A stretch of 64,000 nucleotides of DNA from Prochlorococcus sp. AG-418-I20 (GTDB lineage Bacteria; Cyanobacteriota; Cyanobacteriia; PCC-6307; Cyanobiaceae), in the NCBI GenBank assembly GCA_003214175.1, contig QCLZ01000006.1, positions 1-64,000 of the forward strand. Reading direction: 5' to 3'. The notes beneath the pieces are model-generated. The model was not told the DNA's origin. It saw nothing but the letters and a program-made list of their open reading frames with translations, and did not search any database. Positions 1 through 64,000 of this stretch are shown here, one piece after another. A program made the position numbers and the translations under genes. How positions within the stretch are numbered: the first letter of the stretch is position 1; the number at the start of each line of letters is the position of its first letter.

Positions 1-66
1 GGCTTAAACAAATAAGACTAAATATTGAGTTATTAGGAAAATTTATATCTAGATAAATTTTAGATT

Positions 67-1857
67 TTGACACAAACTAACTCTAGTAAGCAATTCAATT
101 CATTAAAAAGACAACCAATAGTCTTACTTATCTTTTCGTCTATATCGTTTTTATTGATTTTAGTAAGGTTGATTTTTTTACAACTATTAAATTATGAATC
201 TTTTAAGCAAATGTCTGATGAGAACAGGATCAGGCTTATTGCTTCTCAACCAATACGAGGAAGAATACTTGATAAAAACGGTGTTGTCTTGGCAGATAGT
301 AGAGTCAAATATTCTTTAATAATAAAGCCTCAATCTGTAAGTAAGAGTAATTGGGAAAAGCATAAATTAAGGATTTCTGATTTGTTAAATATCGATAGTA
401 AAATAATTCAAAAAAAATATTTTGAAGGTTTAAAAAATCAGCAACTTTCAGTAACTATTATTGATGATTTAGATGTTGAGCAATTAATAAAATTTAAGGA
501 AAATGCAGATAATTTACTAAGTTTTGAAATAGCTACGAAATTAATTAGGAATTATCCATATAAATCTCTTGCTGCTCATGTAATTGGTTACACTCAGCCG
601 ATTACCAATTCAGAATATAAATTTTTAGCTAGTAAGGGTTATCAATTAAATGACTTAATAGGGAGAACTGGAATTGAATATGTTTATGAAGACTTCATCA
701 GGGGTGAATGGGGTGGAGAGATGGTTGAAGTAAATTCTTTAGGCAAATTTCAAAAATCATTGGGTACAAAACCTTCAATACAAGGAAATGATATTCAATT
801 AACAATTGATATAAATTTACAATTAGTTGCTGAGAAAGTTCTGAAAAATAAGAAAGCTGGAGCCATCATAGTGATGGATCCAAGAGATGGTGCAATAAGA
901 GCAATGGCAAGTAAGCCTACTTTTGATTTAAATTTTTTCTCTAAGGAATTTAAGCCTGAAAAAGAATATAACAAGATTTTTAATTCTCCTCAAAAACCTC
1001 TTTTTAATAGAGCATTAAATGCCTATGACCCAGGGAGTGTATGGAAGATTGTAACGGCTTTGGCTGGTTTAGAGAGTGGAAAATTTCCTATTGATACTAG
1101 CCTCGAAACCAAACCATGTATTACTTATGGTAGTCAATGTTTTAGAGAGCATAATGACTTAGGCTTTGGATTAATAGGTTATGAAGATGCTTTAAGAGTT
1201 TCTAGCAATACTTTCTTTTATCAAGTTGGATATGAAGTAGGCGTTGATGAAATTCATGAGGTTGCAAAAAAGCTTGGTTTTAATTCTTTATCTGGGATTG
1301 AAATTTCCGAACAAGAAAATATAGGTTTGGTGGCAAGTAGCCAGTGGGCTAAAGAAGGCAGAGGCTGGGGCGAGCCAGGAAAAACACCCTGGTTACCTGA
1401 AGATATTGCAAGTATGTCAATTGGGCAGATGGTTGTTCAAGTAACTCCTATACAAATAGCGAGAGCATATGCTGCCATAGCTAATGGAGGTTATTTAGTG
1501 ACTCCGCATTTAACTAAACAAGATGAAGGATATTTGTCTGATAAATCAAGAATTAAAATTGATATTGATCCTAAACATATCCAGCTAGTAAAAAATGGTT
1601 TAATAAAAGTTGTAGAATCTGGTACTGGCGCATCAATTAATACTGGAGTTACTAATCTGCCCCCAGTAGCAGGAAAAACTGGAACTGCTGAAGATTGGAA
1701 GACTGGATTAGATCATGCTTGGTTTGTTTGTTTCACTCCATCAGACAAAAGTGAATTATTAGTTGTTGCCTTTGCCCAAAATACTCCAGGCGGAGGTTCA
1801 GTTCATGCACTACCTATGGCAAAAGAAATTCTAAAAGTTTGGAATAAAAATAATTGA
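67..1857 (+). CDS. mrdA: Penicillin-binding protein 2 (peptidoglycan D,D-transpeptidase)
   Basis: Class B penicillin-binding protein that cross-links peptidoglycan in the periplasm, typically for cell elongation. It has one N-terminal membrane anchor (about residues 17-40), a dimerisation domain, then the transpeptidase domain. All three active-site motifs are visible: SVWK with catalytic Ser324 and Lys327, SSN at 379-381, and KTG at 537-539 followed by TAE. The length of 596 residues is normal for PBP2. The start is TTG; no better ATG keeps the anchor. The preceding 66 bases show no recognisable gene. The downstream gene is convergent, so this is probably a single transcription unit or the end of one that begins outside the window. 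Family assignment is confident; choosing PBP2 rather than PBP3/FtsI rests on overall domain arrangement. Confidence 0.93.
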   Translation: MTQTNSSKQFNSLKRQPIVLLIFSSISFLLILVRLIFLQLLNYESFKQMSDENRIRLIASQPIRGRILDKNGVVLADSRVKYSLIIKPQSVSKSNWEKHKLRISDLLNIDSKIIQKKYFEGLKNQQLSVTIIDDLDVEQLIKFKENADNLLSFEIATKLIRNYPYKSLAAHVIGYTQPITNSEYKFLASKGYQLNDLIGRTGIEYVYEDFIRGEWGGEMVEVNSLGKFQKSLGTKPSIQGNDIQLTIDINLQLVAEKVLKNKKAGAIIVMDPRDGAIRAMASKPTFDLNFFSKEFKPEKEYNKIFNSPQKPLFNRALNAYDPGSVWKIVTALAGLESGKFPIDTSLETKPCITYGSQCFREHNDLGFGLIGYEDALRVSSNTFFYQVGYEVGVDEIHEVAKKLGFNSLSGIEISEQENIGLVASSQWAKEGRGWGEPGKTPWLPEDIASMSIGQMVVQVTPIQIARAYAAIANGGYLVTPHLTKQDEGYLSDKSRIKIDIDPKHIQLVKNGLIKVVESGTGASINTGVTNLPPVAGKTGTAEDWKTGLDHAWFVCFTPSDKSELLVVAFAQNTPGGGSVHALPMAKEILKVWNKNN

Positions 1858-1880
1858 TGAGACTTGTTTAATTGCATTTT

Positions 1881-2405
1881 TTAATTTTTTAATTTTTTCA
1901 TTTGTAAAAGTCTTTGAATAATATCTTCAATAGTTTTGGTATCTATTTCTTTACTGTAAGAAGACAAAAGTTGTCTTCCTAATACTTGACTTCCTAAATG
2001 AACCAATTGAATACGTAATGAGGTAAGAAGTTCAAGGCCTATGCCACCAGAAAATGTTGCAATTGCAATTGGTTGACCATTAAATAAATCTCTAAAATCT
2101 TCGCCTGAAATAGATAGCCATGCTATGAAATTGGAGAGAATGGGAGGTATAGATCCATTATATTCAGGAGCACAAATTACCCATTTTTCAATTGCGAAAA
2201 GCTTTTTTTTAATTTCTTTTATTGCAAGAGGAATATTTTCTTTGCTATGAATTCGTGGATTAAATAGTGGAATGTCAAGAGTAGTAAGATCTAAAATTTC
2301 AGAACTTAATTTCATTTCACTACTTTTTTCAAGGAATTTTTCAGAAAGTTCTAGATTCTTTCCGCAGCTAGCCGTAATGATTATTAGATCTTTTGATTCA
2401 GTCAT
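1881..2405 (-). CDS. NADPH-dependent FMN reductase family flavoprotein
   Basis: Small flavodoxin-fold oxidoreductase of the NADPH-dependent FMN reductase (SsuE/ChrR/ArsH-like) family, 174 residues, expected to be cytosolic and to reduce FMN or quinone-type acceptors. The signature flavin-contact segment PEYNGSIPPILSNFIAWLS, followed by a glycine-rich GGIG turn, is clear. The gene is 17 bp downstream of flv1 on the same strand, so it may be co-transcribed with the flavodiiron pair. A role supplying reduced flavin or protecting from oxidative stress would fit that context, but this is inference. The substrate cannot be told from the sequence. Confidence 0.85.
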   Translation of the reverse strand: MTESKDLIIITASCGKNLELSEKFLEKSSEMKLSSEILDLTTLDIPLFNPRIHSKENIPLAIKEIKKKLFAIEKWVICAPEYNGSIPPILSNFIAWLSISGEDFRDLFNGQPIAIATFSGGIGLELLTSLRIQLVHLGSQVLGRQLLSSYSKEIDTKTIEDIIQRLLQMKKLKN

Positions 2406-2422
2406 AAATGAGATAAATAAAT

Positions 2423-4225
2423 TTAATAGCTAGCACCAGTTTTACGGTGATGAACTGCTGTTAGGCTATCGGATTTTAGTATATTACCGTGTAGAACTTC
2501 GGCATATATTATCCAATGATCTCCGCATTCCATTCTTTCTTTTACACAGGCATCTAACCATGCTAAAGATTCAGGAATGATTATCTGTTCATTAGGAGTT
2601 AATTCAATGTCTAAACCTTCAAATCTATCTTCTCCAGGTGCAAAAGATTTTGTGAATCTTTTCAAAGGTTCTTTAAAATTATTTTCACTTAATATATTTA
2701 ATGCGAATGAATCTCCAATTTGCAGAAGGGATTCTACCGATCTATCTTTTGCTACTGCGATACTTAATCCAGGTGGAGAAAAACTTGCTTGACTAACCCA
2801 AGAAGCAAGCATAGCTCCCTTGATATTATTCTCGCCTTTTCCTTTTGAAGCAGTTAGAACACAAAGTGAACCAATTACTCTGCCAAGAGCCTGTAACTTA
2901 GGATCTGTTTTGCTTGTAATCATACCTGCATCTGATTTTCTAGGCTTTTTCTTTACTTTTTTTATGATTTTTCTACCAAAGTGTGTTCCTATTTCTTCTA
3001 GCTCTTTAATTTTTGGTTTATTTGGACTGAATTTAATTCTTATTGGATCAAAACTAAATTTAAAACCACCATCTTTTAATTTTGATTCAAGTAAATCTAT
3101 TGCTTCCCCGCTCCAGCCAAAGCTACCAAAAATTCCTACAGGCTTTTCTCTATTACCCTCTGATAACAATGTTCCTAGTGCACTTACTATTGGAGTTGGG
3201 GCGTGACCACCCAGTGTGGGAGATCCTATTAAATATCCATCCGCATTTTGGATTGATTTTATAAGTACATCATTTGGCGTAAATTCACAATTAATACTCT
3301 CAACTTCTACAGAAGTTCTATTGATCCCTTTAGCCAATGCATCACCTATTGAGGCTGTATTTCCATATGCACTGGCATATATAAGAGCGATCTTAGGGTT
3401 ATTGGTTGAGAGATTTGTACCCCATCTAATGTAGTCATTTAAAAAGCTTTTTAAGCTATATTCGATCGCGGGACCATGCAATGGTGCAATAGTTTTGATG
3501 TCGTAATCTGCAATTTTTTCTGTTATTGATACTACTTGATTAGACATAGGTGCCATCAAGCAATCATAAAAATGTTTTCTATGAGTTTCTGTACTAACTC
3601 GATTGGTTTCAGACCAATCTTCAGATGCAATGTGAGCCGAGAAAATTTTTTCACTTAGAAGTATTTCTTGATTACGTTCATAAATTATTAAACCCCCAGG
3701 CCAACGTGCTGTTGGAATAGGAATCAACTCTAGTGAAATGTTATCTAATTCTAAATTAAGTTCTTTTTTTATTATGTTTATTTCAGGTAATTGAATTTCA
3801 ACAAAGTTTTCTAAGGTAGGATTTCTTTGATTCCAAAGTTCGCTAATAAGTTTATAACCTGGATTAGAGCAAATAATAGTTGTGTTTTGAAATTGTGTAC
3901 TTATATTTTTTATAGTTTCAATAATTTGGGGATTGATATGTCCAGATATAACATTAATTTTTTTTAATTTATATTGATTAAAAAAATTATATAATATCTC
4001 ATTAAATGAATTTAAATATTGCTTTTCAGGTGGATGAATAATAAAAAGTTCTTCATTATTTTTTATTAAAAAAGTGTTAAAAGAGGTTCCTCTTTCGAGA
4101 CTAAATTCAAGTTCAAATCTTTCTTTATTATGGTCTAAGAATCTGATACAGGTAAAATTTTCGTTAATTTCAAATTTTGATAATTTTTGATTTGTTAAGA
4201 GTAAGCTTGTATTAATTTCAGTCAT
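2423..4225 (-). CDS. flv1: Flavodiiron protein, Flv1-type (non-canonical iron ligands)
   Basis: Class C flavodiiron protein of oxygenic phototrophs: beta-lactamase-like diiron domain (about 20-265), flavodoxin domain (about 280-420) and C-terminal flavin-reductase domain (about 440-600). In the partner encoded next door the diiron ligands are H99, E101, D103, H104, H172, D191 and H249. Here the equivalent positions read H96, N98, Q100, I101, R174 and K193, with only the last His (in LHGPA) kept. This pattern is that of cyanobacterial Flv1, which works as a heterodimer with Flv3 in light-driven reduction of O2 to water downstream of photosystem I. The gene is 17 bp behind flv3 and probably co-transcribed. 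Alone it is unlikely to bind a normal diiron centre. Confidence 0.92.
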   Translation of the reverse strand: MTEINTSLLLTNQKLSKFEINENFTCIRFLDHNKERFELEFSLERGTSFNTFLIKNNEELFIIHPPEKQYLNSFNEILYNFFNQYKLKKINVISGHINPQIIETIKNISTQFQNTTIICSNPGYKLISELWNQRNPTLENFVEIQLPEINIIKKELNLELDNISLELIPIPTARWPGGLIIYERNQEILLSEKIFSAHIASEDWSETNRVSTETHRKHFYDCLMAPMSNQVVSITEKIADYDIKTIAPLHGPAIEYSLKSFLNDYIRWGTNLSTNNPKIALIYASAYGNTASIGDALAKGINRTSVEVESINCEFTPNDVLIKSIQNADGYLIGSPTLGGHAPTPIVSALGTLLSEGNREKPVGIFGSFGWSGEAIDLLESKLKDGGFKFSFDPIRIKFSPNKPKIKELEEIGTHFGRKIIKKVKKKPRKSDAGMITSKTDPKLQALGRVIGSLCVLTASKGKGENNIKGAMLASWVSQASFSPPGLSIAVAKDRSVESLLQIGDSFALNILSENNFKEPLKRFTKSFAPGEDRFEGLDIELTPNEQIIIPESLAWLDACVKERMECGDHWIIYAEVLHGNILKSDSLTAVHHRKTGASY

Positions 4226-4242
4226 TTTAAAAAATTATTTTT

Positions 4243-6018
4243 TTAATAGTGATTAGCAACTTTCCTGTGATGAACAGCTGTTTTGCATGACAAATCGGAG
4301 ACATTTCCATTTTCGACAGTTCCGTAAATTATCCAATGATCTGGAGTTTCTAATCTGGAGTTCACTTTACAATCTAAAAAGGCGAGTGAATCTGAGAGGA
4401 CTGGTCCTCCTTCTGCGATGTTGCTAATTATATCTACATCTGCAAATCTATCAGCTCCAGGAGCAAATCTTTTTAAAAAATGTCTAAACATTTTTTGATA
4501 GTTATCTTCTCTCAAGATATTCACAACAAAACCTTTACCAACTTGCATATATGATTCAATAGCTCTATCTTTTGCTACTGCAACTGTAATACCTGGTGGA
4601 GAAAAACTTGCTTGACTAACCCAACTTGCTACCATCGCACTTTGTCTAAATGTTGAACCTTCTCCTTCGCTCGCTGTAACTACATATAATCCTCCACTTA
4701 ACCTACCTAAAGCTTTATCTAAATTTGAATCAAGGCTCTTCATGGAGGCAATATTTTTCTTTTTATTGATCAATTGACCTAAGTCAGTTCCAGCTTCTTC
4801 GAATTGTTGATAAACAATAGGATCTGGAATATTTTTAACTCTTAAAGGGGAGAAAGCTTCTTTTTGACCAAGTTCTCTTAATTTATTTGCTATAGAATCT
4901 ATTGGTTCATCGTTTCCACCAAATGAATCATAGACAGCTGTAAATTGTTTTGATTTTAATGCTGCAAATAAAGTACCAAGAGATTCTTTTAATTCATTAT
5001 CTGAATCTACTGGCCATGTGGGGATAACTACTGCTTTTGATTCCGAAATTAAACTTGTTAATTCTTGGGGGTCAGAAGATCTTAAATCAATTAATTGAAC
5101 CTGTGCATCTGCTTTACTTATTCCATGAGATATAGCTTGACTTAGTCGATCACAATAACCATAATCGCTTAAATAGCAGACCGATACAAAATCATTACCT
5201 TTGCTTTTATTTCTACTCCATTCTAGATATTTTCCTTTCCAAAAATTGACTTGATTATGAAGCAAAGGGCCATGACCTACGGCTAATGTTTTTAACTCAG
5301 GTAGCTTATCTATTCTTTTAATTGCCTGCAGAACGCTTCTAGCGTTTGGACCCATTAAGCAATCGTAATAAAAACGAAAATCATCATATATTTCTTTTTG
5401 ATTAGTGTCAAAAAATTCTTCAGAACAATAATGGAGTCCAAATGCATCGCATGTGTAAAGAACATGAGTACTGTGGTCATATGAAAAAATTGTATCTGGC
5501 CAATGTAAATTTGGTGCGCTTATGAACTCAATATTATGTTCTAATCCGCTATTAGGATTAGTTCCGAGATTTAAAAACTCTCCACTCTTAACCTCTAGAC
5601 GCTTAAAGGGAATGTGTATTTGGTCTTCAATAAATTTAAGGGCTAATTTTGAACCTACTACTGTGATATTTTGATTTAATTCTAAAAGATTACCTATTAA
5701 ACCAGAATGATCAGGTTCTGTATGGCTTGTAATTAAATAATCCACTTCCTGTGGATTTATCTTTTTCAGTAATTCTTCAAACCATAATTTTTCGAACTTT
5801 GCGTGACTAGTATCAATAATTGCTAGTTTTTCTCCTTTAATTATAAAACTATTGTAAGTAGTTCCATTTCTTAAGCCAAATTCAATATCAAATCTACTGC
5901 GATCCCAATCCAAAGATCTTACAGCACATGAATCATCAGCGAAGTTTTGAGATTGAACAGTCAACTTGTTACTTGTTTGTGCCAATTTAGAATTACCTGT
6001 CTGGGCAGAGGCTAGCAT
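4243..6018 (-). CDS. flv3: Flavodiiron protein, Flv3-type (canonical iron ligands)
   Basis: Second flavodiiron protein, 591 residues with the three-domain class C layout: diiron beta-lactamase-like, flavodoxin-like and flavin-reductase domains. The HxExDH motif is intact (H99, E101, D103, H104) and is followed by H172, D191 and H249, so a complete diiron site is expected. This matches Flv3 of the Flv1/Flv3 heterodimer that protects photosystem I by Mehler-like oxygen photoreduction. It is the promoter-proximal gene of a flv3-flv1-FMN reductase cluster and is divergent from alaS. A TATAAT hexamer lies 13 bp upstream of the ATG. An N-terminal extension of about 30 residues precedes the conserved core, so the true start could be slightly internal. 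Confidence 0.93.
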   Translation of the reverse strand: MLASAQTGNSKLAQTSNKLTVQSQNFADDSCAVRSLDWDRSRFDIEFGLRNGTTYNSFIIKGEKLAIIDTSHAKFEKLWFEELLKKINPQEVDYLITSHTEPDHSGLIGNLLELNQNITVVGSKLALKFIEDQIHIPFKRLEVKSGEFLNLGTNPNSGLEHNIEFISAPNLHWPDTIFSYDHSTHVLYTCDAFGLHYCSEEFFDTNQKEIYDDFRFYYDCLMGPNARSVLQAIKRIDKLPELKTLAVGHGPLLHNQVNFWKGKYLEWSRNKSKGNDFVSVCYLSDYGYCDRLSQAISHGISKADAQVQLIDLRSSDPQELTSLISESKAVVIPTWPVDSDNELKESLGTLFAALKSKQFTAVYDSFGGNDEPIDSIANKLRELGQKEAFSPLRVKNIPDPIVYQQFEEAGTDLGQLINKKKNIASMKSLDSNLDKALGRLSGGLYVVTASEGEGSTFRQSAMVASWVSQASFSPPGITVAVAKDRAIESYMQVGKGFVVNILREDNYQKMFRHFLKRFAPGADRFADVDIISNIAEGGPVLSDSLAFLDCKVNSRLETPDHWIIYGTVENGNVSDLSCKTAVHHRKVANHY

Positions 6019-6030
6019 AGGACAAATCGC

Positions 6031-6036
6031 ATTATA
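6031..6036 (-). promoter_or_regulatory. Candidate -10 element of the flv3-flv1 operon
   Basis: On the minus strand this reads a perfect TATAAT in the 120-bp divergent spacer between flv3 and alaS. If used, it would place the transcript start only a few bases before the flv3 ATG, giving a very short leader. No convincing -35 hexamer is visible. This is a sequence match only, and AT-rich DNA makes chance matches common. Confidence 0.35.
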
Positions 6037-6138
6037 GAATAACTTTAGTTATGTAGAATATAAATCCGCGTGATTATTTTTGCGAAATAACCGAAATTAC
6101 GCTTTTCTTTATTTTTTTGTTCTTTTTATTCTGGATAA

Positions 6139-8799
6139 ATGACATCTCAACTAATTAAAAAAATAGTTACTGGAGATGAGATAAGAAGTGCTTTTTTAAA
6201 ATTTTACAGCGAAAAATTACATAAAATCATTCCAAGTGCATCTTTAATTCCAGATGATCCTACAGTTATGCTCACTATTGCTGGAATGCTACCTTTTAAA
6301 CCAGTTTTTTTAGGTTTAAAAGAAAGACCATCCAAAAGGGCTACATCTAGCCAAAAGTGCATTAGAACAAACGATATAGAAAACGTTGGAGTGACAGCTA
6401 GACATCACACTTTTTTTGAAATGCTGGGTAATTTCTCTTTTGGAGATTATTTTAAACGAGAGGCAATTCAGTGGGCTTGGGAATTAGTTACTAATATTTA
6501 TCAACTTTCTGCTGAAAATATAATTGTGAGTGTCTTTCACGAAGATGGAGAGTCTGCAGAAATTTGGAGAGATGAAATTGGTATTCATCCAGATAGGATA
6601 GTGAAACTAGGTGAGAAAGATAATTTTTGGTCTTCAGGAAAAACAGGCCCATGTGGACCTTGTTCAGAACTTTATTATGATTTTTTTCCTGAAAAAGGTC
6701 TGCAAAATATCGATTTAGAAGATGGAGATCGTTTTATTGAATTTTATAATCTTGTTTTTATGCAATATAATCGCGACTTTAATGGTAAATTAACAGATTT
6801 AAAATTTAAAAATATTGATACAGGAATGGGTCTTGAAAGGATGGCTCAAATATTGCAAAAAAAGCAAAATAATTATGAGACAGATTTAATTTTTCCTATC
6901 ATTCAAAAAACATGTGAGATTGCTAATATTAATTATTTTTCTTCAAATGATAAAAACAAAATTTCTTTAAAAATCATTGGAGATCATACAAGAGCTGTTA
7001 TTCATTTAATTGCTGATGGAGTAGTAGCAAGTAATCTCGGCAGGGGTTATATACTAAGAAGGCTTATCAGAAGAATGGTTAGACATGGAAGATTATTAGG
7101 AATAAAAAATGAATTTTTACCTCATATTGCTACAGTTGGGATCAATTTAATGCAAAATAATTATCCTGATTTAAAAAATAATAATGATCTAATTTTGAAT
7201 GAGATAAAAATTGAAGAAGTAAGGTTTAGGGAAACTCTTGAAAGGGGCGAGAAATTGCTAGATGAGTTAATTTCTTCAGGGAATAAATTAATTTCTGGTT
7301 TTAAAGCTTTTGAACTTTATGATACTTATGGATTTCCTCTAGAACTTACTGTAGAAATTGCTGAAGAAAATAGTATTAGTGTAGATATAAATGGTTTTGA
7401 AGAAGAAATGAATGCACAAAAAGAGAGAGCGAAAGCTGCTTCAAGTAATATTGATTTGACATTAGAAGGATCATTAGAGCGAGAAATAGATCTTTTTAAC
7501 AAAACTGTTTTTAATGGTTATGATTCACTTCTTTCGGAAGCTGAAATAAAGGGTATATTCATGGATTCAACATTAGTTAAGCAAGCAAGTGAAGGTCAGA
7601 AAGTTTTAATTGTTCTTGATCAAACTACTTTTTATGGAGAATCTGGCGGTCAAGTTGGTGATACTGGAACGATATTTTCAAAAGATGTAGAGGTGTTAGT
7701 TGATAATGTTATTAGAAAGAAAAATGTTTTTCTACATTGTGGAACGATCAAAAAAGGAATATTAACTATTGGACAAAAAGTTAAGACTAATGTTAAATCT
7801 TCTTATAGAGCTAAGGCTGCTGCAAATCATACAGCTACACATTTATTGCAATCTGCTCTCAAATCAGTTGTTGATGAAAGTGTTGGACAAAAAGGTTCAT
7901 TAGTTGCCTTTAATAAATTAAGATTTGATTTTAATTCTTCTAATCCCATTTCTAGAGATCAAATTTCTAAGATTGAGGGTTTAGTTAACTCTTGGATTAT
8001 GGAAAATCATATCCTAGAAATAAAAAATATGTCTAAGAGTGAGGCTCTTGAAAAGGGTGCAGTGGCCATGTTTGGAGAGAAATATGATGATGAAGTACGC
8101 GTTGTTAATGTGCCAGGAGTTTCTATGGAACTTTGTGGTGGGACACATGTTAAAACTACATCCGAATTAGGTTCTTTCAAAATAATTAGTGAGGAAGGAA
8201 TCTCAGCCGGAGTAAGAAGAATTGAAGCATTATCAGGCCAATCAGCATTCGACTATTTCAGTGGTAGAAATGCTTTAGTAAATCAACTAAGTGATTTGTT
8301 AAAAGCAAACCCTAATCAACTTTTTGAAAGGGTTAATAATTTGCAGGCAGAGCTAATTAATAAAAATAAAGAGATACAAAAAATGAAAGATGAAATTGCG
8401 TATTTTAAATACTCTTCTATAAAGTCATCTGCAGAAATAGTAAATTCTTTCTCAATTTTAGTAAATCAGATTGATGGTCTAGATGGAAATTCTTTGCAAT
8501 CTGCAGCACTTAATTTAACTTCTCATTTAGGAAATAAAGCAATAGTAATTCTTGCGGGAATACCAAGTCCAGAAAACAAAAAGTTGTTGTTTGTAGTTTC
8601 TTTAGGTGATGATGCGGTAAAAATAGGATTGCATGCAGGTAAATTAATTAATGAGATTGCAAGAATTTGTTCGGGAGGTGGGGGAGGAAAGCCCAACTTT
8701 GCTCAAGCAGGTGCTAAAAATATTGATAAGTTAAGTGTTGCTTTAGATTATGCTAAAAATCATTTGAAAAAAATATTAGAAAGTTATTCTGATAAATAA
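6139..8799 (+). CDS. alaS: Alanyl-tRNA synthetase
   Basis: Class II aminoacyl-tRNA synthetase that charges tRNA-Ala, and by extension the tmRNA encoded at about 20.2-20.5 kb. At 886 residues it has the full architecture: N-terminal catalytic domain, tRNA recognition region, editing domain with the zinc-binding HTATH motif near residue 564 and the CGGTH motif near 668, and a C-terminal C-Ala region beginning with a coiled coil (about 730-755) and ending in a DHHA1-like segment with the glycine run [14 protein letters not shown]. The ATG start follows the divergent spacer with flv3. Its 3' end overlaps the convergent speA gene by 16 bp. Confidence 0.98.
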
Positions 8800-10730
8800 C
8801 TACTTTTTCTGAGACTCATTTCGATTTGATCAATTAATTTTCTTGACTCTTCAATGGTTAATTTTTTTTGATCTATTGCTGATTCAGTATTAATTCTTAT
8901 AGATTCAACTAACGAAGCTGAACTGTAATCTAATAAATGTAAAATTTCAGATTTACTATCCTCTTTAATAATATTTTTGACCTTATATGAATTATCTCGA
9001 TTTATATCTATGTGAACAACGTTTGTATTGCCAAATAAATTGTGAAAGTTTCCTAATGCTTCTTGATATGCTCCAGTCATAAAAATACCAATTAGATAAT
9101 CTTTATCTTGCTCAGGCTTGTGTAAATTTATTAATGATTTAATTTTTCCATTATCAATAAAATTATTTAGTTTCCCATCTGAATCACAAGTTAAATCTGC
9201 AAAGTTGCCCTTGCAGAAAGGCTCTTCTAAGTGCCTATGTATTGGTACTATTGGAAAAATCTGATTGATTGCCCAGCTATCGGGAATAGATTTAAAGATA
9301 GATAAATTTGCATAATAAGTTGATGCAAGAGTTTCTGTAATTTCAGATAAATCAGGGTGATTGATTTCATTATTATTAAGGTTATTAGAAATTTCTTTTG
9401 CGCAAGCCCAGGTCATTTCTTCGGCATAGGCTCGTTCTTCTAAACTTAAATATCCTAATCTAAATGCAACTAAGCAATCTTCTTTAAACTTTTTTGCATC
9501 ATTCCATAGTTCAATTATTTGAGATAAATTTATTTTTTTATTTTTAAGTTTTTTTAATTCATAGAAAGTTTCAAGTAAATTTGAAATGATTAATTGTTGA
9601 TTTTTTTTATCAGAAATTTGTAGTTTGGAATTGACATGGCTTGTTCCTAAGACATTAAAAATTAAAACTGAACAATGACTAATTATTGCCCTTCCACTTT
9701 CTGAGATGATGGTTGGATGCTTGATATTGTTTAGTTCACATGAATCTTTAATTGTTGCAATTACATCGTTAGCATAATTTTGAAGAGAATAATTAGTAGA
9801 GGTGTTGGAGGAGGTTTTAGTTCCATCAAAATCTATGCCTAATCCTCCACCTACGTCGATATATTTCATTGGGGCTCCTAGTTTGCATAGTTCAACATAT
9901 ATTTGACTGGCTTCTTGTAATGCGTCTTTTATAACAGTAATATCACTTATTTGACTTCCTATATGAAAATGGAGCAATTTCATTTCTTTTATTAGATTTG
10001 CTTCTTTAAGTTCTTTTATTGTCGACATAATTTCTGGGATAGATAATCCAAATTTGGAATTATCTCCAATAGATTTGCCCCACCTTCCACTACTTTTACT
10101 TGATAACTTTGCTCTAATTCCTATCAATGGAGTCGCGTTAAGTTCTTGAACTGCTTGAATAATTCTTTTTACCTCGTCTCGTTGTTCAATAACGATTATT
10201 GGATTTTTGCCGATTTTTCTGGCCAAAGTAGCAATCTCAATATATTTTTTATCTTTATATCCGTTGCATATCAATAATGAATTTTGGTTTTCAAGCAGTG
10301 CAAGGCCAATTAATAGTTCTGATTTACTTCCTACTTCTAAACCAAAATTCCATTGACTACCAAACTCTATTATCTTTTCCAATACATTTTTTTGTTGATT
10401 ACATTTGACAGGAAAAACGCCTTGATAAATATTCTCATATTTGTAGGTTTTTATTGCTTTTAAGAATGCATCATGTAGTGCATTTATTCGATCTTTCAAG
10501 ATATCGTTAAATCTTATGATTAATGGAGGATTTATTTCTCTACTTTTTAGTTCTTTGACAAGATTGAAAAGATCAATCTTATTTTCAGATTTTATGTCTT
10601 TAGTCACTGATATATTTCCTTTGGAATTTATAGAAAAATATTTATCCCCCCATTTGTCTATGTTGTAAGTCGCAATACTATCTTTAATAGTCCAAGTATT
10701 CTTTAATTTTTTCGGATTAAAATTGGTCAA
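8784..10730 (-). CDS. speA: Biosynthetic arginine decarboxylase
   Basis: PLP-dependent fold type III decarboxylase converting arginine to agmatine, the first step of polyamine synthesis in cyanobacteria. At 648 residues it has the length of SpeA-type enzymes. The PLP lysine lies in the segment [12 protein letters not shown], the phosphate-binding glycine-rich region is in [12 protein letters not shown], and the C-terminal half contains the substrate-site sequence [15 protein letters not shown]. The gene stands alone on the minus strand and its stop lies inside the end of alaS. The 121-bp spacer to ndk must hold divergent promoters for both genes. Confidence 0.96.
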
Positions 10731-10851
10731 TTTATGTCCTAGTGATTAATAAATGTTTTTAAAATAACTCAAAACAATATCTTTTATTTTACTGATTACT
10801 TGCCAAGTTACCACCCAAAAGTTGAATATACATAGAGTGATTATTAACTAA

Positions 10852-11310
10852 ATGACCAAAGAGAGAACCTTTATTGCAATTAAACCAGATGGAGTTCAAA
10901 GAGGATATGTTGCTGAGATTATTGGCAGATTTGAAAAAAAAGGATTTAAATTGGTTGGATTAAAGCAATTAGTCCCCTCAAAAGATCTTGCTCAAAATCA
11001 CTATGGAGTACATAGAGAAAGACCCTTTTTTGGTGATTTAGTTGACTTTATTTCAAGTGGACCTGTTGTAGCAATGGTGTGGGAAGGGGAAGGAGTTATT
11101 TTGAGTGCTAGAAAACTCATTGGTGCGACAAAACCTCTTGAAGCAGAGCCTGGAACAATTAGAGGTGATTTAGCTATTGATATTGGTAGAAACATTATTC
11201 ATGGTTCTGATGGAGAAGATACAGCAAAATTTGAAATTGATCTATGGTTTAACGAAGAGGAATTATGTAAGTGGGAAACTTCTGATTCGAAATGGCGATC
11301 CGAAAATTAA
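10852..11310 (+). CDS. ndk: Nucleoside diphosphate kinase
   Basis: Transfers the gamma phosphate between nucleoside triphosphates and diphosphates through a phosphohistidine. The 152-residue length is standard. The active-site signature [16 protein letters not shown] contains the catalytic His, and the N-terminal [13 protein letters not shown] and the [14 protein letters not shown] segment are typical. The stop codon is 3 bp from the convergent thiO gene. Assignment is unambiguous. Confidence 0.98.
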
Positions 11311-11313
11311 AAT

Positions 11314-12423
11314 TTAAATCTCAAATCTATCTAAACTAAATTTTTCTAAAAAGTTTTTTTCTATTTCGTTGAGACTTTTATTTTGAACTATTTTCAAAAG
11401 AAGATCACTTGTTATTGCAGAAAATAAAACTCCATTTCTGTAATGTCCTGTCGCTATAAATAGGTTTTCAATTTTTGATTTTCCAATTATTGGTTTAACA
11501 TCTGGAGTGCAGGGTCTGAATCCCCACCAATGTTCCATTTGTGGCCAATTAATAGCTTCTGGTAATAAAGAGCGGATGCCTTCTTGAAGTTGTTTTATTC
11601 CATTAGGAGTATTACCCTGATTAAATTTTGAATTTTTTTCAACTGTCGCTCCAACGATAATTAGTCCATCATCACGAGGAACTAGATAAGTTTTTGGACC
11701 AAAAATAACTCTTTTCAAAAAATTTGTTGGACCTTGTATTGATAACATTTGTCCCTTTACAGGAAAGACTGGAATCTTATTAAAAATTTTTTTACTCCAA
11801 GCACCACTGCATATAATTGCTTTTTCGCAGTAAATTTTTTTGAGTTCCCCAGTGGCGCATAAAACTGTTGCACCAGCAATTTTGTTTTTTTTCAATGTCA
11901 AATCCTTTACTTCTGATCCTTCTTGAAATTCGACTCCATGCAAGGAGCATGCTTTCTCAAGAGCACGCATTAGTCTTCTTCGGTTATCTATTTGACCATC
12001 TTGTTCAAAAAGTAAACCATGTTTCCAAATAGAATTTATTCCATTAATTTCTTTTTGAAGATCTTTTTGATTTAAATATTTTCCATATTCATATGTGGGA
12101 AACTCATCAATATCTTGTTTATTTTTAAAAGGAACTACTATGCCACATTTTTTTAAACCGCATTTAACATTACTATCTTGTTCAATACTTTTTATCCACT
12201 GAGGAATTAGCCGTTGACTTTCTTGGCCAAATTTTAGTAACTCATCTTCTAGCCCTTCGGCATGAGTAGCTAACATTCCTGCAGCAACAAATCCAGCTGA
12301 TTCATTTCTGTTTTTGCTTAAAACTAAAACTTTGAAGTTATTTCTTGAAAATTCATAAGCAATAGATAAACCTACAAGTCCACCTCCAATAATTAAGATT
12401 GAATTTTTTGTTTCTTTTGTCAT
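11314..12423 (-). CDS. thiO: FAD-dependent glycine oxidase-like protein (ThiO)
   Basis: DAO-family FAD-dependent amine oxidase, 369 residues. The dinucleotide-binding motif is SILIIGGGLVGLSIAYEFSR at the N-terminus; the C-terminal substrate/FAD region includes HWWGFRPCTPDVKPIIG and ATGHYRNGVLFS. This matches ThiO, which oxidises glycine to iminoglycine for thiazole synthesis in thiamine biosynthesis. No other thiamine genes are adjacent. The gene is divergent from gatB and convergent with ndk. A related D-amino-acid oxidase activity cannot be excluded from sequence alone. Confidence 0.85.
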   Translation of the reverse strand: MTKETKNSILIIGGGLVGLSIAYEFSRNNFKVLVLSKNRNESAGFVAAGMLATHAEGLEDELLKFGQESQRLIPQWIKSIEQDSNVKCGLKKCGIVVPFKNKQDIDEFPTYEYGKYLNQKDLQKEINGINSIWKHGLLFEQDGQIDNRRRLMRALEKACSLHGVEFQEGSEVKDLTLKKNKIAGATVLCATGELKKIYCEKAIICSGAWSKKIFNKIPVFPVKGQMLSIQGPTNFLKRVIFGPKTYLVPRDDGLIIVGATVEKNSKFNQGNTPNGIKQLQEGIRSLLPEAINWPQMEHWWGFRPCTPDVKPIIGKSKIENLFIATGHYRNGVLFSAITSDLLLKIVQNKSLNEIEKNFLEKFSLDRFEI

Positions 12424-12502
12424 TTAATTAATAATATTTTTATTTGTGTTTTGGTCCTCTTTTCCTTTATATCCAATATTATTAATAAAGAGACTTTTTA
12501 TA

Positions 12503-13975
12503 ATGAACAATTTGGAATCTTGGGAAGCTGTGATTGGTTTGGAAACTCATGTACAGCTTAATACGAAAAGTAAAATATTCACATCTGCGTCAACAGCTTT
12601 TGGTGATGCACCTAATACGCATATAGATCCTGTTGTTTGTGGTTTACCAGGAACCCTTCCAGTTTTGAATGAGACCGTTCTGGAGTATGCTGTAAAAACT
12701 TCTTTAGCATTAAATTTAAATGTTGCAGAACATTGTAAATTTGATAGAAAACAATATTTTTATCCTGATCTACCTAAAAATTATCAAATTTCACAATTTG
12801 ATGAGCCATTAGCTGAAAACGGCTGGTTAGAGGTTGAAATAATTGAAAAGGGCAAAGAACCTTATATCAAAAAAATTGGTATAGAAAGGTTACATATGGA
12901 AGAAGACGCAGGAAAACTAGTCCATTCAGGTAGTGATAGATTAGCTGGTTCTAAGTATTCTTTAGTTGATTACAATCGTGCTGGAATAGCACTTTGTGAG
13001 ATTGTAAGTAAACCAGATATTAGATCAGGTAAAGAGGCATCTGAATATGCTTCAGAGATTAGAAGAACAGTTAGATATCTAGGAGTATCAGACGGAAATA
13101 TGCAAGAGGGTTCATTGCGCTGCGATGTCAATATTTCAGTCAGAAAGGGACCTAATGCTCCTTTTGGTACCAAAGTGGAAATAAAGAATATGAATTCATT
13201 TTCTGCAATTCAAAAGGCATGTGATTATGAAATAGCCAGACAAATAGAAGTTTATGAAAATGGAGGAAAAATTTTCCAAGAAACAAGGTTATGGGATGAA
13301 TCTAAGCAATTAACAAAAAGTATGAGAATGAAAGAAGGCAGCAGTGATTATAGATATTTTCCTGATCCTGACTTAGGACCAATTGAAATAACAAAAGCAC
13401 AAAAAGAAATATGGTTAAAAGAACTTCCAGAATTACCTTCAAAGAAAAGAAATAAATACGTAAGTGAGTTTGGGTTATCTGCATATGATGCAAGGGTAAT
13501 TTCTGATGAAATTAACATGGCAAACTTTTTTGAAGATACAGTAGCTAATGGTGCTGAGGTCAAACTAGCTTCAAATTGGGTAACAAGTGATATTGTGGGT
13601 TATTTAAAAGCAAATAAACTTAGTTTTAGTGAATTAAAACTTAGTCCTGAAAATCTCGCTGAAATGATTAATATGATTTCAAATAATACTATCAGTGGAA
13701 AAATTGCAAAAGAAATTTTACCTGAATTAATTGAAAAAAATATTTCTCCTAAAAAATTAGTTGAAGAAAGAGGGTTGGCTATGATATCCGATTCTTCAAG
13801 TATTTTACCAATAATTGATGAACTTATAACTGAACATTCAGATGAAGTTCAAGCATTTAGAAATGGTAAAACTAAATTGCTTGGTTTTTTTGTTGGTCAA
13901 CTAATGAAAAGAACAAAAGGTAAAGCTGATCCTAAACTTGCAAATAAACTGCTTGTAGAAAAATTGAATAGCTAA
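12503..13975 (+). CDS. gatB: Aspartyl/glutamyl-tRNA(Asn/Gln) amidotransferase subunit B
   Basis: Kinase/tRNA-binding subunit of the GatCAB complex, which converts Glu-tRNA(Gln) to Gln-tRNA(Gln) (and Asp-tRNA(Asn) where relevant). I start it at the ATG beginning MNNLESWEAVIGLETHVQL because the family starts at this conserved segment; an in-frame GTG 57 bp upstream would add a hydrophobic extension not expected in GatB. That gives 490 residues, the usual length. Conserved features include VCGLPGTLPVLN, the zinc/tRNA-contact region FYPDLPKNYQISQ and the YRYFPDPDLGP segment, followed by the C-terminal YqeY-like tail. gatA and gatC are not in this window. Confidence 0.96.
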   Translation: MNNLESWEAVIGLETHVQLNTKSKIFTSASTAFGDAPNTHIDPVVCGLPGTLPVLNETVLEYAVKTSLALNLNVAEHCKFDRKQYFYPDLPKNYQISQFDEPLAENGWLEVEIIEKGKEPYIKKIGIERLHMEEDAGKLVHSGSDRLAGSKYSLVDYNRAGIALCEIVSKPDIRSGKEASEYASEIRRTVRYLGVSDGNMQEGSLRCDVNISVRKGPNAPFGTKVEIKNMNSFSAIQKACDYEIARQIEVYENGGKIFQETRLWDESKQLTKSMRMKEGSSDYRYFPDPDLGPIEITKAQKEIWLKELPELPSKKRNKYVSEFGLSAYDARVISDEINMANFFEDTVANGAEVKLASNWVTSDIVGYLKANKLSFSELKLSPENLAEMINMISNNTISGKIAKEILPELIEKNISPKKLVEERGLAMISDSSSILPIIDELITEHSDEVQAFRNGKTKLLGFFVGQLMKRTKGKADPKLANKLLVEKLNS

Positions 13976-13979
13976 AGCT

Positions 13980-14597
13980 TTAAAGAAGCTCTCTTATTGT
14001 ATTGATCCATTTGTTTTGATTATCTGAATTATCTAAAATAATATCTGAAAATTTTCTTTTTTCTTCAAAACTTAATTGAAGATTTATTGATTCATATGCT
14101 TCTTTTTCGCTAATTTTATCTCTTGCAATAAGTCTTTTTTTTTGAATTTCTTTAGGACATTTAACTAACCATATTTCAGTGCAAATATTTTCAAATTTTG
14201 CTTCAAATAATAATGGAATAACCAATACTATAGTTTGATTATTTTTGTATTGACTGCATTCTTCTATCATTTTTTCTTTAATTAATGGGTGAAGTAGTTT
14301 TTCAATCCATTCTTTGCTTTCTGAATTTTTAAAAATAATGTTCCTTAAAAGTTTTCTGTTTATTTCCTTTTCTGAATTGTTCTTATTATCAATAATTTTA
14401 TTTCCAAAATAATCTAAAATTTTCTTATATCCATATGTGTTTGGTTTGATTAATTCTCTTGATAATTTATCTGCATCTAATATTGGAATGTTTTTATGTT
14501 TTCTAATGTAATTAGTTATGGTTGTCTTTCCACTGGCAATACCTCCTGTTAAACCAATTCTTCTTTGGTTGGTTTTTGATTTTTGAATAATATCCAT
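13980..14597 (-). CDS. coaE: Dephospho-CoA kinase
   Basis: Catalyses the last step of coenzyme A synthesis, phosphorylating the 3' hydroxyl of dephospho-CoA. The P-loop GLTGGIASGKTT lies near the N-terminus (about 17-28), followed by the DADKLSRELI segment, the lid region and the typical PLLFEAKFENICTEIWLV sequence. At 205 residues it is of normal length. The gene is convergent with gatB (4-bp gap) and divergent from argJ. A pantothenate kinase for the same pathway lies at about 49 kb. Confidence 0.94.
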   Translation of the reverse strand: MDIIQKSKTNQRRIGLTGGIASGKTTITNYIRKHKNIPILDADKLSRELIKPNTYGYKKILDYFGNKIIDNKNNSEKEINRKLLRNIIFKNSESKEWIEKLLHPLIKEKMIEECSQYKNNQTIVLVIPLLFEAKFENICTEIWLVKCPKEIQKKRLIARDKISEKEAYESINLQLSFEEKRKFSDIILDNSDNQNKWINTIRELL

Positions 14598-14650
14598 ATA
14601 ATTAATAATAATCTAATTACCTGTTTCTTTAGTACTAAAGAGTGGTTAGT

Positions 14651-15910
14651 ATGAATAAAATACCAAAAAGTTTGAGCCAGTTAGATTCCAATTGGTCGTT
14701 AGTGGATGACAGTAAGGTAACACCTAATGGGTTTCTTTTTGCTGGGATTTCTGCTGGATTAAAAGCTTCTAATAAAAAAGATTTAGCACTAATACTTGCT
14801 CCAGAAGGAAGTATTTTTAGTGGGATGTTTACCCAATCAATAGTTCGTGCTTCTTGTGTGGATATTTGTGAGGAAAGGATTAAAACAACTTCAGGTTTTG
14901 TACGAGCAATACTCATTAATTCTGGTCAAGCAAATGCATGTACAGGAACTCTTGGAATTCAACATTTTCAAATTGCTACAGGAAAGATTGCGGAACTTTT
15001 AGGAATAAAAGAAGAAGAAGTTTTAATGTGTTCAACTGGTGTAATTGGTGTTCCAATACAAATAAATGATTTAGTAAAAAATTTACCGAATTTAGTTAAT
15101 GATTTAAAGGGTAATAATTTTCAAAATGCAGCAGAAGCAATTTTAACTACCGATTTGACTTTGAAAAAAGTCTTAATAGAGACGATGATTCAAGGTAGAA
15201 AAATAAAAATAGCGGGATTTGCAAAAGGTTCAGGAATGATTTACCCCAACATGGCTACAATGCTTGCTTTTCTAACCTGCGATGCGGGGATTGAAAAAGA
15301 AGAATGGGACAAAATGATTGCAATTGCAGTTAAAAAATCTTTTAATGCAATATCAGTTGATGGAGAGACAAGTACAAATGATTCTTTTGTTGGAATAAAT
15401 GCAGGAGAGAAAATTGAAAAAAGGTTTTTCCCAATTATTCAAAAAGGGATTGATATTGTATGTCAAAACTTGGCAAAAAATATTGCAAGGGATGGAGAGG
15501 GAGCAAATTGTTTATTAGAAGTTTTGGTTCAAGGAGCAAAAAATACTGATGATGCAATTATGCTCGCGAAATCTATTTGTAATTCTGCTTTGGTAAAATC
15601 TGCGATACATGGTTGTGATCCGAATTGGGGACGAATCATTTCTGCTGCAGGCAATTCTGGAGTTAAATTTAATTTAAATGACGTTGATTTGTTTATAGAT
15701 AATGCTCAGATTTTGGAAAAAGGAAAGTTAAATAAATATGATCCAGAAAAAGTCAGAGACTATATTAAGTCCAGAATGAAAGGTAGATATTTAGTGGATG
15801 ATATTGTAAAAATTTTGATTAATATTAATTCTGGCAAATCGCAAGGCACAGCTTGGGGGTGCGATCTCTCTAAAAAGTATGTTGAAATAAATAGTGAGTA
15901 TACAACTTAA
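14651..15910 (+). CDS. argJ: Bifunctional ornithine acetyltransferase / N-acetylglutamate synthase
   Basis: Arginine biosynthesis enzyme that recycles the acetyl group from N-acetylornithine to glutamate. It is made as a precursor that cleaves itself before the Thr of the MATML motif, seen here in GSGMIYPNMATMLAFLTCD. Other signatures are CSTGVIGVPI and HGCDPNWGRIISAAGNSG. I chose the ATG at 14651 because AAAGAG sits 8 bp upstream; a GTG at 14642 would add three residues. The gene borders the accessory-looking block that starts about 20 bp after its stop codon. Confidence 0.95.
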   Translation: MNKIPKSLSQLDSNWSLVDDSKVTPNGFLFAGISAGLKASNKKDLALILAPEGSIFSGMFTQSIVRASCVDICEERIKTTSGFVRAILINSGQANACTGTLGIQHFQIATGKIAELLGIKEEEVLMCSTGVIGVPIQINDLVKNLPNLVNDLKGNNFQNAAEAILTTDLTLKKVLIETMIQGRKIKIAGFAKGSGMIYPNMATMLAFLTCDAGIEKEEWDKMIAIAVKKSFNAISVDGETSTNDSFVGINAGEKIEKRFFPIIQKGIDIVCQNLAKNIARDGEGANCLLEVLVQGAKNTDDAIMLAKSICNSALVKSAIHGCDPNWGRIISAAGNSGVKFNLNDVDLFIDNAQILEKGKLNKYDPEKVRDYIKSRMKGRYLVDDIVKILININSGKSQGTAWGCDLSKKYVEINSEYTT

Positions 15911-15930
15911 AGCAAATCCATTGTGCCGCA

Positions 15931-16030
15931 AGTGATCTCAGCGAATGGTTATACTTATAAAACGCTAATAAAACAGTGGTTTAGTTATACCAGTGCATTG
16001 CAGCGATTTTATTTAAAATAAAACACCTTA
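15931..16030. repeat. Degenerate AT-rich repeat, left copy, flanking the 16-18 kb block
   Basis: This non-coding stretch after argJ shares an ordered set of short motifs with 17771-17863. The shared pieces are ATCTCAGCGA (15935 here), CTAATAAAACAGTG (15965), TTTAGT followed by ATA, a second CAGCGA, then AAAATAAAACAC. The left copy also has an imperfect inverted repeat around the AATAAAAC core (arms AAACGCT and AGTGGTT). Identity is patchy, roughly three quarters over the best 40 bases by eye. The function is unknown: possible recombination site, iteron-like array or transcribed hairpin. Confidence 0.55.
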
Positions 16031-16101
16031 AAATTAGAAAAAATTTTAATTTTTTGCAATCTAATAACGAAATGTCATACTGAATTTAAATTTTTAAATC
16101 C

Positions 16102-16533
16102 TTGGCAAAAGATTTTCGCAATATTGAATATCATACAAATCAAGATGGAGATGGAGTTAGATATTATGCTTGCTCAACATTGAATCCCAAATGGAAAGAC
16201 TTGATATTTCACAAGAATAAAGGTGCTATTGTTCTAATCAAATGGGAATTCCATATAGGTAAGGATATTAAAAATCTTAGTGAAACTTTCAACTTCACTC
16301 CTGAATTTGGAAAGTTTGTTGAATATCAAAATTTATTTGATTACATAAATCAGATGTGTCGAAAAGAAAAAAATATGAATATGAAAATTGTTGATCTCCA
16401 AGTTTCTTGGCAGAAAGAATTTTTGTTCAAAATAAATCCTCTGACTCTAGAACTGGGACCCTTATGGATAAGTGACTTAGAACAAATTAAAAGGAACTTT
16501 AAGTGGGATAACAATGACTGGATAGAAGTTTAA
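16102..16533 (+). CDS. Hypothetical protein, accessory block
   Basis: Unrecognised 143-residue protein rich in Trp, Asn, Lys and aromatic residues, with no membrane segment, signal peptide or familiar motif. It reads as a soluble protein and ends in WDNNDWIEV. The start is TTG at 16102 with no close ATG, so the N-terminus is uncertain. It lies between the left repeat and a frameshifted small ORF that has a similar acidic and aromatic C-terminal character, so the two may once have been related or adjacent parts of one locus. No function is proposed. Confidence 0.55.
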   Translation: MAKDFRNIEYHTNQDGDGVRYYACSTLNPKWKDLIFHKNKGAIVLIKWEFHIGKDIKNLSETFNFTPEFGKFVEYQNLFDYINQMCRKEKNMNMKIVDLQVSWQKEFLFKINPLTLELGPLWISDLEQIKRNFKWDNNDWIEV

Positions 16534-16572
16534 TTTAAGTTTTTTTAAAAATTTATTCATTCAAAGGATGAA

Positions 16573-16775
16573 GTGTCATATTTAAATGTTGTTAATTACT
16601 TTAATGAAATTTTGAAAAAAAATATGCATCATTCATTAAAAATAATCATCAATGGGTAGATGATTATGATCAATATGAAGATGATATTAGACTTATAAAC
16701 GAAGCAAGATTTGCTTTATGGGATAATAATCCAGCACTTTTAAATGCAGAATATGAACTAGGTCCTTATGAATAA
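16573..16775 (+). pseudogene. Frameshifted small ORF (A8 homopolymer)
   Basis: Reading from GTG at 16573, the frame gives VSYLNVVNYFNEILKK and then, after a run of eight A (16615-16622), drifts to a stop within 11 codons. In the neighbouring frame, open reading resumes exactly across the run and continues through WVDDYDQYEDD to ELGPYE and a TAA at 16775. Restoring one A joins the two into a coherent acidic protein of about 67 residues. This suggests a one-base deletion (decay), a sequencing error in a homopolymer, or slippage during expression. The product is unrecognised. Confidence 0.5.
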
Positions 16776-16858
16776 TTTGGAAAAATTATTTATCTTCAAT
16801 AAACTTAATTTGCATTTCCTCCAGAGTTCGCTTATATAAGTTTCCCTAAAAAAATAAA

Positions 16859-17752
16859 ATGGAAAAAGAAAGTATTCCTGAACGAACAAAAGTAATTGGA
16901 GAGATATTGAGTACTAAATTTGAAGAAATAGAAAGTCGTGCTTTAGGTAATAGTGAATCTGGAATCCCAGTATCATTTTATGATTTTGATGCTTTAACTC
17001 AAGGTTTACCAAGGGGTGGATTGATTGTCTTGGGAGGAAGACCTGCAATGGGCAAGACATCATTGTCTTTGAATATGGCCTTGAATGTTTCTAAAACTCA
17101 GAATCTTCCAGTTTGCCTATTTCATTTGGAGATAAGTAAGGAACAGATATCCAATAGATTTTTATCAATGGAATTAGGAATAGAATCAGGCAGATTAAGA
17201 ACTGGCAGATTACAACTTGATGAATGGTCTTTATTGAGTGAAGGGATTGATTCTTTGAGCAAATTACCCTTACACATAACAGATCAACCGATAAGTTCAA
17301 TTCAAGAGATGCAATTAATCTGTCAAAAGATTAAGGAGGAGTCAGAAAAAAAGAGTTTAGGACTTGTAATCATTGATTATGTTCAATTACTCGATTATTT
17401 GCCTATTTCTGATGTATCAAATAGAGAAGAATATTTATTGAAATTAGTGAAGAGTCTTAAAAGAATGGCAAAGGAACTTAATGTCCCTGTAATTATTATT
17501 TCTCAACTTAGTAAGGATGTAGAGAAAAGAAGAAATAAGAGACCAATGTTAAGTGATATCAGAGACTTTGAACCTCTTGAGGTGTATTCAGATATTATTA
17601 CCATGATTTATAGAGATGAATATTACAATCCAGAAACTGAAGATAGAGGTATTGCTGAAATTATTACCTGTAAACATAGGAACGGACCAGTAGGAACAGT
17701 TAAATTATTATTTGAACCGCAATTTACTAGATATAGAAATCTTGCTGCTTAA
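16859..17752 (+). CDS. Stand-alone DnaB C-terminal-type RecA-fold ATPase
   Basis: A 297-residue protein equivalent to only the C-terminal helicase domain of the replicative helicase DnaB: a short N-terminal linker helix (about 5-30), then the RecA-like core. Walker A is GRPAMGKT (60-67), Walker B is in LVIIDYVQLLD, and the C-terminal segment HRNGPVGTVKLLFEP contains the expected arginine-finger region. The N-terminal collar domain needed for primase interaction and loading in true DnaB is absent, and the conserved RESGxIEQDAD loop is replaced by RDFEPLEVYSD. Phage and plasmid replication proteins often have such short forms, but an ATP-dependent role other than helicase is equally possible. 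It is bracketed by the two repeats. Confidence 0.85.
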   Translation: MEKESIPERTKVIGEILSTKFEEIESRALGNSESGIPVSFYDFDALTQGLPRGGLIVLGGRPAMGKTSLSLNMALNVSKTQNLPVCLFHLEISKEQISNRFLSMELGIESGRLRTGRLQLDEWSLLSEGIDSLSKLPLHITDQPISSIQEMQLICQKIKEESEKKSLGLVIIDYVQLLDYLPISDVSNREEYLLKLVKSLKRMAKELNVPVIIISQLSKDVEKRRNKRPMLSDIRDFEPLEVYSDIITMIYRDEYYNPETEDRGIAEIITCKHRNGPVGTVKLLFEPQFTRYRNLAA

Positions 17753-17770
17753 AATAGTCATTTTTTAACT

Positions 17771-17863
17771 ATTAATGAAGCACTAATAAAACAGTGCTTT
17801 AGTCATAGCAATACATCTCAGCGAGAAAAGTCAAAATAAAACACTAATAAAACACTAATCTAA
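17771..17863. repeat. Degenerate AT-rich repeat, right copy, with perfect palindrome and tandem 11-mers
   Basis: This right-hand counterpart of the 15931-16030 repeat carries a perfect inverted repeat, AAGCACT-AATAAAAC-AGTGCTT (17778-17799), then TTTAGT, ATCTCAGCGA and AAAATAAAACAC in the same order as the left copy. It ends with two tandem copies of ATAAAACACTA (17836-17857). The palindrome is not followed by a T-run, so it is not a typical terminator. The tandem units resemble iterons in spacing (11 bp), but no initiator gene is recognised. Confidence 0.6.
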
Positions 17864-17925
17864 TCCTTCAGAACCATTGGTATGACTAGCTTTTATCCCA
17901 TATGTTTTTATAAACTCGGAATATA

Positions 17926-18168
17926 CTACTTAAGTTTTAGTAAATCTATTGGCAGATATTCATTTATATAAAGAAATAGTATTGTTAAAGTTCCAATTAT
18001 AGAACCTATAAAACCTCCAATAAAGTTAAATAATAATCCAGATTTAGTTGTTGTAAGCTCTTCGCTTTTTTCGTTATCAAAATCTGTTTTATCTACTACT
18101 TTTAGGCGCTTATTGGTTGTTGGTTGTTGATCTTGTTGGTGTCGGATGAGGGCTTCGAAATCAGGCAT
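17926..18168 (-). CDS. Small single-pass membrane protein overlapping parA-like gene
   Basis: An 80-residue protein when started at the ATG encoding MPDFEALIRHQQDQQ (18168). It has a polar N-terminal half and one hydrophobic segment near the C-terminus (GLLFNFIGGFIGSIIGTLTILFLYI split over about residues 44-68), so it is probably an inner-membrane protein with a cytosolic N-terminus. Its first 67 bp overlap the 3' end of the parA-like gene in another frame, which implies translational coupling and a shared function. An upstream ATG at 18204 would extend it by 12 residues. It could be a membrane partner of the ATPase, but this is inference. Confidence 0.6.
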   Translation of the reverse strand: MPDFEALIRHQQDQQPTTNKRLKVVDKTDFDNEKSEELTTTKSGLLFNFIGGFIGSIIGTLTILFLYINEYLPIDLLKLK

Positions 18169-18773
18169 GGAATTTGTGAGGCAATAGAACAGTAAGCAGA
18201 CCATCCCGTCATTCGACGAGGATCTGATCTACCCAAATCGTCTACAGCATCTAATACAGCACAGCCCATTGCCTCTGCTTTATCGAAAGCTGATAGTAAG
18301 GGTATAAATGTATCAAATACATATAAACCAAAATTCTCTAGAGCTGCTTTTGCTTGTTGAGCTGCTTTTTGCTGTCTAAAATCAACTTTTACTATTACTA
18401 CTGCATGATTAACTTTTAAGTTACTTAATAATTTAGCTAGTTCAACAGTTAATTCTACGGATCTTGCTTTTGCAGTGGTAGGCAAGAGAACTAAATCTGA
18501 ACCATACGCTAAGTGTTTAAGCTCTTCTTGATCACTGCTAGCTTGTCCATCAGTTATTACTATTTCTGATGATCTTGATGCTTTAGCAGCTGAGCTAACA
18601 GGAAAAACTGGAAAAGGGAGATTGCCTCTTGATGAGTAAGCTAATGCAGATCTATTCTTGTCGGCATCCACTATACAAACTTTTTTACCTTCAGAATGCC
18701 AAACGTTAGCAAGGTGAATACTTGTGCAGGTTTTAGCTACACCTCCTTTTTGTCCGCAAACGGTAATGAACAA
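18102..18773 (-). CDS. ParA/MinD-family ATPase
   Basis: A 223-residue deviant-Walker ATPase. The N-terminal motif is KGGVAKT (residues 9-15) with both signature lysines, followed by the switch segment VDADKNRSALAY, and later VVIVKVDFRQQKAAQ. Such proteins position plasmids, chromosomes or protein complexes by forming ATP-dependent dimers on DNA or membrane. It lacks an N-terminal DNA-binding extension, so it belongs with short ParA/ParF/MinD or McdA-like orphans. The downstream overlapping gene is a small membrane protein rather than a recognisable ParB. The upstream neighbour (aldo/keto reductase) is divergent. Cargo is unknown: a plasmid relic or a chromosome-borne positioning system are both possible. 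Confidence 0.85.
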   Translation of the reverse strand: MFITVCGQKGGVAKTCTSIHLANVWHSEGKKVCIVDADKNRSALAYSSRGNLPFPVFPVSSAAKASRSSEIVITDGQASSDQEELKHLAYGSDLVLLPTTAKARSVELTVELAKLLSNLKVNHAVVIVKVDFRQQKAAQQAKAALENFGLYVFDTFIPLLSAFDKAEAMGCAVLDAVDDLGRSDPRRMTGWSAYCSIASQIPCLISKPSSDTNKINNQQPISA

Positions 18774-18902
18774 TTTTTTATTTTTATTTCTTTTACTTTG
18801 GAGAATAATTTCTGAATGTCAAGAGTAAATGATTTTTAATGCTTTAAAACTTATTTTTTGAAATATTTTAAAGAGGTCAATCTTTTTAGATAACCTTATA
18901 AA

Positions 18903-19886
18903 GTGCTTTATTTAAATAGGCTAGTGAACAAAAGAATTGGATTAGGTACTTGGTCTTGGGGAAATAAGTTTATTTGGAATTACGATTCTACAAATGACGA
19001 TGATTTACGTGAAACATTTAATGAAGCATTGCGAAGAGGTTTTGATCTAATTGATACTGCAGATTCTTACGGTACTGGGAATCTTCAGGGTAGAAGTGAA
19101 TCTTTGTTAGGTAGATTTTTACTAGATACTCCTTCTGAAAAGAAAAAAAGAATTCAAGTAGCAACCAAACTTGCACCTTATCCTTGGAGAATTGGTGAAA
19201 GAGGTTTTAACCAACCTTTTTTTAAAAGTTTAGAAAGGCTTAATAGTAAATTAGATATAGTGCAATTACATTGGTCAACTGCAAAATACAATCCCTGGCA
19301 AGAATTAGGGCTGTTGAAAAATCTTTGCGATTTAAAAGATCAAGGCTTTGATTTTCAAATCGGCTTATCAAATATAGGTCCTCAAAGGCTAAAAAAATTA
19401 ATTAATTTCTTGGCAAAAAGAGATCAGCGGCTAAAAAGCGTTCAGATACAGTTTTCTTTGCTTGCTCCTGATTTAAAAAAACAATATCAGGTAAAAAAAA
19501 TTTGTGAAGAAAATAATATTGATTTCTTTGCATATAGTCCTTTGTCCTTTGGAATACTATGTATTGATCCAGATAAAGAAGAAAATAAAGAAAAAGGTTT
19601 TATTCGTAATGTTTTATTTGAAAACTATAAAAAACCAACTTATGCATTGCGGCGGTGTCTTAAAACAATTGCTAATCAAAGATCAGTTTCACAAGCTCAA
19701 GTAGCAATTAATTGGTGTTGTTATCAAGGTACTATTCCACTCGTTGGAATGCGAAAAAAATCGCAAGTTATAGATGTCTCGAATGTGTTTAAGTGGAACT
19801 TAAATAAAAATGAATTTATAGAACTTCAGAAGGTTTCAAAAAGTTGTTTAAAAAAAATGCCTAAAAATCCTTTTTCAAGTATTTGA
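18903..19886 (+). CDS. Aldo/keto reductase family oxidoreductase
   Basis: NADPH-dependent TIM-barrel oxidoreductase of 327 residues. The family signature with catalytic Asp and Tyr is in DLIDTADSYGTG; the catalytic Lys follows in VATKLAPYPWR; the His-equivalent region is DIVQLHWS; and the C-terminal cofactor region includes GTIPLVGMRKKSQV. The start is GTG at 18903; a second GTG 21 bp downstream is also possible. The physiological substrate cannot be inferred. It is divergent from the parA-like gene and precedes the ssrA locus on the opposite strand. Confidence 0.88.
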   Translation: MLYLNRLVNKRIGLGTWSWGNKFIWNYDSTNDDDLRETFNEALRRGFDLIDTADSYGTGNLQGRSESLLGRFLLDTPSEKKKRIQVATKLAPYPWRIGERGFNQPFFKSLERLNSKLDIVQLHWSTAKYNPWQELGLLKNLCDLKDQGFDFQIGLSNIGPQRLKKLINFLAKRDQRLKSVQIQFSLLAPDLKKQYQVKKICEENNIDFFAYSPLSFGILCIDPDKEENKEKGFIRNVLFENYKKPTYALRRCLKTIANQRSVSQAQVAINWCCYQGTIPLVGMRKKSQVIDVSNVFKWNLNKNEFIELQKVSKSCLKKMPKNPFSSI

Positions 19887-19890
19887 AATT

Positions 19891-20028
19891 TTAAATAGAT
19901 ATCTTTTTTTTCTTTTTTATTTTACAACTACTATTCCATAATTCATTAGGAAATTTTTCACCAGTGAATCTAATAACTTTAGGTTTGAGATTTATTAACA
20001 AGTCATTAAGGTTTTTATTAGGTTCCAT
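19891..20028 (-). CDS. Predicted microprotein, 45 residues
   Basis: An ATG-started ORF reading MEPNKNLNDLLINLKPKV and ending in a lysine-rich tail (CKIKKKKKISI). It fills an otherwise empty gap between the aldo/keto reductase and ssrA. It has no membrane segment, and the middle contains FTGEKFPNELW. It is not recognised. Support is limited to position, an ATG start and a plausible amino-acid composition, so a chance ORF remains possible. Confidence 0.4.
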   Translation of the reverse strand: MEPNKNLNDLLINLKPKVIRFTGEKFPNELWNSSCKIKKKKKISI

Positions 20029-20180
20029 TTTATAAGATTGAAGTTTTTAATAAGATAAATCAATTCAAATCTAATCTTCTCAGTATTTATACTTATAAAA
20101 TTAAAAAAACTATTTTTAATACAAGCAACTGCAGCAATATTTACAAAATCAATAATTATCTACTACAACTTCTATGATTT

Positions 20181-20208
20181 TTAAAAAAGTGGAGTCCTTC
20201 CAGACTCC
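20181..20208 (-). terminator. Rho-independent terminator of ssrA
   Basis: On the minus strand, GGAGTC and GACTCC form a 6-bp GC-rich stem (20191-20196 with 20203-20208) around a 6-base loop, followed by a run of six T after ACT. It lies immediately downstream of the tmRNA coding piece, as expected for its transcript end. Confidence 0.8.
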
Positions 20209-20466
20209 TTGTATCATTTGGTTGATAAGGCTGATATGACCCCATCTCCTTTATGATCAAGCAGCAACTGGTGCTGTTTGACGGGAGAAACTAACGATTT
20301 TGTTAGCATTTGTGTTTTTGCTCTAACCGAGCCGGCTTCAGTCACCTTCCTTATGCCCCGTCGAAACCATTACAACCCCAAAAGTGGAGTTGAGCGGAAT
20401 CGAACCGCTGTCCGAAACATCGGTTGAGATCACCTAGTCCAATTGGACATTTATATTCTGACAGGC
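20209..20466 (-). ncRNA. ssrA: Transfer-messenger RNA, circularly permuted two-piece form
   Basis: The tmRNA rescues stalled ribosomes. On the minus strand the acceptor piece comes first, with the T-arm GCGGTTCGATTCCGC and 3' acceptor strand CAACTCC (ending at 20385-20386). After only about 5 nt (20380-20384) the coding piece begins at 20379 with GGGGTTGTAATGG, whose first seven bases pair with CAACTCC. The tag ORF at 20307-20257 encodes ANKIVSFSRQTAPVAA and TGA, typical of Prochlorococcus. A further long-range helix joins TCGGTTAGAG (20330-20321) and CTCAACCGA (20428-20420) with one bulged A. The order 3'-half before 5'-half is the permuted arrangement known in marine cyanobacteria. The outer 5' limit is approximate. 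Confidence 0.96.
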
Positions 20467-20509
20467 AAAATGAGTATTGAATAGTTTTTTTATTAAGTTT
20501 TTATCGTAT

Positions 20510-21634
20510 ATGAATGTAGTTGCATCAGCTCCAGAAGGAATAGAAAAATATTTAGCTGAAGAAATTTCAAATCTAGGTGGCTTTAATATTAATACTTATA
20601 AAAGATTTATTAATTTTGAATGTGATTTGGAAACTTTTTATAGAGTTCATTTTTATTCCAGATTAGCTTTTCGTTTTTATAGAGAAATTGCCTGTTTTAA
20701 TTGCTATGACAAGCAATCTTTATATGAGGGGGTTAGAGATTCATTTGATTGGCTAAATTGGTTGCACTATGAAAAAACGTTTAATGTTCAAGTAACTGGT
20801 AGAACATCCTCTTTAAGTCATACACATTTCACTGCTCTTGAAGTAAAAAATTCTATAACTGATTTGCAAAAGGCAGTTTGGAATAAAAGATCAAATATTT
20901 CTTTAGATAATCCTGATTTTATAATTCATCTTCATTTAAATAATAATAAAGCAATTATCAGTCTTCAAAGTAGTTTGGAAAGCTTACATAAAAGAGGCTA
21001 TAGACCAGCAGTTGGAAATGCCCCATTAAAAGAAAATTTAGCTTCTGGATTGATAAATATGACTCAATGGAATGGCAAAGTCCCTTTAATTGATTTTATG
21101 TGTGGTTCAGGAACTTTTTTAATTGAGGCAGCTAACCAATTTCTCGAAGTTCCTATAAATATTGATCAAATATATCTGTTTGAGAATTGGTTGGACTTTA
21201 GGAAAGATATTTATCTTAATGAAAAAAATAAGGCAAAAAATAAAATTATAAACTATGAAAAATTACCAAAAATAATAGGCTATGAAATTAATAAAAAGGT
21301 TTTTGAGCAGGCTAAAGTAAACATATCATTGGCGGGACTCAAAAATTATATTGAACTTAAAAATAATGATTTTTTAGAACTCAAATTAAAAAGTGCACCT
21401 GGGATCATTATATGTAACCCTCCATACGGCAAAAAATTGGGTGATGAAAATGAATTAATTTATTTATATGAAGAAATGGGAATCTTTTTAAAAAATAACT
21501 TTTCGGGTTGGGAATTTTGGCTACTAAGTGGAAATCCAAAACTAACAAAATATTTAAAAATGAAATCTTCATTGAAAATACCTGTCAGTAATGGAGGTAT
21601 TGATTGCAGATGGATAAAGTATTTAATAAGGTAA
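20510..21634 (+). CDS. THUMP-domain RNA methyltransferase (RlmL N-terminal-type, UPF0020)
   Basis: Predicted SAM-dependent guanine-N2 methyltransferase of 374 residues, resembling the RlmL half that modifies G2445 of 23S rRNA. The first ~160 residues contain a THUMP RNA-binding region, with the RGYRPAVGNAPLKENLASG linker that precedes the catalytic domain. SAM-binding motif I is in DFMCGSGTFLIEAA and the catalytic NPPY motif is in IICNPPYGKKLGDE. I start at the ATG for MNVVASAPEGIEKYLAEE because the family begins here; a TTG 33 bp upstream lies close to the start of the divergent ssrA transcript. Confidence 0.88.
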   Translation: MNVVASAPEGIEKYLAEEISNLGGFNINTYKRFINFECDLETFYRVHFYSRLAFRFYREIACFNCYDKQSLYEGVRDSFDWLNWLHYEKTFNVQVTGRTSSLSHTHFTALEVKNSITDLQKAVWNKRSNISLDNPDFIIHLHLNNNKAIISLQSSLESLHKRGYRPAVGNAPLKENLASGLINMTQWNGKVPLIDFMCGSGTFLIEAANQFLEVPINIDQIYLFENWLDFRKDIYLNEKNKAKNKIINYEKLPKIIGYEINKKVFEQAKVNISLAGLKNYIELKNNDFLELKLKSAPGIIICNPPYGKKLGDENELIYLYEEMGIFLKNNFSGWEFWLLSGNPKLTKYLKMKSSLKIPVSNGGIDCRWIKYLIR

Positions 21635-21635
21635 T

Positions 21636-22037
21636 TTATTTTTTGCCTAAAACGGCTCTTGTTGTCTTCCCTAAACCCTCTAATGTTTGGGGAAGATAGG
21701 GACCTTTTGATAATTTTCCACCAAGCTTCAAACTTAAGCCAGCGAGAAATAAATCGATAAATATTATGAGTAATAAATTGTACTCAGCATTCCAGTTATT
21801 GTAGTTTTCTAGAAAAAGATAAAAAATAATATGGATGCAAATTAGAACTACTAATAGTAATGTCATTCCAATTGCCAAAAATATTCCGCCACTAATTAAT
21901 CTTCTTTTTTCTCTATCTACCTCTTGAAGAGCTATTCTTACATGCAAATCCATCACTGAACTTGCGATAGCTGAAATTCTTGAAGCGGTATTTGCAAAAT
22001 TTTTATTTTTTGGTTTTTCCATATTATTTTTTCCCAC
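21636..22037 (-). CDS. Holin-X/YqjE-like membrane protein
   Basis: A 133-residue protein with two hydrophobic segments (roughly 49-73 and 84-104) after an N-terminal amphipathic region, of the type annotated as putative Actinobacterial Holin-X or YqjE-like. Despite the name there is no phage context. Its start overlaps the end of the upstream gene by 14 bp, so the pair is one translationally coupled unit resembling the enterobacterial yqjD-yqjE arrangement. It probably acts at the inner or thylakoid membrane; the exact role is unknown. Confidence 0.6.
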   Translation of the reverse strand: MGKNNMEKPKNKNFANTASRISAIASSVMDLHVRIALQEVDREKRRLISGGIFLAIGMTLLLVVLICIHIIFYLFLENYNNWNAEYNLLLIIFIDLFLAGLSLKLGGKLSKGPYLPQTLEGLGKTTRAVLGKK

Positions 22038-22485
22038 TGTTTAGGAGAGTTCCTATTAGTAAACCAACACCGGCCGCAATAGCTATAGATAATAGTGGTT
22101 TTTTTCTTATTGGACTTTCTATTTTTGGTCTAAGAGTATTGTTAAGTTCTTCTAATAACTCTTCTAATTGACTTTCGATAGGTTCAATTTTTTCTGAAAT
22201 TTCCCACTTATTTTCTCGGATAGAATTAATAATTTCAAATAGCTGGCGCTTTATATTTTTTGCGGAGGTTCCTGTATTGCTTGCTATTACTTCAACTAAG
22301 TCATCAATACTACCTTTCGTAGCTACAAGGGTTTGTTGAGCAATGGTAGGCCATTTTTCTTTTATTAAAGGTATTAAACTATCAATTTTTTCATTTAACC
22401 ATTTCTCCAAGATAACTTCTTGCTCAGGCTGTTCAGAGTTATCTACTTCCTTTTCTACTTCTTGGGGAGGATGGTAAGTCTCCAT
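22024..22485 (-). CDS. YqjD/DUF883-like protein with C-terminal membrane anchor
   Basis: A 153-residue, highly charged and helical protein ending in one transmembrane helix, PLLSIAIAAGVGLLIGTLL, directly after a basic stretch (IRKKP). This glycine-rich tail anchor preceded by a long amphipathic helix is the layout of YqjD/ElaB (DUF883) proteins, which in enterobacteria bind ribosomes at the membrane. Similarity outside the tail is not obvious to me, so the family is tentative. It is upstream of, and overlaps by 14 bp, the holin-X/YqjE-like gene. Confidence 0.6.
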   Translation of the reverse strand: METYHPPQEVEKEVDNSEQPEQEVILEKWLNEKIDSLIPLIKEKWPTIAQQTLVATKGSIDDLVEVIASNTGTSAKNIKRQLFEIINSIRENKWEISEKIEPIESQLEELLEELNNTLRPKIESPIRKKPLLSIAIAAGVGLLIGTLLNSGKK

Positions 22486-22655
22486 TATTTAAACTTGATT
22501 ATTTTAAGATTAGACCCTATTTTCTCAATTTGGAACCCTTATCTAAACATTTGTGCGATTTATATAGAATAAAAACATATAAAAGTTTATTTACATTTTA
22601 TTTATCTACTCTGTTCTGTAAGAAGGTTTTGTTAAGCTATTACTGAATTTATTAA

Positions 22656-22811
22656 ATGAGTTTAAATTTCATCATGGATATTACATTTGCATCATTAATT
22701 TTTGCATCTCGCACAATTCCTACAGATTTTGGATTAGTTGCGGCAGCTATTGCTGGAGCAGGAAGTTTGCTATTTATTGCTTTAAGATTTGTCCCTGATG
22801 CAAGTAATTAA
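22656..22811 (+). CDS. Small single-helix membrane protein
   Basis: A 51-residue ORF (45 if started at the second ATG, 22674). It has a short N-terminal region, the motif SRTIPTDFG, then one glycine/alanine-rich transmembrane helix (LVAAAIAGAGSLLFIAL) and a short polar tail RFVPDASN. The size and shape are those of small photosynthetic-complex or NDH-1 subunits of cyanobacteria, but I cannot match it to a named subunit. It stands alone between divergent and co-directional genes. Confidence 0.65.
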   Translation: MSLNFIMDITFASLIFASRTIPTDFGLVAAAIAGAGSLLFIALRFVPDASN

Positions 22812-22890
22812 ATAATAGGGACTATCTTTAAATACGACACATTTTCATCTTAATTGTTTTAAAAGATTCAATTTATTTCTCAACTAGACA

Positions 22891-23253
22891 ATGAATAAAT
22901 GGGTTTTGCTTGAACATAAAGTCTTTTCTGGTAATTCTTTTGATATTCATTACGATTTTCTTATTGAAGATAAAATAGATTGTTTAACTTGGAAATTTTT
23001 AACACTTCCTTCGTCAAATGAAGCTTCTGTAGAAATTATTAAACAGAAAAATCATAGACTTGTATGGTTATTAAGGAAAGAACACGAACTTTCTGAAAAT
23101 CGAGGCTTAGTGAAAAGAATAGATCATGGAATATTTAAAAATGTTTCTGATGAATTGAAAACTGAAGGTTTTCGATACATATTGGATGGTGAAATTTTGT
23201 TTGGTTTGCTCGAAATTTCTAACAACGTTTGCAGATTGAGCGACAATAATTAA
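22891..23253 (+). CDS. Small LigD 3'-phosphoesterase-like protein
   Basis: A 120-residue soluble protein. The HYDF motif at 20-23, followed by an acidic stretch and LTWKF, then HRLVWLLRKEHEL and RGLVKRIDHGIF, follow the order of landmarks in the N-terminal phosphoesterase domain of bacterial ligase D (HYDF, SWAVPKG, EDHPLEY, GxVxxWDxGxW). H9, H20, D22 and H65 could supply the metal-binding residues. It is shorter than the ~150-residue LigD domain and the first His is more distant than usual. If correct, it would clean 3' ends in DNA repair. It lies just upstream of smc. The assignment is my inference from motif order. Confidence 0.55.
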   Translation: MNKWVLLEHKVFSGNSFDIHYDFLIEDKIDCLTWKFLTLPSSNEASVEIIKQKNHRLVWLLRKEHELSENRGLVKRIDHGIFKNVSDELKTEGFRYILDGEILFGLLEISNNVCRLSDNN

Positions 23254-23329
23254 TATTCATTTATAAATAATCGTAATATTTCTCTTGAGAATCTTTGCAA
23301 ATTGGTTATTCTTATTTAGCTATTGAGAC

Positions 23330-26300
23330 TTGAGATTGGTACACATCAATCAGGTCGAGTTTGAAAATTTTAAGTCTTTTGGGGGAACTGTCAAAATTCC
23401 CCTTGAAGAGGGTTTTACAGTGGTTACTGGTCCAAACGGTTCTGGGAAAAGTAATATTTTGGATGGAATTTTATTTTGTTTAGGCCTAGCAAATAGTAGG
23501 GGGATGAGAGCTGAAAGATTACCAGATTTAATAAATAACTCAAAAGTTAAAGAAGGTAAATCATCTGAAACATTTGTGTCGGTAAAATTTAATATTCAAG
23601 ATTGGTCGCCTAGAGCAGATCTTCCTCCTTTGGAATTAGAAGAAGAAGAAATTGCTCTTAATAAAGGTCAAAAAGAATGGGTAGTTTCTAGAAAGTTAAG
23701 GCTTATGCCTGGCGGTTCATATGCTTCAACTTATACTTCTGATGGAAAACAATGTACTTTGCAACAAATACAGAGAATTTTAAGGGATATTAGTGTCGAC
23801 CCTGAGGGAAGTAATGTTGTTATGCAGGGTGATGTAACAAGAATAGTATCAATGAATAATAAGGAGAGGAGAAATCTTATTGATGAATTAGCAGGTGTAG
23901 CACTTTTTGATACAAGAATAGAACAAACTAATGCAAAATTAAATGATGTTTTTGAACGACAAGAGAGGTGTGAAATTTTAGAAAATGAATTGCAATCTAG
24001 TAAAAATAAACTTGAAAAAGAATGTGAAAAAGCAAAGCGATATAAAGAGCTAAAGGCAAAATTGCTTCAAATAATTGAATTAGAGAAAATTCTTATTTAT
24101 GATAAACAAATTAAACATGTTGATTCTATAGAGAAAAAACAAGTTGAAATTGAAAAAAATAAAATTTTATTTAATGAACAAAAAGAATCTATAAATAAAG
24201 AAGTAGCAGTCTTAGAAAAAGCCTTGAAAATATTGGTTGCAGAACTGAAAGAGAAAGGAGAAGATATTTTGATTAAAGTAAATTCTGATATTGGAAGTAT
24301 TAATTCTAGTTTGAGAGAACTTGATAGAATATCAATTCTTAACAAAGAAGAGGGAAACAAATTACAAAAGGAGCGAGATGAAATTGCAATTTCCAAGAGA
24401 AATATCGAGTTAGAAAACGTGAGAAATGAAAATTTTGATGAAAATTTATTAAATAAATTGAACTTACAAATTGATGATCTTACTTTAAAACATAAATCAT
24501 CTAGACAAAAACTTTCTGATGCAGCAGGAGAATCTGGAGAATTCTCAAAACAAAGTATTAAATTAAATGATGAGCTTGAAAATATACAAAATATAATTAA
24601 TCCTTTGGAATTAAAAAAAAGAAAAGTTGAAGAAGAAACTATCCAAAATAATATTCAAAAAGAAGAAATTTCTTCTCAGATAAAAGCTTTGGCTTTGGAA
24701 AAGCAGAAACTTTTAGAAGTAAATCAAAGCAAAAAAGAGACATCTCAGATTAAGAGTAATAATTTGGTAAGTAATAGTTCAGAAATTGATTATTTAAAAA
24801 ATGAAATAAATTTAATAAATAAAACTAAATTAAGACTAAACAATGAGCAATTAAGGCTTGAAAAGGATTTATCTCGATTAGAAAGTAGAAAAGAAGCTTT
24901 AAATGAATCAAGAGGTTCATTTGCTCTCAGAATTCTTTTAGAAGCAGGGCTAGAGGGTATACATGGCTATGTAGCTCAACTTGGAGAGGTCAGTGAGAAA
25001 AACAGATATGCATTAGAAATTGCTGCAGGAAGTAGGCTTGGACAAATTGTTGTTGATAATGATCAGATTGCCGCTAGAGCAATTGAAATTCTTAAAAAGA
25101 AGAAGGCAGGACGCTTAACTTTCTTACCTCTAAATAGAATTAAAAGTAATACAAAGAATATTGCAATTTCGAGATTTGAAAATAATCGCGAACCTGGTTT
25201 TATTGATAAAGCTATTAATTTAATCACTTTTGATGAAGTATATTCAGATGTTTTTAGATATGTTTTTGGAGATACGATGGTTTTTTCAGACTTAGCCTCG
25301 GCTAGGTTATCTAAACAAAAAATTAGGATGGTTACTTTAGGTGGTGAATTATTAGAGTCAAGTGGTGCTATTACAGGAGGCAGTAAGTTAAATAAAGATT
25401 TAGCTTATAGATTTGGTATTAATAATGATCTTGATGATTCTAGCCCAATCAAAGAAAGGTTATTGGTTATTGAAGCAGCTTTAAATGAGTCAAATAATGA
25501 TTTGATCAACAAAAATAATAGACTCAGTAAATTAAATTCTGATAGGAGTCAAATAATTGAGGAATCTGCTTCATTAAATAAAGAAATTGAAGTAAATAAA
25601 AAGTCTCTTGAAGTTGTCATTCAAAGAATTGATAACTTTAATTTAAGATTAAAAACACTGAATATTGCTAATAATTTATTAGTTGAGGAGTTAGATCATT
25701 TAAAAAATAAATTAAAGCCCCATAAAGAAAAGTTTGATCAAATACAAATAATTCAGAAGGAGAACTATCAAAAAAATCAAAAATCCTCACTAATAGCTTT
25801 CAATAATGATTTTAATAATCTTGATAAAAAACTTGAATTATTGGTCCAAGAAAGAGATTCATTGATAGATAAGAAGAATCAATTTGCTTTAAATAAAGAA
25901 CGTATCAATAATTCGTTAAAAATAATTTTATTACAAGAACAAAACTTACATAAATCTATCAAAGAACTTTCAATTGCTCATAGTGAATGGATAGAAAATA
26001 GAGATAAATTTAAAAAAGAGCTTTTAGTACTTGATAATCAAAAAAATTCACTAGAAAAGGATTTAGGTTTATTGAGAAGAAAAAGAGATGAATTAAACTC
26101 TTCAATTTCAAATAAAAGGCAAGAATATAATAACTATCTTTTAAAGTTGGAATATCTTGAAAGAGATGTTAATTCTCTAAAAGAGGAGATGAGGAGTGAG
26201 AAAATAAAATTAGAAAATTATAAAAAAGATTTACCTAATCCATACCCTGATTTTGGAGAATATATAGGGAAGAGCCTTGAATTTTTACAATCAGAAATTT

Positions 26301-26920
26301 CCACTATAAATGTAAAATTAGAAAGCTTGGAACCTGTAAATATGTTGGCTCTAGATGAATTAGAGGAATTAATTGAGAGATTAACTGGTTTACAAGAAAA
26401 ATTAGAAATTTTATCTAATGAAAGATCTCAGTTATTGCTGAGAATCGAAACTGTTTCAACAATGCGTCAAGAGGCTTTCATGCAAGCATTCGTTGAAGTT
26501 GATAAAAACTTTAGAGAAATTTTTGCAAATTTATCAGATGGAGATGGCTTCCTTCAGCTTGAGAATCCTGATTCTCCCTTAGAAGGAGGCTTAACTTTAG
26601 TTGCTCATCCAAAGGGGAAAAATGTTAGAAGATTAGCCTCTATGTCAGGTGGTGAAAAATCATTAACAGCCTTAAGTTTCTTATTCGCTTTACAAAAGTA
26701 TAAACCTTCCCCTTTTTATGCCTTAGATGAGGTTGATAGTTTTTTAGATGGTATAAATGTTGAAAGGTTATCAAAATTAATATCTAATCAGTCATCAAAT
26801 GCTCAATTTATAGTCGTAAGTCATAGAAGGCCTATGATAAGTGCATCTGAACGAACAATTGGTGTTGCTCAAGCAAGAGGTGCTAATACCCAAGTTGTTG
26901 GGTTACCAAATGCTGCATAA
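23330..26920 (+). CDS. smc: Chromosome segregation ATPase SMC
   Basis: A 1196-residue structural-maintenance-of-chromosomes protein that, with ScpA/ScpB, organises and segregates the chromosome. It has an N-terminal ATPase half with Walker A GPNGSGKS (34-41), a first coiled coil (about 175-505), a hinge domain (about 520-680, including GAITGGSKL), a second coiled coil and the C-terminal ATPase half with the signature MSGGEKSLTALSFLFAL and Walker B YALDEVDSFLDG. The start is TTG at 23330, with another TTG two codons later; neither has a strong ribosome-binding site. Confidence 0.97.
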   Translation: MRLVHINQVEFENFKSFGGTVKIPLEEGFTVVTGPNGSGKSNILDGILFCLGLANSRGMRAERLPDLINNSKVKEGKSSETFVSVKFNIQDWSPRADLPPLELEEEEIALNKGQKEWVVSRKLRLMPGGSYASTYTSDGKQCTLQQIQRILRDISVDPEGSNVVMQGDVTRIVSMNNKERRNLIDELAGVALFDTRIEQTNAKLNDVFERQERCEILENELQSSKNKLEKECEKAKRYKELKAKLLQIIELEKILIYDKQIKHVDSIEKKQVEIEKNKILFNEQKESINKEVAVLEKALKILVAELKEKGEDILIKVNSDIGSINSSLRELDRISILNKEEGNKLQKERDEIAISKRNIELENVRNENFDENLLNKLNLQIDDLTLKHKSSRQKLSDAAGESGEFSKQSIKLNDELENIQNIINPLELKKRKVEEETIQNNIQKEEISSQIKALALEKQKLLEVNQSKKETSQIKSNNLVSNSSEIDYLKNEINLINKTKLRLNNEQLRLEKDLSRLESRKEALNESRGSFALRILLEAGLEGIHGYVAQLGEVSEKNRYALEIAAGSRLGQIVVDNDQIAARAIEILKKKKAGRLTFLPLNRIKSNTKNIAISRFENNREPGFIDKAINLITFDEVYSDVFRYVFGDTMVFSDLASARLSKQKIRMVTLGGELLESSGAITGGSKLNKDLAYRFGINNDLDDSSPIKERLLVIEAALNESNNDLINKNNRLSKLNSDRSQIIEESASLNKEIEVNKKSLEVVIQRIDNFNLRLKTLNIANNLLVEELDHLKNKLKPHKEKFDQIQIIQKENYQKNQKSSLIAFNNDFNNLDKKLELLVQERDSLIDKKNQFALNKERINNSLKIILLQEQNLHKSIKELSIAHSEWIENRDKFKKELLVLDNQKNSLEKDLGLLRRKRDELNSSISNKRQEYNNYLLKLEYLERDVNSLKEEMRSEKIKLENYKKDLPNPYPDFGEYIGKSLEFLQSEISTINVKLESLEPVNMLALDELEELIERLTGLQEKLEILSNERSQLLLRIETVSTMRQEAFMQAFVEVDKNFREIFANLSDGDGFLQLENPDSPLEGGLTLVAHPKGKNVRRLASMSGGEKSLTALSFLFALQKYKPSPFYALDEVDSFLDGINVERLSKLISNQSSNAQFIVVSHRRPMISASERTIGVAQARGANTQVVGLPNAA

Positions 26921-26965
26921 ACACACTTTTTTAAATTTATACGTCAGAATGATAGAAAGTTTTTT

Positions 26966-28015
26966 ATGAGTTTGTCTAACACATCTGGAAATAAGAATCT
27001 CCCAAATTCTGTTCCTAGTGAACGGTTATGGTTAAGGTCAGAATTGATGGGAACACAAGTGATAACTACAGATACTGGGAGGCGTTTAGGGGTGGTTGGC
27101 GAAGTTGTTGTTGATATTGACAGAAGAGAAGTGGTTGCTTTGGGACTTAGAGATAATCCACTGACAAGATTTTTACCAGGTTTACCAAAATGGATGCCTT
27201 TAGAAAGTATTAAGCAAGTTGGAGATGTCATATTAGTAGATTCTCTAGATTCATTAAGTGAAGGTTTCTCTCCAGAGAGATATGGAAAGGTAATTAATTG
27301 TCAAGTGATTACAGAATCTGGACAGCTTTTAGGAAGAGTTCTTGGTTTTTCTTTTGATATCGAGACTGGTGATTTGATTTCTCTTGTTATGGGCGCAGTT
27401 GGTGTTCCTCTATTAGGTGAGGGGGTTTTAAGTACTTGGGAAATTCCTGTTGAGGAAATAGTTAGTAGCGGCACAGATAGAATTATTGTTTATGAAGGTG
27501 CTGAAGATAAATTGAATCAATTAAGTAGTGGATTATTAGAGAAACTTGGAGTAGGAGGTTCTTCATGGGATGAAAAAGAAGCAAATGGCTACTCAGCAAA
27601 TCTTGTTCCAGTTGAGAATCAGTTACTGTCTGGTTCGGAATCAGAACAAGAAAACAATCTGGTTGAAGAATATGAAGAAGAAGTTGTTGAACAAGATGAA
27701 TATGAATATGAAGATGAAGATGAAGATGAACTTGAATATGTTGAACTAACGGGTTCTTCAGAAGGAATTAAGCAGAGAAAAAAGCTATATATGGATAGTG
27801 ATTTTTCTGATCAGATAGAGAATCAAAATACGTTTAATCAAACTGATGAAGAAAAAAATCTTTATTCTAAACAAAGGAAGCAATCTAATATCAATTTTAC
27901 ATCGAAAAGACCAATTCAAAATGCAACAGAGACTTTAGATATTGAACCAGTAGATGAAAAAAAAATTAATGTTAATGAAAAATCAGAAAAGTTTGAAATT
28001 GATGATCCCTGGTAA
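26966..28015 (+). CDS. PRC-barrel domain protein with acidic tail
   Basis: A 349-residue cyanobacterial protein with two PRC-barrel-like units: residues about 20-90 (ELMGTQVITTDTGRRLGVVG onward) and about 105-180 (GKVINCQVITESGQLLGRVL onward). PRC barrels are found in photosynthetic reaction-centre H subunit and ribosome-maturation factor RimM. After residue ~215 the sequence becomes low-complexity and very acidic (EEYEEEVVEQDEYEYEDEDE), then polar and probably disordered. It follows smc by 45 bp on the same strand. Its function is not known; a scaffold or assembly role is only a guess. Confidence 0.85.
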   Translation: MSLSNTSGNKNLPNSVPSERLWLRSELMGTQVITTDTGRRLGVVGEVVVDIDRREVVALGLRDNPLTRFLPGLPKWMPLESIKQVGDVILVDSLDSLSEGFSPERYGKVINCQVITESGQLLGRVLGFSFDIETGDLISLVMGAVGVPLLGEGVLSTWEIPVEEIVSSGTDRIIVYEGAEDKLNQLSSGLLEKLGVGGSSWDEKEANGYSANLVPVENQLLSGSESEQENNLVEEYEEEVVEQDEYEYEDEDEDELEYVELTGSSEGIKQRKKLYMDSDFSDQIENQNTFNQTDEEKNLYSKQRKQSNINFTSKRPIQNATETLDIEPVDEKKINVNEKSEKFEIDDPW

Positions 28016-29284
28016 TTAAACAATCTTTTTTATAGAGTTAATAATCATATAAGCAAGTTTTTCAGCGGCACCTTTACTTCCTCTTTCTTTGCGTAAATGA
28101 TTGCTAATTTTTTTTAACTGACTTTTATTTTTTATAAGAAATAAAACTTCTTTAGCAATTCTTTTAGGAGAAATATTTCCTATTCTTTCTGGGACAATCA
28201 TTTTTTTTGCTTTAATATTTGGCCAAGCAAAAAACCTCTTTTTTTTAAAATAGAAATATCTCACTAAAAAAGTTAGGAATTTGTTTATGAATGAAATTTT
28301 TCCAATAAGTCCAAAAATTCCATCCCAGGCATTCATCATATTTAAATGCTGAGTTGGCAAAACAACTATCATTGGAAGAGAAATTGCTGCTAATTCTGCA
28401 GTATTCGCTCCCACAGTTGTAATCGCTAAATCACATTCTTTTAATATTTCATAGCAAGGATGTTTTTTGATTAGAAAAATTTTTGTATTTTTTGATGTTT
28501 CAATTACATAATCAAAATTGAAATCTTTGCTGTTTTTAATTGTTTTGATTTTTGATGAGTAATGTTTTGCAATAGGATTTCTTTCGCTCTGATAAAATAA
28601 ATATTCACTTTTATTAGTAGTTGGCGCCATGGGGATTATAAAGTTTATATTGTGATTTTTTTCAGCTATAAGGTCTGCTACTTGTAAGAAGAAAGGAATA
28701 CCAATAGAGAGCTTAGCCTTTTTGGATCCAGGTAATAGTGCTATAAAATGTTTTTGTTTATTTTTTATTGATATTGCACTTTTCAATTTGATATCTGCCA
28801 TCAAATCACCTATCACCTCACATTTATGTTGATATTTTTTTGGGATAAAATCTTTTACTTTTATATTCATTGCTGCAATTCTGTTTGTCCATTGAGGCCA
28901 TCTTGAAATCCATTCAGCATATGTGATATTGATATAACCTAACCTTTTAGCTAATAAGATGCTCCAAAATTGATCACCACCAAGAAAAACAACTATTCCC
29001 TTTTTTGGCCAATTTGCAAAGGAAAATGGGTTTATTAATAATTTCCAAAAATTCCTGGATTTCGTAATTAATGCGAATTTTTTCCATGAATTTGCAACTT
29101 TAAATTCTTTACCAGTTGCATTTGGACAGGGGACAAGGACTAATCTAAGGGAAATATTTATTTTATCTTTACCTAATAACGATTCATTTAGTTTATTAAG
29201 CTCATCCACTACTGGTTTTACCCATGTAGTTAATTCACCAGGTCCATTAGAAACTAAAACAACTGCAATTGATTTTTTTTTCAT
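28016..29284 (-). CDS. Lipid-A-disaccharide synthase-related protein
   Basis: A 422-residue GT-B-fold protein of the cyanobacterial LpxB-related family. The N-terminal segment VVLVSNGPGELTTWVKPVV, the FLGGDQFWSILLAKRLGY region and the C-terminal nucleotide-sugar region AITTVGANTAELAAISLPMIVVLPTQ are recognisable. True LpxB transfers the second glucosamine of lipid A, and this branch may act on another glycolipid. I start at 29284 because the longer reading frame (to 29404) is an artefact running through the antisense of tRNA-Leu; an ATG at 29305 is also possible. It is convergent with the PRC-barrel gene. Confidence 0.82.
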   Translation of the reverse strand: MKKKSIAVVLVSNGPGELTTWVKPVVDELNKLNESLLGKDKINISLRLVLVPCPNATGKEFKVANSWKKFALITKSRNFWKLLINPFSFANWPKKGIVVFLGGDQFWSILLAKRLGYINITYAEWISRWPQWTNRIAAMNIKVKDFIPKKYQHKCEVIGDLMADIKLKSAISIKNKQKHFIALLPGSKKAKLSIGIPFFLQVADLIAEKNHNINFIIPMAPTTNKSEYLFYQSERNPIAKHYSSKIKTIKNSKDFNFDYVIETSKNTKIFLIKKHPCYEILKECDLAITTVGANTAELAAISLPMIVVLPTQHLNMMNAWDGIFGLIGKISFINKFLTFLVRYFYFKKKRFFAWPNIKAKKMIVPERIGNISPKRIAKEVLFLIKNKSQLKKISNHLRKERGSKGAAEKLAYMIINSIKKIV

Positions 29285-29310
29285 TGCAGTTAAGCAAAAA
29301 TACATAAAAT

Positions 29311-29391
29311 GCGGACGGCGAGACTTGAACTCGCAAGGCCTAAGCCACACGCTCCTTAGACGTGCGCGTCTACCAATTCCGCCACGTCCGC
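29311..29391 (-). tRNA. tRNA-Leu (anticodon reads AAG)
   Basis: An 81-nt tRNA on the minus strand without encoded CCA. The acceptor stem is GCGGACG paired with CGTCCGC, the D-arm is GCGGAATTGGTAGACGC, there is a long variable arm with GGC/GCC pairing, and the T-loop is TTCAAGT. The class-II shape and D-arm match leucine tRNAs. The anticodon arm is CACGT-CTAAGGA-GCGTG, so positions 34-36 are AAG. That would need A34-to-inosine editing to read CUC, or serve only CUU efficiently. The tRNA lies 26 bp upstream of the LpxB-related gene. Confidence 0.93.
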
Positions 29392-29692
29392 AAAGGGTTC
29401 TCAAGCACCTTTGGGTACTTAAACCTATAAAACATTATATATTATTGATTGAAATAAGGATGTAATTAACGTAGAGAAAGAGTTATTGATAATTACGAAT
29501 TTTTTTTGGGAAATTAACAAGCTTTTTAAGGATAATTATTTTTCTATTGCATAAAACAAATATTTATACATATATAACGTTCTAGGTTGTATTGTAAAAA
29601 ATGTCCTCTGATTACTAAAAAACTTTGTTAAGTACTTTTGCAAAGAATTTTTTATTTAAAGTCATTTTCATTTCTTCAATTTAATTGTAATA
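29392..29692. other. Intergenic region between tRNA-Leu and accC
   Basis: About 300 AT-rich bases between the divergent tRNA-Leu and accC. It must hold promoters for both. I see no ORF with a credible start, no stable GC-rich hairpin and no tRNA-like or riboswitch-like structure. Several TATAAT-like hexamers occur (for example near 29575) but cannot be ranked by eye in DNA of this composition. Confidence 0.6.
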
Positions 29693-31042
29693 ATGGTTGA
29701 AAAAGTTTTAATTGCTAATCGTGGAGAAATAGCTTTACGAATTGTAAGAAGTTGTAGAGAACTTGGTATAGCCACAGTCGCTGTTTTTAGCACCATAGAT
29801 AAAAAAGCTTTGCATGTTCAGCTCGCAGATGAGGCAGTTTGTGTTGGAGACTCATTAAGTAATAAGAGTTATTTAAATATTCCAAATATACTTGCAGCTG
29901 CTACATCGAGAGGAGTTGACGCTATTCATCCAGGTTATGGATTTCTTGCTGAAAATGATAAATTTGCTGAGATGTGTAATGATCACGGCATAGTTTTTAT
30001 TGGCCCATCGCCAACAGCTATTAGATCTATGGGAGATAAATCTACAGCTAAAAAAACTATGGAAAAAGTAGGAGTCCCTACAGTTCCTGGGAGTAAAGGC
30101 TTATTATCAAATGTCGATGAGGCTTATAAACTTGCAGATGAAATAGGATATCCAGTAATTATCAAAGCCACTGCTGGAGGAGGTGGAAGAGGAATGAGGT
30201 TGGTTGAAAAAAATGGTGATCTTGAAAAAATGTTTAAAGCAGCTCAAGGTGAAGCAGAAGCAGCTTTTGGCAATGATGGTCTATATATGGAGAAATTTAT
30301 AAAGAAGCCAAGACACGTAGAAATTCAAGTTTTGGCAGATAGGTCAGGAAATGTTGTTCATTTAGGAGAACGAGATTGTTCGGTTCAGAGAAGACATCAG
30401 AAGTTATTAGAGGAGTCGCCAAGCCCAGCAATTAATGCTGAGTTAAGAAAAAAAATGGGGAATGCTGCTATTGCTGCTGCAAAAAGTATAGGTTATGAAG
30501 GAGCTGGGACTGTTGAATTTTTGGTTGATGAAGATGATAATTTTTATTTCATGGAAATGAATACTAGGATTCAAGTAGAACATCCAGTCACTGAAATGGT
30601 TACTGGGGTTGATTTAATAGCTGAGCAAATCAAAATAGCAAGTGGAGAAAAGTTGGAGTTTGATCAAGAAGATATCCAATTAAATGGTCACGCCATTGAA
30701 TGTAGAATCAACGCTGAAGATCCTTCTCATAATTTTCGCCCATCACCTGGAAAAATAACTGGATGGCTTCCTCCTGGTGGTCCTGGTGTAAGGGTGGATA
30801 GTCATGTTTATACTGGTTATGAAATTCCTCCATTCTATGATTCCTTAATTGGAAAATTAATAGTTTGGGGAAAAGATCGTAATACTGCAATTAAACGAAT
30901 GAATAGGGCCCTAAATGAGTGCGCAGTAACTGGCATCCCTACAACGATTAATTTTCATTTAAATTTATTGAATACAGCTAAATTTAAGGAAGGTAAGATT
31001 CATACCAAATATGTAGAAGAAGAATTATTACCTAAATTCTGA
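29693..31042 (+). CDS. accC: Acetyl-CoA carboxylase, biotin carboxylase subunit
   Basis: ATP-dependent carboxylation of the biotin carried on AccB, the first half reaction of malonyl-CoA synthesis for fatty acids. At 449 residues it is typical in length. It shows the N-terminal fold [20 protein letters not shown], the ATP-grasp glycine-rich loop [14 protein letters not shown], the [16 protein letters not shown] segment and the catalytic [15 protein letters not shown] motif. accB is not adjacent. The ATG start fits the family start exactly. Confidence 0.98.
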
Positions 31043-31060
31043 TTAATAATTCAATAATTT

Positions 31061-31375
31061 CTATGAAATATGTTTATGCAATGCAAGTTTTATTAGACCT
31101 TGTTGACCTACTAAGATTTCTCTTAAAAAACTTATAATCCCAATCCAAATTACAGGCCCTACATCAACTCCACCAATAGGGGGAATTAATTTCCTTGTTA
31201 AATTGAGTGTCGCGCTTGATGGTATAGAAATTAACAACCATAAACCTTTACTTAAATCAATTTTTGGGTACCAAGTAAGAATTAATCTTATTAAGAAAAC
31301 AATAGTTAAATATGATAAAGAAACTCCTAGACTAATATCTAAAATTTGGAGATAGTTTTCAGGCAAGGAAATCAC
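31061..31375 (-). CDS. YggT family membrane protein
   Basis: A 104-residue integral membrane protein with two hydrophobic helices flanking a conserved Y/P-rich segment: the motif RLILTWYPKIDLSKGLW and then LIPPIGGVDVGPVIWIG, both typical of YggT/CCB3. In chloroplasts and cyanobacteria relatives take part in cytochrome b6 haem attachment or thylakoid and cell-division related functions. It is convergent with accC and divergent from psbX. Confidence 0.85.
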   Translation of the reverse strand: MISLPENYLQILDISLGVSLSYLTIVFLIRLILTWYPKIDLSKGLWLLISIPSSATLNLTRKLIPPIGGVDVGPVIWIGIISFLREILVGQQGLIKLALHKHIS

Positions 31376-31456
31376 AATTATTTAATTCATCTTAATAAAT
31401 AACCCGTTGAATTGTATTTAGTTCGTATTATAAATTGAGAATTAAATATTTAAAAA

Positions 31457-31645
31457 GTGTTTCAAATCTCAAATTTTATACTTGTTGCAGATGTTTCTGC
31501 TGCAGCTGCTAATAATTCCGCAGTTGGAATGATAGGTAGCTTTATTGCTGCGGCGTTACTTATTGTTATTCCAGCTTCTGCATTTTTGATCTTTGTTAGT
31601 CAGAAAGATTCTCTCGATCGAACCTCTGCTGCAGGTAGACGCTAG
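31457..31645 (+). CDS. psbX: Photosystem II protein PsbX
   Basis: A 62-residue single-helix protein. The C-terminal ~38 residues carry the PsbX signature: [23 protein letters not shown] split across the membrane helix, then QKDSLDRTS. PsbX sits at the edge of the photosystem II core near cytochrome b559 and affects plastoquinone exchange. The N-terminal ~24 residues, starting with GTG, exceed the ~40-residue form of freshwater cyanobacteria, so a shorter start cannot be excluded. It is followed by ycf66 on the same strand. Confidence 0.88.
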
Positions 31646-31669
31646 TTTTTGTAGAAGTTTTCAGTACAC

Positions 31670-31675
31670 TATAAA
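31670..31675 (+). promoter_or_regulatory. Candidate -10 element upstream of ycf66
   Basis: TATAAA followed by TATGG lies in the 80-bp gap between psbX and ycf66, about 50 bp before the ycf66 start. It suggests ycf66 can be transcribed separately from psbX. There is no clear -35 sequence. Confidence 0.25.
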
Positions 31676-31725
31676 TATGGGGCGATTTATGTCTCCCTTT
31701 AAAAAATAGATTTTGGAGAAAGAAT

Positions 31726-32664
31726 GTGGTCAATGCTAGTCTCAATTGGGCCAGTATTGTTGGTATAGTGCTCGCTGTGGGCGGGGGAGGACTTTATTTT
31801 TTAAGGTCTTTTAAACCTGCATTAGCCAGAGATTATGATGTTTTCTTTGCAGCCATAGGACTTTTATGTGGGGGAATATTATTTTTTCAAGGCTGGAGAT
31901 TAGATCCTATCCTGCAATTTGGTCAGTTTTTATTAGCAGGAACAACAGTTTTTTTTGCATATGAAAGTGTGCGATTGAGGGGAGTTGCTACTGATCAAGC
32001 TAGAAGATCATCTTATTTTGATGATGATCCTATTTCTGATATGCCCAGAAATCCTAGAGGTCGATTTGATTCCGAATACGAAAGGTTTGAAGAATCCGAA
32101 AGATCATCTAGAAGATTTAGACCTCAAGATGATGACTTTGAAGATGACGATATGGAGGGTAGATCACGTAGGCGGGATGTTTCAAGAGCTATTCCTGCTA
32201 CTGCCGTAAGCAGAAGAAGGCCATCTTCAAGAGAAGCAAATCAGTTTGATAATGATGAACCTATTAGAAGAAGAAGAAGGCAGACTCCTGAAGAAAGAAA
32301 TAGCAAAGACCCAGTGAGAAGTAACTTTGGGGAGAGACGAAACTTATCTCGTGATCAAGTTAAAACAGGATCAAGGCCAAGAATGAATCAGACAGTATCA
32401 ACGCAAGACACTATTTCTTCTGTTGATAACTCTTCTTCATCACGAAAGCAATCTACAAGATCTTCTATTAGGCAGCAAACTTCAAAAGAGCAAGTTGAAG
32501 ATGCATCTTTTAAAGATGCTAATTCAGTAAAAAAACCTCGTCAGGCTAGAAGAGTTAACTCAAATTCTACAGGACGGTCTATACCCAAAAATAAACCTGG
32601 TAGATATACTGTTGGAGTAAATAAAAAGAAACCTAGAGACAATAGTTCTAGATTTGATGATTAA
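31726..32664 (+). CDS. ycf66: Ycf66 family protein with long basic disordered tail
   Basis: The N-terminal ~85 residues are the Ycf66 domain: three hydrophobic helices including SIVGIVLAVGGGGLYFLRSF and ILFFQGWRLDPILQFGQFLL. Ycf66 is conserved in cyanobacteria and some plastids; its function is not known. The remaining ~220 residues are strongly enriched in Arg, Ser, Asp and Lys (RRRRRQTPEERN and similar), with no predicted fold and a basic end. The tail is far longer than the membrane domain and may bind nucleic acid or acidic partners. The GTG start is at 31726. Confidence 0.88.
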   Translation: MVNASLNWASIVGIVLAVGGGGLYFLRSFKPALARDYDVFFAAIGLLCGGILFFQGWRLDPILQFGQFLLAGTTVFFAYESVRLRGVATDQARRSSYFDDDPISDMPRNPRGRFDSEYERFEESERSSRRFRPQDDDFEDDDMEGRSRRRDVSRAIPATAVSRRRPSSREANQFDNDEPIRRRRRQTPEERNSKDPVRSNFGERRNLSRDQVKTGSRPRMNQTVSTQDTISSVDNSSSSRKQSTRSSIRQQTSKEQVEDASFKDANSVKKPRQARRVNSNSTGRSIPKNKPGRYTVGVNKKKPRDNSSRFDD

Positions 32665-32913
32665 TTATAATATTCCTGCCCATTTTAAAAATGATTGTCT
32701 AGTAAATAATTCAATTAGAATTATCGCTAGGAATCCAATCATCGCAAATCTTCCATTAGTAATTTCTGAATAAGTACCCCATCCAAATTTGTAAATATCT
32801 ATATCATCAGTTACTTGATTAGTATTTTCTTTTATAACAAATTTGCTATCTGCATCTAAATCATTTTCATTGGATGTCTTTTCTAAATCATCTCTATTTT
32901 CATCAGTTTTCAT
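32665..32913 (-). CDS. hli: High-light-inducible protein (Hli/Scp)
   Basis: An 82-residue single-helix chlorophyll-binding protein of the LHC superfamily. The C-terminal 40 residues hold the motif SEITNGRFAMIGFLAIILIE, with Glu and Asn as chlorophyll ligands. The N-terminal 40 residues are acidic and polar. Hli proteins protect photosystem II and chlorophyll-synthesis complexes under excess light. Its stop abuts ycf66 convergently, and it lies 9 bp downstream of the ABC transporter gene on the same strand, so it may share that transcript. Confidence 0.93.
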   Translation of the reverse strand: MKTDENRDDLEKTSNENDLDADSKFVIKENTNQVTDDIDIYKFGWGTYSEITNGRFAMIGFLAIILIELFTRQSFLKWAGIL

Positions 32914-32922
32914 AAAAATATT

Positions 32923-34905
32923 TTAGTTATCAAAATTATAGTTTTTTGTGGGTAACAATTGCCAATTACCTTTACCGTTTAAAGCTAAAACATTATTATG
33001 AAATTCTTTTAAAGTTGGACGATGCCCAACACTTATTAGAGATAGTTCTCTTTTTATTAGCAAACTATATAGATGTTTTTCTGTTTCAATATCTAATGCA
33101 CTAGTTGCTTCATCAAGAACTGCAAATTGAGGTGAATTAAGTAAAAGCCTTGCAAAAGCAAGTCTTTGTTGTTCTCCAAGAGATAATATTCTTGGCCAAT
33201 CTTGTTTGATGTCAAGATCTGGATATCTAGCAAGAATAGAATTTAGATTAACTTCCTTAAGTACTGAGAATAAGTGATCATCGCTAAATTTGCTGACTTC
33301 AGTTGGATAACAGAGTTGTTCTCTCAGTGACCCTAAAATCATGTATGGTTTTTGAGGAATAAAAAGTAAATCGCCCGTTTTAGGCTTTTGTATTAAACCT
33401 TTATTGGGTTGCCACAAACCACTAATCATTCTTAGAAGTGAGGTTTTACCACAACCTGAAGGACCAGTAATTAAAAGTGTATCTCTGTTATTGATATTTA
33501 TACTCAGATCCTTAATGATGGGATTATCAGAACCAGGAGTGTATAAATCAGCATTTTTAATAAGTATTTCAGGTTTGTTAGTAATAGAGATATTATTACG
33601 TGATGGTTTTTCTTTGCTTATTAATTCAACTTCAGATTGAAACCCTTCTAGTCGGCTAATTCCTGCCGTAAACTTTGCAAGTTCGTCAATCTGATTAACT
33701 ATAAAAAATAGAGATCCCTCGACCATATTAAATGCAAAATTTGCTTGTACAAATTTTCCGTAATCGATTATTCCAGAGAAGTATGGAACTGCCATAATTA
33801 GATAGGGAAAAAATACTCCAGCATAGTTGGTCGATCTTTTCATAGTAAATATTATCGTTTTCCAGATAATGAGTAAGTTGTAATTTCTTACTAAGACGCC
33901 TAGTCTTCGTTGATTTTCAACATTTTCTGGCTCTTCTCCTGAATAAAACGCAATTGCCTCTGAATTATTTCTTATATGTACCAAGCCATATCTGAAATCA
34001 GCCTCATATCTCAATTGATCAAAATTGATTTTAACTAATCTTTTTCCTGCGTATATTAGAAGTGAAGAAGCTATTGCAGCAAATGTAAATAGGGAAAAGG
34101 TTAATGTCCTACTGATAGTGTAAAGGATAAGTATGTTCAGAGAAAAAGTCAAAATTGCATCAAATATGCCAATAGTGAAAGTTAAGCTTTGTTCAGTAAA
34201 TGATTTTGTATCTTCAGATATTCGTTGATCTGGGTTGTCAACATCAGTTGATTGTTCATCATTAGGGTTAATTTTAAAATAAGCTCTGTTTGTTAAATAC
34301 TGGCTGATCAGACTCTTTGACAACCATTCTCTCCAAATAATGCTCAATTTTAAAGTAAAGAAAATTTGTAGAGCTCTAATTGGTAATGCAAAAATAAAGC
34401 ATGATGCATATATAGCTAGAATTCTATAAAACCCATCTTGCTCTTTTTGAACTAGCGCATTAGTTAGATCTCGTGCAATAAAACCAATTCCTGCATTTAT
34501 ACCATTAATTGCTAAAAGCATTAATACAATTACTCCTAATAAAATCCAGTGAGTCCATCTTTTTGCTTTTAATTGGTGTCTAAAACTAAAGAAACTTGAA
34601 GAACCTATTACGAATAATCCAGAGAAGATTAACCCCCATTTCCCAGACCAAATTGTATTAATGGTGTCAATAACACCTCCAAAATATTTTTCTAATAATT
34701 CTGGTTGAAAATTGTCTAATAAATTAATCAGCCCTGTAAGTAATACAAGAACTATTCCTCCCACGCAGAATAAAAGAGAAATTAAGAGCCAAATAAATTG
34801 TATCCCGTTATTTTGATCAATTGGTAAGAAAAAAGGCTGAGATAATCGCCTTAACTTTTGTAGCTGCAATATAATTTTTGATTTATTACTAACTGCTGTA
34901 TTCAT
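32923..34905 (-). CDS. SbmA/BacA-ABCD-type ABC transporter (fused membrane and ATPase domains)
   Basis: A 660-residue half-transporter with about six membrane helices in the N-terminal 400 residues (ABC membrane 2 / SbmA-like fold, with the segment IISEDT-like ISEDTKSFTEQSLTFTIG) and a C-terminal ATPase domain. Walker A is GPSGCGKTS, the signature motif is LSLGEQQRLAFARLLL, and Walker B is FAVLDEATSALD. Relatives include YddA, SbmA/BacA, mycobacterial vitamin B12 importer and peroxisomal ABCD proteins. The substrate is unknown. The hli gene follows immediately. Confidence 0.88.
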   Translation of the reverse strand: MNTAVSNKSKIILQLQKLRRLSQPFFLPIDQNNGIQFIWLLISLLFCVGGIVLVLLTGLINLLDNFQPELLEKYFGGVIDTINTIWSGKWGLIFSGLFVIGSSSFFSFRHQLKAKRWTHWILLGVIVLMLLAINGINAGIGFIARDLTNALVQKEQDGFYRILAIYASCFIFALPIRALQIFFTLKLSIIWREWLSKSLISQYLTNRAYFKINPNDEQSTDVDNPDQRISEDTKSFTEQSLTFTIGIFDAILTFSLNILILYTISRTLTFSLFTFAAIASSLLIYAGKRLVKINFDQLRYEADFRYGLVHIRNNSEAIAFYSGEEPENVENQRRLGVLVRNYNLLIIWKTIIFTMKRSTNYAGVFFPYLIMAVPYFSGIIDYGKFVQANFAFNMVEGSLFFIVNQIDELAKFTAGISRLEGFQSEVELISKEKPSRNNISITNKPEILIKNADLYTPGSDNPIIKDLSININNRDTLLITGPSGCGKTSLLRMISGLWQPNKGLIQKPKTGDLLFIPQKPYMILGSLREQLCYPTEVSKFSDDHLFSVLKEVNLNSILARYPDLDIKQDWPRILSLGEQQRLAFARLLLNSPQFAVLDEATSALDIETEKHLYSLLIKRELSLISVGHRPTLKEFHNNVLALNGKGNWQLLPTKNYNFDN

Positions 34906-34948
34906 TATTCACTAAATTTTATAGGATTTATTATATCTTTTAAAGAGA

Positions 34949-35227
34949 TTATTGACCAAAACCAACAAATGAAAGTGCCCAGTCAGGAAGATGAAGATAA
35001 TCCAACATATACATATCAAATTCATGAATTTTTGTTACATACTTATCAAGCCCCCACCAAATTAAAAAAGGCAAATTAAACAGAATTTGTAATTGCCATT
35101 TATAAGTTAAAACTTTCCAGACTTTAGTAAGTGAAGATTTTTGTGATTCATCTAAATTTTCCCAATTGTTATAAATTAAATTTAATAATTTATTAGGCTT
35201 GGAGTTTATTGATTCAGGTGAATTCAT
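34949..35227 (-). CDS. Hypothetical small protein, possibly membrane-associated
   Basis: A 92-residue unrecognised protein. A polar N-terminal half (NNWENLDESQKSSLTKVWKV) is followed by one moderately hydrophobic helix (LQILFNLPFLIWWGLDKY) and an aromatic C-terminus ending LSFVGFGQ. It sits upstream of the ABC transporter (43 bp gap) and downstream of the HIT-protein gene, all on the minus strand, which suggests an operon. No function can be assigned. Confidence 0.65.
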   Translation of the reverse strand: MNSPESINSKPNKLLNLIYNNWENLDESQKSSLTKVWKVLTYKWQLQILFNLPFLIWWGLDKYVTKIHEFDMYMLDYLHLPDWALSFVGFGQ

Positions 35228-35271
35228 TTTTATCTTTATTTATAGCTTACAAAAGATCTTTCCGAGAGTTT

Positions 35272-35613
35272 TTAGCCTGGGGGCCATTGCAATTTTCTTC
35301 CAGATAAAAAATGAATATGTAAATGAAAAACTGTTTGCCCAGATTCCTCACCTGTGTTAATTACTGTTCTCCAATTATTTAATTTTTTAGATTTCGCGAT
35401 TTTACTTCCTACAAATAATAAATGTCCTAATAATTCTGAATCCTTTTCAACACATTCATATAAACTCACTATTGGTTTTTTGGGAATAACTAAATAATGT
35501 ATCGGAGCTTGTGCTGATATATCATTAAATGCAATACAAAAATCATCTTCATAGAGTTTTTCACAAGGGATATCGCCGTCTATAATTTTCTGAAAAATTG
35601 TTGTCTCAGTCAT
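35272..35613 (-). CDS. HIT family protein (HinT-like)
   Basis: Histidine-triad nucleotide-binding protein, 113 residues, likely a purine nucleoside phosphoramidase. The C-terminal triad HLHIHFLSGRKLQWPPG and the N-terminal FQKIIDGDIPCEKLYEDD are diagnostic of the HINT branch. It is 7 bp downstream of the deformylase gene on the same strand. Confidence 0.94.
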   Translation of the reverse strand: MTETTIFQKIIDGDIPCEKLYEDDFCIAFNDISAQAPIHYLVIPKKPIVSLYECVEKDSELLGHLLFVGSKIAKSKKLNNWRTVINTGEESGQTVFHLHIHFLSGRKLQWPPG

Positions 35614-35620
35614 TTATCTA

Positions 35621-36223
35621 TTAAATTGAATTAACGTCTTTTTCGTGAAATCCTTCTTTTTTGAGTTCTTTACTTAAATCATCTTTTGATGTAACTCTAT
35701 CAACAAATAATATTCCATTTAAATGATCCATTTCGTGTTGAATACACCTTGCTAAAAGTCCATCTGCTCTCATTTTACGAGGCCTCCCCATTTCATCTCT
35801 AAATTTTAATTTTATAGTTGATGGTCTCACTACATTCAGATAGACACCTGGAATACTCAAGCACCCTTCTTCGTAAGAATTAAGAGTAGTTCCGTAATCT
35901 GTAATTTCTGGATTTATTAAAATTAAAGGTTCTGCCGATGAATCTTCAAAATTTACATCTATCACAAGAAGCTCTTTGTTAATACCAATTTGAGGAGCAG
36001 CAAGTCCAATTCCTTTTGCTGCATACATGCTTTGAAGCATCTCTCTAGCAAGTTTTCTAATCGATTCATCAACCTTAGTTATTCTTTTGGAATTTTGTCT
36101 TAAAACATCATCACCAAGTTTATAAATTTCTAAAGATGGCTTACCTTTTTGTTCTTTTGCAATTTTTTCCGAATCCCCATTTGTTTTTGACTTCTTTGCA
36201 AGTTGTGAAAAATGGTTTGCCAC
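35621..36223 (-). CDS. def: Peptide deformylase
   Basis: Removes the formyl group from nascent N-terminal methionine. All three motifs are present: GLAAPQIG, EEGCLSIPG with the metal-binding Cys, and QHEMDHLNG with two metal-binding His and the catalytic Glu. The 200-residue length includes a ~25-residue lysine-rich N-terminal extension. It is the first gene of a minus-strand series (def, HIT, hypothetical, ABC transporter, hli), divergent from the S9 peptidase. Confidence 0.96.
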   Translation of the reverse strand: MANHFSQLAKKSKTNGDSEKIAKEQKGKPSLEIYKLGDDVLRQNSKRITKVDESIRKLAREMLQSMYAAKGIGLAAPQIGINKELLVIDVNFEDSSAEPLILINPEITDYGTTLNSYEEGCLSIPGVYLNVVRPSTIKLKFRDEMGRPRKMRADGLLARCIQHEMDHLNGILFVDRVTSKDDLSKELKKEGFHEKDVNSI

Positions 36224-36303
36224 GTTAATAAAAAAAGTTTTTAGTAAAGAGTTTAGCTATAAAAATACTAGCACTTTAATTTACTTTCTTTATAGTTTTT
36301 TAA

Positions 36304-38229
36304 ATGAGTAATGATGATAAGTTAAAAGTTAGGAAAAATGTATCGAAAAACAAAGCTTTTAAGGAATTAACTATTATTAGGAATACCATTTTTTGGATTG
36401 ATGATGTTGGTGAAAGTCAAAATTTCAATGGTATTTTTGCGAGGCCATTTAACCAAAAAGATGCGCTTCCTCAAAAATTAACTAGTAAAAAATATAATAT
36501 TAAAAATAACTTTCATGGGTATGGTGGTAAATCTTATAAATGTATAGATTTTAAAAATAATTTTTATTTAATATGGATTGATCAGCTTACCAAGGCAGTA
36601 TGGTTTCAAATTTTTAAAGAGGTAGCGTCAAATTATAGTAGTCAAAATAAATATCTTGATTCAGTTCAAGAACCTGTACAACTATCTAAATCAATTGATG
36701 GAAATTTCGATTCTTCATTTGTCATTTCTTCAAAAAATTTATTGTATGGTATTTGCGAAATTAATAATAGAGATTATTTATTTTCTTTAAATTTAAAAAA
36801 AACTAAACAAGATATTCATCGAATAAAAAAATTTAAAAATTTTGCTGGCGAATTATCTTCTAATACTTCTGCTAACTTACTTTCTTGGATAGAGTGGGAT
36901 TCTCCCTACATGCCCTGGGAGAGAAATGATCTGTTTTTTGCTCAAATAAATACAGCTGGAGAGATACAAAAAATAAAAAGGTTCTCAAATAATCTGATAA
37001 ATGCCAAAAAAAACGTTTCTTTTTTCCAACCCTATTGGATAAGTGAAACAATTTTAGTATGTTCTGAAGATAGTTCTGGATGGTGGAACTTATTGTTTTT
37101 AGATGTTAGTGAAATTCAGAATATTTTTATTAAGAAAAAAGTAGAGAGAAATCTTATTGAATATGGATCACCACAATGGGTCTCTGGAATAACATTTTTT
37201 TCAGGGACTATAAAAAATTTATTTTGCCTGGCAAAAAAAGAAAATAATTTAGTAGTTGAGCAATATAAAGATCTTCAATTCGTTAAAGAATTTTTTACTC
37301 CTTTTTCCTCAATAAGTGATTTCGGTGTTTTTCGGAAAAAAGTTCTTTTAAAAGGTTATGGCTCTGATTTTTTGGGAATCGTACTTGAAATTGATTTCGC
37401 AGAAAAACTTTCATCAAATTTTTCTGAGCAGATACATATTGATCATATAAAAGAATGTTCTAAACCTGAAGCATTTTGGTTTAAAGGTTTTGAAGATCAA
37501 TCTACTCATTCTTTCCTTTATAAACCGCTTGTTGAAAATTTTAGTAAGCCACCGCTCCTTGTTAGAGCTCACAGCGGACCAACTTCATTTTTTGATGGTT
37601 CATATAATTCTGAAGTTCAATATTGGACATCGAAGGGATTTTTTGTTGCTGAAGTTAATTATGGGGGATCATCAGGATTTGGCAAAGCATATAGAGAGAG
37701 GTTGAATTATAAGTGGGGTATCGTTGATTCTTATGATTGCAAATCCCTAGCTCTTGAATTAACTAAATCAAATCTAGTTGATAGTGACAAAGTAGTAATT
37801 TCTGGCAATAGTGCTGGTGGTTTAACTGCCCTGAATTGTTTATTATATGGGTCTATTTTTACAGCCGCAATTTGTAAATATCCTGTTATTGATTTGAAGG
37901 ATATGCACTACAACACTCATAGGTTTGAAAAAGATTATTTAAATTCTTTGGTAGGAAATTATGCAAAAAATCATGATGACTATATATATAGATCGCCGAT
38001 AAATCACATTAATCAAATAAAAAAACCTATCTTATTGTTTCATGGAAAAAAAGATACAGTTATTTCGTATAAACAAACTTTAAAAATTCAGGAAATTTTG
38101 CTTCATAACAATAAATATTCAGAAGTTATTTTTTTTGAGAATGAAGGGCATGGGTTTAAAAATAAAGAAACTAAAGAAGTAGTAATGCAAAAAACTCACG
38201 ATTTTTTTAAAAATGCTTTGAATATTTAA
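36304..38229 (+). CDS. S9 family (prolyl oligopeptidase-type) peptidase
   Basis: A 641-residue serine peptidase with an N-terminal beta-propeller-like region (about 1-380) and a C-terminal alpha/beta-hydrolase domain. The nucleophile elbow is GNSAGG, the catalytic Asp lies in LLFHGKKDTVI and the catalytic His in NEGHGF. The preceding segment YGGSSGFGKAYRERL matches dipeptidyl/acylaminoacyl peptidase relatives. No signal peptide is seen, so it is likely cytosolic and degrades oligopeptides. Its 3' end overlaps the convergent sufS gene by 4 bp. Confidence 0.9.
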   Translation: MSNDDKLKVRKNVSKNKAFKELTIIRNTIFWIDDVGESQNFNGIFARPFNQKDALPQKLTSKKYNIKNNFHGYGGKSYKCIDFKNNFYLIWIDQLTKAVWFQIFKEVASNYSSQNKYLDSVQEPVQLSKSIDGNFDSSFVISSKNLLYGICEINNRDYLFSLNLKKTKQDIHRIKKFKNFAGELSSNTSANLLSWIEWDSPYMPWERNDLFFAQINTAGEIQKIKRFSNNLINAKKNVSFFQPYWISETILVCSEDSSGWWNLLFLDVSEIQNIFIKKKVERNLIEYGSPQWVSGITFFSGTIKNLFCLAKKENNLVVEQYKDLQFVKEFFTPFSSISDFGVFRKKVLLKGYGSDFLGIVLEIDFAEKLSSNFSEQIHIDHIKECSKPEAFWFKGFEDQSTHSFLYKPLVENFSKPPLLVRAHSGPTSFFDGSYNSEVQYWTSKGFFVAEVNYGGSSGFGKAYRERLNYKWGIVDSYDCKSLALELTKSNLVDSDKVVISGNSAGGLTALNCLLYGSIFTAAICKYPVIDLKDMHYNTHRFEKDYLNSLVGNYAKNHDDYIYRSPINHINQIKKPILLFHGKKDTVISYKQTLKIQEILLHNNKYSEVIFFENEGHGFKNKETKEVVMQKTHDFFKNALNI

Positions 38230-39479
38230 GAATTGATTTTTAGAAAATCAATAGTATCTTTTAATTTTTCTATAAATATATCAATTTCTTCCTTATTGGT
38301 TGTGAAATTCATACTAATCCTTGCTGTTGATTTAATTCCAATGTGTCTGTGAAGAGGTTGACAGCAATGATGCCCACTTCTGATGCAAATCCCTTTTGAA
38401 TCCAGAATTTCTGCAATATCGTTTGAATGAATATTTTTAATATAAAATGTGGCAAGTGAGGCTCTGTCTGGATCTATCCTCGGCGATGGACCTATAATTT
38501 CAATATCTTCTATTTGATTTAATTTTTCAAATAAATATTTAGTAATAGTCTTCTCATATTCATGAATTTCATCCAATCCAATATTGTTTATATAATTAAT
38601 TGCTTCCGCAAGACCTATTGCTTCTGCAATGGCTGGAGTTCCAGCTTCAAATTTATGAGGTAGCTCTGCCCAAGTACTTGTCTCTTCAAAAACATCTTCA
38701 ATCATTTCGCCACCTCCAAATAGGGGAGGAATCTTTTCTAGTATTTCTTTTTTTGACCAGAGGAAACCAATACCTGTAGGACCGCAAAGTTTATGTCCCG
38801 ATCCCGCTAAGAAATCTATATCAAGATCAATTACATCTAGTTTTTGATGCGCTAAACTTTGACATGCGTCTATTAAAACTAAAGAACCTTTTTGTTTTGC
38901 TAATTTAGTTATCTCTTTGATTGGATTACAGCAACCTAGAGTATTACTAACATGTACTATGCTAACCAGCTTAGTTCTAGAGGTTAGTTTTGATTTAAAA
39001 TCGTCTATATCTAATTTCCCATTTTTATCGATACCTATAAATTTTAATTTGCATTTATTTTTTGCTGCAACCATTTGCCATGGAACAATATTGCTATGAT
39101 GCTCCATTATTGATAAGAGAATTTCATCGTTTTCTCTTAATGAAGATTCTCCCCATGATCTGGCCGCTAGATTGATTGCTTCAGTAGCATTTCTTGTGAA
39201 AATAATTTCTTTTGTTGAATTCGCTTTTATATATTTGCTAATTAAATATCTTGCATTTTCAAATTCTTCTGTTGCTTTTGCACTTAATTGATGTGCGCCT
39301 CTGTGGACATTGGCATTAAAATTTCTATAATATTCATCAATTTTTTTTAAGACTTGTATTGGTTTTTGAGTTGTTGCAGCATGGTCTAAATAAATGATTT
39401 GCTCATTACTTTTTAAGTTCTTATTTAAAAGAGGAAAGTCTTTTTTAGTTAATTCAGGAAAATTTCGAATCGTTTCCAT
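38226..39479 (-). CDS. sufS: Cysteine desulfurase SufS
   Basis: PLP-dependent enzyme supplying sulfur from cysteine to SufBCD. The PLP lysine is in LAGSGHKLCGPTG, the active-site Cys in IRSGHHCCQPLH near the C-terminus, and the N-terminal segment YLDHAATTQKP is typical. At 417 residues it is a group II desulfurase. It is the last gene of sufBCDS, and its start codon shares a base with the sufD stop. Confidence 0.96.
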   Translation of the reverse strand: METIRNFPELTKKDFPLLNKNLKSNEQIIYLDHAATTQKPIQVLKKIDEYYRNFNANVHRGAHQLSAKATEEFENARYLISKYIKANSTKEIIFTRNATEAINLAARSWGESSLRENDEILLSIMEHHSNIVPWQMVAAKNKCKLKFIGIDKNGKLDIDDFKSKLTSRTKLVSIVHVSNTLGCCNPIKEITKLAKQKGSLVLIDACQSLAHQKLDVIDLDIDFLAGSGHKLCGPTGIGFLWSKKEILEKIPPLFGGGEMIEDVFEETSTWAELPHKFEAGTPAIAEAIGLAEAINYINNIGLDEIHEYEKTITKYLFEKLNQIEDIEIIGPSPRIDPDRASLATFYIKNIHSNDIAEILDSKGICIRSGHHCCQPLHRHIGIKSTARISMNFTTNKEEIDIFIEKLKDTIDFLKINS

Positions 39480-40696
39480 TAATTCTCATTTAAAATTTTA
39501 TCAAGTAAATCCCATCTATCTTTTGAAACGGGAATAAATGAAATTATTTCTTGAAAGTAAGAACTTAATTGTAGTTTACTCGCTTCTGCTAATGTGATCC
39601 CTCTTGTTCTCATATAAAACAGTTCTTCTTCATTTAGTTGCGAAATTGTAGCTCCATGTTTGCATTTGACATCATCAGCAATTATTTCTAATTGAGGTTT
39701 GGTATCTATTTGTGCGAGATCTGATAAAAGTAAATTTCTACTTAATTGGGAAGCATCAGTTTTCTGAGCGATTTTAGGAACTATTATTGAACCTTCAAAG
39801 ATTGCATGTGATTTATCGTCAGCAAGTGATTTGTTGATTTGATCTAGAAATCCATTAGGGCCATTAAAATTTATTTTTGTATAAGTAGAAATTTGTTCAT
39901 CTTTCTTTGTTATTTGCATACCTTTGATATTGGTTTTAGCGTTTCCTTCAGATTGCTTAATATTAATTTCAAATCTTGCATAATTAAATTTGAAATGTAA
40001 AGATCCCAAGTTGTATTTGCTATTTTTTTGTTGAATTACATTGAGAGAATTTAATAAATTTGATCCGTTTTTACCGTAAGAAACAACACCATGAGTAAGG
40101 GTACTATTTTCTTCTAAAAAAAAGAACGTTGATTGAGATAATGAAGAGTTGTCTTTGCCAAGATTTACTTGTAATAATTGAATATCACAATTCTTTTCTA
40201 ACAATATTACTAGCGTTTTTGCATTTAATGAGTTGCAAGATGCATGACTAAAGATTTCAATAGGAGGGATTTTTGATCCATTTATTTTTAATCCCAAGAT
40301 ATTTTTTTTACAACTTAAAGATAGATTTAACAGGTCACTCCAATTTTCGTTTTGATCAAAACATGATATCTGGTCTTTGATATATTTATCTAATTCATGC
40401 TCACTTAATTGCTGTATTGAATAATTGTCTTCTATTAATTTAATTTGACAGTTTTCACCAATTATTAATCTAATGGTATTTTGAGAATTTTTAGGATAGG
40501 GTGTATCAAATTTCAGATCTTTTTCATTAACCGAGTAGTCTAAAAAAGTTGAAAATTTTGATTTATCTGAAAGTCTCCATAGCTCACTTTTGGGATTAGG
40601 GAGAGGACTTGATTGTAATTTATCTAGACAGATTTTTTGAATTTCTGTTTGATTTTCAACTAATTTATTGGTTTTTATTTTTTCAATAATTTCCAT
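39479..40696 (-). CDS. sufD: Fe-S assembly protein SufD
   Basis: Scaffold component of the SufBC2D complex, 405 residues. The divergent N-terminal half is typical of SufD. The C-terminal half carries the conserved beta-helix sequences: IVVPKIAQKTDASQLSRNLL and VKCKHGATISQLNEEELFYM with the functional His-containing motif, followed by RGITLAEASKL. It lies between sufC (4-bp gap) and sufS (1-bp overlap). Confidence 0.94.
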   Translation of the reverse strand: MEIIEKIKTNKLVENQTEIQKICLDKLQSSPLPNPKSELWRLSDKSKFSTFLDYSVNEKDLKFDTPYPKNSQNTIRLIIGENCQIKLIEDNYSIQQLSEHELDKYIKDQISCFDQNENWSDLLNLSLSCKKNILGLKINGSKIPPIEIFSHASCNSLNAKTLVILLEKNCDIQLLQVNLGKDNSSLSQSTFFFLEENSTLTHGVVSYGKNGSNLLNSLNVIQQKNSKYNLGSLHFKFNYARFEINIKQSEGNAKTNIKGMQITKKDEQISTYTKINFNGPNGFLDQINKSLADDKSHAIFEGSIIVPKIAQKTDASQLSRNLLLSDLAQIDTKPQLEIIADDVKCKHGATISQLNEEELFYMRTRGITLAEASKLQLSSYFQEIISFIPVSKDRWDLLDKILNEN

Positions 40697-40700
40697 TTAT

Positions 40701-41486
40701 TTAAGTCTCTTTTACAAAGTTATCAGTCCATTCATAACCTTTTTTTTCAAGTTCTAATGCAAGATCACTCCCACCAGTTTTTATAATTTGTCCGTCTGCC
40801 ATAACATGGACATAATTTGGTTCAATTTCATCTAGTAATCTTTGGTAGTGAGTAATTAATATAATTCCAGTTTGTGCATTAGATATTTTTTTAATTCCTG
40901 ATGCGACTATTCTAAGAGCATCAATATCTAGACCAGAATCAGTCTCATCTAATATTGCTATCTTGGGCTCAAGTAAAGCCATTTGCAAAATTTCATTTCT
41001 TTTCTTTTCACCTCCAGAAAATCCCTGATTTACACTCCTTGATAGGAATGCCTGATCCATTTTCACAAGTTCTAACTTTTCTTTAACTAATTCCTCAAAA
41101 TCAAAAGTGTCTAACTCTTCTTTGTTAAGGAATTTTCTTCTAGCATTCGTCGAAACTCTGAGAAATTCAAGATTACTAACGCCTGGAATTTCTATTGGAT
41201 ACTGGAAACCAAGGAAGATTCCTGCTTGAGATCTTTCTTCAGGTTCTAGAGCGTTGATATTTTCACCCGAAAATTTTATATCGCCATCCGTAATGTTATA
41301 AGAGGGGTGCCCTGCAATGATTTTAGAAAGAGTACTTTTACCACAGCCATTTCTTCCCATAATGGCATGGATTTCTCCGGGATAAACAGCAAGTGAAACT
41401 CCCTTTAAAATTGGAAGATTATTAGTAGATGCAAAGAGATTTTTAACTTCTAATATTGGATCTGATTCTTTCATTTGACTTTGCAT
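40701..41486 (-). CDS. sufC: Fe-S assembly ATPase SufC
   Basis: ABC-type ATPase of the SufBC2D complex, 261 residues. Walker A is GRNGCGKST, the signature region is [20 protein letters not shown] and Walker B is [11 protein letters not shown], the SufC-specific variant. It drives conformational change of SufB-SufD during cluster assembly. It lies 21 bp downstream of sufB in the operon. The first three residues could be trimmed, because a second Met follows at residue 4. Confidence 0.97.
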
Positions 41487-41507
41487 TTCAGTTTAGAAAT
41501 TGATTAA

Positions 41508-42950
41508 TTAACCTACTGATCCCTCGAGTTTAAGTGCCAGTAACTTATCTGCTTCAGCAGCAAATTCCATAGGTAATTGATTAAATACATCTCTGCAGAA
41601 ACCACTGACCATCATAGATATTGCCTCTTCAAATTCTATACCTCTACTTTGGAGATAAAAAAGTTGATCTTCAGAGATTCTACATGTGCTTGCTTCATGC
41701 TCAATTTCAGAATTGGGTTGTTGAGATTTGATGTAAGGGAATGTATTTGCAGAAGCTTGATCCCCTATTAACATTGAATCACATTGACTGTAGTTTCTTG
41801 ATCCTTTAGCTTTTGTCCCCATTTTGACAAGCCCTCTATAACTATTTATTGAATTACCGGCACTGATACCTTTGCTTACTATAGTTGACTTGGTTTTGGG
41901 ACCAATATGGATCATTTTTGTGCCGGTATCTGCTTTCTGAAGGTTATTGGTGAGTGCTACTGAATAAAATTCTCCGACAGATTCTTCTCCTAAAAGCAGG
42001 CAACTAGGATATTTCCATGTAATTGCAGACCCTGTTTCAACTTGAGACCAGCTAATTTTACTTCTTTTACCTAAACATTTCCCCCTTTTAGTGACAAAGT
42101 TAAAAATGCCCCCAACACCATCCTCATCTCCCGCATACCAATTTTGCACTGTTGAATATTTTATTGATGCATCGTCCAAAGCTATGAGTTCCACAACCGC
42201 AGCATGTAGGGTATTTGTATCAAACATTGGCGCTGTACAACCTTCTAAATAACTGACAGAACTTGATTCTTCAGCAATGATAAGTGTTCTCTCAAATTGC
42301 CCAGAATCTCCACTATTAATTCTGAAGTAGGAAGATAGGTCCATGGGACATGTAACACCTTTTGGAATATAAACAAAGGAACCATCACTAAAAACAGCAG
42401 AATTTAGTGCTGCAAAATAGTTATCACTAGCTGGAACTACAGTGCCTAAATATCTTTCAATCAAGTTCGAGTGATTTTTTACTGCTTCACTTATTGAGCA
42501 GAATATAACTCCATGTTCAGCAAGTTCTTCTCTAAAAGTTGTGGCTATAGAAACACTATCAAAGACTGCATCTACGGCTACATTTGTGAGTTTTTTTTGC
42601 TCGGTAAGAGGTATTCCTAATTTATCAAAAGTCTCAAGAAGTTTGGGATCAACTTCATCCAAACTAGAAATTTTTTCTTTTTGTTTGGGAGCAGAGTAAT
42701 AAATTATATCTTGATAATCGATTTGTTTGTATCCTAATCCTGCCCAATCAGGCTCATCCATTTTTTGCCATTTTTTGAAGGCTTTTAATCTAAAATCAAG
42801 AAGGTATTTCGGCTCTTCTTTTTTTTGCGAAATAAGTCTAACTATGTCTTCATTCAATCCCTTTGCAATTTTTTCAGTTTCAATATCAGTAACGAAACCA
42901 TACTTGTAAGGCTCTTTTACTACATCTTTAACTAAATTTTCGTTGACCAT
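41508..42950 (-). CDS. sufB: Fe-S assembly protein SufB
   Basis: Main scaffold of the SufBC2D complex, 480 residues from the ATG encoding [14 protein letters not shown]. The open frame extends 20 codons upstream, but those are not SufB-like. Conserved segments are [45 protein letters not shown] and the C-terminal [20 protein letters not shown] with the [17 protein letters not shown] region. It is the first gene of sufBCDS, the major Fe-S pathway of cyanobacteria, needed for photosystem I and ferredoxin. Confidence 0.97.
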
Positions 42951-43046
42951 GTTATCCAAAAATAAACTATTACAATTAGATTTATATACTCTAACGAAAG
43001 ATACCCCCAATATTGAGTTTTTTCCCTTTATTAAAACTAAAAATTA

Positions 43047-43400
43047 ATGTCTAATCATCTTGATCCCTTGTCAAATCCACTAAACATGCAAACTATCCGA
43101 GAAATTGATAATCTTGATCTACCAATAATGCAGAAACATCATTTAAGAATACTCGCTCATTGTTTAGAGATTTTAAAAATTCTCAATGAAGGTAATAGTT
43201 TTGAATATCAAAATAAAAATCCCTTGAGAGAATGGTGTGATAATCAATCCAGAAAATTTGATGATAAAAAATTTAGTGATCTTTTTTATGAGCAGTTAGA
43301 ATCCACATCGAATAGATTAAGTACTTTTTCAAAAAAAATAGGTAAAAGCATTGAGGATTTAGAGATAGATGATTTAGTAATTCTAGTTGAACAACGCTAA
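43047..43400 (+). CDS. Hypothetical protein divergent from the suf operon
   Basis: A 117-residue predominantly helical, charged protein with no membrane segment and one Cys. In many cyanobacteria the repressor gene sufR is divergent from sufB. This protein is about half that size and shows no winged-helix pattern or the clustered Cys ligands of SufR, so it is not SufR. It shares a 96-bp promoter region with sufB. No function can be given. Confidence 0.7.
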   Translation: MSNHLDPLSNPLNMQTIREIDNLDLPIMQKHHLRILAHCLEILKILNEGNSFEYQNKNPLREWCDNQSRKFDDKKFSDLFYEQLESTSNRLSTFSKKIGKSIEDLEIDDLVILVEQR

Positions 43401-43684
43401 ATCTCCTTTTAATTGATCCCGAAGAAAAAATATATTTTTGTTGAGTCGTTAACAAATTCAGGTAATAAAATTTAAAAAAAAAGAAAATTAATTTACATTT
43501 AAAAAAGATCTGAAAATTAATTAATTGCTTTGATACCAACTGTTTTGAAGAGAAATATTAATTTTAAGAATTTTTTAGTAGTCAGAGGATCCTGACGACA
43601 GGGCAAAAAGACACACAATTCCTAAAAAAAAAGAACATACTGATCCCAAACAAAAACGGAGAATTTAAAGTGGTTGATGGGATC
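43401..43684. other. Intergenic region upstream of the DUF4912 gene
   Basis: About 280 AT-rich bases. A short inverted repeat GTCAG-AGGATC-CTGAC is centred near 43589 and could be an operator or leader hairpin of the downstream gene. Long A-runs precede the start. No ORF with support was seen. Confidence 0.4.
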
Positions 43685-44770
43685 ATGAATAAAGATCAAT
43701 TACTCTTACTTACCCTCAGACAATTACGTCAAGAAGCAAGTAAATTATCAGTTCCGCTATACAGTCGCAAAACAAAAGCTGTTTTAGTTGATTTAATACT
43801 CGAATATCAAGAAAAATCTACAAAGAAAACATATATTACACCTCCCCAGTCAAAATCTGAAGAAACTTTTGAGTCCAATGCTTATAACAGTAGTGAAGAA
43901 GTTAAAACAAATGTTGTTTTCCTACCCCGGGATCCAGATTGGGCTTATGTTTTTTGGCAAATTTCTGATGCAGATAGAGAAAAAGCACAATCCTTGGGAG
44001 CCAATAAATTATGTTTAAGATTATTTGATGCATCTGGTTCTGAAGGAAGCAACTTGAATCAAGGAACACTAAGGGAGATCGCAGTTGATAGTTACAGTAC
44101 TGAGTGGTACTTACCAATCCCACTTGCAGATAGAGACTATAAAGTTGAATTAGGTTACAAATATGGTTTTAACTGGATGTCATTGGCATTTTCCTCTATA
44201 AGCCATGTTCCTGGCTCTCATCCTTCTGAGCAAATTCTTGATAAATTTGTACCATTTAATTTAGATTCTACTCCTGAGTTAATCCAAGATATATCTAATC
44301 CTGTCGTTTCAGAGCAAAATGGTATGCATGAAAGGTTATACCAAGCAGCAACTAATATTCCTCTAAGAAGAAAAGTTGGTTCTGAAGAATTTATGGAAAA
44401 TGTAAATTCAACAAACCGCAATGATAATCTTACAGACTCAGGTTCTGGTATATGGTCATCAGGTTTAAATGATTCTGGAAGCGGAATTGTTAAAAATAAA
44501 TCCTTTTGGCTTGTTGCTGATGCTGAATTAATTGTTTATGGAGCCACAGAGCCTTCTGCAAAACTGACAATAGGTGGAGAAGATGTACCTCTTGCTGCAG
44601 ATGGTACTTTTAGAATTCAAGTTCCATTTAGAGATGGGACTCAAAAATATGATATTAAAGCAGTTGATTTATCTGGTGAGCAAGAAAAAAGTATATCACT
44701 GAAATTTGATAGAACGACGCCACTTGACGATACTAATCAAAAAGATAATGCTGAGACTGAATGGTTTTAA
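43685..44770 (+). CDS. DUF4912 protein with N-terminal SAP/Rho-N-like domain
   Basis: A 361-residue protein started at ATG 43685 (a GTG 15 bp upstream is the alternative). Residues 1-40 form a SAP or Rho-N-like helix-extended-helix (LTLRQLRQEASKLSVPLYSR then KTKAVLVDLIL), a likely nucleic-acid-binding fold. Residues about 80-195 match DUF4912, including VVFLPRDPDWAYVFWQISD and RDYKVELGYKYG. A polar linker leads to a C-terminal beta-rich domain (about 270-345, ELIVYGATEPSAKLTIGGED) that resembles a bacterial Ig-like fold. This combination suggests a scaffold or regulator, but no function is established that I know of. Confidence 0.8.
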   Translation: MNKDQLLLLTLRQLRQEASKLSVPLYSRKTKAVLVDLILEYQEKSTKKTYITPPQSKSEETFESNAYNSSEEVKTNVVFLPRDPDWAYVFWQISDADREKAQSLGANKLCLRLFDASGSEGSNLNQGTLREIAVDSYSTEWYLPIPLADRDYKVELGYKYGFNWMSLAFSSISHVPGSHPSEQILDKFVPFNLDSTPELIQDISNPVVSEQNGMHERLYQAATNIPLRRKVGSEEFMENVNSTNRNDNLTDSGSGIWSSGLNDSGSGIVKNKSFWLVADAELIVYGATEPSAKLTIGGEDVPLAADGTFRIQVPFRDGTQKYDIKAVDLSGEQEKSISLKFDRTTPLDDTNQKDNAETEWF

Positions 44771-44782
44771 AAAATTAAATTA

Positions 44783-44953
44783 ATGCTGAAAAAAATTGTA
44801 GCTTTTACTCCATTGTTTGGGGCATTAACGTTTCCACTAATAGTTCCAATTACAATTTCTAAATTTGGTGTTAACTATGGAATTCTTACTGCGTTATTAA
44901 TTTCTTCATTATGGTTTATCGCTATGTTAAGAACTTCCGAAATGCCTCATTAA
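44783..44953 (+). CDS. Small two-helix membrane protein
   Basis: A 56-residue ORF starting MLKKIVAFTPLFGALTFPL, with two hydrophobic helices separated by SKFGVNYG and ending in MLRTSEMPH. It lies 12 bp after the DUF4912 gene and 32 bp before pgm on the same strand, so it is probably in the same transcript. The Lys-positive N-terminus and helix placement make it a convincing membrane microprotein; function unknown. Confidence 0.7.
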   Translation: MLKKIVAFTPLFGALTFPLIVPITISKFGVNYGILTALLISSLWFIAMLRTSEMPH

Positions 44954-44985
44954 TTTAGTTAGATTTTTGGAAGTCCTTTAAAAAT

Positions 44986-46623
44986 ATGACTCAAGTTAGT
45001 GTAATTAATATCAATTCTCCTTTTCTGGATCAAAAACCAGGCACTTCTGGTTTAAGAAAAAGTACTTTAAAGTTTCAGGAAGAACATTATCTAGAAGTTT
45101 TTATTGAAGTAATCTTACAATCATTGGAAGATTTAAAAGTATCAACATTAGTAGTTGGTGGTGATGGCAGATATGGCAATATTGAAGCAATAGAAAAAAT
45201 TGTCCAAATATGCATTGCTCATAAAGTTAAAAAGGTTATTGTTCCAAAATACGGTTTATTATCTACTCCTGCGACATCACATCTTATTAGAAAAGAAAAA
45301 GCTATTGGTGGAATTATTCTTTCTGCAAGCCATAATCCTGGTGGGATTGATGGCGACTTTGGAGTGAAATTGAATATCTCTAATGGTGGCCCAGCTCCTG
45401 AGATAATTACTAATAAGATTTTTCAGGCTTCACAATTACTAACTAGTTATAAAATTTGTAAGATTCAATTACCTAATTTTAGTGAATATGGGACTTACCA
45501 TTACGGTGAAACTACCTTAGAAATTATTGATGGATTAACAGATTATTCTAATTTGATGGAGAAAATTTTTGATTTTGATCAAATTAGTGATTTTTTAAAA
45601 AAAGACTTTTCGATAATCTTTGATGCAATGAATGCGGTTACAGGTCCATATGCAAAAAATATTTTTGTTGAAAAAATGGGCCTTGCTCATAATTGTGTCA
45701 TGAATGGTAACCCGTTAAAAGATTTTGGAGGTTTACATCCTGATCCTAATCTTACGTATGCATCCCACTTGGCTGATTTGTTATTAAATAAAAAATCCTA
45801 TAGTTTTGGTGCTGCATGCGATGGAGATGGAGATAGGAATATGATTTTAGGAAGTGGATGTTTTGTAAATCCTAGTGATAGCCTTGCAGTTATTACTGCT
45901 AACACAAAATATGTCCCTGGTTATAAAGATGGTATTACAGGTGTAGCTCGATCTATGCCAACGAGTTCTGCAGTTGATAATGTTGCTCGGGCATTAAATA
46001 TACCTTGTTTCGAGACACCTACTGGCTGGAAGTTTTTTGGAAATCTTTTAGATTCTAATTTAATTACTTTATGTGGAGAAGAAAGTTTCGGAACAGGTAG
46101 TAATCATGTGAGAGAGAAAGATGGATTATGGGCAGTTTTATATTGGTTACAAGTTTTAGCTGAGAAAAAATGTTCGGTAAGTGATTTGATGCAGAATCAT
46201 TGGAAACAATTTGGTAGGAATTATTATTCAAGACATGATTATGAGGCAATCCCCTCAAATATTGCTAATCAAATCTTTGGTAATCTAACTTCTATGCTCG
46301 AAAATTTAAAAGGAAATAGTTTTGCTGGCCATTTAGTTAAAGTTGCAGATAACTTTTCATATTTAGATCCCGTTGATAATTCCATAAGTGAAAATCAAGG
46401 TTTAAGATTGGTGCTTGATGATGATTCTCGAGTAATTGTGCGCCTTTCTGGAACTGGAACTAAGGGTGCAACATTAAGACTTTATTTTGAGAAATTTTTC
46501 AATCCTCAACAGAATCTTTCGTTAAATCCTCAGATCGCTTTGAAACCGCTAATAAATGATTTAGATGCTTTATTAAATATTTCAAAACTTACTCAAATGG
46601 AAACTCCTACAGTAATTACATAG
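44986..46623 (+). CDS. pgm: Phosphoglucomutase (alpha-D-glucose phosphate-specific)
   Basis: Interconverts glucose-1-phosphate and glucose-6-phosphate, linking glycogen synthesis to central carbon flow. At 545 residues it has the PGM1-type layout: phosphoserine loop in GIILSASHNPGG, metal-binding loop AACDGDGDRNMILG, sugar-binding CGEESFGTGSNHVREKDG and phosphate-binding RLSGTGTKGATLRLYFE near the C-terminus. The N-terminal GTSGLRKSTLKF motif fits eukaryotic-like PGMs also used by cyanobacteria. Confidence 0.97.
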   Translation: MTQVSVININSPFLDQKPGTSGLRKSTLKFQEEHYLEVFIEVILQSLEDLKVSTLVVGGDGRYGNIEAIEKIVQICIAHKVKKVIVPKYGLLSTPATSHLIRKEKAIGGIILSASHNPGGIDGDFGVKLNISNGGPAPEIITNKIFQASQLLTSYKICKIQLPNFSEYGTYHYGETTLEIIDGLTDYSNLMEKIFDFDQISDFLKKDFSIIFDAMNAVTGPYAKNIFVEKMGLAHNCVMNGNPLKDFGGLHPDPNLTYASHLADLLLNKKSYSFGAACDGDGDRNMILGSGCFVNPSDSLAVITANTKYVPGYKDGITGVARSMPTSSAVDNVARALNIPCFETPTGWKFFGNLLDSNLITLCGEESFGTGSNHVREKDGLWAVLYWLQVLAEKKCSVSDLMQNHWKQFGRNYYSRHDYEAIPSNIANQIFGNLTSMLENLKGNSFAGHLVKVADNFSYLDPVDNSISENQGLRLVLDDDSRVIVRLSGTGTKGATLRLYFEKFFNPQQNLSLNPQIALKPLINDLDALLNISKLTQMETPTVIT

Positions 46624-46656
46624 AATTTAAAGTAATGATTTTTTGATTTTATTTAT

Positions 46657-47946
46657 ATGCATTCAGAAAATTTATTTACTGATTATTCTCAAATAGAAAA
46701 TAATGCACCTTTGGCAGATAAATTAAGACCAAAGAATTTGGAAGATTTTTTTGGTCAACAAACAATCCTGAATGAGAATTCTCTTTTAAGAAGTGCAATA
46801 TTAAACGATAAGATTAGTAATTTTATTTTTTCTGGCCCTCCTGGTGTTGGAAAAACTACTCTAATTCAAATTATTTCTTTCAATACGCGTTCAAAATTAA
46901 TTAAGTTAAATGCAGTATTATCAAGTGTTAAAGAATTAAGAAATGAAATTGCTAATGCAAAAGATAGATTAATAAATTCAAAAAGAAAAACAATTTTATT
47001 TATCGATGAGGTTCATAGATTTACATCAGTTCAGCAAGATGCTTTATTACCTTCAATAGAAAATGGAACTATAACTTTTATTGGTGCTACAACTGAAAAC
47101 CCTTTCTTTGCTGTTAATAAAGCGCTTGTTAGCAGGTCTCGTATTTTTACATTACTTCCTTTGTCAGAAAATGATTTACAGAAAATACTACAAAAAGTCA
47201 TAACTTACTATTCTAAAAAAATAGATTCAAAAAATGTTTATTTAACTCAAGATGCTATAAGTCATTTAATTAGATTTTCTGGCGGCGATGCAAGAACATT
47301 AATCAATGCGCTAGAGATGGCCATAGAAACAACTGCTGAAAATGATGATAAAGAAATCAATATTAATCTCTCAATAGCAGAGGATGCAATTCAAAAGAAA
47401 AATATTGTTTACGATAAAAATGGTCAAAATCATTACGACGTGATAAGTGCCTTTATCAAGTCCATAAGAGGTTCTGATCCAGATGCAACTTTATTCTGGC
47501 TTGCTAATATGTTGGAGGCTGGTGAAGATCCTAATTTTATTTTTAGAAGACTACTTATATCTGCCAGTGAAGATATCGGAATAGCTGATCCTAATGCCAT
47601 AGTAGTTGTAAAATCCTGTTGTGATGCTTTTGATAGAGTTGGCTTTCCAGAAGGATTATATTTTTTAACGCAGGCTTCTTTATACTTAGCCATGTCTCCA
47701 AAAAGTAATAGTACGAAAAGTATTTTTAAAGCAATTGAAACAATCAAATCTTCCAATCCTTTTGATGTTCCACTTCATTTAAAAAATAATTCTAAAAGTT
47801 ATGTCAATCCTCATAATTATCAAGGTAATTGGGTCGCACAAGAATATCTTCCCAAATCTTTAAGAGGTCTAAAAATATGGGAACCAAATAATAATGGATG
47901 GGAAAAAACTCAATATGAAGAACTGCTTAGAAGAAAAGAAAACTAA
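46657..47946 (+). CDS. rarA: Replication-associated recombination ATPase RarA (MgsA)
   Basis: AAA+ ATPase related to clamp loaders, acting at stalled replication forks. It begins with PLADKLRPKNLEDFFGQQ, has Walker A SGPPGVGKTTL, Walker B TILFIDEVHRF and sensor ATTENPFF, then the tetramerisation domain including YDVISAFIKSIRGSDPDATL and MLEAGEDPNFIFRRLL. The 429-residue length matches RarA without the extra fused domain seen in some marine Synechococcus. Its stop overlaps the convergent phosphopantetheinyl transferase gene by 4 bp. Confidence 0.95.
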   Translation: MHSENLFTDYSQIENNAPLADKLRPKNLEDFFGQQTILNENSLLRSAILNDKISNFIFSGPPGVGKTTLIQIISFNTRSKLIKLNAVLSSVKELRNEIANAKDRLINSKRKTILFIDEVHRFTSVQQDALLPSIENGTITFIGATTENPFFAVNKALVSRSRIFTLLPLSENDLQKILQKVITYYSKKIDSKNVYLTQDAISHLIRFSGGDARTLINALEMAIETTAENDDKEININLSIAEDAIQKKNIVYDKNGQNHYDVISAFIKSIRGSDPDATLFWLANMLEAGEDPNFIFRRLLISASEDIGIADPNAIVVVKSCCDAFDRVGFPEGLYFLTQASLYLAMSPKSNSTKSIFKAIETIKSSNPFDVPLHLKNNSKSYVNPHNYQGNWVAQEYLPKSLRGLKIWEPNNNGWEKTQYEELLRRKEN

Positions 47947-48599
47947 AAATTTTTCGAACAACAAATAATCTCAGGATTAAAAGAAGTTTTTTCTTCGTAA
48001 GCTAAAGCGATAGTCCAATTATGGAAGTTAATCTGTGAATAATTTAAATGTATGTTTTTCTTCTTATGAATTAATTTTTTTTGGTTTTCAAAAAATTGCC
48101 AATGGTTAATGTCTTTAGCTAATTTTCCATGATCCCATTTTATAGCCGCTTCTAAAGCACACCATTGATTTAATATAATATTTTTTGTCAAGTAATTTTT
48201 ATGGATTGATTTATTGGTATGAAAAAAATATTTGTCTGCAAATTTTAAATAGTTAAAATCTCTATCTGTTCTCTCAATATCAATCCCTATTTTGCTTTTA
48301 TGCCAGACTATAGTAATGGCATCTTTACAATGACTTAAACTTATATTTCCCATGCCTGAGGGTAAACTTGGAGGTTCTCCAGGATGCGCATTAATCGGAA
48401 TTTCTAGGGGGTCTAAATCAAAAAGTGTTGATAGTGATTGTCTTAAGTAAGCTCTTGTTTCTAAAAAAATCTTTGATCTTGAACTTGATAGATTTTTTGC
48501 AGTTTTAATTTCTTCTATCGTTGCAACATCTTGCACACCTTTAATCTCATAAAACCAAATTTTTGGTATTTTATATTCATACTCATTTAATAATTTCAA
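47943..48599 (-). CDS. 4'-phosphopantetheinyl transferase (Sfp/HetI family)
   Basis: Transfers phosphopantetheine from CoA to carrier proteins, presumably acyl carrier protein. It carries the GIDIE core motif (SKIGIDIERTDRDF) and the second motif as WCALEAAIK, where the family consensus WxxKExxxK has lost its first Lys (L here). The 218-residue length is normal for the Sfp type. The only available start is TTG at 48599, which lies opposite the ATG of the divergent peroxiredoxin gene, so the two coding regions overlap by one base at their starts. Confidence 0.85.
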   Translation of the reverse strand: MKLLNEYEYKIPKIWFYEIKGVQDVATIEEIKTAKNLSSSRSKIFLETRAYLRQSLSTLFDLDPLEIPINAHPGEPPSLPSGMGNISLSHCKDAITIVWHKSKIGIDIERTDRDFNYLKFADKYFFHTNKSIHKNYLTKNIILNQWCALEAAIKWDHGKLAKDINHWQFFENQKKLIHKKKNIHLNYSQINFHNWTIALAYEEKTSFNPEIICCSKNF

Positions 48600-49066
48600 T
48601 GGCTCTTAAGGTTGGCGACAAAGCACCAGAATTTAAATTAAAGGATTCTTTTGAGAAAGAAGTTTCTCTTAGTGATTTTAAAGGTAAAAGAATAATACTA
48701 TATTTTTATCCAAAAGATAATACTCCAGGATGTACTAAAGAAGCATGTAATTTTAAAGAGAATTGGGATTTACTTCACAAAAATAATATTGTTGTGCTTG
48801 GTATTAGCAAAGATAATGCATCTTCTCATCAGAAGTTTATAGAAAAATTTAATCTACCTTTTATTCTTTTAACTGATCCTGAACCTTTTAAAGTATCCTC
48901 TGATTATGATAGCTATGGACTTAAGAAATTCATGGGAAAAGAATATATGGGAATGATGAGGAATACTTTTTTGATCGATACTGATGGTAAAATCGAAAAA
49001 ATTTACTTAAAGGTAAAAGCAGCAATAATGGCTGATCACATAATTGCAGACCTTGGTTTAAGCTGA
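48599..49066 (+). CDS. bcp: Peroxiredoxin Bcp/PrxQ
   Basis: Thioredoxin-dependent peroxidase, 155 residues from the ATG encoding MALKVGDKAPEFKL. The peroxidatic Cys is in DNTPGCTKEACNF and a second Cys five residues later acts as resolving Cys in PrxQ enzymes. The open frame extends 12 codons upstream, but those are not conserved and run over the divergent gene. It detoxifies hydrogen peroxide and lipid peroxides. Confidence 0.95.
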   Translation: MALKVGDKAPEFKLKDSFEKEVSLSDFKGKRIILYFYPKDNTPGCTKEACNFKENWDLLHKNNIVVLGISKDNASSHQKFIEKFNLPFILLTDPEPFKVSSDYDSYGLKKFMGKEYMGMMRNTFLIDTDGKIEKIYLKVKAAIMADHIIADLGLS

Positions 49067-49069
49067 TTT

Positions 49070-49753
49070 TTATATGGACAGGTGGTGAATAATCATCCCT
49101 TCCATAACTAAATTAGGAGCATTTATAATATTTTCTTTTTGAGTCTTTAGAGATTTTGCGAGTAATTGAGAGTCTCCTCCACAGATTATTAAAATATCCT
49201 TTGCGGGATTAAATAAACTATTAATCACGCCAGTAAGAGAGTTAATTACTCCTTTTAAGATTGCTTCCTCTGTATTAATTAAAAAATCTTTGATAGGAAT
49301 ATCATATTTTTTGGGAACTTTAAGATTTCTTGTATTTTGTTCCATTGATTTTAATTGTGTTAGAAAACCTGGAAGAAGTTGACCCCCAATAATAGATCCA
49401 TTCGAATTCAATTTTGTTATTGATAATATTGTTCCAAAATCTGCAATTAGCAAATCTTTTTTTAAAGGGTTTTCAATAATTGTTAAAGCGGCAACACAGG
49501 CAAGAGCTCTATCAACTCCAAAGTAATCAGGAAGATTTGATAACTGTATATCTTTAGTTTTTATTTCATTTTCTTTTTTCAGCAAGAAATTTGGTAGTTT
49601 TCCTACAGAAGCCCAAATTAATTTATCAAGATCTACATTTTCGGGAACTTTTTGCTCTTTTTTGGTATGAAAGAATTTAGATTGATTTTTAGAATATTTT
49701 GCCCAATGAAGCCTACTATTGCCTACTAATAAAAAATTTATATTTGAGACCAT
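49070..49753 (-). CDS. coaX: Type III pantothenate kinase
   Basis: Predicted first enzyme of CoA biosynthesis. The ASKHA fold landmarks are present: an N-terminal phosphate loop NSRLHWAKYS, the VDRALACVAA segment, DFGTILSITKLNSNGSIIGG with the essential Asp, then LPGFLTQLKSMEQNT and CGGDSQ. At 227 residues it is at the short end of the family (about 250) and the first loop is LLVGNSRLHW rather than the standard DxGNT, as in other marine cyanobacterial members I recall only loosely. It is convergent with bcp and 15 bp downstream of cysH. Confidence 0.85.
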   Translation of the reverse strand: MVSNINFLLVGNSRLHWAKYSKNQSKFFHTKKEQKVPENVDLDKLIWASVGKLPNFLLKKENEIKTKDIQLSNLPDYFGVDRALACVAALTIIENPLKKDLLIADFGTILSITKLNSNGSIIGGQLLPGFLTQLKSMEQNTRNLKVPKKYDIPIKDFLINTEEAILKGVINSLTGVINSLFNPAKDILIICGGDSQLLAKSLKTQKENIINAPNLVMEGMIIHHLSI

Positions 49754-49768
49754 TGTTCTATGATCAAT

Positions 49769-50491
49769 TTAATTATTAGTGTGTATTCCACATTCTTGTT
49801 TAATCCCCCCAAATCTTGTATCTCTGCCCTTTGTTTTAATCCCATCGGGACTGCTTGAATGCCAATCTCCTACAGAAGAATAACCTTTGATAAAAAGTGG
49901 ATGGGTAGGTAAATTATTCTCTTCCATATAATAAAAAATATCTTTATTTGTCCAACTTAATAAAGGTCTTAAAGAGAGTCTTTGACGAATTATGTCTAGG
50001 AATTTCATTTTTTTTCTATTTTCTGTTTGACTTGATCTAACACCGCTTGCCCAGCAGAAAATATCATATTTTTCTAGACCGTTTTCTAAAGGTTTTATCT
50101 TTCTTAATTCATGATATTTATCTAAATCACTTTCTTTATTTGTTTCCCAAAGTTTTCCGTATTTGGCCTCCATTCTTGCTGGAGATAATTCACTTTGCAG
50201 AACTTCAACTTCTAAGGATAAATTATTAATAAGCTTTTCAGCGTAATGGTATGTTTCTGGAGGAAGATAACCTGTATCAATCCAAAATATTTTGATTTTT
50301 TTTTGCAGATGTAATTTACTGACCATATCTAAAAGAACTGATGACTGTATACCAAAACTTGTTGTAATAGCAAATTGATTATCAAACTTTTCATAACCCC
50401 ATGTAAGCATTTCTTGAGGCTTCATATCTACTAGCTCTTGATTAGATTTCCTTAAGTTGGTTTGAATATCTTTTTGGATTTTTTCAATCAT
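49769..50491 (-). CDS. cysH: Phosphoadenosine phosphosulfate (PAPS) reductase
   Basis: Reduces PAPS to sulfite with thioredoxin in assimilatory sulfate reduction. The 240-residue protein has the nucleotide-binding segment TTSFGIQSSVLLDM, the substrate region WIDTGYLPPETYHYAEKL and the C-terminal catalytic Cys in KQECGIHTN. The extra Cys pairs that bind a 4Fe-4S cluster in APS reductases are absent, so PAPS is the likely substrate. It is divergent from NDH-2 and, one gene further, a possible sulfate-transporting SLC13 protein. Confidence 0.93.
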   Translation of the reverse strand: MIEKIQKDIQTNLRKSNQELVDMKPQEMLTWGYEKFDNQFAITTSFGIQSSVLLDMVSKLHLQKKIKIFWIDTGYLPPETYHYAEKLINNLSLEVEVLQSELSPARMEAKYGKLWETNKESDLDKYHELRKIKPLENGLEKYDIFCWASGVRSSQTENRKKMKFLDIIRQRLSLRPLLSWTNKDIFYYMEENNLPTHPLFIKGYSSVGDWHSSSPDGIKTKGRDTRFGGIKQECGIHTNN

Positions 50492-50586
50492 TATTCAGTT
50501 TGGTTATGAGTTTAATTTTATTTCGCTCAATTTAAAAATAATTCGTATAGTTTAATAATACATTTACGCATAACAATATTTCTCTA

Positions 50587-51780
50587 ATGCAATCAATACA
50601 AAAACCAATAGTAATAGTTGGAGCAGGTTTTGCAGGTATGACATTTGCTTTGAACTTAAAGAATCTTAATCCTTCTTTACCGATTCTTGTGGTTGATTCT
50701 GAAACTAACTTTATATTTAAACCTTTAATGTACGAAGTTTTAAGTAAAGAAATAAGAAGTTGGGAAGCCACTCCAAAATTTGCAAATATTTTTTCTGATG
50801 CGGGTATAACTTTTTTAAGAAATTGTTTAACCAATATTTCCTTCAAAGAAAATATTCTTGAATTTAGTGACGATTTAAAATTAAGTTATCAGTATCTTGT
50901 TATCTGTACAGGATCTATTCCAAATAGTTTTTTTATAAAAGGTGTAGATGAAAATTGTTATTTTTTTAATGATATTCAAGATCTAAATAAATTAAATTCT
51001 TTTTTAAAAAAATCACAAGATACTGCGTTGCATAAAAAGTTATTCATTGTTGGAGGGGGTCCCTCTGGCATAGAGTTGGCATGCAAAATTAAAGATATAT
51101 TTAAAGACCAATTTGAAATTAATGTAATAGAAAAATCAAACGAAATCCTCAATAAAAACAAAATTTTTAATAGAGAACAAGCAGAGAGGGCATTAGTAAA
51201 AAGAAAAATCAACGTTCTTTTGAATTCCACAGTTAAAGAAGTCTCAGAAACTCAGATTAGTATTTCTAGTGAGGTTGGAATAACTTCCTTGGAGAAAGAT
51301 TTTGTTATATGGACTGCAGGTGTTAAACCTAATTTGTCTTACTTAGAAACTGATCAAATAACAAAAAAATTTGGACGAATTTTAGTTAATAATAATTTGC
51401 AAATAGGAAAATATAAGAACTGCTTTGCCATTGGTGATGTTTCAGTTATTGAAGGAATGGAGGATTTACCTATAACTGCTCAGGTCGCTATGCAGGAAGG
51501 AAATCATCTGGCTAATAATTTAGAACTTTTAATTCAAGGAAAGGATCCTCTACCCTTTGAATTTAAAGACAATGGTGAAATGATTAGCTTAGGAATAGGA
51601 GAAGCTTCAATTTCTGGGCTTGGGGTTACTTTATCTGGAAAATTGGCTTTTGAGGCAAGAAGACTTATATATGCTTCAAAGTTGCCTGATATTACTGAAA
51701 GCTTGAAATCTGCATCTTCATGGATATTCCAAAAAAAATCTATTTTTAAAAAGTTTCTTAAAAAAGATAATTTCAAGTAA
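50587..51780 (+). CDS. Type II NAD(P)H:quinone oxidoreductase (NDH-2)
   Basis: Single-subunit, non-proton-pumping dehydrogenase, 397 residues. FAD-binding Rossmann motif IVIVGAGFAGMTFAL is at the N-terminus, NAD-binding motif LFIVGGGPSGIELAC is near residue 155, and the C-terminal FAD contact CFAIGDVSVIEG and the quinone-site-like AQVAMQEGNHLANNL follow. Cyanobacterial NDH-2s are thought to sense and regulate redox poise of the plastoquinone pool more than to carry bulk electron flow. The C-terminus contains basic amphipathic residues that may associate with the membrane. Confidence 0.92.
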   Translation: MQSIQKPIVIVGAGFAGMTFALNLKNLNPSLPILVVDSETNFIFKPLMYEVLSKEIRSWEATPKFANIFSDAGITFLRNCLTNISFKENILEFSDDLKLSYQYLVICTGSIPNSFFIKGVDENCYFFNDIQDLNKLNSFLKKSQDTALHKKLFIVGGGPSGIELACKIKDIFKDQFEINVIEKSNEILNKNKIFNREQAERALVKRKINVLLNSTVKEVSETQISISSEVGITSLEKDFVIWTAGVKPNLSYLETDQITKKFGRILVNNNLQIGKYKNCFAIGDVSVIEGMEDLPITAQVAMQEGNHLANNLELLIQGKDPLPFEFKDNGEMISLGIGEASISGLGVTLSGKLAFEARRLIYASKLPDITESLKSASSWIFQKKSIFKKFLKKDNFK

Positions 51781-51829
51781 ACTTTTTTGAAATATTGTTT
51801 TTGGGTATATTGAGTTAAATAAGTTTCAT

Positions 51830-53650
51830 ATGAATTTAATTGCAGTAGTTAGTAATAATTTTGATGCGTTTATAACGGTAGTTGTTTTAATAATGTCAAT
51901 AATATTATTTATTAAAAATACTATTGCGCCAGAATTGACTGGTTTGTTATGTGTTGGAATATTTATAGCTACAGGGGTTCTTTCTCCTGAAAAAGCTTTA
52001 GCTGGATTTGGTAGCCCATCCTTAATTACTCTTATGGGTTTGTTTGCAGTTTCTTCTGCATTATTTAAAAGTGGAGCTTTAGACAGAGTAAGAGAATTGA
52101 TTTCTTCTGAAAGTATTAGAACGCCAAGGAAATTAATTTCTTTAATAGCTTTTTTAATTGCTCCAATATCCGGAATTGTACCTAATACGCCAGTAGTAGC
52201 ATCTTTGTTACCCTTAATTGAAGGTTGGTGCGAGCGCAGAAATATTTCACCATCAAAAGTTTTATTACCTCTTTCTTTTGCTACTTTACTAGGTGGAACC
52301 CTGACATTATTGGGTAGCTCAGTAAATCTTCTTGTAAGTGATATTAGTCAACAATTAGGTTATGGGGCTTTGGAATTATTTAGTTTGACCTCAGTCGGAA
52401 TTCCTGTGTGGCTTATAGGTACAACCTATATGATTCTAGTCTCTGACGTGCTTTTACCAGATAGAGGAAGAGATAAGGAATTTATTAAAAATGGTGATAT
52501 GAATATATACTTTACTGAAGTTACTATTCCCTCTAATTCAGAATTAGTTGGACAATCTGTCAGAAATAGTAGATTGCAAAGACGATTTGACGTTGATGTT
52601 CTGGAATTGCAAAGAAATGGAAAAGTTATTCTTCCTCCTTTGGCTGATAGAAAGATTGAACCGGATGATAGATTAATAATTCGCGTTACAAGGGCAGACT
52701 TATTTAGGCTGCAGCAGGAACATACCATTTTGTTGGGCGAAAACAAAACATCTTTCGATGGAGCTAATGTTTTCTCAGATGATGAAGGTACTAAGACCTT
52801 TGAAGCGTTGTTACCAGCTGGCTCAACTTTAGCTGGTGCAAGTTTGAGAGAATTAAGATTTAGGCAGCGTCATAATGCAACAGTTTTGGCACTAAGAAGA
52901 GGACAACAAACTGTTCAGGAGAGACTAGGTCAAGCTGTTTTAAGGGCTGGAGATGTTTTATTATTGCAAGCACCGTTAGATTCCATAAGAGGTTTGCAAG
53001 CTAGTAATGATTTGCTTATTTTAGATCAATTTGAAGACGATTTACCTTTTTTGATAAAAAAACCTATATCGATTGCAATTGCAATAGGAATGGTCGTTTT
53101 GCCTTCAGTTTCTAATATTCCATTAGTAGGTTCAGTCCTTTTGGCAGTCATTGCCATGGTGGCTTGTGGATGTTTAAGACCTGCAGAGATACAAAAATCG
53201 ATTAGATTAGACGTCATTTTATTGTTGGGATCTTTATCATGCTTTAGTGTTGCCATGAAAGAAACAAAATTAGATCAGTTAATTGTGGAAAATATGAAGT
53301 TTGTTATTGACGGAATGCCACTATATTTTGCCTTAGTGGTTATTTTTGTATCTACTGTTATTCTTACCCAATTCATCAGTAACGCTGCTTCAGTTGCTTT
53401 GATTTTGCCAGTTGCTATTAAATTTTCATCTGAAAATTTAAATGTTTTACCCATTTCAGCTAGTGCTTTAATAATGCTTGTTTTGTTCGGAGCAAGTCAA
53501 TCTTTCTTGACTCCAATGGGTTATCAAACTAATTTAATGGTTTATGGTCCTGGAAGATATAGATTTTTTGATATCGCAAAATATGGAGCTGGATTAACAC
53601 TTATAATGTCATTTACAGTACCAGCATTAATAATTCTAAATTACGGGTAA
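51830..53650 (+). CDS. SLC13/DASS family sodium-coupled anion transporter with two RCK-C domains
   Basis: A 606-residue transporter with two membrane halves separated by a cytosolic insert. The insert has two TrkA-C (RCK-C) domains: about 220-300 (EVTIPSNSELVGQSVRNSRL) and about 318-395 (LLPAGSTLAGASLRELRF). The SNT-type signatures are visible as PNTPVVASLLP in the first half and ISNAASVALILPVA in the second. Cyanobacterial homologues include sulfate permeases; the nearby cysH fits this. It is followed 4 bp later by ktrB, so the operon combines anion and potassium transport. Confidence 0.9.
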   Translation: MNLIAVVSNNFDAFITVVVLIMSIILFIKNTIAPELTGLLCVGIFIATGVLSPEKALAGFGSPSLITLMGLFAVSSALFKSGALDRVRELISSESIRTPRKLISLIAFLIAPISGIVPNTPVVASLLPLIEGWCERRNISPSKVLLPLSFATLLGGTLTLLGSSVNLLVSDISQQLGYGALELFSLTSVGIPVWLIGTTYMILVSDVLLPDRGRDKEFIKNGDMNIYFTEVTIPSNSELVGQSVRNSRLQRRFDVDVLELQRNGKVILPPLADRKIEPDDRLIIRVTRADLFRLQQEHTILLGENKTSFDGANVFSDDEGTKTFEALLPAGSTLAGASLRELRFRQRHNATVLALRRGQQTVQERLGQAVLRAGDVLLLQAPLDSIRGLQASNDLLILDQFEDDLPFLIKKPISIAIAIGMVVLPSVSNIPLVGSVLLAVIAMVACGCLRPAEIQKSIRLDVILLLGSLSCFSVAMKETKLDQLIVENMKFVIDGMPLYFALVVIFVSTVILTQFISNAASVALILPVAIKFSSENLNVLPISASALIMLVLFGASQSFLTPMGYQTNLMVYGPGRYRFFDIAKYGAGLTLIMSFTVPALIILNYG

Positions 53651-53654
53651 TATC

Positions 53655-55058
53655 GTGAAATTTACAAATAAAGTTTTTAAGTTAAAAGATGCTTACAGAA
53701 AGCTATCTGTACCTCAATTCACTATTGTTACAGGCTTGTTTATTATTTTCTTTGGAACTTTAATTTTGAGTTCACCTTTATGTTCATCTTCGAAGGTTGG
53801 GTTGTGGGAAGCATTTTTTACATCTACATCAGCCATAACAGTTACTGGACTAACGATCATAGATATTGGTGCTGATTTAAATTTATTTGGCCAAGTTTTC
53901 TTGGCTTTTATGCTTTTATCAGGTGGTCTAGGATTAATGGCTATTACGACATTTTTGCAAGGTTTTGTTGTGAAAGGGACAAAGCTTAGAACTAGATTGG
54001 ACAAAGGAAAGACATTAGATGAATTTGGAGTTGGAGGAATTGGTCGAACTTTCCAAAGCATTGCTATTACTGCAACTTGTATCATATCTTTTGGTGCAAT
54101 TATTTTGTATTCTTTTGGATTTGTAGATATTCAGAACAATTGGGAAAGACTATGGTCCTCAATTTTTCATAGTATATCTGCATATAACAATGCAGGTTTT
54201 TCTTTATGGTCAAATAGTCTTCAAGACTATAGAAGCAATTTTTTGGTTAATACTGTTTTTGTTTTCCTCATTGTGATGGGTGGTTTGGGATGGCGGGTTA
54301 TTGATGATATTTGGAGTAATAAAAAGAATCTTTCATATAAAAAACTGAGCCTTCATTCCAGATTAGTTATAAGAACAAGTATGTCTCTAATAATATTTGG
54401 ATCATTAGGATTCTTTATCACTGAATCATTGCTTAATAGTAAATTTTTTAATGATTTGAATTTATTTGAAAAGTTATTATCATCAATTTTTGAAACAGTG
54501 AGTGCAAGAACTGCAGGTTTTACAAATTATCCAATTTCCTTGAACTCTATATCAGATACCGGTCTTTTATTATTGATGACACTGATGTTTATTGGTGCAA
54601 GTACTGGAGGTACTGGTGGAGGAATAAAAACTACTACATTTATTGCTTTAATGGCTGCAACTAGATCAACTTTAAGAGGCGAGAAAGATGTAATTATTAG
54701 TCATAGATTAATTTCAGATAAAGTAATTCTAAAAGCAGTCGGAATCACAGTAGGCTCTCTGCTATTCGTTCTTTTAATGGCCATGCTGCTAAGTACAACC
54801 AATACGTTTATCAAAAAAGAATCATTCACATTTTTAGAAATTCTTTTCACTTGCATATCTGCATTTGCAACAGTTGGTTTTGATATTGGTTTAACAGTAA
54901 AATTAAATCATTTCGGCCAATTTATCCTTATTGTAGGTATGTTTGTTGGAAGGCTTGGTATTCTTTTGTTATTAAGTGCACTTTGGCAGGCTCTTTATAA
55001 GAGTAGAATAGATAGACAAAAGAGAATTGGCTATCCTAAGGCTGATCTTTATGTTTAG
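53655..55058 (+). CDS. ktrB: Potassium uptake protein KtrB (TrkH family)
   Basis: Membrane subunit of a Na-dependent K uptake system, 467 residues, with four M1-P-M2 repeats. The four selectivity-filter loops are visible as SAITVTGLT, SAYNNAGFS, SARTAGFTN and SAFATVGFD, each with the conserved glycine that defines K selectivity. The start is GTG at 53655, 4 bp after the SLC13 gene; the following gene encodes the RCK subunit. Such systems support turgor and salt adaptation in marine cyanobacteria. Confidence 0.94.
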   Translation: MKFTNKVFKLKDAYRKLSVPQFTIVTGLFIIFFGTLILSSPLCSSSKVGLWEAFFTSTSAITVTGLTIIDIGADLNLFGQVFLAFMLLSGGLGLMAITTFLQGFVVKGTKLRTRLDKGKTLDEFGVGGIGRTFQSIAITATCIISFGAIILYSFGFVDIQNNWERLWSSIFHSISAYNNAGFSLWSNSLQDYRSNFLVNTVFVFLIVMGGLGWRVIDDIWSNKKNLSYKKLSLHSRLVIRTSMSLIIFGSLGFFITESLLNSKFFNDLNLFEKLLSSIFETVSARTAGFTNYPISLNSISDTGLLLLMTLMFIGASTGGTGGGIKTTTFIALMAATRSTLRGEKDVIISHRLISDKVILKAVGITVGSLLFVLLMAMLLSTTNTFIKKESFTFLEILFTCISAFATVGFDIGLTVKLNHFGQFILIVGMFVGRLGILLLLSALWQALYKSRIDRQKRIGYPKADLYV

Positions 55059-55076
55059 GTTTGATTGAGTTTTATT

Positions 55077-55781
55077 ATGGCTGATTGGTGGCAGTGGTCT
55101 CAAAAGAGAGAAAAAGAAGCTCTCACTTTTGCAGTTGTGGGCGTTGGAAGATTTGGAACTGCCGTTTGTAAAGAATTGATAAGCAATGGTGCAGACGTTT
55201 TAGCTGCAGATTACTCGGAAAAAGCTATTGATGATTTAAGACAATTGGAACCTTCAATAGAAGCTAGAGTTGTAGACTGCACTGATGAAGAGTCTATGAA
55301 GGAATCAGGAATTCTTGAAATGAATACAGTTGTAGTAGGTATCAGTGAACCTATTGAAGCAAGTATAACTACAACTCTTATTGCTAAGGATAGTGAAGGT
55401 AGCAAAGTTAAAAGAGTGATAGCTAGAGCTACGAGTGACTTGCACGAAAAAATGTTAAAAAGGGTAGGTGCAGATAAAGTTGTCTTCCCTTCAAGAATGC
55501 AAGGGGAAAGATTGGGTTTGGAATTAGTTAGACCTAATCTAATTGAAAGATTGGAACTAGATAACCAAACTGGTATAGATGAAATAACTATTCCAGAGGA
55601 ATTTATTGGAAGATCTTTGAGAGATTTGAATTTAAGGAAAAATTATTTAGTGAATGTTCTTGCTGCAGGACCTGCGGAAGAGTTAACAGTTAATCCTCCT
55701 GCGAAATATATCTTAGAAAGAGGCAATATTTTGGTAGTTATGGGGAAAACTGTAGATTTACAGAAATTACCCCAAAATTAA
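55077..55781 (+). CDS. ktrA: Potassium uptake regulator KtrA (RCK domain protein)
   Basis: Cytosolic gating ring subunit partnering KtrB, 234 residues from the ATG for MADWWQWSQKREKE. An upstream TTG would add four residues. The RCK-N Rossmann motif FAVVGVGRFGTAVCKEL and the acidic end of beta2 in LAADYS bind nucleotide. The RCK-C domain follows (about 150-230, EITIPEEFIGRSLRDLNLRK). It is located 18 bp after ktrB. Confidence 0.94.
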   Translation: MADWWQWSQKREKEALTFAVVGVGRFGTAVCKELISNGADVLAADYSEKAIDDLRQLEPSIEARVVDCTDEESMKESGILEMNTVVVGISEPIEASITTTLIAKDSEGSKVKRVIARATSDLHEKMLKRVGADKVVFPSRMQGERLGLELVRPNLIERLELDNQTGIDEITIPEEFIGRSLRDLNLRKNYLVNVLAAGPAEELTVNPPAKYILERGNILVVMGKTVDLQKLPQN

Positions 55782-55787
55782 TTATTT

Positions 55788-56090
55788 TTAATCAGATTTT
55801 CTATAATATTTAATTCTTTGAGGGGCTCTTTTTAATCTTCTGATGCTTTGTTTTTCAAGTTCGTTTCTGAATTGATCTGTATTTAAATTATTTTCTGGTA
55901 TAAGTGCTCTGCCCTCTTTTTCAAAGTAATTTTTTATACCTTCCTGGATTAATACTTTAGCCATATTACTAACTGTCCTGGATTCATTTGCGGCTAAAAT
56001 AGTCAATTGCTCACAAATTAATTCAGGAAGAACGACTTGTATTCTAGGGGATTTAGGCTTCCCATTTGTTGAATTTTGACGGGTAGCCAT
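55788..56090 (-). CDS. Ribbon-helix-helix (CopG-like) DNA-binding protein
   Basis: A 100-residue basic protein. Residues about 14-60 fit a ribbon-helix-helix fold: beta strand RIQVVLPELI, helix A CEQLTILAANES and helix B TVSNMAKVLIQEGIKNYF. The tail is rich in Arg and Lys (SIRRLKRAPQRIKYY). Proteins like this act as autoregulatory repressors or antitoxins. No toxin gene is adjacent on its strand, and the next gene (ktrA) is convergent. A spaced inverted repeat lies 31 bp upstream of its start. Confidence 0.78.
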   Translation of the reverse strand: MATRQNSTNGKPKSPRIQVVLPELICEQLTILAANESRTVSNMAKVLIQEGIKNYFEKEGRALIPENNLNTDQFRNELEKQSIRRLKRAPQRIKYYRKSD

Positions 56091-56120
56091 GAGTCAAAAT
56101 GGATAACTGTTACTTCTTAG

Positions 56121-56157
56121 TATACACAGTTAGTCAAGGATACTATCTTTGTGTATA
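56121..56157. promoter_or_regulatory. Inverted repeat, candidate operator of the RHH regulator
   Basis: TATACACA (56121-56128) and TGTGTATA (56150-56157) form a perfect 8-bp inverted repeat with a 21-bp spacer, two helical turns apart centre to centre being roughly 29 bp. A smaller palindrome TAACTGTTA sits at 56104-56112. The site is between the RHH gene (start 56090, minus strand) and the divergent gene at 56209, the usual place for an autoregulatory operator. Confidence 0.5.
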
Positions 56158-56208
56158 TTATTAATAAGGAAATATATCCCTTTATCAATTTGTTGTTTTT
56201 ATTAACCC

Positions 56209-56547
56209 ATGAAAAATTCAAGAAAACTTGATTCACCTAAAAGGTCGTTAATTGATAAAAAGAAAAAAAAGTTAGCTAATTCTGCCTTTCATGATAATGA
56301 CAATAGTGATGTCTTGGTATCAGCAGTAATTAGTCCATATTTGTTAACTCATCTTCACCATATTCTTCAACAGTCTGAATATTACGCTCAAAAAGATGGC
56401 AGAAAATCACATGCAGCTAATTTCGCAAAACTAAGAAAAGTTCTATGTTTAGATGCAAGAAGTATGGTAGATGCATCAGCTAAAGAAATAAAAGATTCAG
56501 ATAATGATTTATCTATTAATAAATATAATGAACAAAATGTAGCATGA
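56209..56547 (+). CDS. Hypothetical protein divergent from RHH regulator
   Basis: A 112-residue soluble protein with a lysine-rich N-terminus (DKKKKKLAN), a central helical region with histidines (SPYLLTHLHHILQQSEYYAQ) and an acidic, probably disordered C-terminus. No family is recognised. Together with the following Nif11-like gene (36-bp gap) it forms a short plus-strand pair that could be controlled from the inverted repeat upstream. Confidence 0.65.
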   Translation: MKNSRKLDSPKRSLIDKKKKKLANSAFHDNDNSDVLVSAVISPYLLTHLHHILQQSEYYAQKDGRKSHAANFAKLRKVLCLDARSMVDASAKEIKDSDNDLSINKYNEQNVA

Positions 56548-56583
56548 AGTAATAGTCTATTTATAAATACATTTTTTAAAAAC

Positions 56584-56814
56584 ATGTCTAGTAATGCTGA
56601 AAAGCTTTATAAGCTGATTGCAAACGACTCGAAAAAGAAACAAAGTTTGTTTATGACAGCCTTGACTAATCCAAAATCAGCCCTAGACAAGATATGCGAT
56701 ATTGGTGATGAGTTAAATATCTCTGTGACTAAAGAAGAGGTTATTGAATATTTAAGTACTATTGATGATGAAGCAACTAAAATGTGGCTAATTAAGGCTC
56801 GAGGAGGTCTTTAG
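56584..56814 (+). CDS. Nif11-like small protein
   Basis: A 76-residue acidic/basic helical protein resembling the Nif11 domain: the pattern LYKLIANDSKKKQSLFMTAL, then ALDKICDIGDELNISVTKEE, with VIEYLSTIDDE following, matches the leader-type helices and the G/ISxEE turn of the family. In marine picocyanobacteria Nif11-type sequences serve as leader peptides of lanthipeptides (prochlorosins). This one ends KARGGL, so there is a GG near the C-terminus but no core peptide after it. It may therefore be a free-standing Nif11 protein. Its 3' end overlaps a minus-strand microprotein gene. Confidence 0.55.
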   Translation: MSSNAEKLYKLIANDSKKKQSLFMTALTNPKSALDKICDIGDELNISVTKEEVIEYLSTIDDEATKMWLIKARGGL

Positions 56815-56968
56815 AAACAGGCTTTGAATAATTATTGTTTTGATTCATGATAGGTTTTATTCTTTTGTTATAGCCTCCACCACCAGCTAAAGTCCAAAAA
56901 AACCAATAACTTGGAATTGCAAGAGATGCTGCTATGAAAATAACTACAATTTGTTCTATTCTTTTCAT
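56792..56968 (-). CDS. Small membrane protein, 58 residues
   Basis: An ORF starting MKRIEQIVVIFIAASLAIPS with one strong hydrophobic helix running into WFFWTLAGGGGYNKRIKP, then a polar tail. The charge distribution (basic start, four glycines, basic exit) is that of a genuine single-pass protein. Its last 23 bp overlap the 3' end of the Nif11-like gene on the other strand. It is not recognised as a named family. It fills what would otherwise be a 226-bp gap. Confidence 0.6.
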   Translation of the reverse strand: MKRIEQIVVIFIAASLAIPSYWFFWTLAGGGGYNKRIKPIMNQNNNYSKPVSKDLLEP

Positions 56969-57040
56969 AAATCAATTTTATTCTACAAAATATTTTTTAG
57001 TAAATAAGCCTCTGATTTTGTAAATTCTATTTTAAAAAAA

Positions 57041-58651
57041 GTGATTAGATTTGACAGTGTGAGCAAAATTTATTCTACAGATGTTGTTTTAAAAGATATT
57101 AATTGGGAGATTAAGAAAGGAGAAAAGGTAGGCTTAGTTGGTTCAAATGGTGCAGGTAAATCAACCCAATTTAAGATTTTAATTGGAGAGGAAGATCAAA
57201 CAAGTGGAACGATTATAAAAGAAGGGAATCCTAAAATTGCCCATTTAAAACAAGAGTTGGATTGTAAATTGAATCGTTCAGTTAGAGAGGAATTAGAAAG
57301 CTCTTTTAAAGACATACAAATTGTTGCTATTAAACTTTCAGAAATTGAGAATAAAATGAAATCATTGGACATCTCAAAACATTCGGATGAACTAGAGAAA
57401 TTAGTTAATCAGCTAGCAAAATATCAAGCTAAGTTTGAGGCTTTAGGTGGTTATAAAATGCAATCTGATGTAGAAAAAATCTTACCTAAACTAGGTTTTA
57501 CTATCGAAGATGCGGATAAATTAGTTGGGAACTTTTCAGGTGGCTGGCAAATGAAAGTGGCGCTTGGAAAAATAATCCTACAAAAACCTGATTTACTTTT
57601 GTTAGATGAACCTACCAATCATTTAGATTTGGATACTATTTTCTGGCTGGAAGAATATTTATCATCTCTTAAAATTGGAATAATCATAATAAGTCATGAT
57701 AGATATTTTTTAGATAAATTATGTAAAAAAATAATTTTTATAGATCGAGGAATATCTGAAATATATAATGGAAACTATTCTTTTTTTGTTGAACAAAAAT
57801 CTTTAAATGAAGAGTCTCAAAATAAAGCATATCAATTACAGCAAAAAGAAATTGCTATACAGAAGAGGTATATTGATAGATTTAGAGCTAGTGCAACTAG
57901 AAGTTCTCAAGCAAAGAGTCGAGAAAAACAATTAAAAAAGATTTCTAAAATTGAAGCCCCAACAGTAAAATCAAAAAGTCCTGCTTTTAATTTTCCAGAT
58001 TGTCCGCGTTCAGGAAAAACTGTTCTAACCGTCAAAAATTTATCCCATAGTTATGAAGACAAAATTCTTTTTTTAGATGTGAATTTTAAGGTTTCTTTGG
58101 GAGAGAAAATAGCGATACTAGGACCTAATGGCTGCGGAAAATCTACATTGCTTAAAATTATTATGAAAAGAATATCTCCAGAAGTTGGAGAAATTAATTT
58201 TGGTAAGCATAATATCATTACTAGTTACTATGAACAGAACCAGGCTTCAGTACTTTCTCTTGAGGAAAAGGTTATAGATTTAATTTTTAAAAAGGCACCC
58301 GAATGGTCGCAAAAACAAGTCAGAACATTTCTAGGAGGTTTTGGTTTTCAAAATGAAACAGTTTTTAAATTTATTAAGCAACTTAGTGGGGGAGAAAAGG
58401 CAAGATTAGCATTGGCTCTTATGATTATGAATCCGAGTAATTTCCTTATATTGGATGAACCTACTAATCATTTGGACTTACAATCAAAAGAAAATTTAGA
58501 ACTAGCAATTAGAAACTATAATGGCTCATCAATAATTGTTTCTCACGATAGATATTTTATTTCAAAGGTTGCAAACAAAGTGATCGAAATAAAAGATTCA
58601 AAATTAAATTCATATAATGGTAATTATGAATATTTTTTAGAAAAAAAATAA
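57041..58651 (+). CDS. ABC-F family ATPase (ribosome-associated, Uup/EttA-like)
   Basis: A 536-residue protein with two ABC ATPase domains and no membrane segments. Domain 1 has Walker A GSNGAGKST, signature NFSGGWQMKVALG and Walker B LLLDEPTNHLD. A charged linker (about 245-300) follows. Domain 2 has Walker A GPNGCGKST, signature LSGGEKARLALAL and Walker B LILDEPTNHLD. ABC-F proteins bind the ribosomal E site and affect elongation or restart; the subgroup is uncertain. The start is GTG at 57041. Confidence 0.93.
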   Translation: MIRFDSVSKIYSTDVVLKDINWEIKKGEKVGLVGSNGAGKSTQFKILIGEEDQTSGTIIKEGNPKIAHLKQELDCKLNRSVREELESSFKDIQIVAIKLSEIENKMKSLDISKHSDELEKLVNQLAKYQAKFEALGGYKMQSDVEKILPKLGFTIEDADKLVGNFSGGWQMKVALGKIILQKPDLLLLDEPTNHLDLDTIFWLEEYLSSLKIGIIIISHDRYFLDKLCKKIIFIDRGISEIYNGNYSFFVEQKSLNEESQNKAYQLQQKEIAIQKRYIDRFRASATRSSQAKSREKQLKKISKIEAPTVKSKSPAFNFPDCPRSGKTVLTVKNLSHSYEDKILFLDVNFKVSLGEKIAILGPNGCGKSTLLKIIMKRISPEVGEINFGKHNIITSYYEQNQASVLSLEEKVIDLIFKKAPEWSQKQVRTFLGGFGFQNETVFKFIKQLSGGEKARLALALMIMNPSNFLILDEPTNHLDLQSKENLELAIRNYNGSSIIVSHDRYFISKVANKVIEIKDSKLNSYNGNYEYFLEKK

Positions 58652-58802
58652 AAAATAAAAAGTAAAAGTTTTTTTGCCCAACAATGTTAATCACTTTTAA
58701 CAAAGTTTACATTTAGCTAGGCATGATCACTCATTTAACTTTACATAGTTAACGTTCTTTGTTTAGCCTAAAAAGTACAGAAATAAGTTTTTAATAATTT
58801 AA

Positions 58803-58946
58803 ATGAAAAATTCTGATTTAATACAAAATCAATTTCAAGTCACTGACCCTATTGAAAATTATTTTGAATGTATCTCAAGCTGTGATATACGTGATGGTAT
58901 TTGTATCTCTAGGTGTGTAGAAATACTGAAAGAGTATGAAGATTGA
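58803..58946 (+). CDS. Four-cysteine microprotein
   Basis: A 47-residue ORF starting MKNSDLIQNQFQVTDPIENY. The second half contains a C-x3-C-x6-C-x3-C pattern (ECISSCDIRDGICISRCVE), followed by an acidic end. Paired CxxxC helices facing each other are typical of CHCH-like or metal-binding hairpins. It lies between the ABC-F gene and htrA with its own 150-bp leader region. The regular Cys spacing argues that it is a real gene. Confidence 0.65.
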   Translation: MKNSDLIQNQFQVTDPIENYFECISSCDIRDGICISRCVEILKEYED

Positions 58947-58951
58947 TATTT

Positions 58952-60073
58952 TTATAGATTTTGAAGATTAGTAATATCAGTTGGTAGTACTTGTAAACTG
59001 ATAAATCTAGTTCTTCGCTTTATTAAAATAGTTATTTGTTTATCAATACCATTCTTCGTTATTTCGCTTACAACGTCTGAAGCTGTTTCAATATCTTTAT
59101 TTCCTACTTTTATGATTATGTCACTTATCATTATGCCACTTTTTTCGGCTGGACTATTAGGTACTACATAACTAACTTTTACTTTATTTTCACTTGTTGA
59201 AAAATTATTTTCATCTATAAGGCTTATCCCAATCATAGGATGGATGACTTTTCCATTCTTAATAAGTTGGTCGGCAATTTCTTTCGCTTTGTTTATTGGA
59301 ATTGCAAAACTTAAACCAGCCCCTGGACCTGATCTGATTAAGGTATTAATTCCAATTACTTCTCCACTGCTATTCAAAAGTGGACCTCCAGAATTTCCAG
59401 GATTAATTGCAGCGTCTGTTTGAATAAGTTCGAGTTTTTTATCGTATATTCCTAATTGAGTGACGTTCCTTTTTAGATTACTAATAATACCTAGCGTAAC
59501 TGTATTTTCTAGTCCGAATGGATTTCCAACTGCGATCGCCCAATCACCAACTTTAACTTTTGTTGAATCGCCTAATTTTGCTTTTGGCCAAGGGCCTTCG
59601 CCTTCAATTTTGAGAACAGCTAAATCGGTGAATAAATCTTGCCCTATTAGTTTTCCTTTGAATTTTTTGCCGTTTACTAAACCAACTATTACTTGATCTG
59701 AACCGTTCACAACATGAGCATTAGTCATTACAAGGCCGTCTCCAAATATAAATCCACTTCCTTGGCTTTGCTCTATTCTTGGTTGATTATTATATGGTGG
59801 ATTTAATCCAAAAAATCTTTCAAAAGATGGATCTAAAAATTGTGGAGAATCTGCTGAAAAATTTCTTTTTTTAACATATTTTTGGGTATCGATTGTAACG
59901 ACTGAAGGACCAGTTTTTTCGATAGCTTTATTAATGAAAGAATTGTTTGCTTCTTGATTTATTGCATTAAATTTTGAAGTAATTAAAGGTTTGGAAATTA
60001 AATTTAATGGACATAACATACTCAGCGTGATTGCTGAAAAGAGTATTAGTTTCTTGTGTTTGTATTGTGTCAA
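58952..60073 (-). CDS. HtrA/Deg family serine protease
   Basis: Periplasmic or thylakoid-lumen quality-control protease of 373 residues. It has an N-terminal signal/anchor (about 7-28), a trypsin-like domain with catalytic His in TNAHVVNG, Asp in TDLAVLKIE and Ser in GNSGGPL, and a single PDZ domain (about 280-365, ending before NLQNL). Cyanobacteria carry HtrA, HhoA and HhoB; which one this is cannot be decided here. Its gene is divergent from the DUF2973 gene across a 174-bp spacer. Confidence 0.93.
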   Translation of the reverse strand: MTQYKHKKLILFSAITLSMLCPLNLISKPLITSKFNAINQEANNSFINKAIEKTGPSVVTIDTQKYVKKRNFSADSPQFLDPSFERFFGLNPPYNNQPRIEQSQGSGFIFGDGLVMTNAHVVNGSDQVIVGLVNGKKFKGKLIGQDLFTDLAVLKIEGEGPWPKAKLGDSTKVKVGDWAIAVGNPFGLENTVTLGIISNLKRNVTQLGIYDKKLELIQTDAAINPGNSGGPLLNSSGEVIGINTLIRSGPGAGLSFAIPINKAKEIADQLIKNGKVIHPMIGISLIDENNFSTSENKVKVSYVVPNSPAEKSGIMISDIIIKVGNKDIETASDVVSEITKNGIDKQITILIKRRTRFISLQVLPTDITNLQNL

Positions 60074-60247
60074 TTTTGATTTTTTTATGTTTTTCGAACA
60101 AATTTAAAACACAAACTCTGTGTATTTTTACTATAACTATAAAAAAAATTAATTAAGTTAGGAGAATAATATTTTAACTTAATCTAGCTAATTTTCTTTT
60201 TTTCCGGCTATTATAAATATTATAGTTCTATATAATTTATAAATTTA

Positions 60248-60511
60248 ATGGCTATTTTGTTCCCAATAATATACTCCGCGGCCTTAACTTATTTGGTTTG
60301 GAAAGCATATAAAGTTATGTCAAATGGTTGGGGAATTTCTGGTACAGAAAAAAAACATCTTTATCAATCTAATTTAAGACAAAAAAAATATACAATACAT
60401 CCAGAACTTCTTGATAAATCAGGAAATATAACAGAAGAAGAACTCCTGACAGTTAGATTTTCAAATGATAATGATTCTACGCTTGAAGAAAAGGGCTCAA
60501 CAACTGATTAA
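60248..60511 (+). CDS. DUF2973 family small membrane protein
   Basis: An 87-residue protein with one N-terminal membrane helix (LFPIIYSAALTYLVWKAY) and a soluble tail including the conserved stretch IHPELLDKSGNITEEELLTV that I associate with DUF2973, a cyanobacterial family of unknown role. It is 24 bp upstream of another conserved unknown gene and probably forms an operon with it. Confidence 0.75.
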   Translation: MAILFPIIYSAALTYLVWKAYKVMSNGWGISGTEKKHLYQSNLRQKKYTIHPELLDKSGNITEEELLTVRFSNDNDSTLEEKGSTTD

Positions 60512-60535
60512 TTAAATTAAACTTAGGTACATAAA

Positions 60536-60919
60536 TTGGAATTAAGAACAAAAATTGTCTCAGCGGTAATTAGATCACTTAAATTACCTCCAAGGTTTCG
60601 TTTGAAAATGGTTAAAGAAGACCCAGTAAGACTTGAACTAAGTCTTACTCCTTCTTACGGTAAAAATCCAATCATTGTTGGCTTGGTAGAATCATTAGAC
60701 TTAGTAGCCCGCAGAGATAGAGAAGGTAGAATACCAAGAGATTTACAAGGAACTTGGGATTGGACAGTTAGACATGGCAAGGTCAGCACAGGAGGATGGA
60801 ATCCTATGCTAAAGGAAGCATTGCAAACAATGTTTGACACAGGATTGCCAGCCATTATTTACGAAGAATTAACTGGTGATGAGTATAAACCTGTAGATGG
60901 GGCTAGACATATTAAATAA
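60536..60919 (+). CDS. Conserved cyanobacterial hypothetical protein
   Basis: A 127-residue soluble protein beginning with TTG. It is well ordered and charge-balanced, with the segments ARRDREGRIPRDLQGTWDW and GGWNPMLKEALQTMFDTG that have the look of strongly conserved sequence. I recognise it as the type of protein found across marine cyanobacteria, but I cannot give it a family name. It follows the DUF2973 gene and precedes a small hli gene. Confidence 0.75.
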   Translation: MELRTKIVSAVIRSLKLPPRFRLKMVKEDPVRLELSLTPSYGKNPIIVGLVESLDLVARRDREGRIPRDLQGTWDWTVRHGKVSTGGWNPMLKEALQTMFDTGLPAIIYEELTGDEYKPVDGARHIK

Positions 60920-60987
60920 TATATTTATTATTTATCATAAATTCTTCCTTCAAACGTTAAAATTAGATTACAAATAGATATTTACTT

Positions 60988-61134
60988 ATGGATAATCAAA
61001 ATCAATCAAGATTTGGCTTTGTGAATTTCGCTGAGACATGGAACGGAAGGATGGCTATGATGGGTATCTTGATTGGTCTTGGTACTGAATTAATTACTGG
61101 GCAAAGTATCCTGCGCCAAATTGGTATAGGTTAG
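60988..61134 (+). CDS. hli: High-light-inducible protein, minimal form (48 residues)
   Basis: A very short Hli/Scp protein reading FGFVNFAETWNGRMAMMG followed by one membrane helix. The ExxNGR chlorophyll-binding motif is intact. The short polar N-terminus distinguishes it from the 82-residue Hli at 32.7 kb. It is encoded 68 bp downstream of a conserved unknown gene and convergent with a membrane zinc-ribbon protein gene (3-bp gap). Confidence 0.93.
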   Translation: MDNQNQSRFGFVNFAETWNGRMAMMGILIGLGTELITGQSILRQIGIG

Positions 61135-61137
61135 ATA

Positions 61138-61479
61138 TCATTTTATCTCTTCTGCTTTGACTTCAATAGTGCTTTCACTCGGTTTTTTATTTAGTTGCTC
61201 ACTTTTACTAATTTCCTTAAGGTCTGCTCCACAATTCATGCAGAATTCACTTAAACCTAGTGATATTGCACCACAATTATGACATGTATTAATTTTTGAC
61301 TTGTAATGATTAAAACCTACAAATATCAATAGCAATAATAAAAGAGGAATTAGAAGTAAAAGAATTAAAATATTTCCCAAAATACTTACGAAAAAATTAA
61401 TTCCAAGAAAAGGAATCACCACTAGAAAAATTATGGTATAGACAATTAAATTTTTATTAGTTTTAAGGAAATAATTCAT
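61138..61479 (-). CDS. Membrane protein with C-terminal zinc ribbon
   Basis: A 113-residue protein with two closely spaced hydrophobic helices (about 12-30 and 32-55) and a cytosolic zinc ribbon of the form CxxC-x10-CxxC (CHNCGAISLGLSEFCMNCGA), then an acidic tail. Its start lies 11 bp after the stop of the YihY gene on the same strand, so the two are probably co-transcribed. The function is unknown; a regulatory or trafficking role for the ribbon is only a guess. Confidence 0.75.
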   Translation of the reverse strand: MNYFLKTNKNLIVYTIIFLVVIPFLGINFFVSILGNILILLLLIPLLLLLLIFVGFNHYKSKINTCHNCGAISLGLSEFCMNCGADLKEISKSEQLNKKPSESTIEVKAEEIK

Positions 61480-61490
61480 CGTAACTATTG

Positions 61491-62426
61491 TTATCTCTTA
61501 TATTTTTTTTTATTTACTAGGGACATACTAGCAATAACAACGCTCCAACACTGACCAAAATATAAAATTACTCCTAATAGCCAGACCCACAAAGTAAGTA
61601 CAAGGAAACCTCCAATAAAACCATATGCTTGAAATCTCGCGCCAAGTGAGAGAATACTTTTACTTACAGCTAAATTTAAAGTGGTTAGGCCAATACCAAT
61701 AAGAAAAGATCCAGGTAACAGTGGCTTCAAAGGAACTTTTCTACTAGGTAAGAGGGCTTGTAATAAAAGAGCCATTAAAGAAAAACCAATTAGTGGTATT
61801 GCAAATTGACCAACTTGTAATAGAGGTAACTTCAGTAATAAATCAGAAATTAAATTATTAGATTTTGAAAGATTTTCTAAAACGTTACTTGGGATCATTC
61901 TAAGATTTGCACTAATTTGATCTAGTACCATTAGGAAACCTATGAAAAATACTATTAAAAAAGCTTCAACTCTGTTTTGAAGAAACCTCGAAGCTTGTTC
62001 TCTCCAGGCAGCATTTACTTTTCTAGAGGGAAGTTCATCCTCCCAAAGTCTATCTGAACCTCGTTGGAGAGATAAATACGCATTTCCTGCTGTAAAAAGC
62101 AAGAACATGGCTCCTAGGATACCTGCTCCAAAACCCTGTTCAATTAATTTAAATAAAGTTGTTTGAACTAATTCAATCACAGAATCAGGTACTATATCAT
62201 TGGTTTGAAGAGTTTCTATTATTTTTTGGTCTAATCCGTCTTGCTTTCCTAAAAACCATGAGGCGATTGAGAGTGAAATAAGAAGTATTGGGAAAAAAGA
62301 CTGTAATGTGTAATAAGCAAATGCAGCACTTAAATCAATACAATCTGATTTGTTCCATCTTTCACATGCGCCCCACAAACTTTTTAGTATCCATCTTGCA
62401 CTGCGCTGCATATTAATGTTCTTCAA
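61491..62426 (-). CDS. YihY/UPF0761 family inner membrane protein
   Basis: A 311-residue polytopic protein with about six helices. It shows the family-defining start SAAFAYYTLQSFFPILLISL, the FLLFTAGNAYLSLQRG region, VPLKPLLPGSFLIGIGLTTL and the C-terminal YGFIGGFLVLTLWVWLLGVI plus YFGQ. Members were once called ribonuclease BN or BrkB; their real function is unsettled. It is upstream of the zinc-ribbon gene and downstream of the inositol-phosphatase-family gene. Confidence 0.9.
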   Translation of the reverse strand: MKNINMQRSARWILKSLWGACERWNKSDCIDLSAAFAYYTLQSFFPILLISLSIASWFLGKQDGLDQKIIETLQTNDIVPDSVIELVQTTLFKLIEQGFGAGILGAMFLLFTAGNAYLSLQRGSDRLWEDELPSRKVNAAWREQASRFLQNRVEAFLIVFFIGFLMVLDQISANLRMIPSNVLENLSKSNNLISDLLLKLPLLQVGQFAIPLIGFSLMALLLQALLPSRKVPLKPLLPGSFLIGIGLTTLNLAVSKSILSLGARFQAYGFIGGFLVLTLWVWLLGVILYFGQCWSVVIASMSLVNKKKYKR

Positions 62427-62498
62427 ATATTCATCTGATGTCTTTTTTTATTGTATCTAATTAAGTAATTTTTCAAGCAAAAATTTATTTATACCGAA

Positions 62499-63299
62499 CT
62501 ATTTGTCCAACAACAAATCACCCCATGGCTTTAAGGTTTCAATTTTTTGAATTGATCTCCCAGCAATTAATGGAAAATTAACATTGCTTAAGTTTTGTCC
62601 TGAAACTAAATCCAAAGGATTCGTTTCTAACCATTCAATAGAACAATTAAGTTCTTCTAATAATAACCAGGCCGCAGCAATGTCCCATATCTTGGGGGTT
62701 GATTCTATTGCACCGAAAGTTTGTCCCATTGCTACGCTCGTTAGATTTAAACTCGATACACCGAGGAGTCTTATTTTGCCAGGAAATACGGAAGTTGGTT
62801 TTTTCTGTAAAATTTTTATTGATCTACTGCATAAAGAAATGCATTCACTTTGGTAATTATTTTGTTTGGGATCTATTTTTTGGTTATTTAACCAAACACC
62901 TTTACCTTTAATTGATACAAACTTTTTTTTCAAAGTAGGGATTATTAAAAAAGAAGCTTGAGGTTTACGATCTACGAATCTTGCCACTGATATAGACCAA
63001 TAAGGAATACCTGCGGCAAAATTTGTTGTTCCATCAAGTGGATCGACAACCCAATATGCTTTTGTATTAGGGATGCATTTCTCCCCTTCTTCACTGAGTA
63101 CGCCTTCATCTGGTGCTATTGATGCTAGACCATCTACAATTGTTTTATCACTCCATAAATCACAGCTTGTTATTAATGATCCGTCCGCTTTATTACTAGC
63201 ACTTATATTACCAAAATCTTTGATTTGACGTTTACAAACTAATTCAAATAAATAATCTAATTCATTTAATTGTTTATCTGTTAAAAATAATTGATTCAT
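62499..63299 (-). CDS. Inositol monophosphatase family protein
   Basis: A 266-residue Mg-dependent phosphatase. Metal-binding motifs are LSEEGEK (Glu), WVVDPLDGTTNFAAGIP (DPxDGT) and the C-terminal KIWDIAAAWLLLEE (WDxAA). The family includes inositol monophosphatase, CysQ-like PAP phosphatase and histidinol phosphatase; the substrate cannot be decided. Its start overlaps the end of the TolC-like gene by 4 bp, which indicates co-transcription. Confidence 0.88.
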   Translation of the reverse strand: MNQLFLTDKQLNELDYLFELVCKRQIKDFGNISASNKADGSLITSCDLWSDKTIVDGLASIAPDEGVLSEEGEKCIPNTKAYWVVDPLDGTTNFAAGIPYWSISVARFVDRKPQASFLIIPTLKKKFVSIKGKGVWLNNQKIDPKQNNYQSECISLCSRSIKILQKKPTSVFPGKIRLLGVSSLNLTSVAMGQTFGAIESTPKIWDIAAAWLLLEELNCSIEWLETNPLDLVSGQNLSNVNFPLIAGRSIQKIETLKPWGDLLLDK

Positions 63300-64000
63300 C
63301 TTGGAATATTACAAATGGATTCTTTATCTTTATTATTGTTGTTATCTAGACAATTTTTACTTATTTCAAGAAAAGTTAATCTTTCTAATTCATCTAAATT
63401 CAAGTTGTAATTATAAAAAGCATTAATATTTTTTGATTTCGCATTACTTAATTCACTTTGCCTTATAAGTACATCTTTGAGAGTTGATATACCAACATCA
63501 TATCTAAGTCTGGAAAGTCTTACAGACTCTTTACTAGATTCAATTTCTTTAATAGATGATAATATTTTCTCTTCATTTAATTTAAGGTTTAAATAGGCCT
63601 TACTAATATTAGTTTTCAGAACATTTTTTAGATTTTCTAAAGCATATTCTTCTGCATCTGCATCTGCTATTTTTGATTTGTAAGAGTTCTTATTCTTTCC
63701 GCCATCAAAAATATTCCATGAAAAATTGAGACTTATTGTATTTGTGTAGTTTGATCCAGATTTTTCAGGATCAATGTTTTCAGACAGAGAATCACCCTTA
63801 GAAAATGTACTAGAAAATGTGTTAGAGATATAAATATTAGGCTTATTTTGAGATAAAAAACTTTTAGCTTGACTCTGTTTTATAGATTTCTGAAGAATAA
63901 GGTTTTTTAATGAAATATTTTTTTCTAACCCTTCATTAATATTTTTATTCAATTTATAATTCCAGAAACCAGTTAAATTTTGTTCATTATTAATCTCGAA
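63296..64000 (-). CDS. TolC-family outer membrane efflux protein, partial
   Basis: The C-terminal 234 codons of a protein whose frame stays open to the window edge, so the true start lies beyond position 64000. The visible part has the TolC pattern: long heptad-rich helices (RQSELSNAKSKNINAFYNYN), beta strands near the SLNFSWNIFDGGKNKNSYKS segment, and the conserved turn SRLRYDVGISTLKDVLIRQ. TolC proteins form the outer-membrane duct of type I secretion and efflux pumps. A TTG at 63952 is an internal codon, not a start. Confidence 0.85.
   Translation of the reverse strand, partial: FEINNEQNLTGFWNYKLNKNINEGLEKNISLKNLILQKSIKQSQAKSFLSQNKPNIYISNTFSSTFSKGDSLSENIDPEKSGSNYTNTISLNFSWNIFDGGKNKNSYKSKIADADAEEYALENLKNVLKTNISKAYLNLKLNEEKILSSIKEIESSKESVRLSRLRYDVGISTLKDVLIRQSELSNAKSKNINAFYNYNLNLDELERLTFLEISKNCLDNNNNKDKESICNIPR

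Follow-up and report, generated by a model that had tools for sequence, protein, structure and literature searches.

What is the 2.8-kb stretch between argJ and an aldo/keto reductase gene in Prochlorococcus sp. AG-418-I20, and does it form a single unit? The window analysed here is the whole stretch of 64,000 nucleotides of contig QCLZ01000006.1. A preliminary description of positions 15,931–18,773 saw a small accessory block, in which a replication-like DnaB C-domain ATPase and a partition-like ParA ATPase suggested a plasmid or satellite relic. It turned out that the block consists of two unrelated parts, a 2.0-kb integrated element and the core genes for ParA and a membrane protein. The natural unit is 15,890–17,929 (2.0 kb), which carries the orphan gene and the DnaB C-domain gene, and not 15,931–18,773. 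We consider it likely (probability about 0.8) that this unit is a small non-autonomous integrative element, site-specifically recombined into an attB that consists of the final argJ codons.

Layout of the argJ–parA interval

All the open reading frames described earlier are present. The name of the aldo/keto reductase neighbour agrees with its PF00248 match, and the gene name argJ is the label of the first reading. The features are as follows.

14,642–15,910, plus strand: argJ, host gene; its 3' end is the integration target, and it lies outside the element except for its last codons
15,890–15,906, plus strand: left core (attL), AATAGTGAGTATACAAC; the core is single at empty sites and repeated at filled ones
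15,911–15,978, plus strand: left arm; it has a single repeat pair at 11-bp spacing (TAAAACGCTAATAAAACAG), based on the sequence, the spacing statistics of relatives and the arm types at the two ends
15,952–16,026, plus strand: first copy of the 75-bp repeat, extending beyond the normal extent of a left arm, where the sequence resembles a right arm
16,102–16,533, plus strand: orphan protein of the MAKDFRNIEYHT family, 143 aa, TTG start
about 16,608–16,775, plus strand: headless open stretch (gene remnant), from three-frame translation
16,859–17,752, plus strand: accessory DnaB C-terminal-domain ATPase (DnaB-C), 297 aa, without the N-terminal domain
17,770–17,844, plus strand: second copy of the 75-bp repeat, with the inner arm pair (ACTAATAAAACAGTG) and the beginning of the outer pair
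17,835–17,858, plus strand: outer arm pair, AATAAAACACTAATAAAACACTAA
17,913–17,929, plus strand: right core (attR), AACTCGGAATATACTAC; it overlaps the membrane-protein gene's stop
17,926–18,204, minus strand: membrane protein overlapping ParA; core gene outside the element, likely real start about 18,168
18,102–18,773, minus strand: ParA-like ATPase; core gene outside the element

What had been called a broken small ORF corresponds to the headless open stretch. The related repeats reported to bracket the first part are real, and their two 75-bp copies are 76% identical. Recombination between arm repeats probably left the overrun of the first copy behind as a scar. The start of the membrane protein probably lies near 18,168, as suggested by comparison with orthologues beginning MPDFEALIR.

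ParA is present in 128 of 151 genus genomes and in 49 of the 51 near-complete ones. Together with the membrane protein it is also found at empty argJ sites, and the right core separates both genes from the element. Thus, the accessory character holds for the orphan gene and DnaB-C, while ParA and the membrane protein are core. The proposed link between the two ATPases did not survive: ParA is found in 49 of 51 near-complete genomes and close DnaB-C orthologues in 9 of 151 among the matches listed, so there is no special DnaB–ParA pair. It is therefore very improbable that a single degraded replicon, with genes for replication and partition, comprises the orphan gene, DnaB-C and the two core genes, and we rejected a plasmid relic uniting DnaB and ParA. 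The adjacency of the two ATPases fits such a replicon, as do two recombinase-bearing elements at the argJ site that carry plasmid-like genes (resolvase-type proteins in both, a ParB_N-methylase protein in one). However, the ParA distribution and the position of the right core argue against it, and in the guaA region DnaB-C occurs with no adjacent ParA. Of the relic idea, what stands is that the orphan and DnaB-C part is satellite-like and bracketed by repeats.

The argJ 3' end as an integration site

The element sits in a hotspot at the argJ 3' end. We compared the argJ interval across strains, as the preliminary description had proposed, in a named panel that was not chosen for a filled look, whereas the first locus set had been partly picked because its sites looked filled. 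The panel comprises the best 80 of 193 ParA loci, and one of them is titled Synechococcaceae. A site was counted as empty when the argJ stop overlaps the next gene. The panel resolved 75 loci, 31 empty and 44 filled; among the other five, four had less than 4 kb on the argJ side and L269 had no argJ within 10 kb. One of the filled loci, L311, belongs to the laboratory strain MIT 9314. Thus, the interval varies strongly and is not present and syntenic in all strains. A second copy of the roughly 17-bp argJ-end core, the right core, lies at a fixed distance in 38 of the 44 filled named loci and was unrecognised in 6. Internal cores, a mark of tandem accretion, are found in 20 of the 44. In the first locus set, the recognised cores between argJ and parA share one orientation throughout. 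The window itself holds a single element. Over 81 elements of at least 300 bp, the median size is 1.66 kb. There are also mini-elements, for example one of 142 bp in G199, which resemble deletions between arm repeats.

The end of argJ records the integration. The ArgJ C-terminus is EINSEYTT at 31 of 31 empty sites and in 42 of 44 filled loci; the remaining two end in AINSEYTT and EINSEYMT, so that NSEYTT is kept in 43 of 44. At the DNA level, the last two Thr codons and the stop have the form ACT ACT TAA/TGA (ACTACTTAA or ACTACTTGA) at 31/31 empty sites versus 2/44 filled ones. The filled loci show 19 forms of these codons, one of them non-synonymous. This indicates that the element supplies the last codons of argJ. 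We rejected a transposon target-site duplication because the left core has element-specific codons and is not an exact copy.

We propose that a recombinase would join the att site of the element with the argJ end. The left junction restores argJ with codons that the element brings along and that are mostly synonymous; the native argJ end, now displaced, marks the right junction. Since this junction would itself be a target, elements accrete into tandem arrays.

The 3' end of guaA is a second hotspot of the same kind, according to 11 of 15 guaA loci, mostly those with several cores. DnaB-C is found at the argJ site as well as in the guaA region. Between the window and G025, the dS of DnaB-C is 0.039, compared with 1.14 for argJ and 1.38 for parA, values above 1 being near saturation. 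By this measure, DnaB-C was recently transferred between the two lineages. A tRNA-like stretch was seen by eye beside DnaB-C in G039, yet ARAGORN finds no tRNA gene in L095, and this candidate was dropped. Among the papers listed on Prochlorococcus argJ/guaA, attachment sites, tyrosine recombinases, islands and tycheposons, no title or abstract opening contained such a description.

Arm repeats, recombinases and mobility

A 21-base pattern derived from the 75-bp repeats occurs twice in the window, with 0.01 occurrences expected. As a genome-wide repeat, a 20-base pattern was rejected: at up to 2 mismatches it hits 82 of 151 genomes, and the matches listed are mostly one unrelated conserved sequence (ATAATAAAAAATTGGTTTAG). 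The window-type outer arm pattern (up to 2 mismatches) is present in 12 of 265 genus genomes, each time between argJ and parA. Perfect 9-mers repeated at an 11-bp offset were found in 9 of 58 left arms and 18 of 53 right arms, versus about 0.1 in letter-pair shuffles; in the same arms there were none at offsets of 8–10 or 12–19. Shared strings are longer between the left and right arms of one element than between arms taken from different ones (p = 6e-20 over 81 elements of at least 300 bp, cross pairs not being independent). One arm type stands at both ends in 42 of the 44 elements typed at both ends, and 2 differ; another 27 of the 81 could be typed at just one end and 10 had no nameable type. 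Types were assigned by eye on these same data, and the set excludes elements below 300 bp as well as loci whose starts are identical. Like lambda attP, the argJ elements combine a core with arms whose direct repeats lie about a helical turn apart; they differ from it in that the arm sequence varies between families while the core is constant. These family-specific repeats may bind the N-terminal region of a recombinase or a directionality factor.

Where could the recombinase come from? Among the filled sites, a recombinase was recognised at 2 of 44 in the named panel and in 1 of 36 intervals in the first locus set. The family occurs in 14 of 266 genus genomes; three members are verified at argJ, and those of G211, G172, G088 and G031 were not placed. 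In G047, G068 and G173, tyrosine recombinase genes begin less than 200 bp from the end core. Two of the three argJ-site recombinases are below the PF00589 cut-off of Pfam. Nine proteins from two recombinase-bearing relatives at argJ matched no conjugation family in Pfam. In the window element, the two intact ORFs (orphan and DnaB-C) have no recombinase or relaxase match in Pfam, PHROGs or NCBIfam. We found no recombinase among elements with the window's arm type and saw no circular or excised form of the element. Viral contigs contained no relatives of the G173 recombinase; the single match of the argJ core there looks unrelated by eye.

The element is best read as CIME-like: flanked by att sites and integrase-less, it would be moved by a recombinase from elsewhere. 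Elements that do not encode a recombinase would be mobilised by a matching enzyme provided in trans, from an autonomous relative or conceivably from the host; alternatively, they could move together with a neighbour in cis. The genome of the window encodes a PF00589 protein of its own (393-aa frame), the sole match there among the matches listed and of a kind common in the genus. Therefore, the enzyme could come from a source other than an autonomous element. It is nevertheless quite improbable that the recombinase-less elements rely on the widespread chromosomal tyrosine recombinase of the host (frames of about 389–393 aa). Elsewhere, Xer-exploiting elements do use the recombinase of their host, and at least 135 of 151 genus genomes have PF00589 matches, often in 389-aa frames. 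However, arm types differ among element families, as though different proteins read them, and three argJ-site elements bring their own recombinase.

The scarcity of recombinases would also fit arrays that are now immobile. Homologous recombination between strains would then swap parts of the argJ–parA interval, and the cores and arms would be fossils. Flanking homology eases such allele replacement, and the mini-elements are what arm-repeat deletions would leave. We regard this as rather unlikely, since arm pairing is maintained within elements and DnaB-C has two locations, the argJ site and the guaA region. Moreover, the DnaB-C genes of the window and G025 are far more alike than both flanking genes, so that the exchange ended inside the interval. 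Many of the elements may be relics.

The element can be placed among known systems. In a description of streptococcal ICE/IME/CIME arrays (PMC5704250), a cis-mobilizable element (CIME) is flanked by att sites and is without integration or transfer genes. The window element has attL at 15,890 and attR at 17,913 and carries neither integration nor transfer genes. Its relatives form tandem arrays at the end of a conserved gene, argJ, and recombinase-bearing relatives share this site. It differs in that argJ elements are small, have several arm-repeat types and fill the argJ site in 44 of 75 loci. CIMEs derive by decay from an ICE or IME; for the argJ elements, such a descent from a conjugative element would be putative, as would mobilisation by a helper. 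Tycheposons, according to a paper that cites them (PMC10872708), are 4–200 kb elements at tRNA genes. They share with the argJ elements the host Prochlorococcus, tyrosine recombinases, flexible cargo and recurrent chromosomal sites. By that paper's description, the argJ elements are set apart by targeting argJ and guaA 3' ends instead of a tRNA gene; the window element also has no tyrosine recombinase, and most argJ inserts are without a recognised one. CALINs, described as integron cassette arrays without an integrase (PMC11389934), are likewise small tandem cassettes with recombination sites in one orientation and an enzyme from elsewhere. In contrast to CALINs, argJ elements have two-armed att sites with 11-bp direct repeats and genes on both strands. 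An attC-like folded single-strand site was also not apparent: six folded end sequences were unremarkable (z from −1.37 to +1.62, in a plain energy test with no attC model).

Streamlined Prochlorococcus genomes still exchange flexible genes. A defined attB, together with the arrays, arm types and few recombinase relatives, offers a testable small-scale mechanism of gene turnover outside tRNA-linked islands. For annotation, one should seek an argJ- or guaA-end core with 11-bp arm repeats. Tentatively, as an idea we hold with less than even confidence, Prochlorococcus may have a general cassette exchange. Integrase-less cassettes with interchangeable arm codes would line up, one after another, at the 3' ends of several housekeeping genes (argJ and guaA, possibly tRNA genes too) and be moved in trans by a scarce, diverse recombinase family matching the arm code, and DnaB-C would be a mobile repurposed ATPase that is no longer a helicase.

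The DnaB-derived ATPase and the orphan protein

DnaB-C was correctly described as a C-domain protein without the N-terminal domain: it matches PF03796 at 2e-80, and its match to the NCBIfam DnaB model begins at profile position 148 of 435 and is below the cut-off. The full DnaB of the same genome is 62% identical to it over the C-domain. We aligned 54 proteins, omitting loci L001, L003 and L033 as copies of the window. All 19 accessory proteins are missing the N-terminal domain. Like the replicative helicase, they have the RecA-type ATPase domain, with Walker A and Walker B intact in 19 of 19 and the K.RNG arginine-finger region kept in 17, including the window protein, and lost in L095 and L110. 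In contrast, the H4 motif is altered (RDFEPLEVYSD in the window, RESGSIEQDAD in the canonical form), and its SG.IEQ(D/E)AD part is found in 0/19 accessory versus 35/35 other DnaB rows. In a tree of 32 of the 54 proteins, which omitted 12 of 17 near-identical host DnaB and 10 viral-contig rows, the accessory proteins form a separate clade (support 100/99) branching next to the Prochlorococcus host DnaB. The dN/dS of DnaB-C is 0.06–0.15. Judged from its sequence, DnaB-C is a conserved DnaB-derived ATPase under purifying selection with an altered H4 motif. A viral source was rejected. The best viral-contig matches, L209–L212, have the canonical H4 where covered and lie on G+C-richer contigs, and thus look host-type; in 1350 phage records, all matches are below 60% identity.

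The intact Walker motifs, the largely kept arginine-finger region and the low dN/dS would suit a working replicative helicase for an episomal phase of the element. This is unlikely, given the missing N-terminal domain and H4 part in all accessory proteins and the fact that no initiator was recognised in the window element by Pfam, PHROGs or NCBIfam. An anti-phage or immunity ATPase, for example a dominant-negative partner of DnaB-type helicases, is possible if somewhat doubtful. DnaB-C belongs to the variable cargo and has an altered H4, and co-assembly is conceivable because it branches next to the host DnaB; against this, close orthologues are found in just 9 of 151 genomes among the matches listed. 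Our guess is that DnaB-C modulates phage or host replication rather than serving as a replicative helicase. The H4-altered family is a clear target for biochemistry.

The orphan protein has no family above the cut-off in Pfam, PHROGs or NCBIfam and no match in viral contigs, and its predicted structure (mean pLDDT 36) was discarded. Its dN/dS against five relatives is 0.24–0.37. Outside the argJ site, it lies near DnaB-C in 6 of 13 DnaB-C loci (L095, L105–L108 and L111).

The insertion site at the end of argJ

The preliminary description had placed an orphan gene, a DnaB-like gene, ParA and a membrane protein in a single accessory block. All of its open reading frames are real, but they fall into two separate things, and ParA with the membrane protein belongs to the core genes. 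ParA (18102-18773) was found in 128 of 151 genus genomes (49/51 of those at least 90% complete), and at every ParA locus compared it adjoins the same aldo/keto reductase. Just past this reductase, ARAGORN places a tmRNA gene (20166-20474, tag ANKIVSFSRQTAPVAA) in the window. At empty sites, the membrane-protein gene that overlaps parA directly follows argJ, and the two stop codons overlap; the name argJ is taken from the preliminary description, not from a family search. In the window, all DNA between two copies of a core att sequence is an insert, carrying the orphan and the DnaB-like gene:

15890-15906, first core copy bounding the insert
17913-17929, second core copy bounding the insert

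We compared the best 80 of 193 ParA loci, 79 titled Prochlorococcus and one Synechococcaceae. It turned out that argJ and ParA occur together in 75 of them, of which 31 are empty and 44 filled. The inserts add 142-7042 bp to the empty length (median 2231), and the cargo differs between strains. A core copy lies at a fixed distance from parA in 38 of the 44 filled loci, and 20 have one or two extra internal cores, the elements forming arrays. In an earlier locus set, partly chosen for filled-looking sites, all recognised cores between argJ and parA have the same orientation, and one array (L151) has five. Secreted-looking related proteins starting like MKKLLALSLIGSSLL...KADWDYW are frequent cargo (L346, L124, L125, L126 and others), at times several per array.

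The end of argJ reads ACT ACT TAA/TGA in 31/31 empty loci versus 2/44 filled ones. The filled loci have 19 codon forms in all, one of them non-synonymous, and the protein end NSEYTT is retained in 43 of 44. Thus, the element restores argJ by supplying its own last codons, like integrative elements at gene ends. In one genome alone (G068, locus L187, 9466-10705), argJ is in two overlapping frames, from mutation or assembly error.

Arm repeats and a second hotspot

Direct-repeat pairs adjoin the cores. Perfect 9-mers recurring exactly 11 bp apart were found in 9 of the 58 left arms and in 18 of the 53 right ones, versus 0.1 and 0.05 in letter-pair shuffles. These arms had no perfect 9-mer repeats at offsets 8-10 and 12-19; the right arms also show a 21-bp offset (8/53). 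The repeat sequence depends on the element (AAAACACTAATAAAACAC, ATAACACCAATATAACAC, GTACCACC..GTACCAC, TGTGAT..., GCTTACA..., GTTCACA...), and the two ends of an element match. Among 81 elements of at least 300 bp from 55 loci, the longest common string between two ends of one element was 11.4 versus 8.3 in mixed pairs. Arm types, defined by eye from the same data as this pairing count, were assigned at both ends of 44 elements (42 agree, 2 differ), at one end of 27 and at neither end of 10. Six element ends fold no better than shuffles.

Allowing up to 2 mismatches, 12 of 265 genomes carry the window's outer arm pair, always between argJ and parA; the G033 copy is an AAACCAC variant. Other DnaB-C elements at argJ have more degenerate arms, which this pattern misses. 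The same type of pair bounds a one-gene mini-element in three genomes (G073, G232, G162), its gene presumably DUF805-like, and a gene-less element of 142 bp in G199. The window's left repeat continues into sequence resembling a right arm, which was probably left behind when arms recombined.

The same layout, with core ACTATTGAGTGGGAATAA, is present at the 3' end of a gene that we take to be guaA. Tandem loci are L357, L358, L360, L354 and L355 (genomes G039, G025, G096, G000), the first three with five or six cores (up to 3 mismatches). In 11 loci, mostly picked for several cores, 11-bp repeats were found in 11/31 left and 13/31 right arms versus 0.0 and 0.04 in shuffles. Among the matches listed, guaA-type cores lie on contigs C7 and C16 of the window's own genome. 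DnaB-C is in the guaA region of G119, G014 and G050; in G039, inspection by eye shows a tRNA-like stretch containing 11-bp repeats close to the gene, and ARAGORN finds no tRNA gene there. At L099, the gene block past the guaA site encodes a protein like that of the window's first gene (67-1857), presumably a penicillin-binding protein; therefore, the guaA site should be just off the window's left edge.

Recombinases and the proposed movement

The window element has no recombinase. We searched all filled intervals with 48 sequences from tyrosine-recombinase matches (argJ and guaA included) and two serine recombinases, and recognised a recombinase at 2 of 44 filled panel loci; in the earlier set, 1 of 36 filled intervals had one. 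The three argJ elements are in G068 (AG-436-D21), G173 (AG-449-P16) and G047; their enzymes measure 457, 468 and 527 aa, respectively, and are encoded by genes that start less than 200 bp from an end core. The G047 enzyme is above the Pfam PF00589 cut-off and the other two are below, one of these passing the cut-off for a SAM-like integrase domain; all three retain the WYSFRH...YYHH region. The G173 element also encodes a serine recombinase-type protein and a ParB_N-methylase protein, and the G068 element a resolvase. The G173 arm type, TGTGATTTGTG, recurs in the elements of L144 and L114, where the search of filled intervals recognised no recombinase.

The family of these argJ recombinases is present in 14 of 266 genus genomes, three at argJ, several elsewhere and four without an assigned place; a guaA-end gene of G096 (454 aa) is only distantly related, with about 21% identity. 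Relatives in frames of about 500 aa (the G110 one short) are also found on the argJ side of parA, at a distance of 12-16 kb (G054:C1:75313, G081:C3:42714, G145:C10:5772, G110:C8:31427); those of G054 and G110 have argJ on one side and a guaA core on the other. This is perhaps a third hotspot. PF00589 proteins of other kinds have matches in 135 of 151 genomes, and the window's genome has one match, a 393-aa frame (both among the matches listed). Thus, a host enzyme could also serve argJ elements that have no recombinase of their own.

The comparisons show where the elements insert, that argJ is restored, and that elements form arrays, have paired arms and have spread; excision, mobilisation and arm binding are what we infer from these features. 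A recombinase would bind core and arms and then insert a circle at the argJ end, restoring argJ and leaving a fresh target; repeated insertion would build arrays. Recombinase-less elements may be moved by a trans enzyme, from an element with matching arms or from the host, or alternatively in cis along with a neighbour.

The window element matches the definition of a CIME in PMC5704250, an element that has lost its integration and transfer genes and keeps attL and attR. The argJ elements fit the accretion model and may derive from an ICE or IME. They differ by site from tycheposons as a citing paper (PMC10872708) describes these, and resemble integrase-less integron arrays (PMC11389934) in logic only.

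The DnaB-like cargo

Close DnaB-C orthologues (88-99%, window copy included) occur in 9 of 151 genomes among the matches listed, and five of these genomes have the gene at argJ; a further argJ-site copy in AG-455-E15 (L284) adjoins a different arm type. Between the window and G025, dS is 0.039 for DnaB-C versus 1.14 for argJ and 1.38 for parA, which indicates a recent move between distant lineages. The gene has dN/dS of 0.06-0.15 (twelve pairs). In the tree, a branch with support 100/99 sets the nineteen accessory proteins apart, and their neighbours are Prochlorococcus host DnaB and one DnaB from a viral contig. Frames as long as DnaB-C are also in several related genera of the wider order, among the matches listed.

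The Walker motifs are present in 19/19 accessory proteins and K.RNG in 17/19. The H4 motif, which in DnaB structures contacts single-stranded DNA, has changed in them: its SG.IEQ(D/E)AD part is found in 0/19 versus 35/35 other DnaB rows. Our tentative preference is for an ATPase that regulates replication or interferes with it (probability about 0.3); a true helicase appears less likely still.

Several DnaB-C loci outside argJ encode TPR proteins and small sigma70-region-4-like proteins (below the Pfam cut-off). The orphan is also at 6 of the 13 such loci (L095, L105-L108, L111), making this MAKDFRNIEYHT protein a recurrent neighbour of DnaB-C. At L105:9626-9886, the orphan, TPR and DnaB-C genes have beside them an 86-aa stretch similar to the C-terminus of a phage integrase (E 0.027, below the cut-off).
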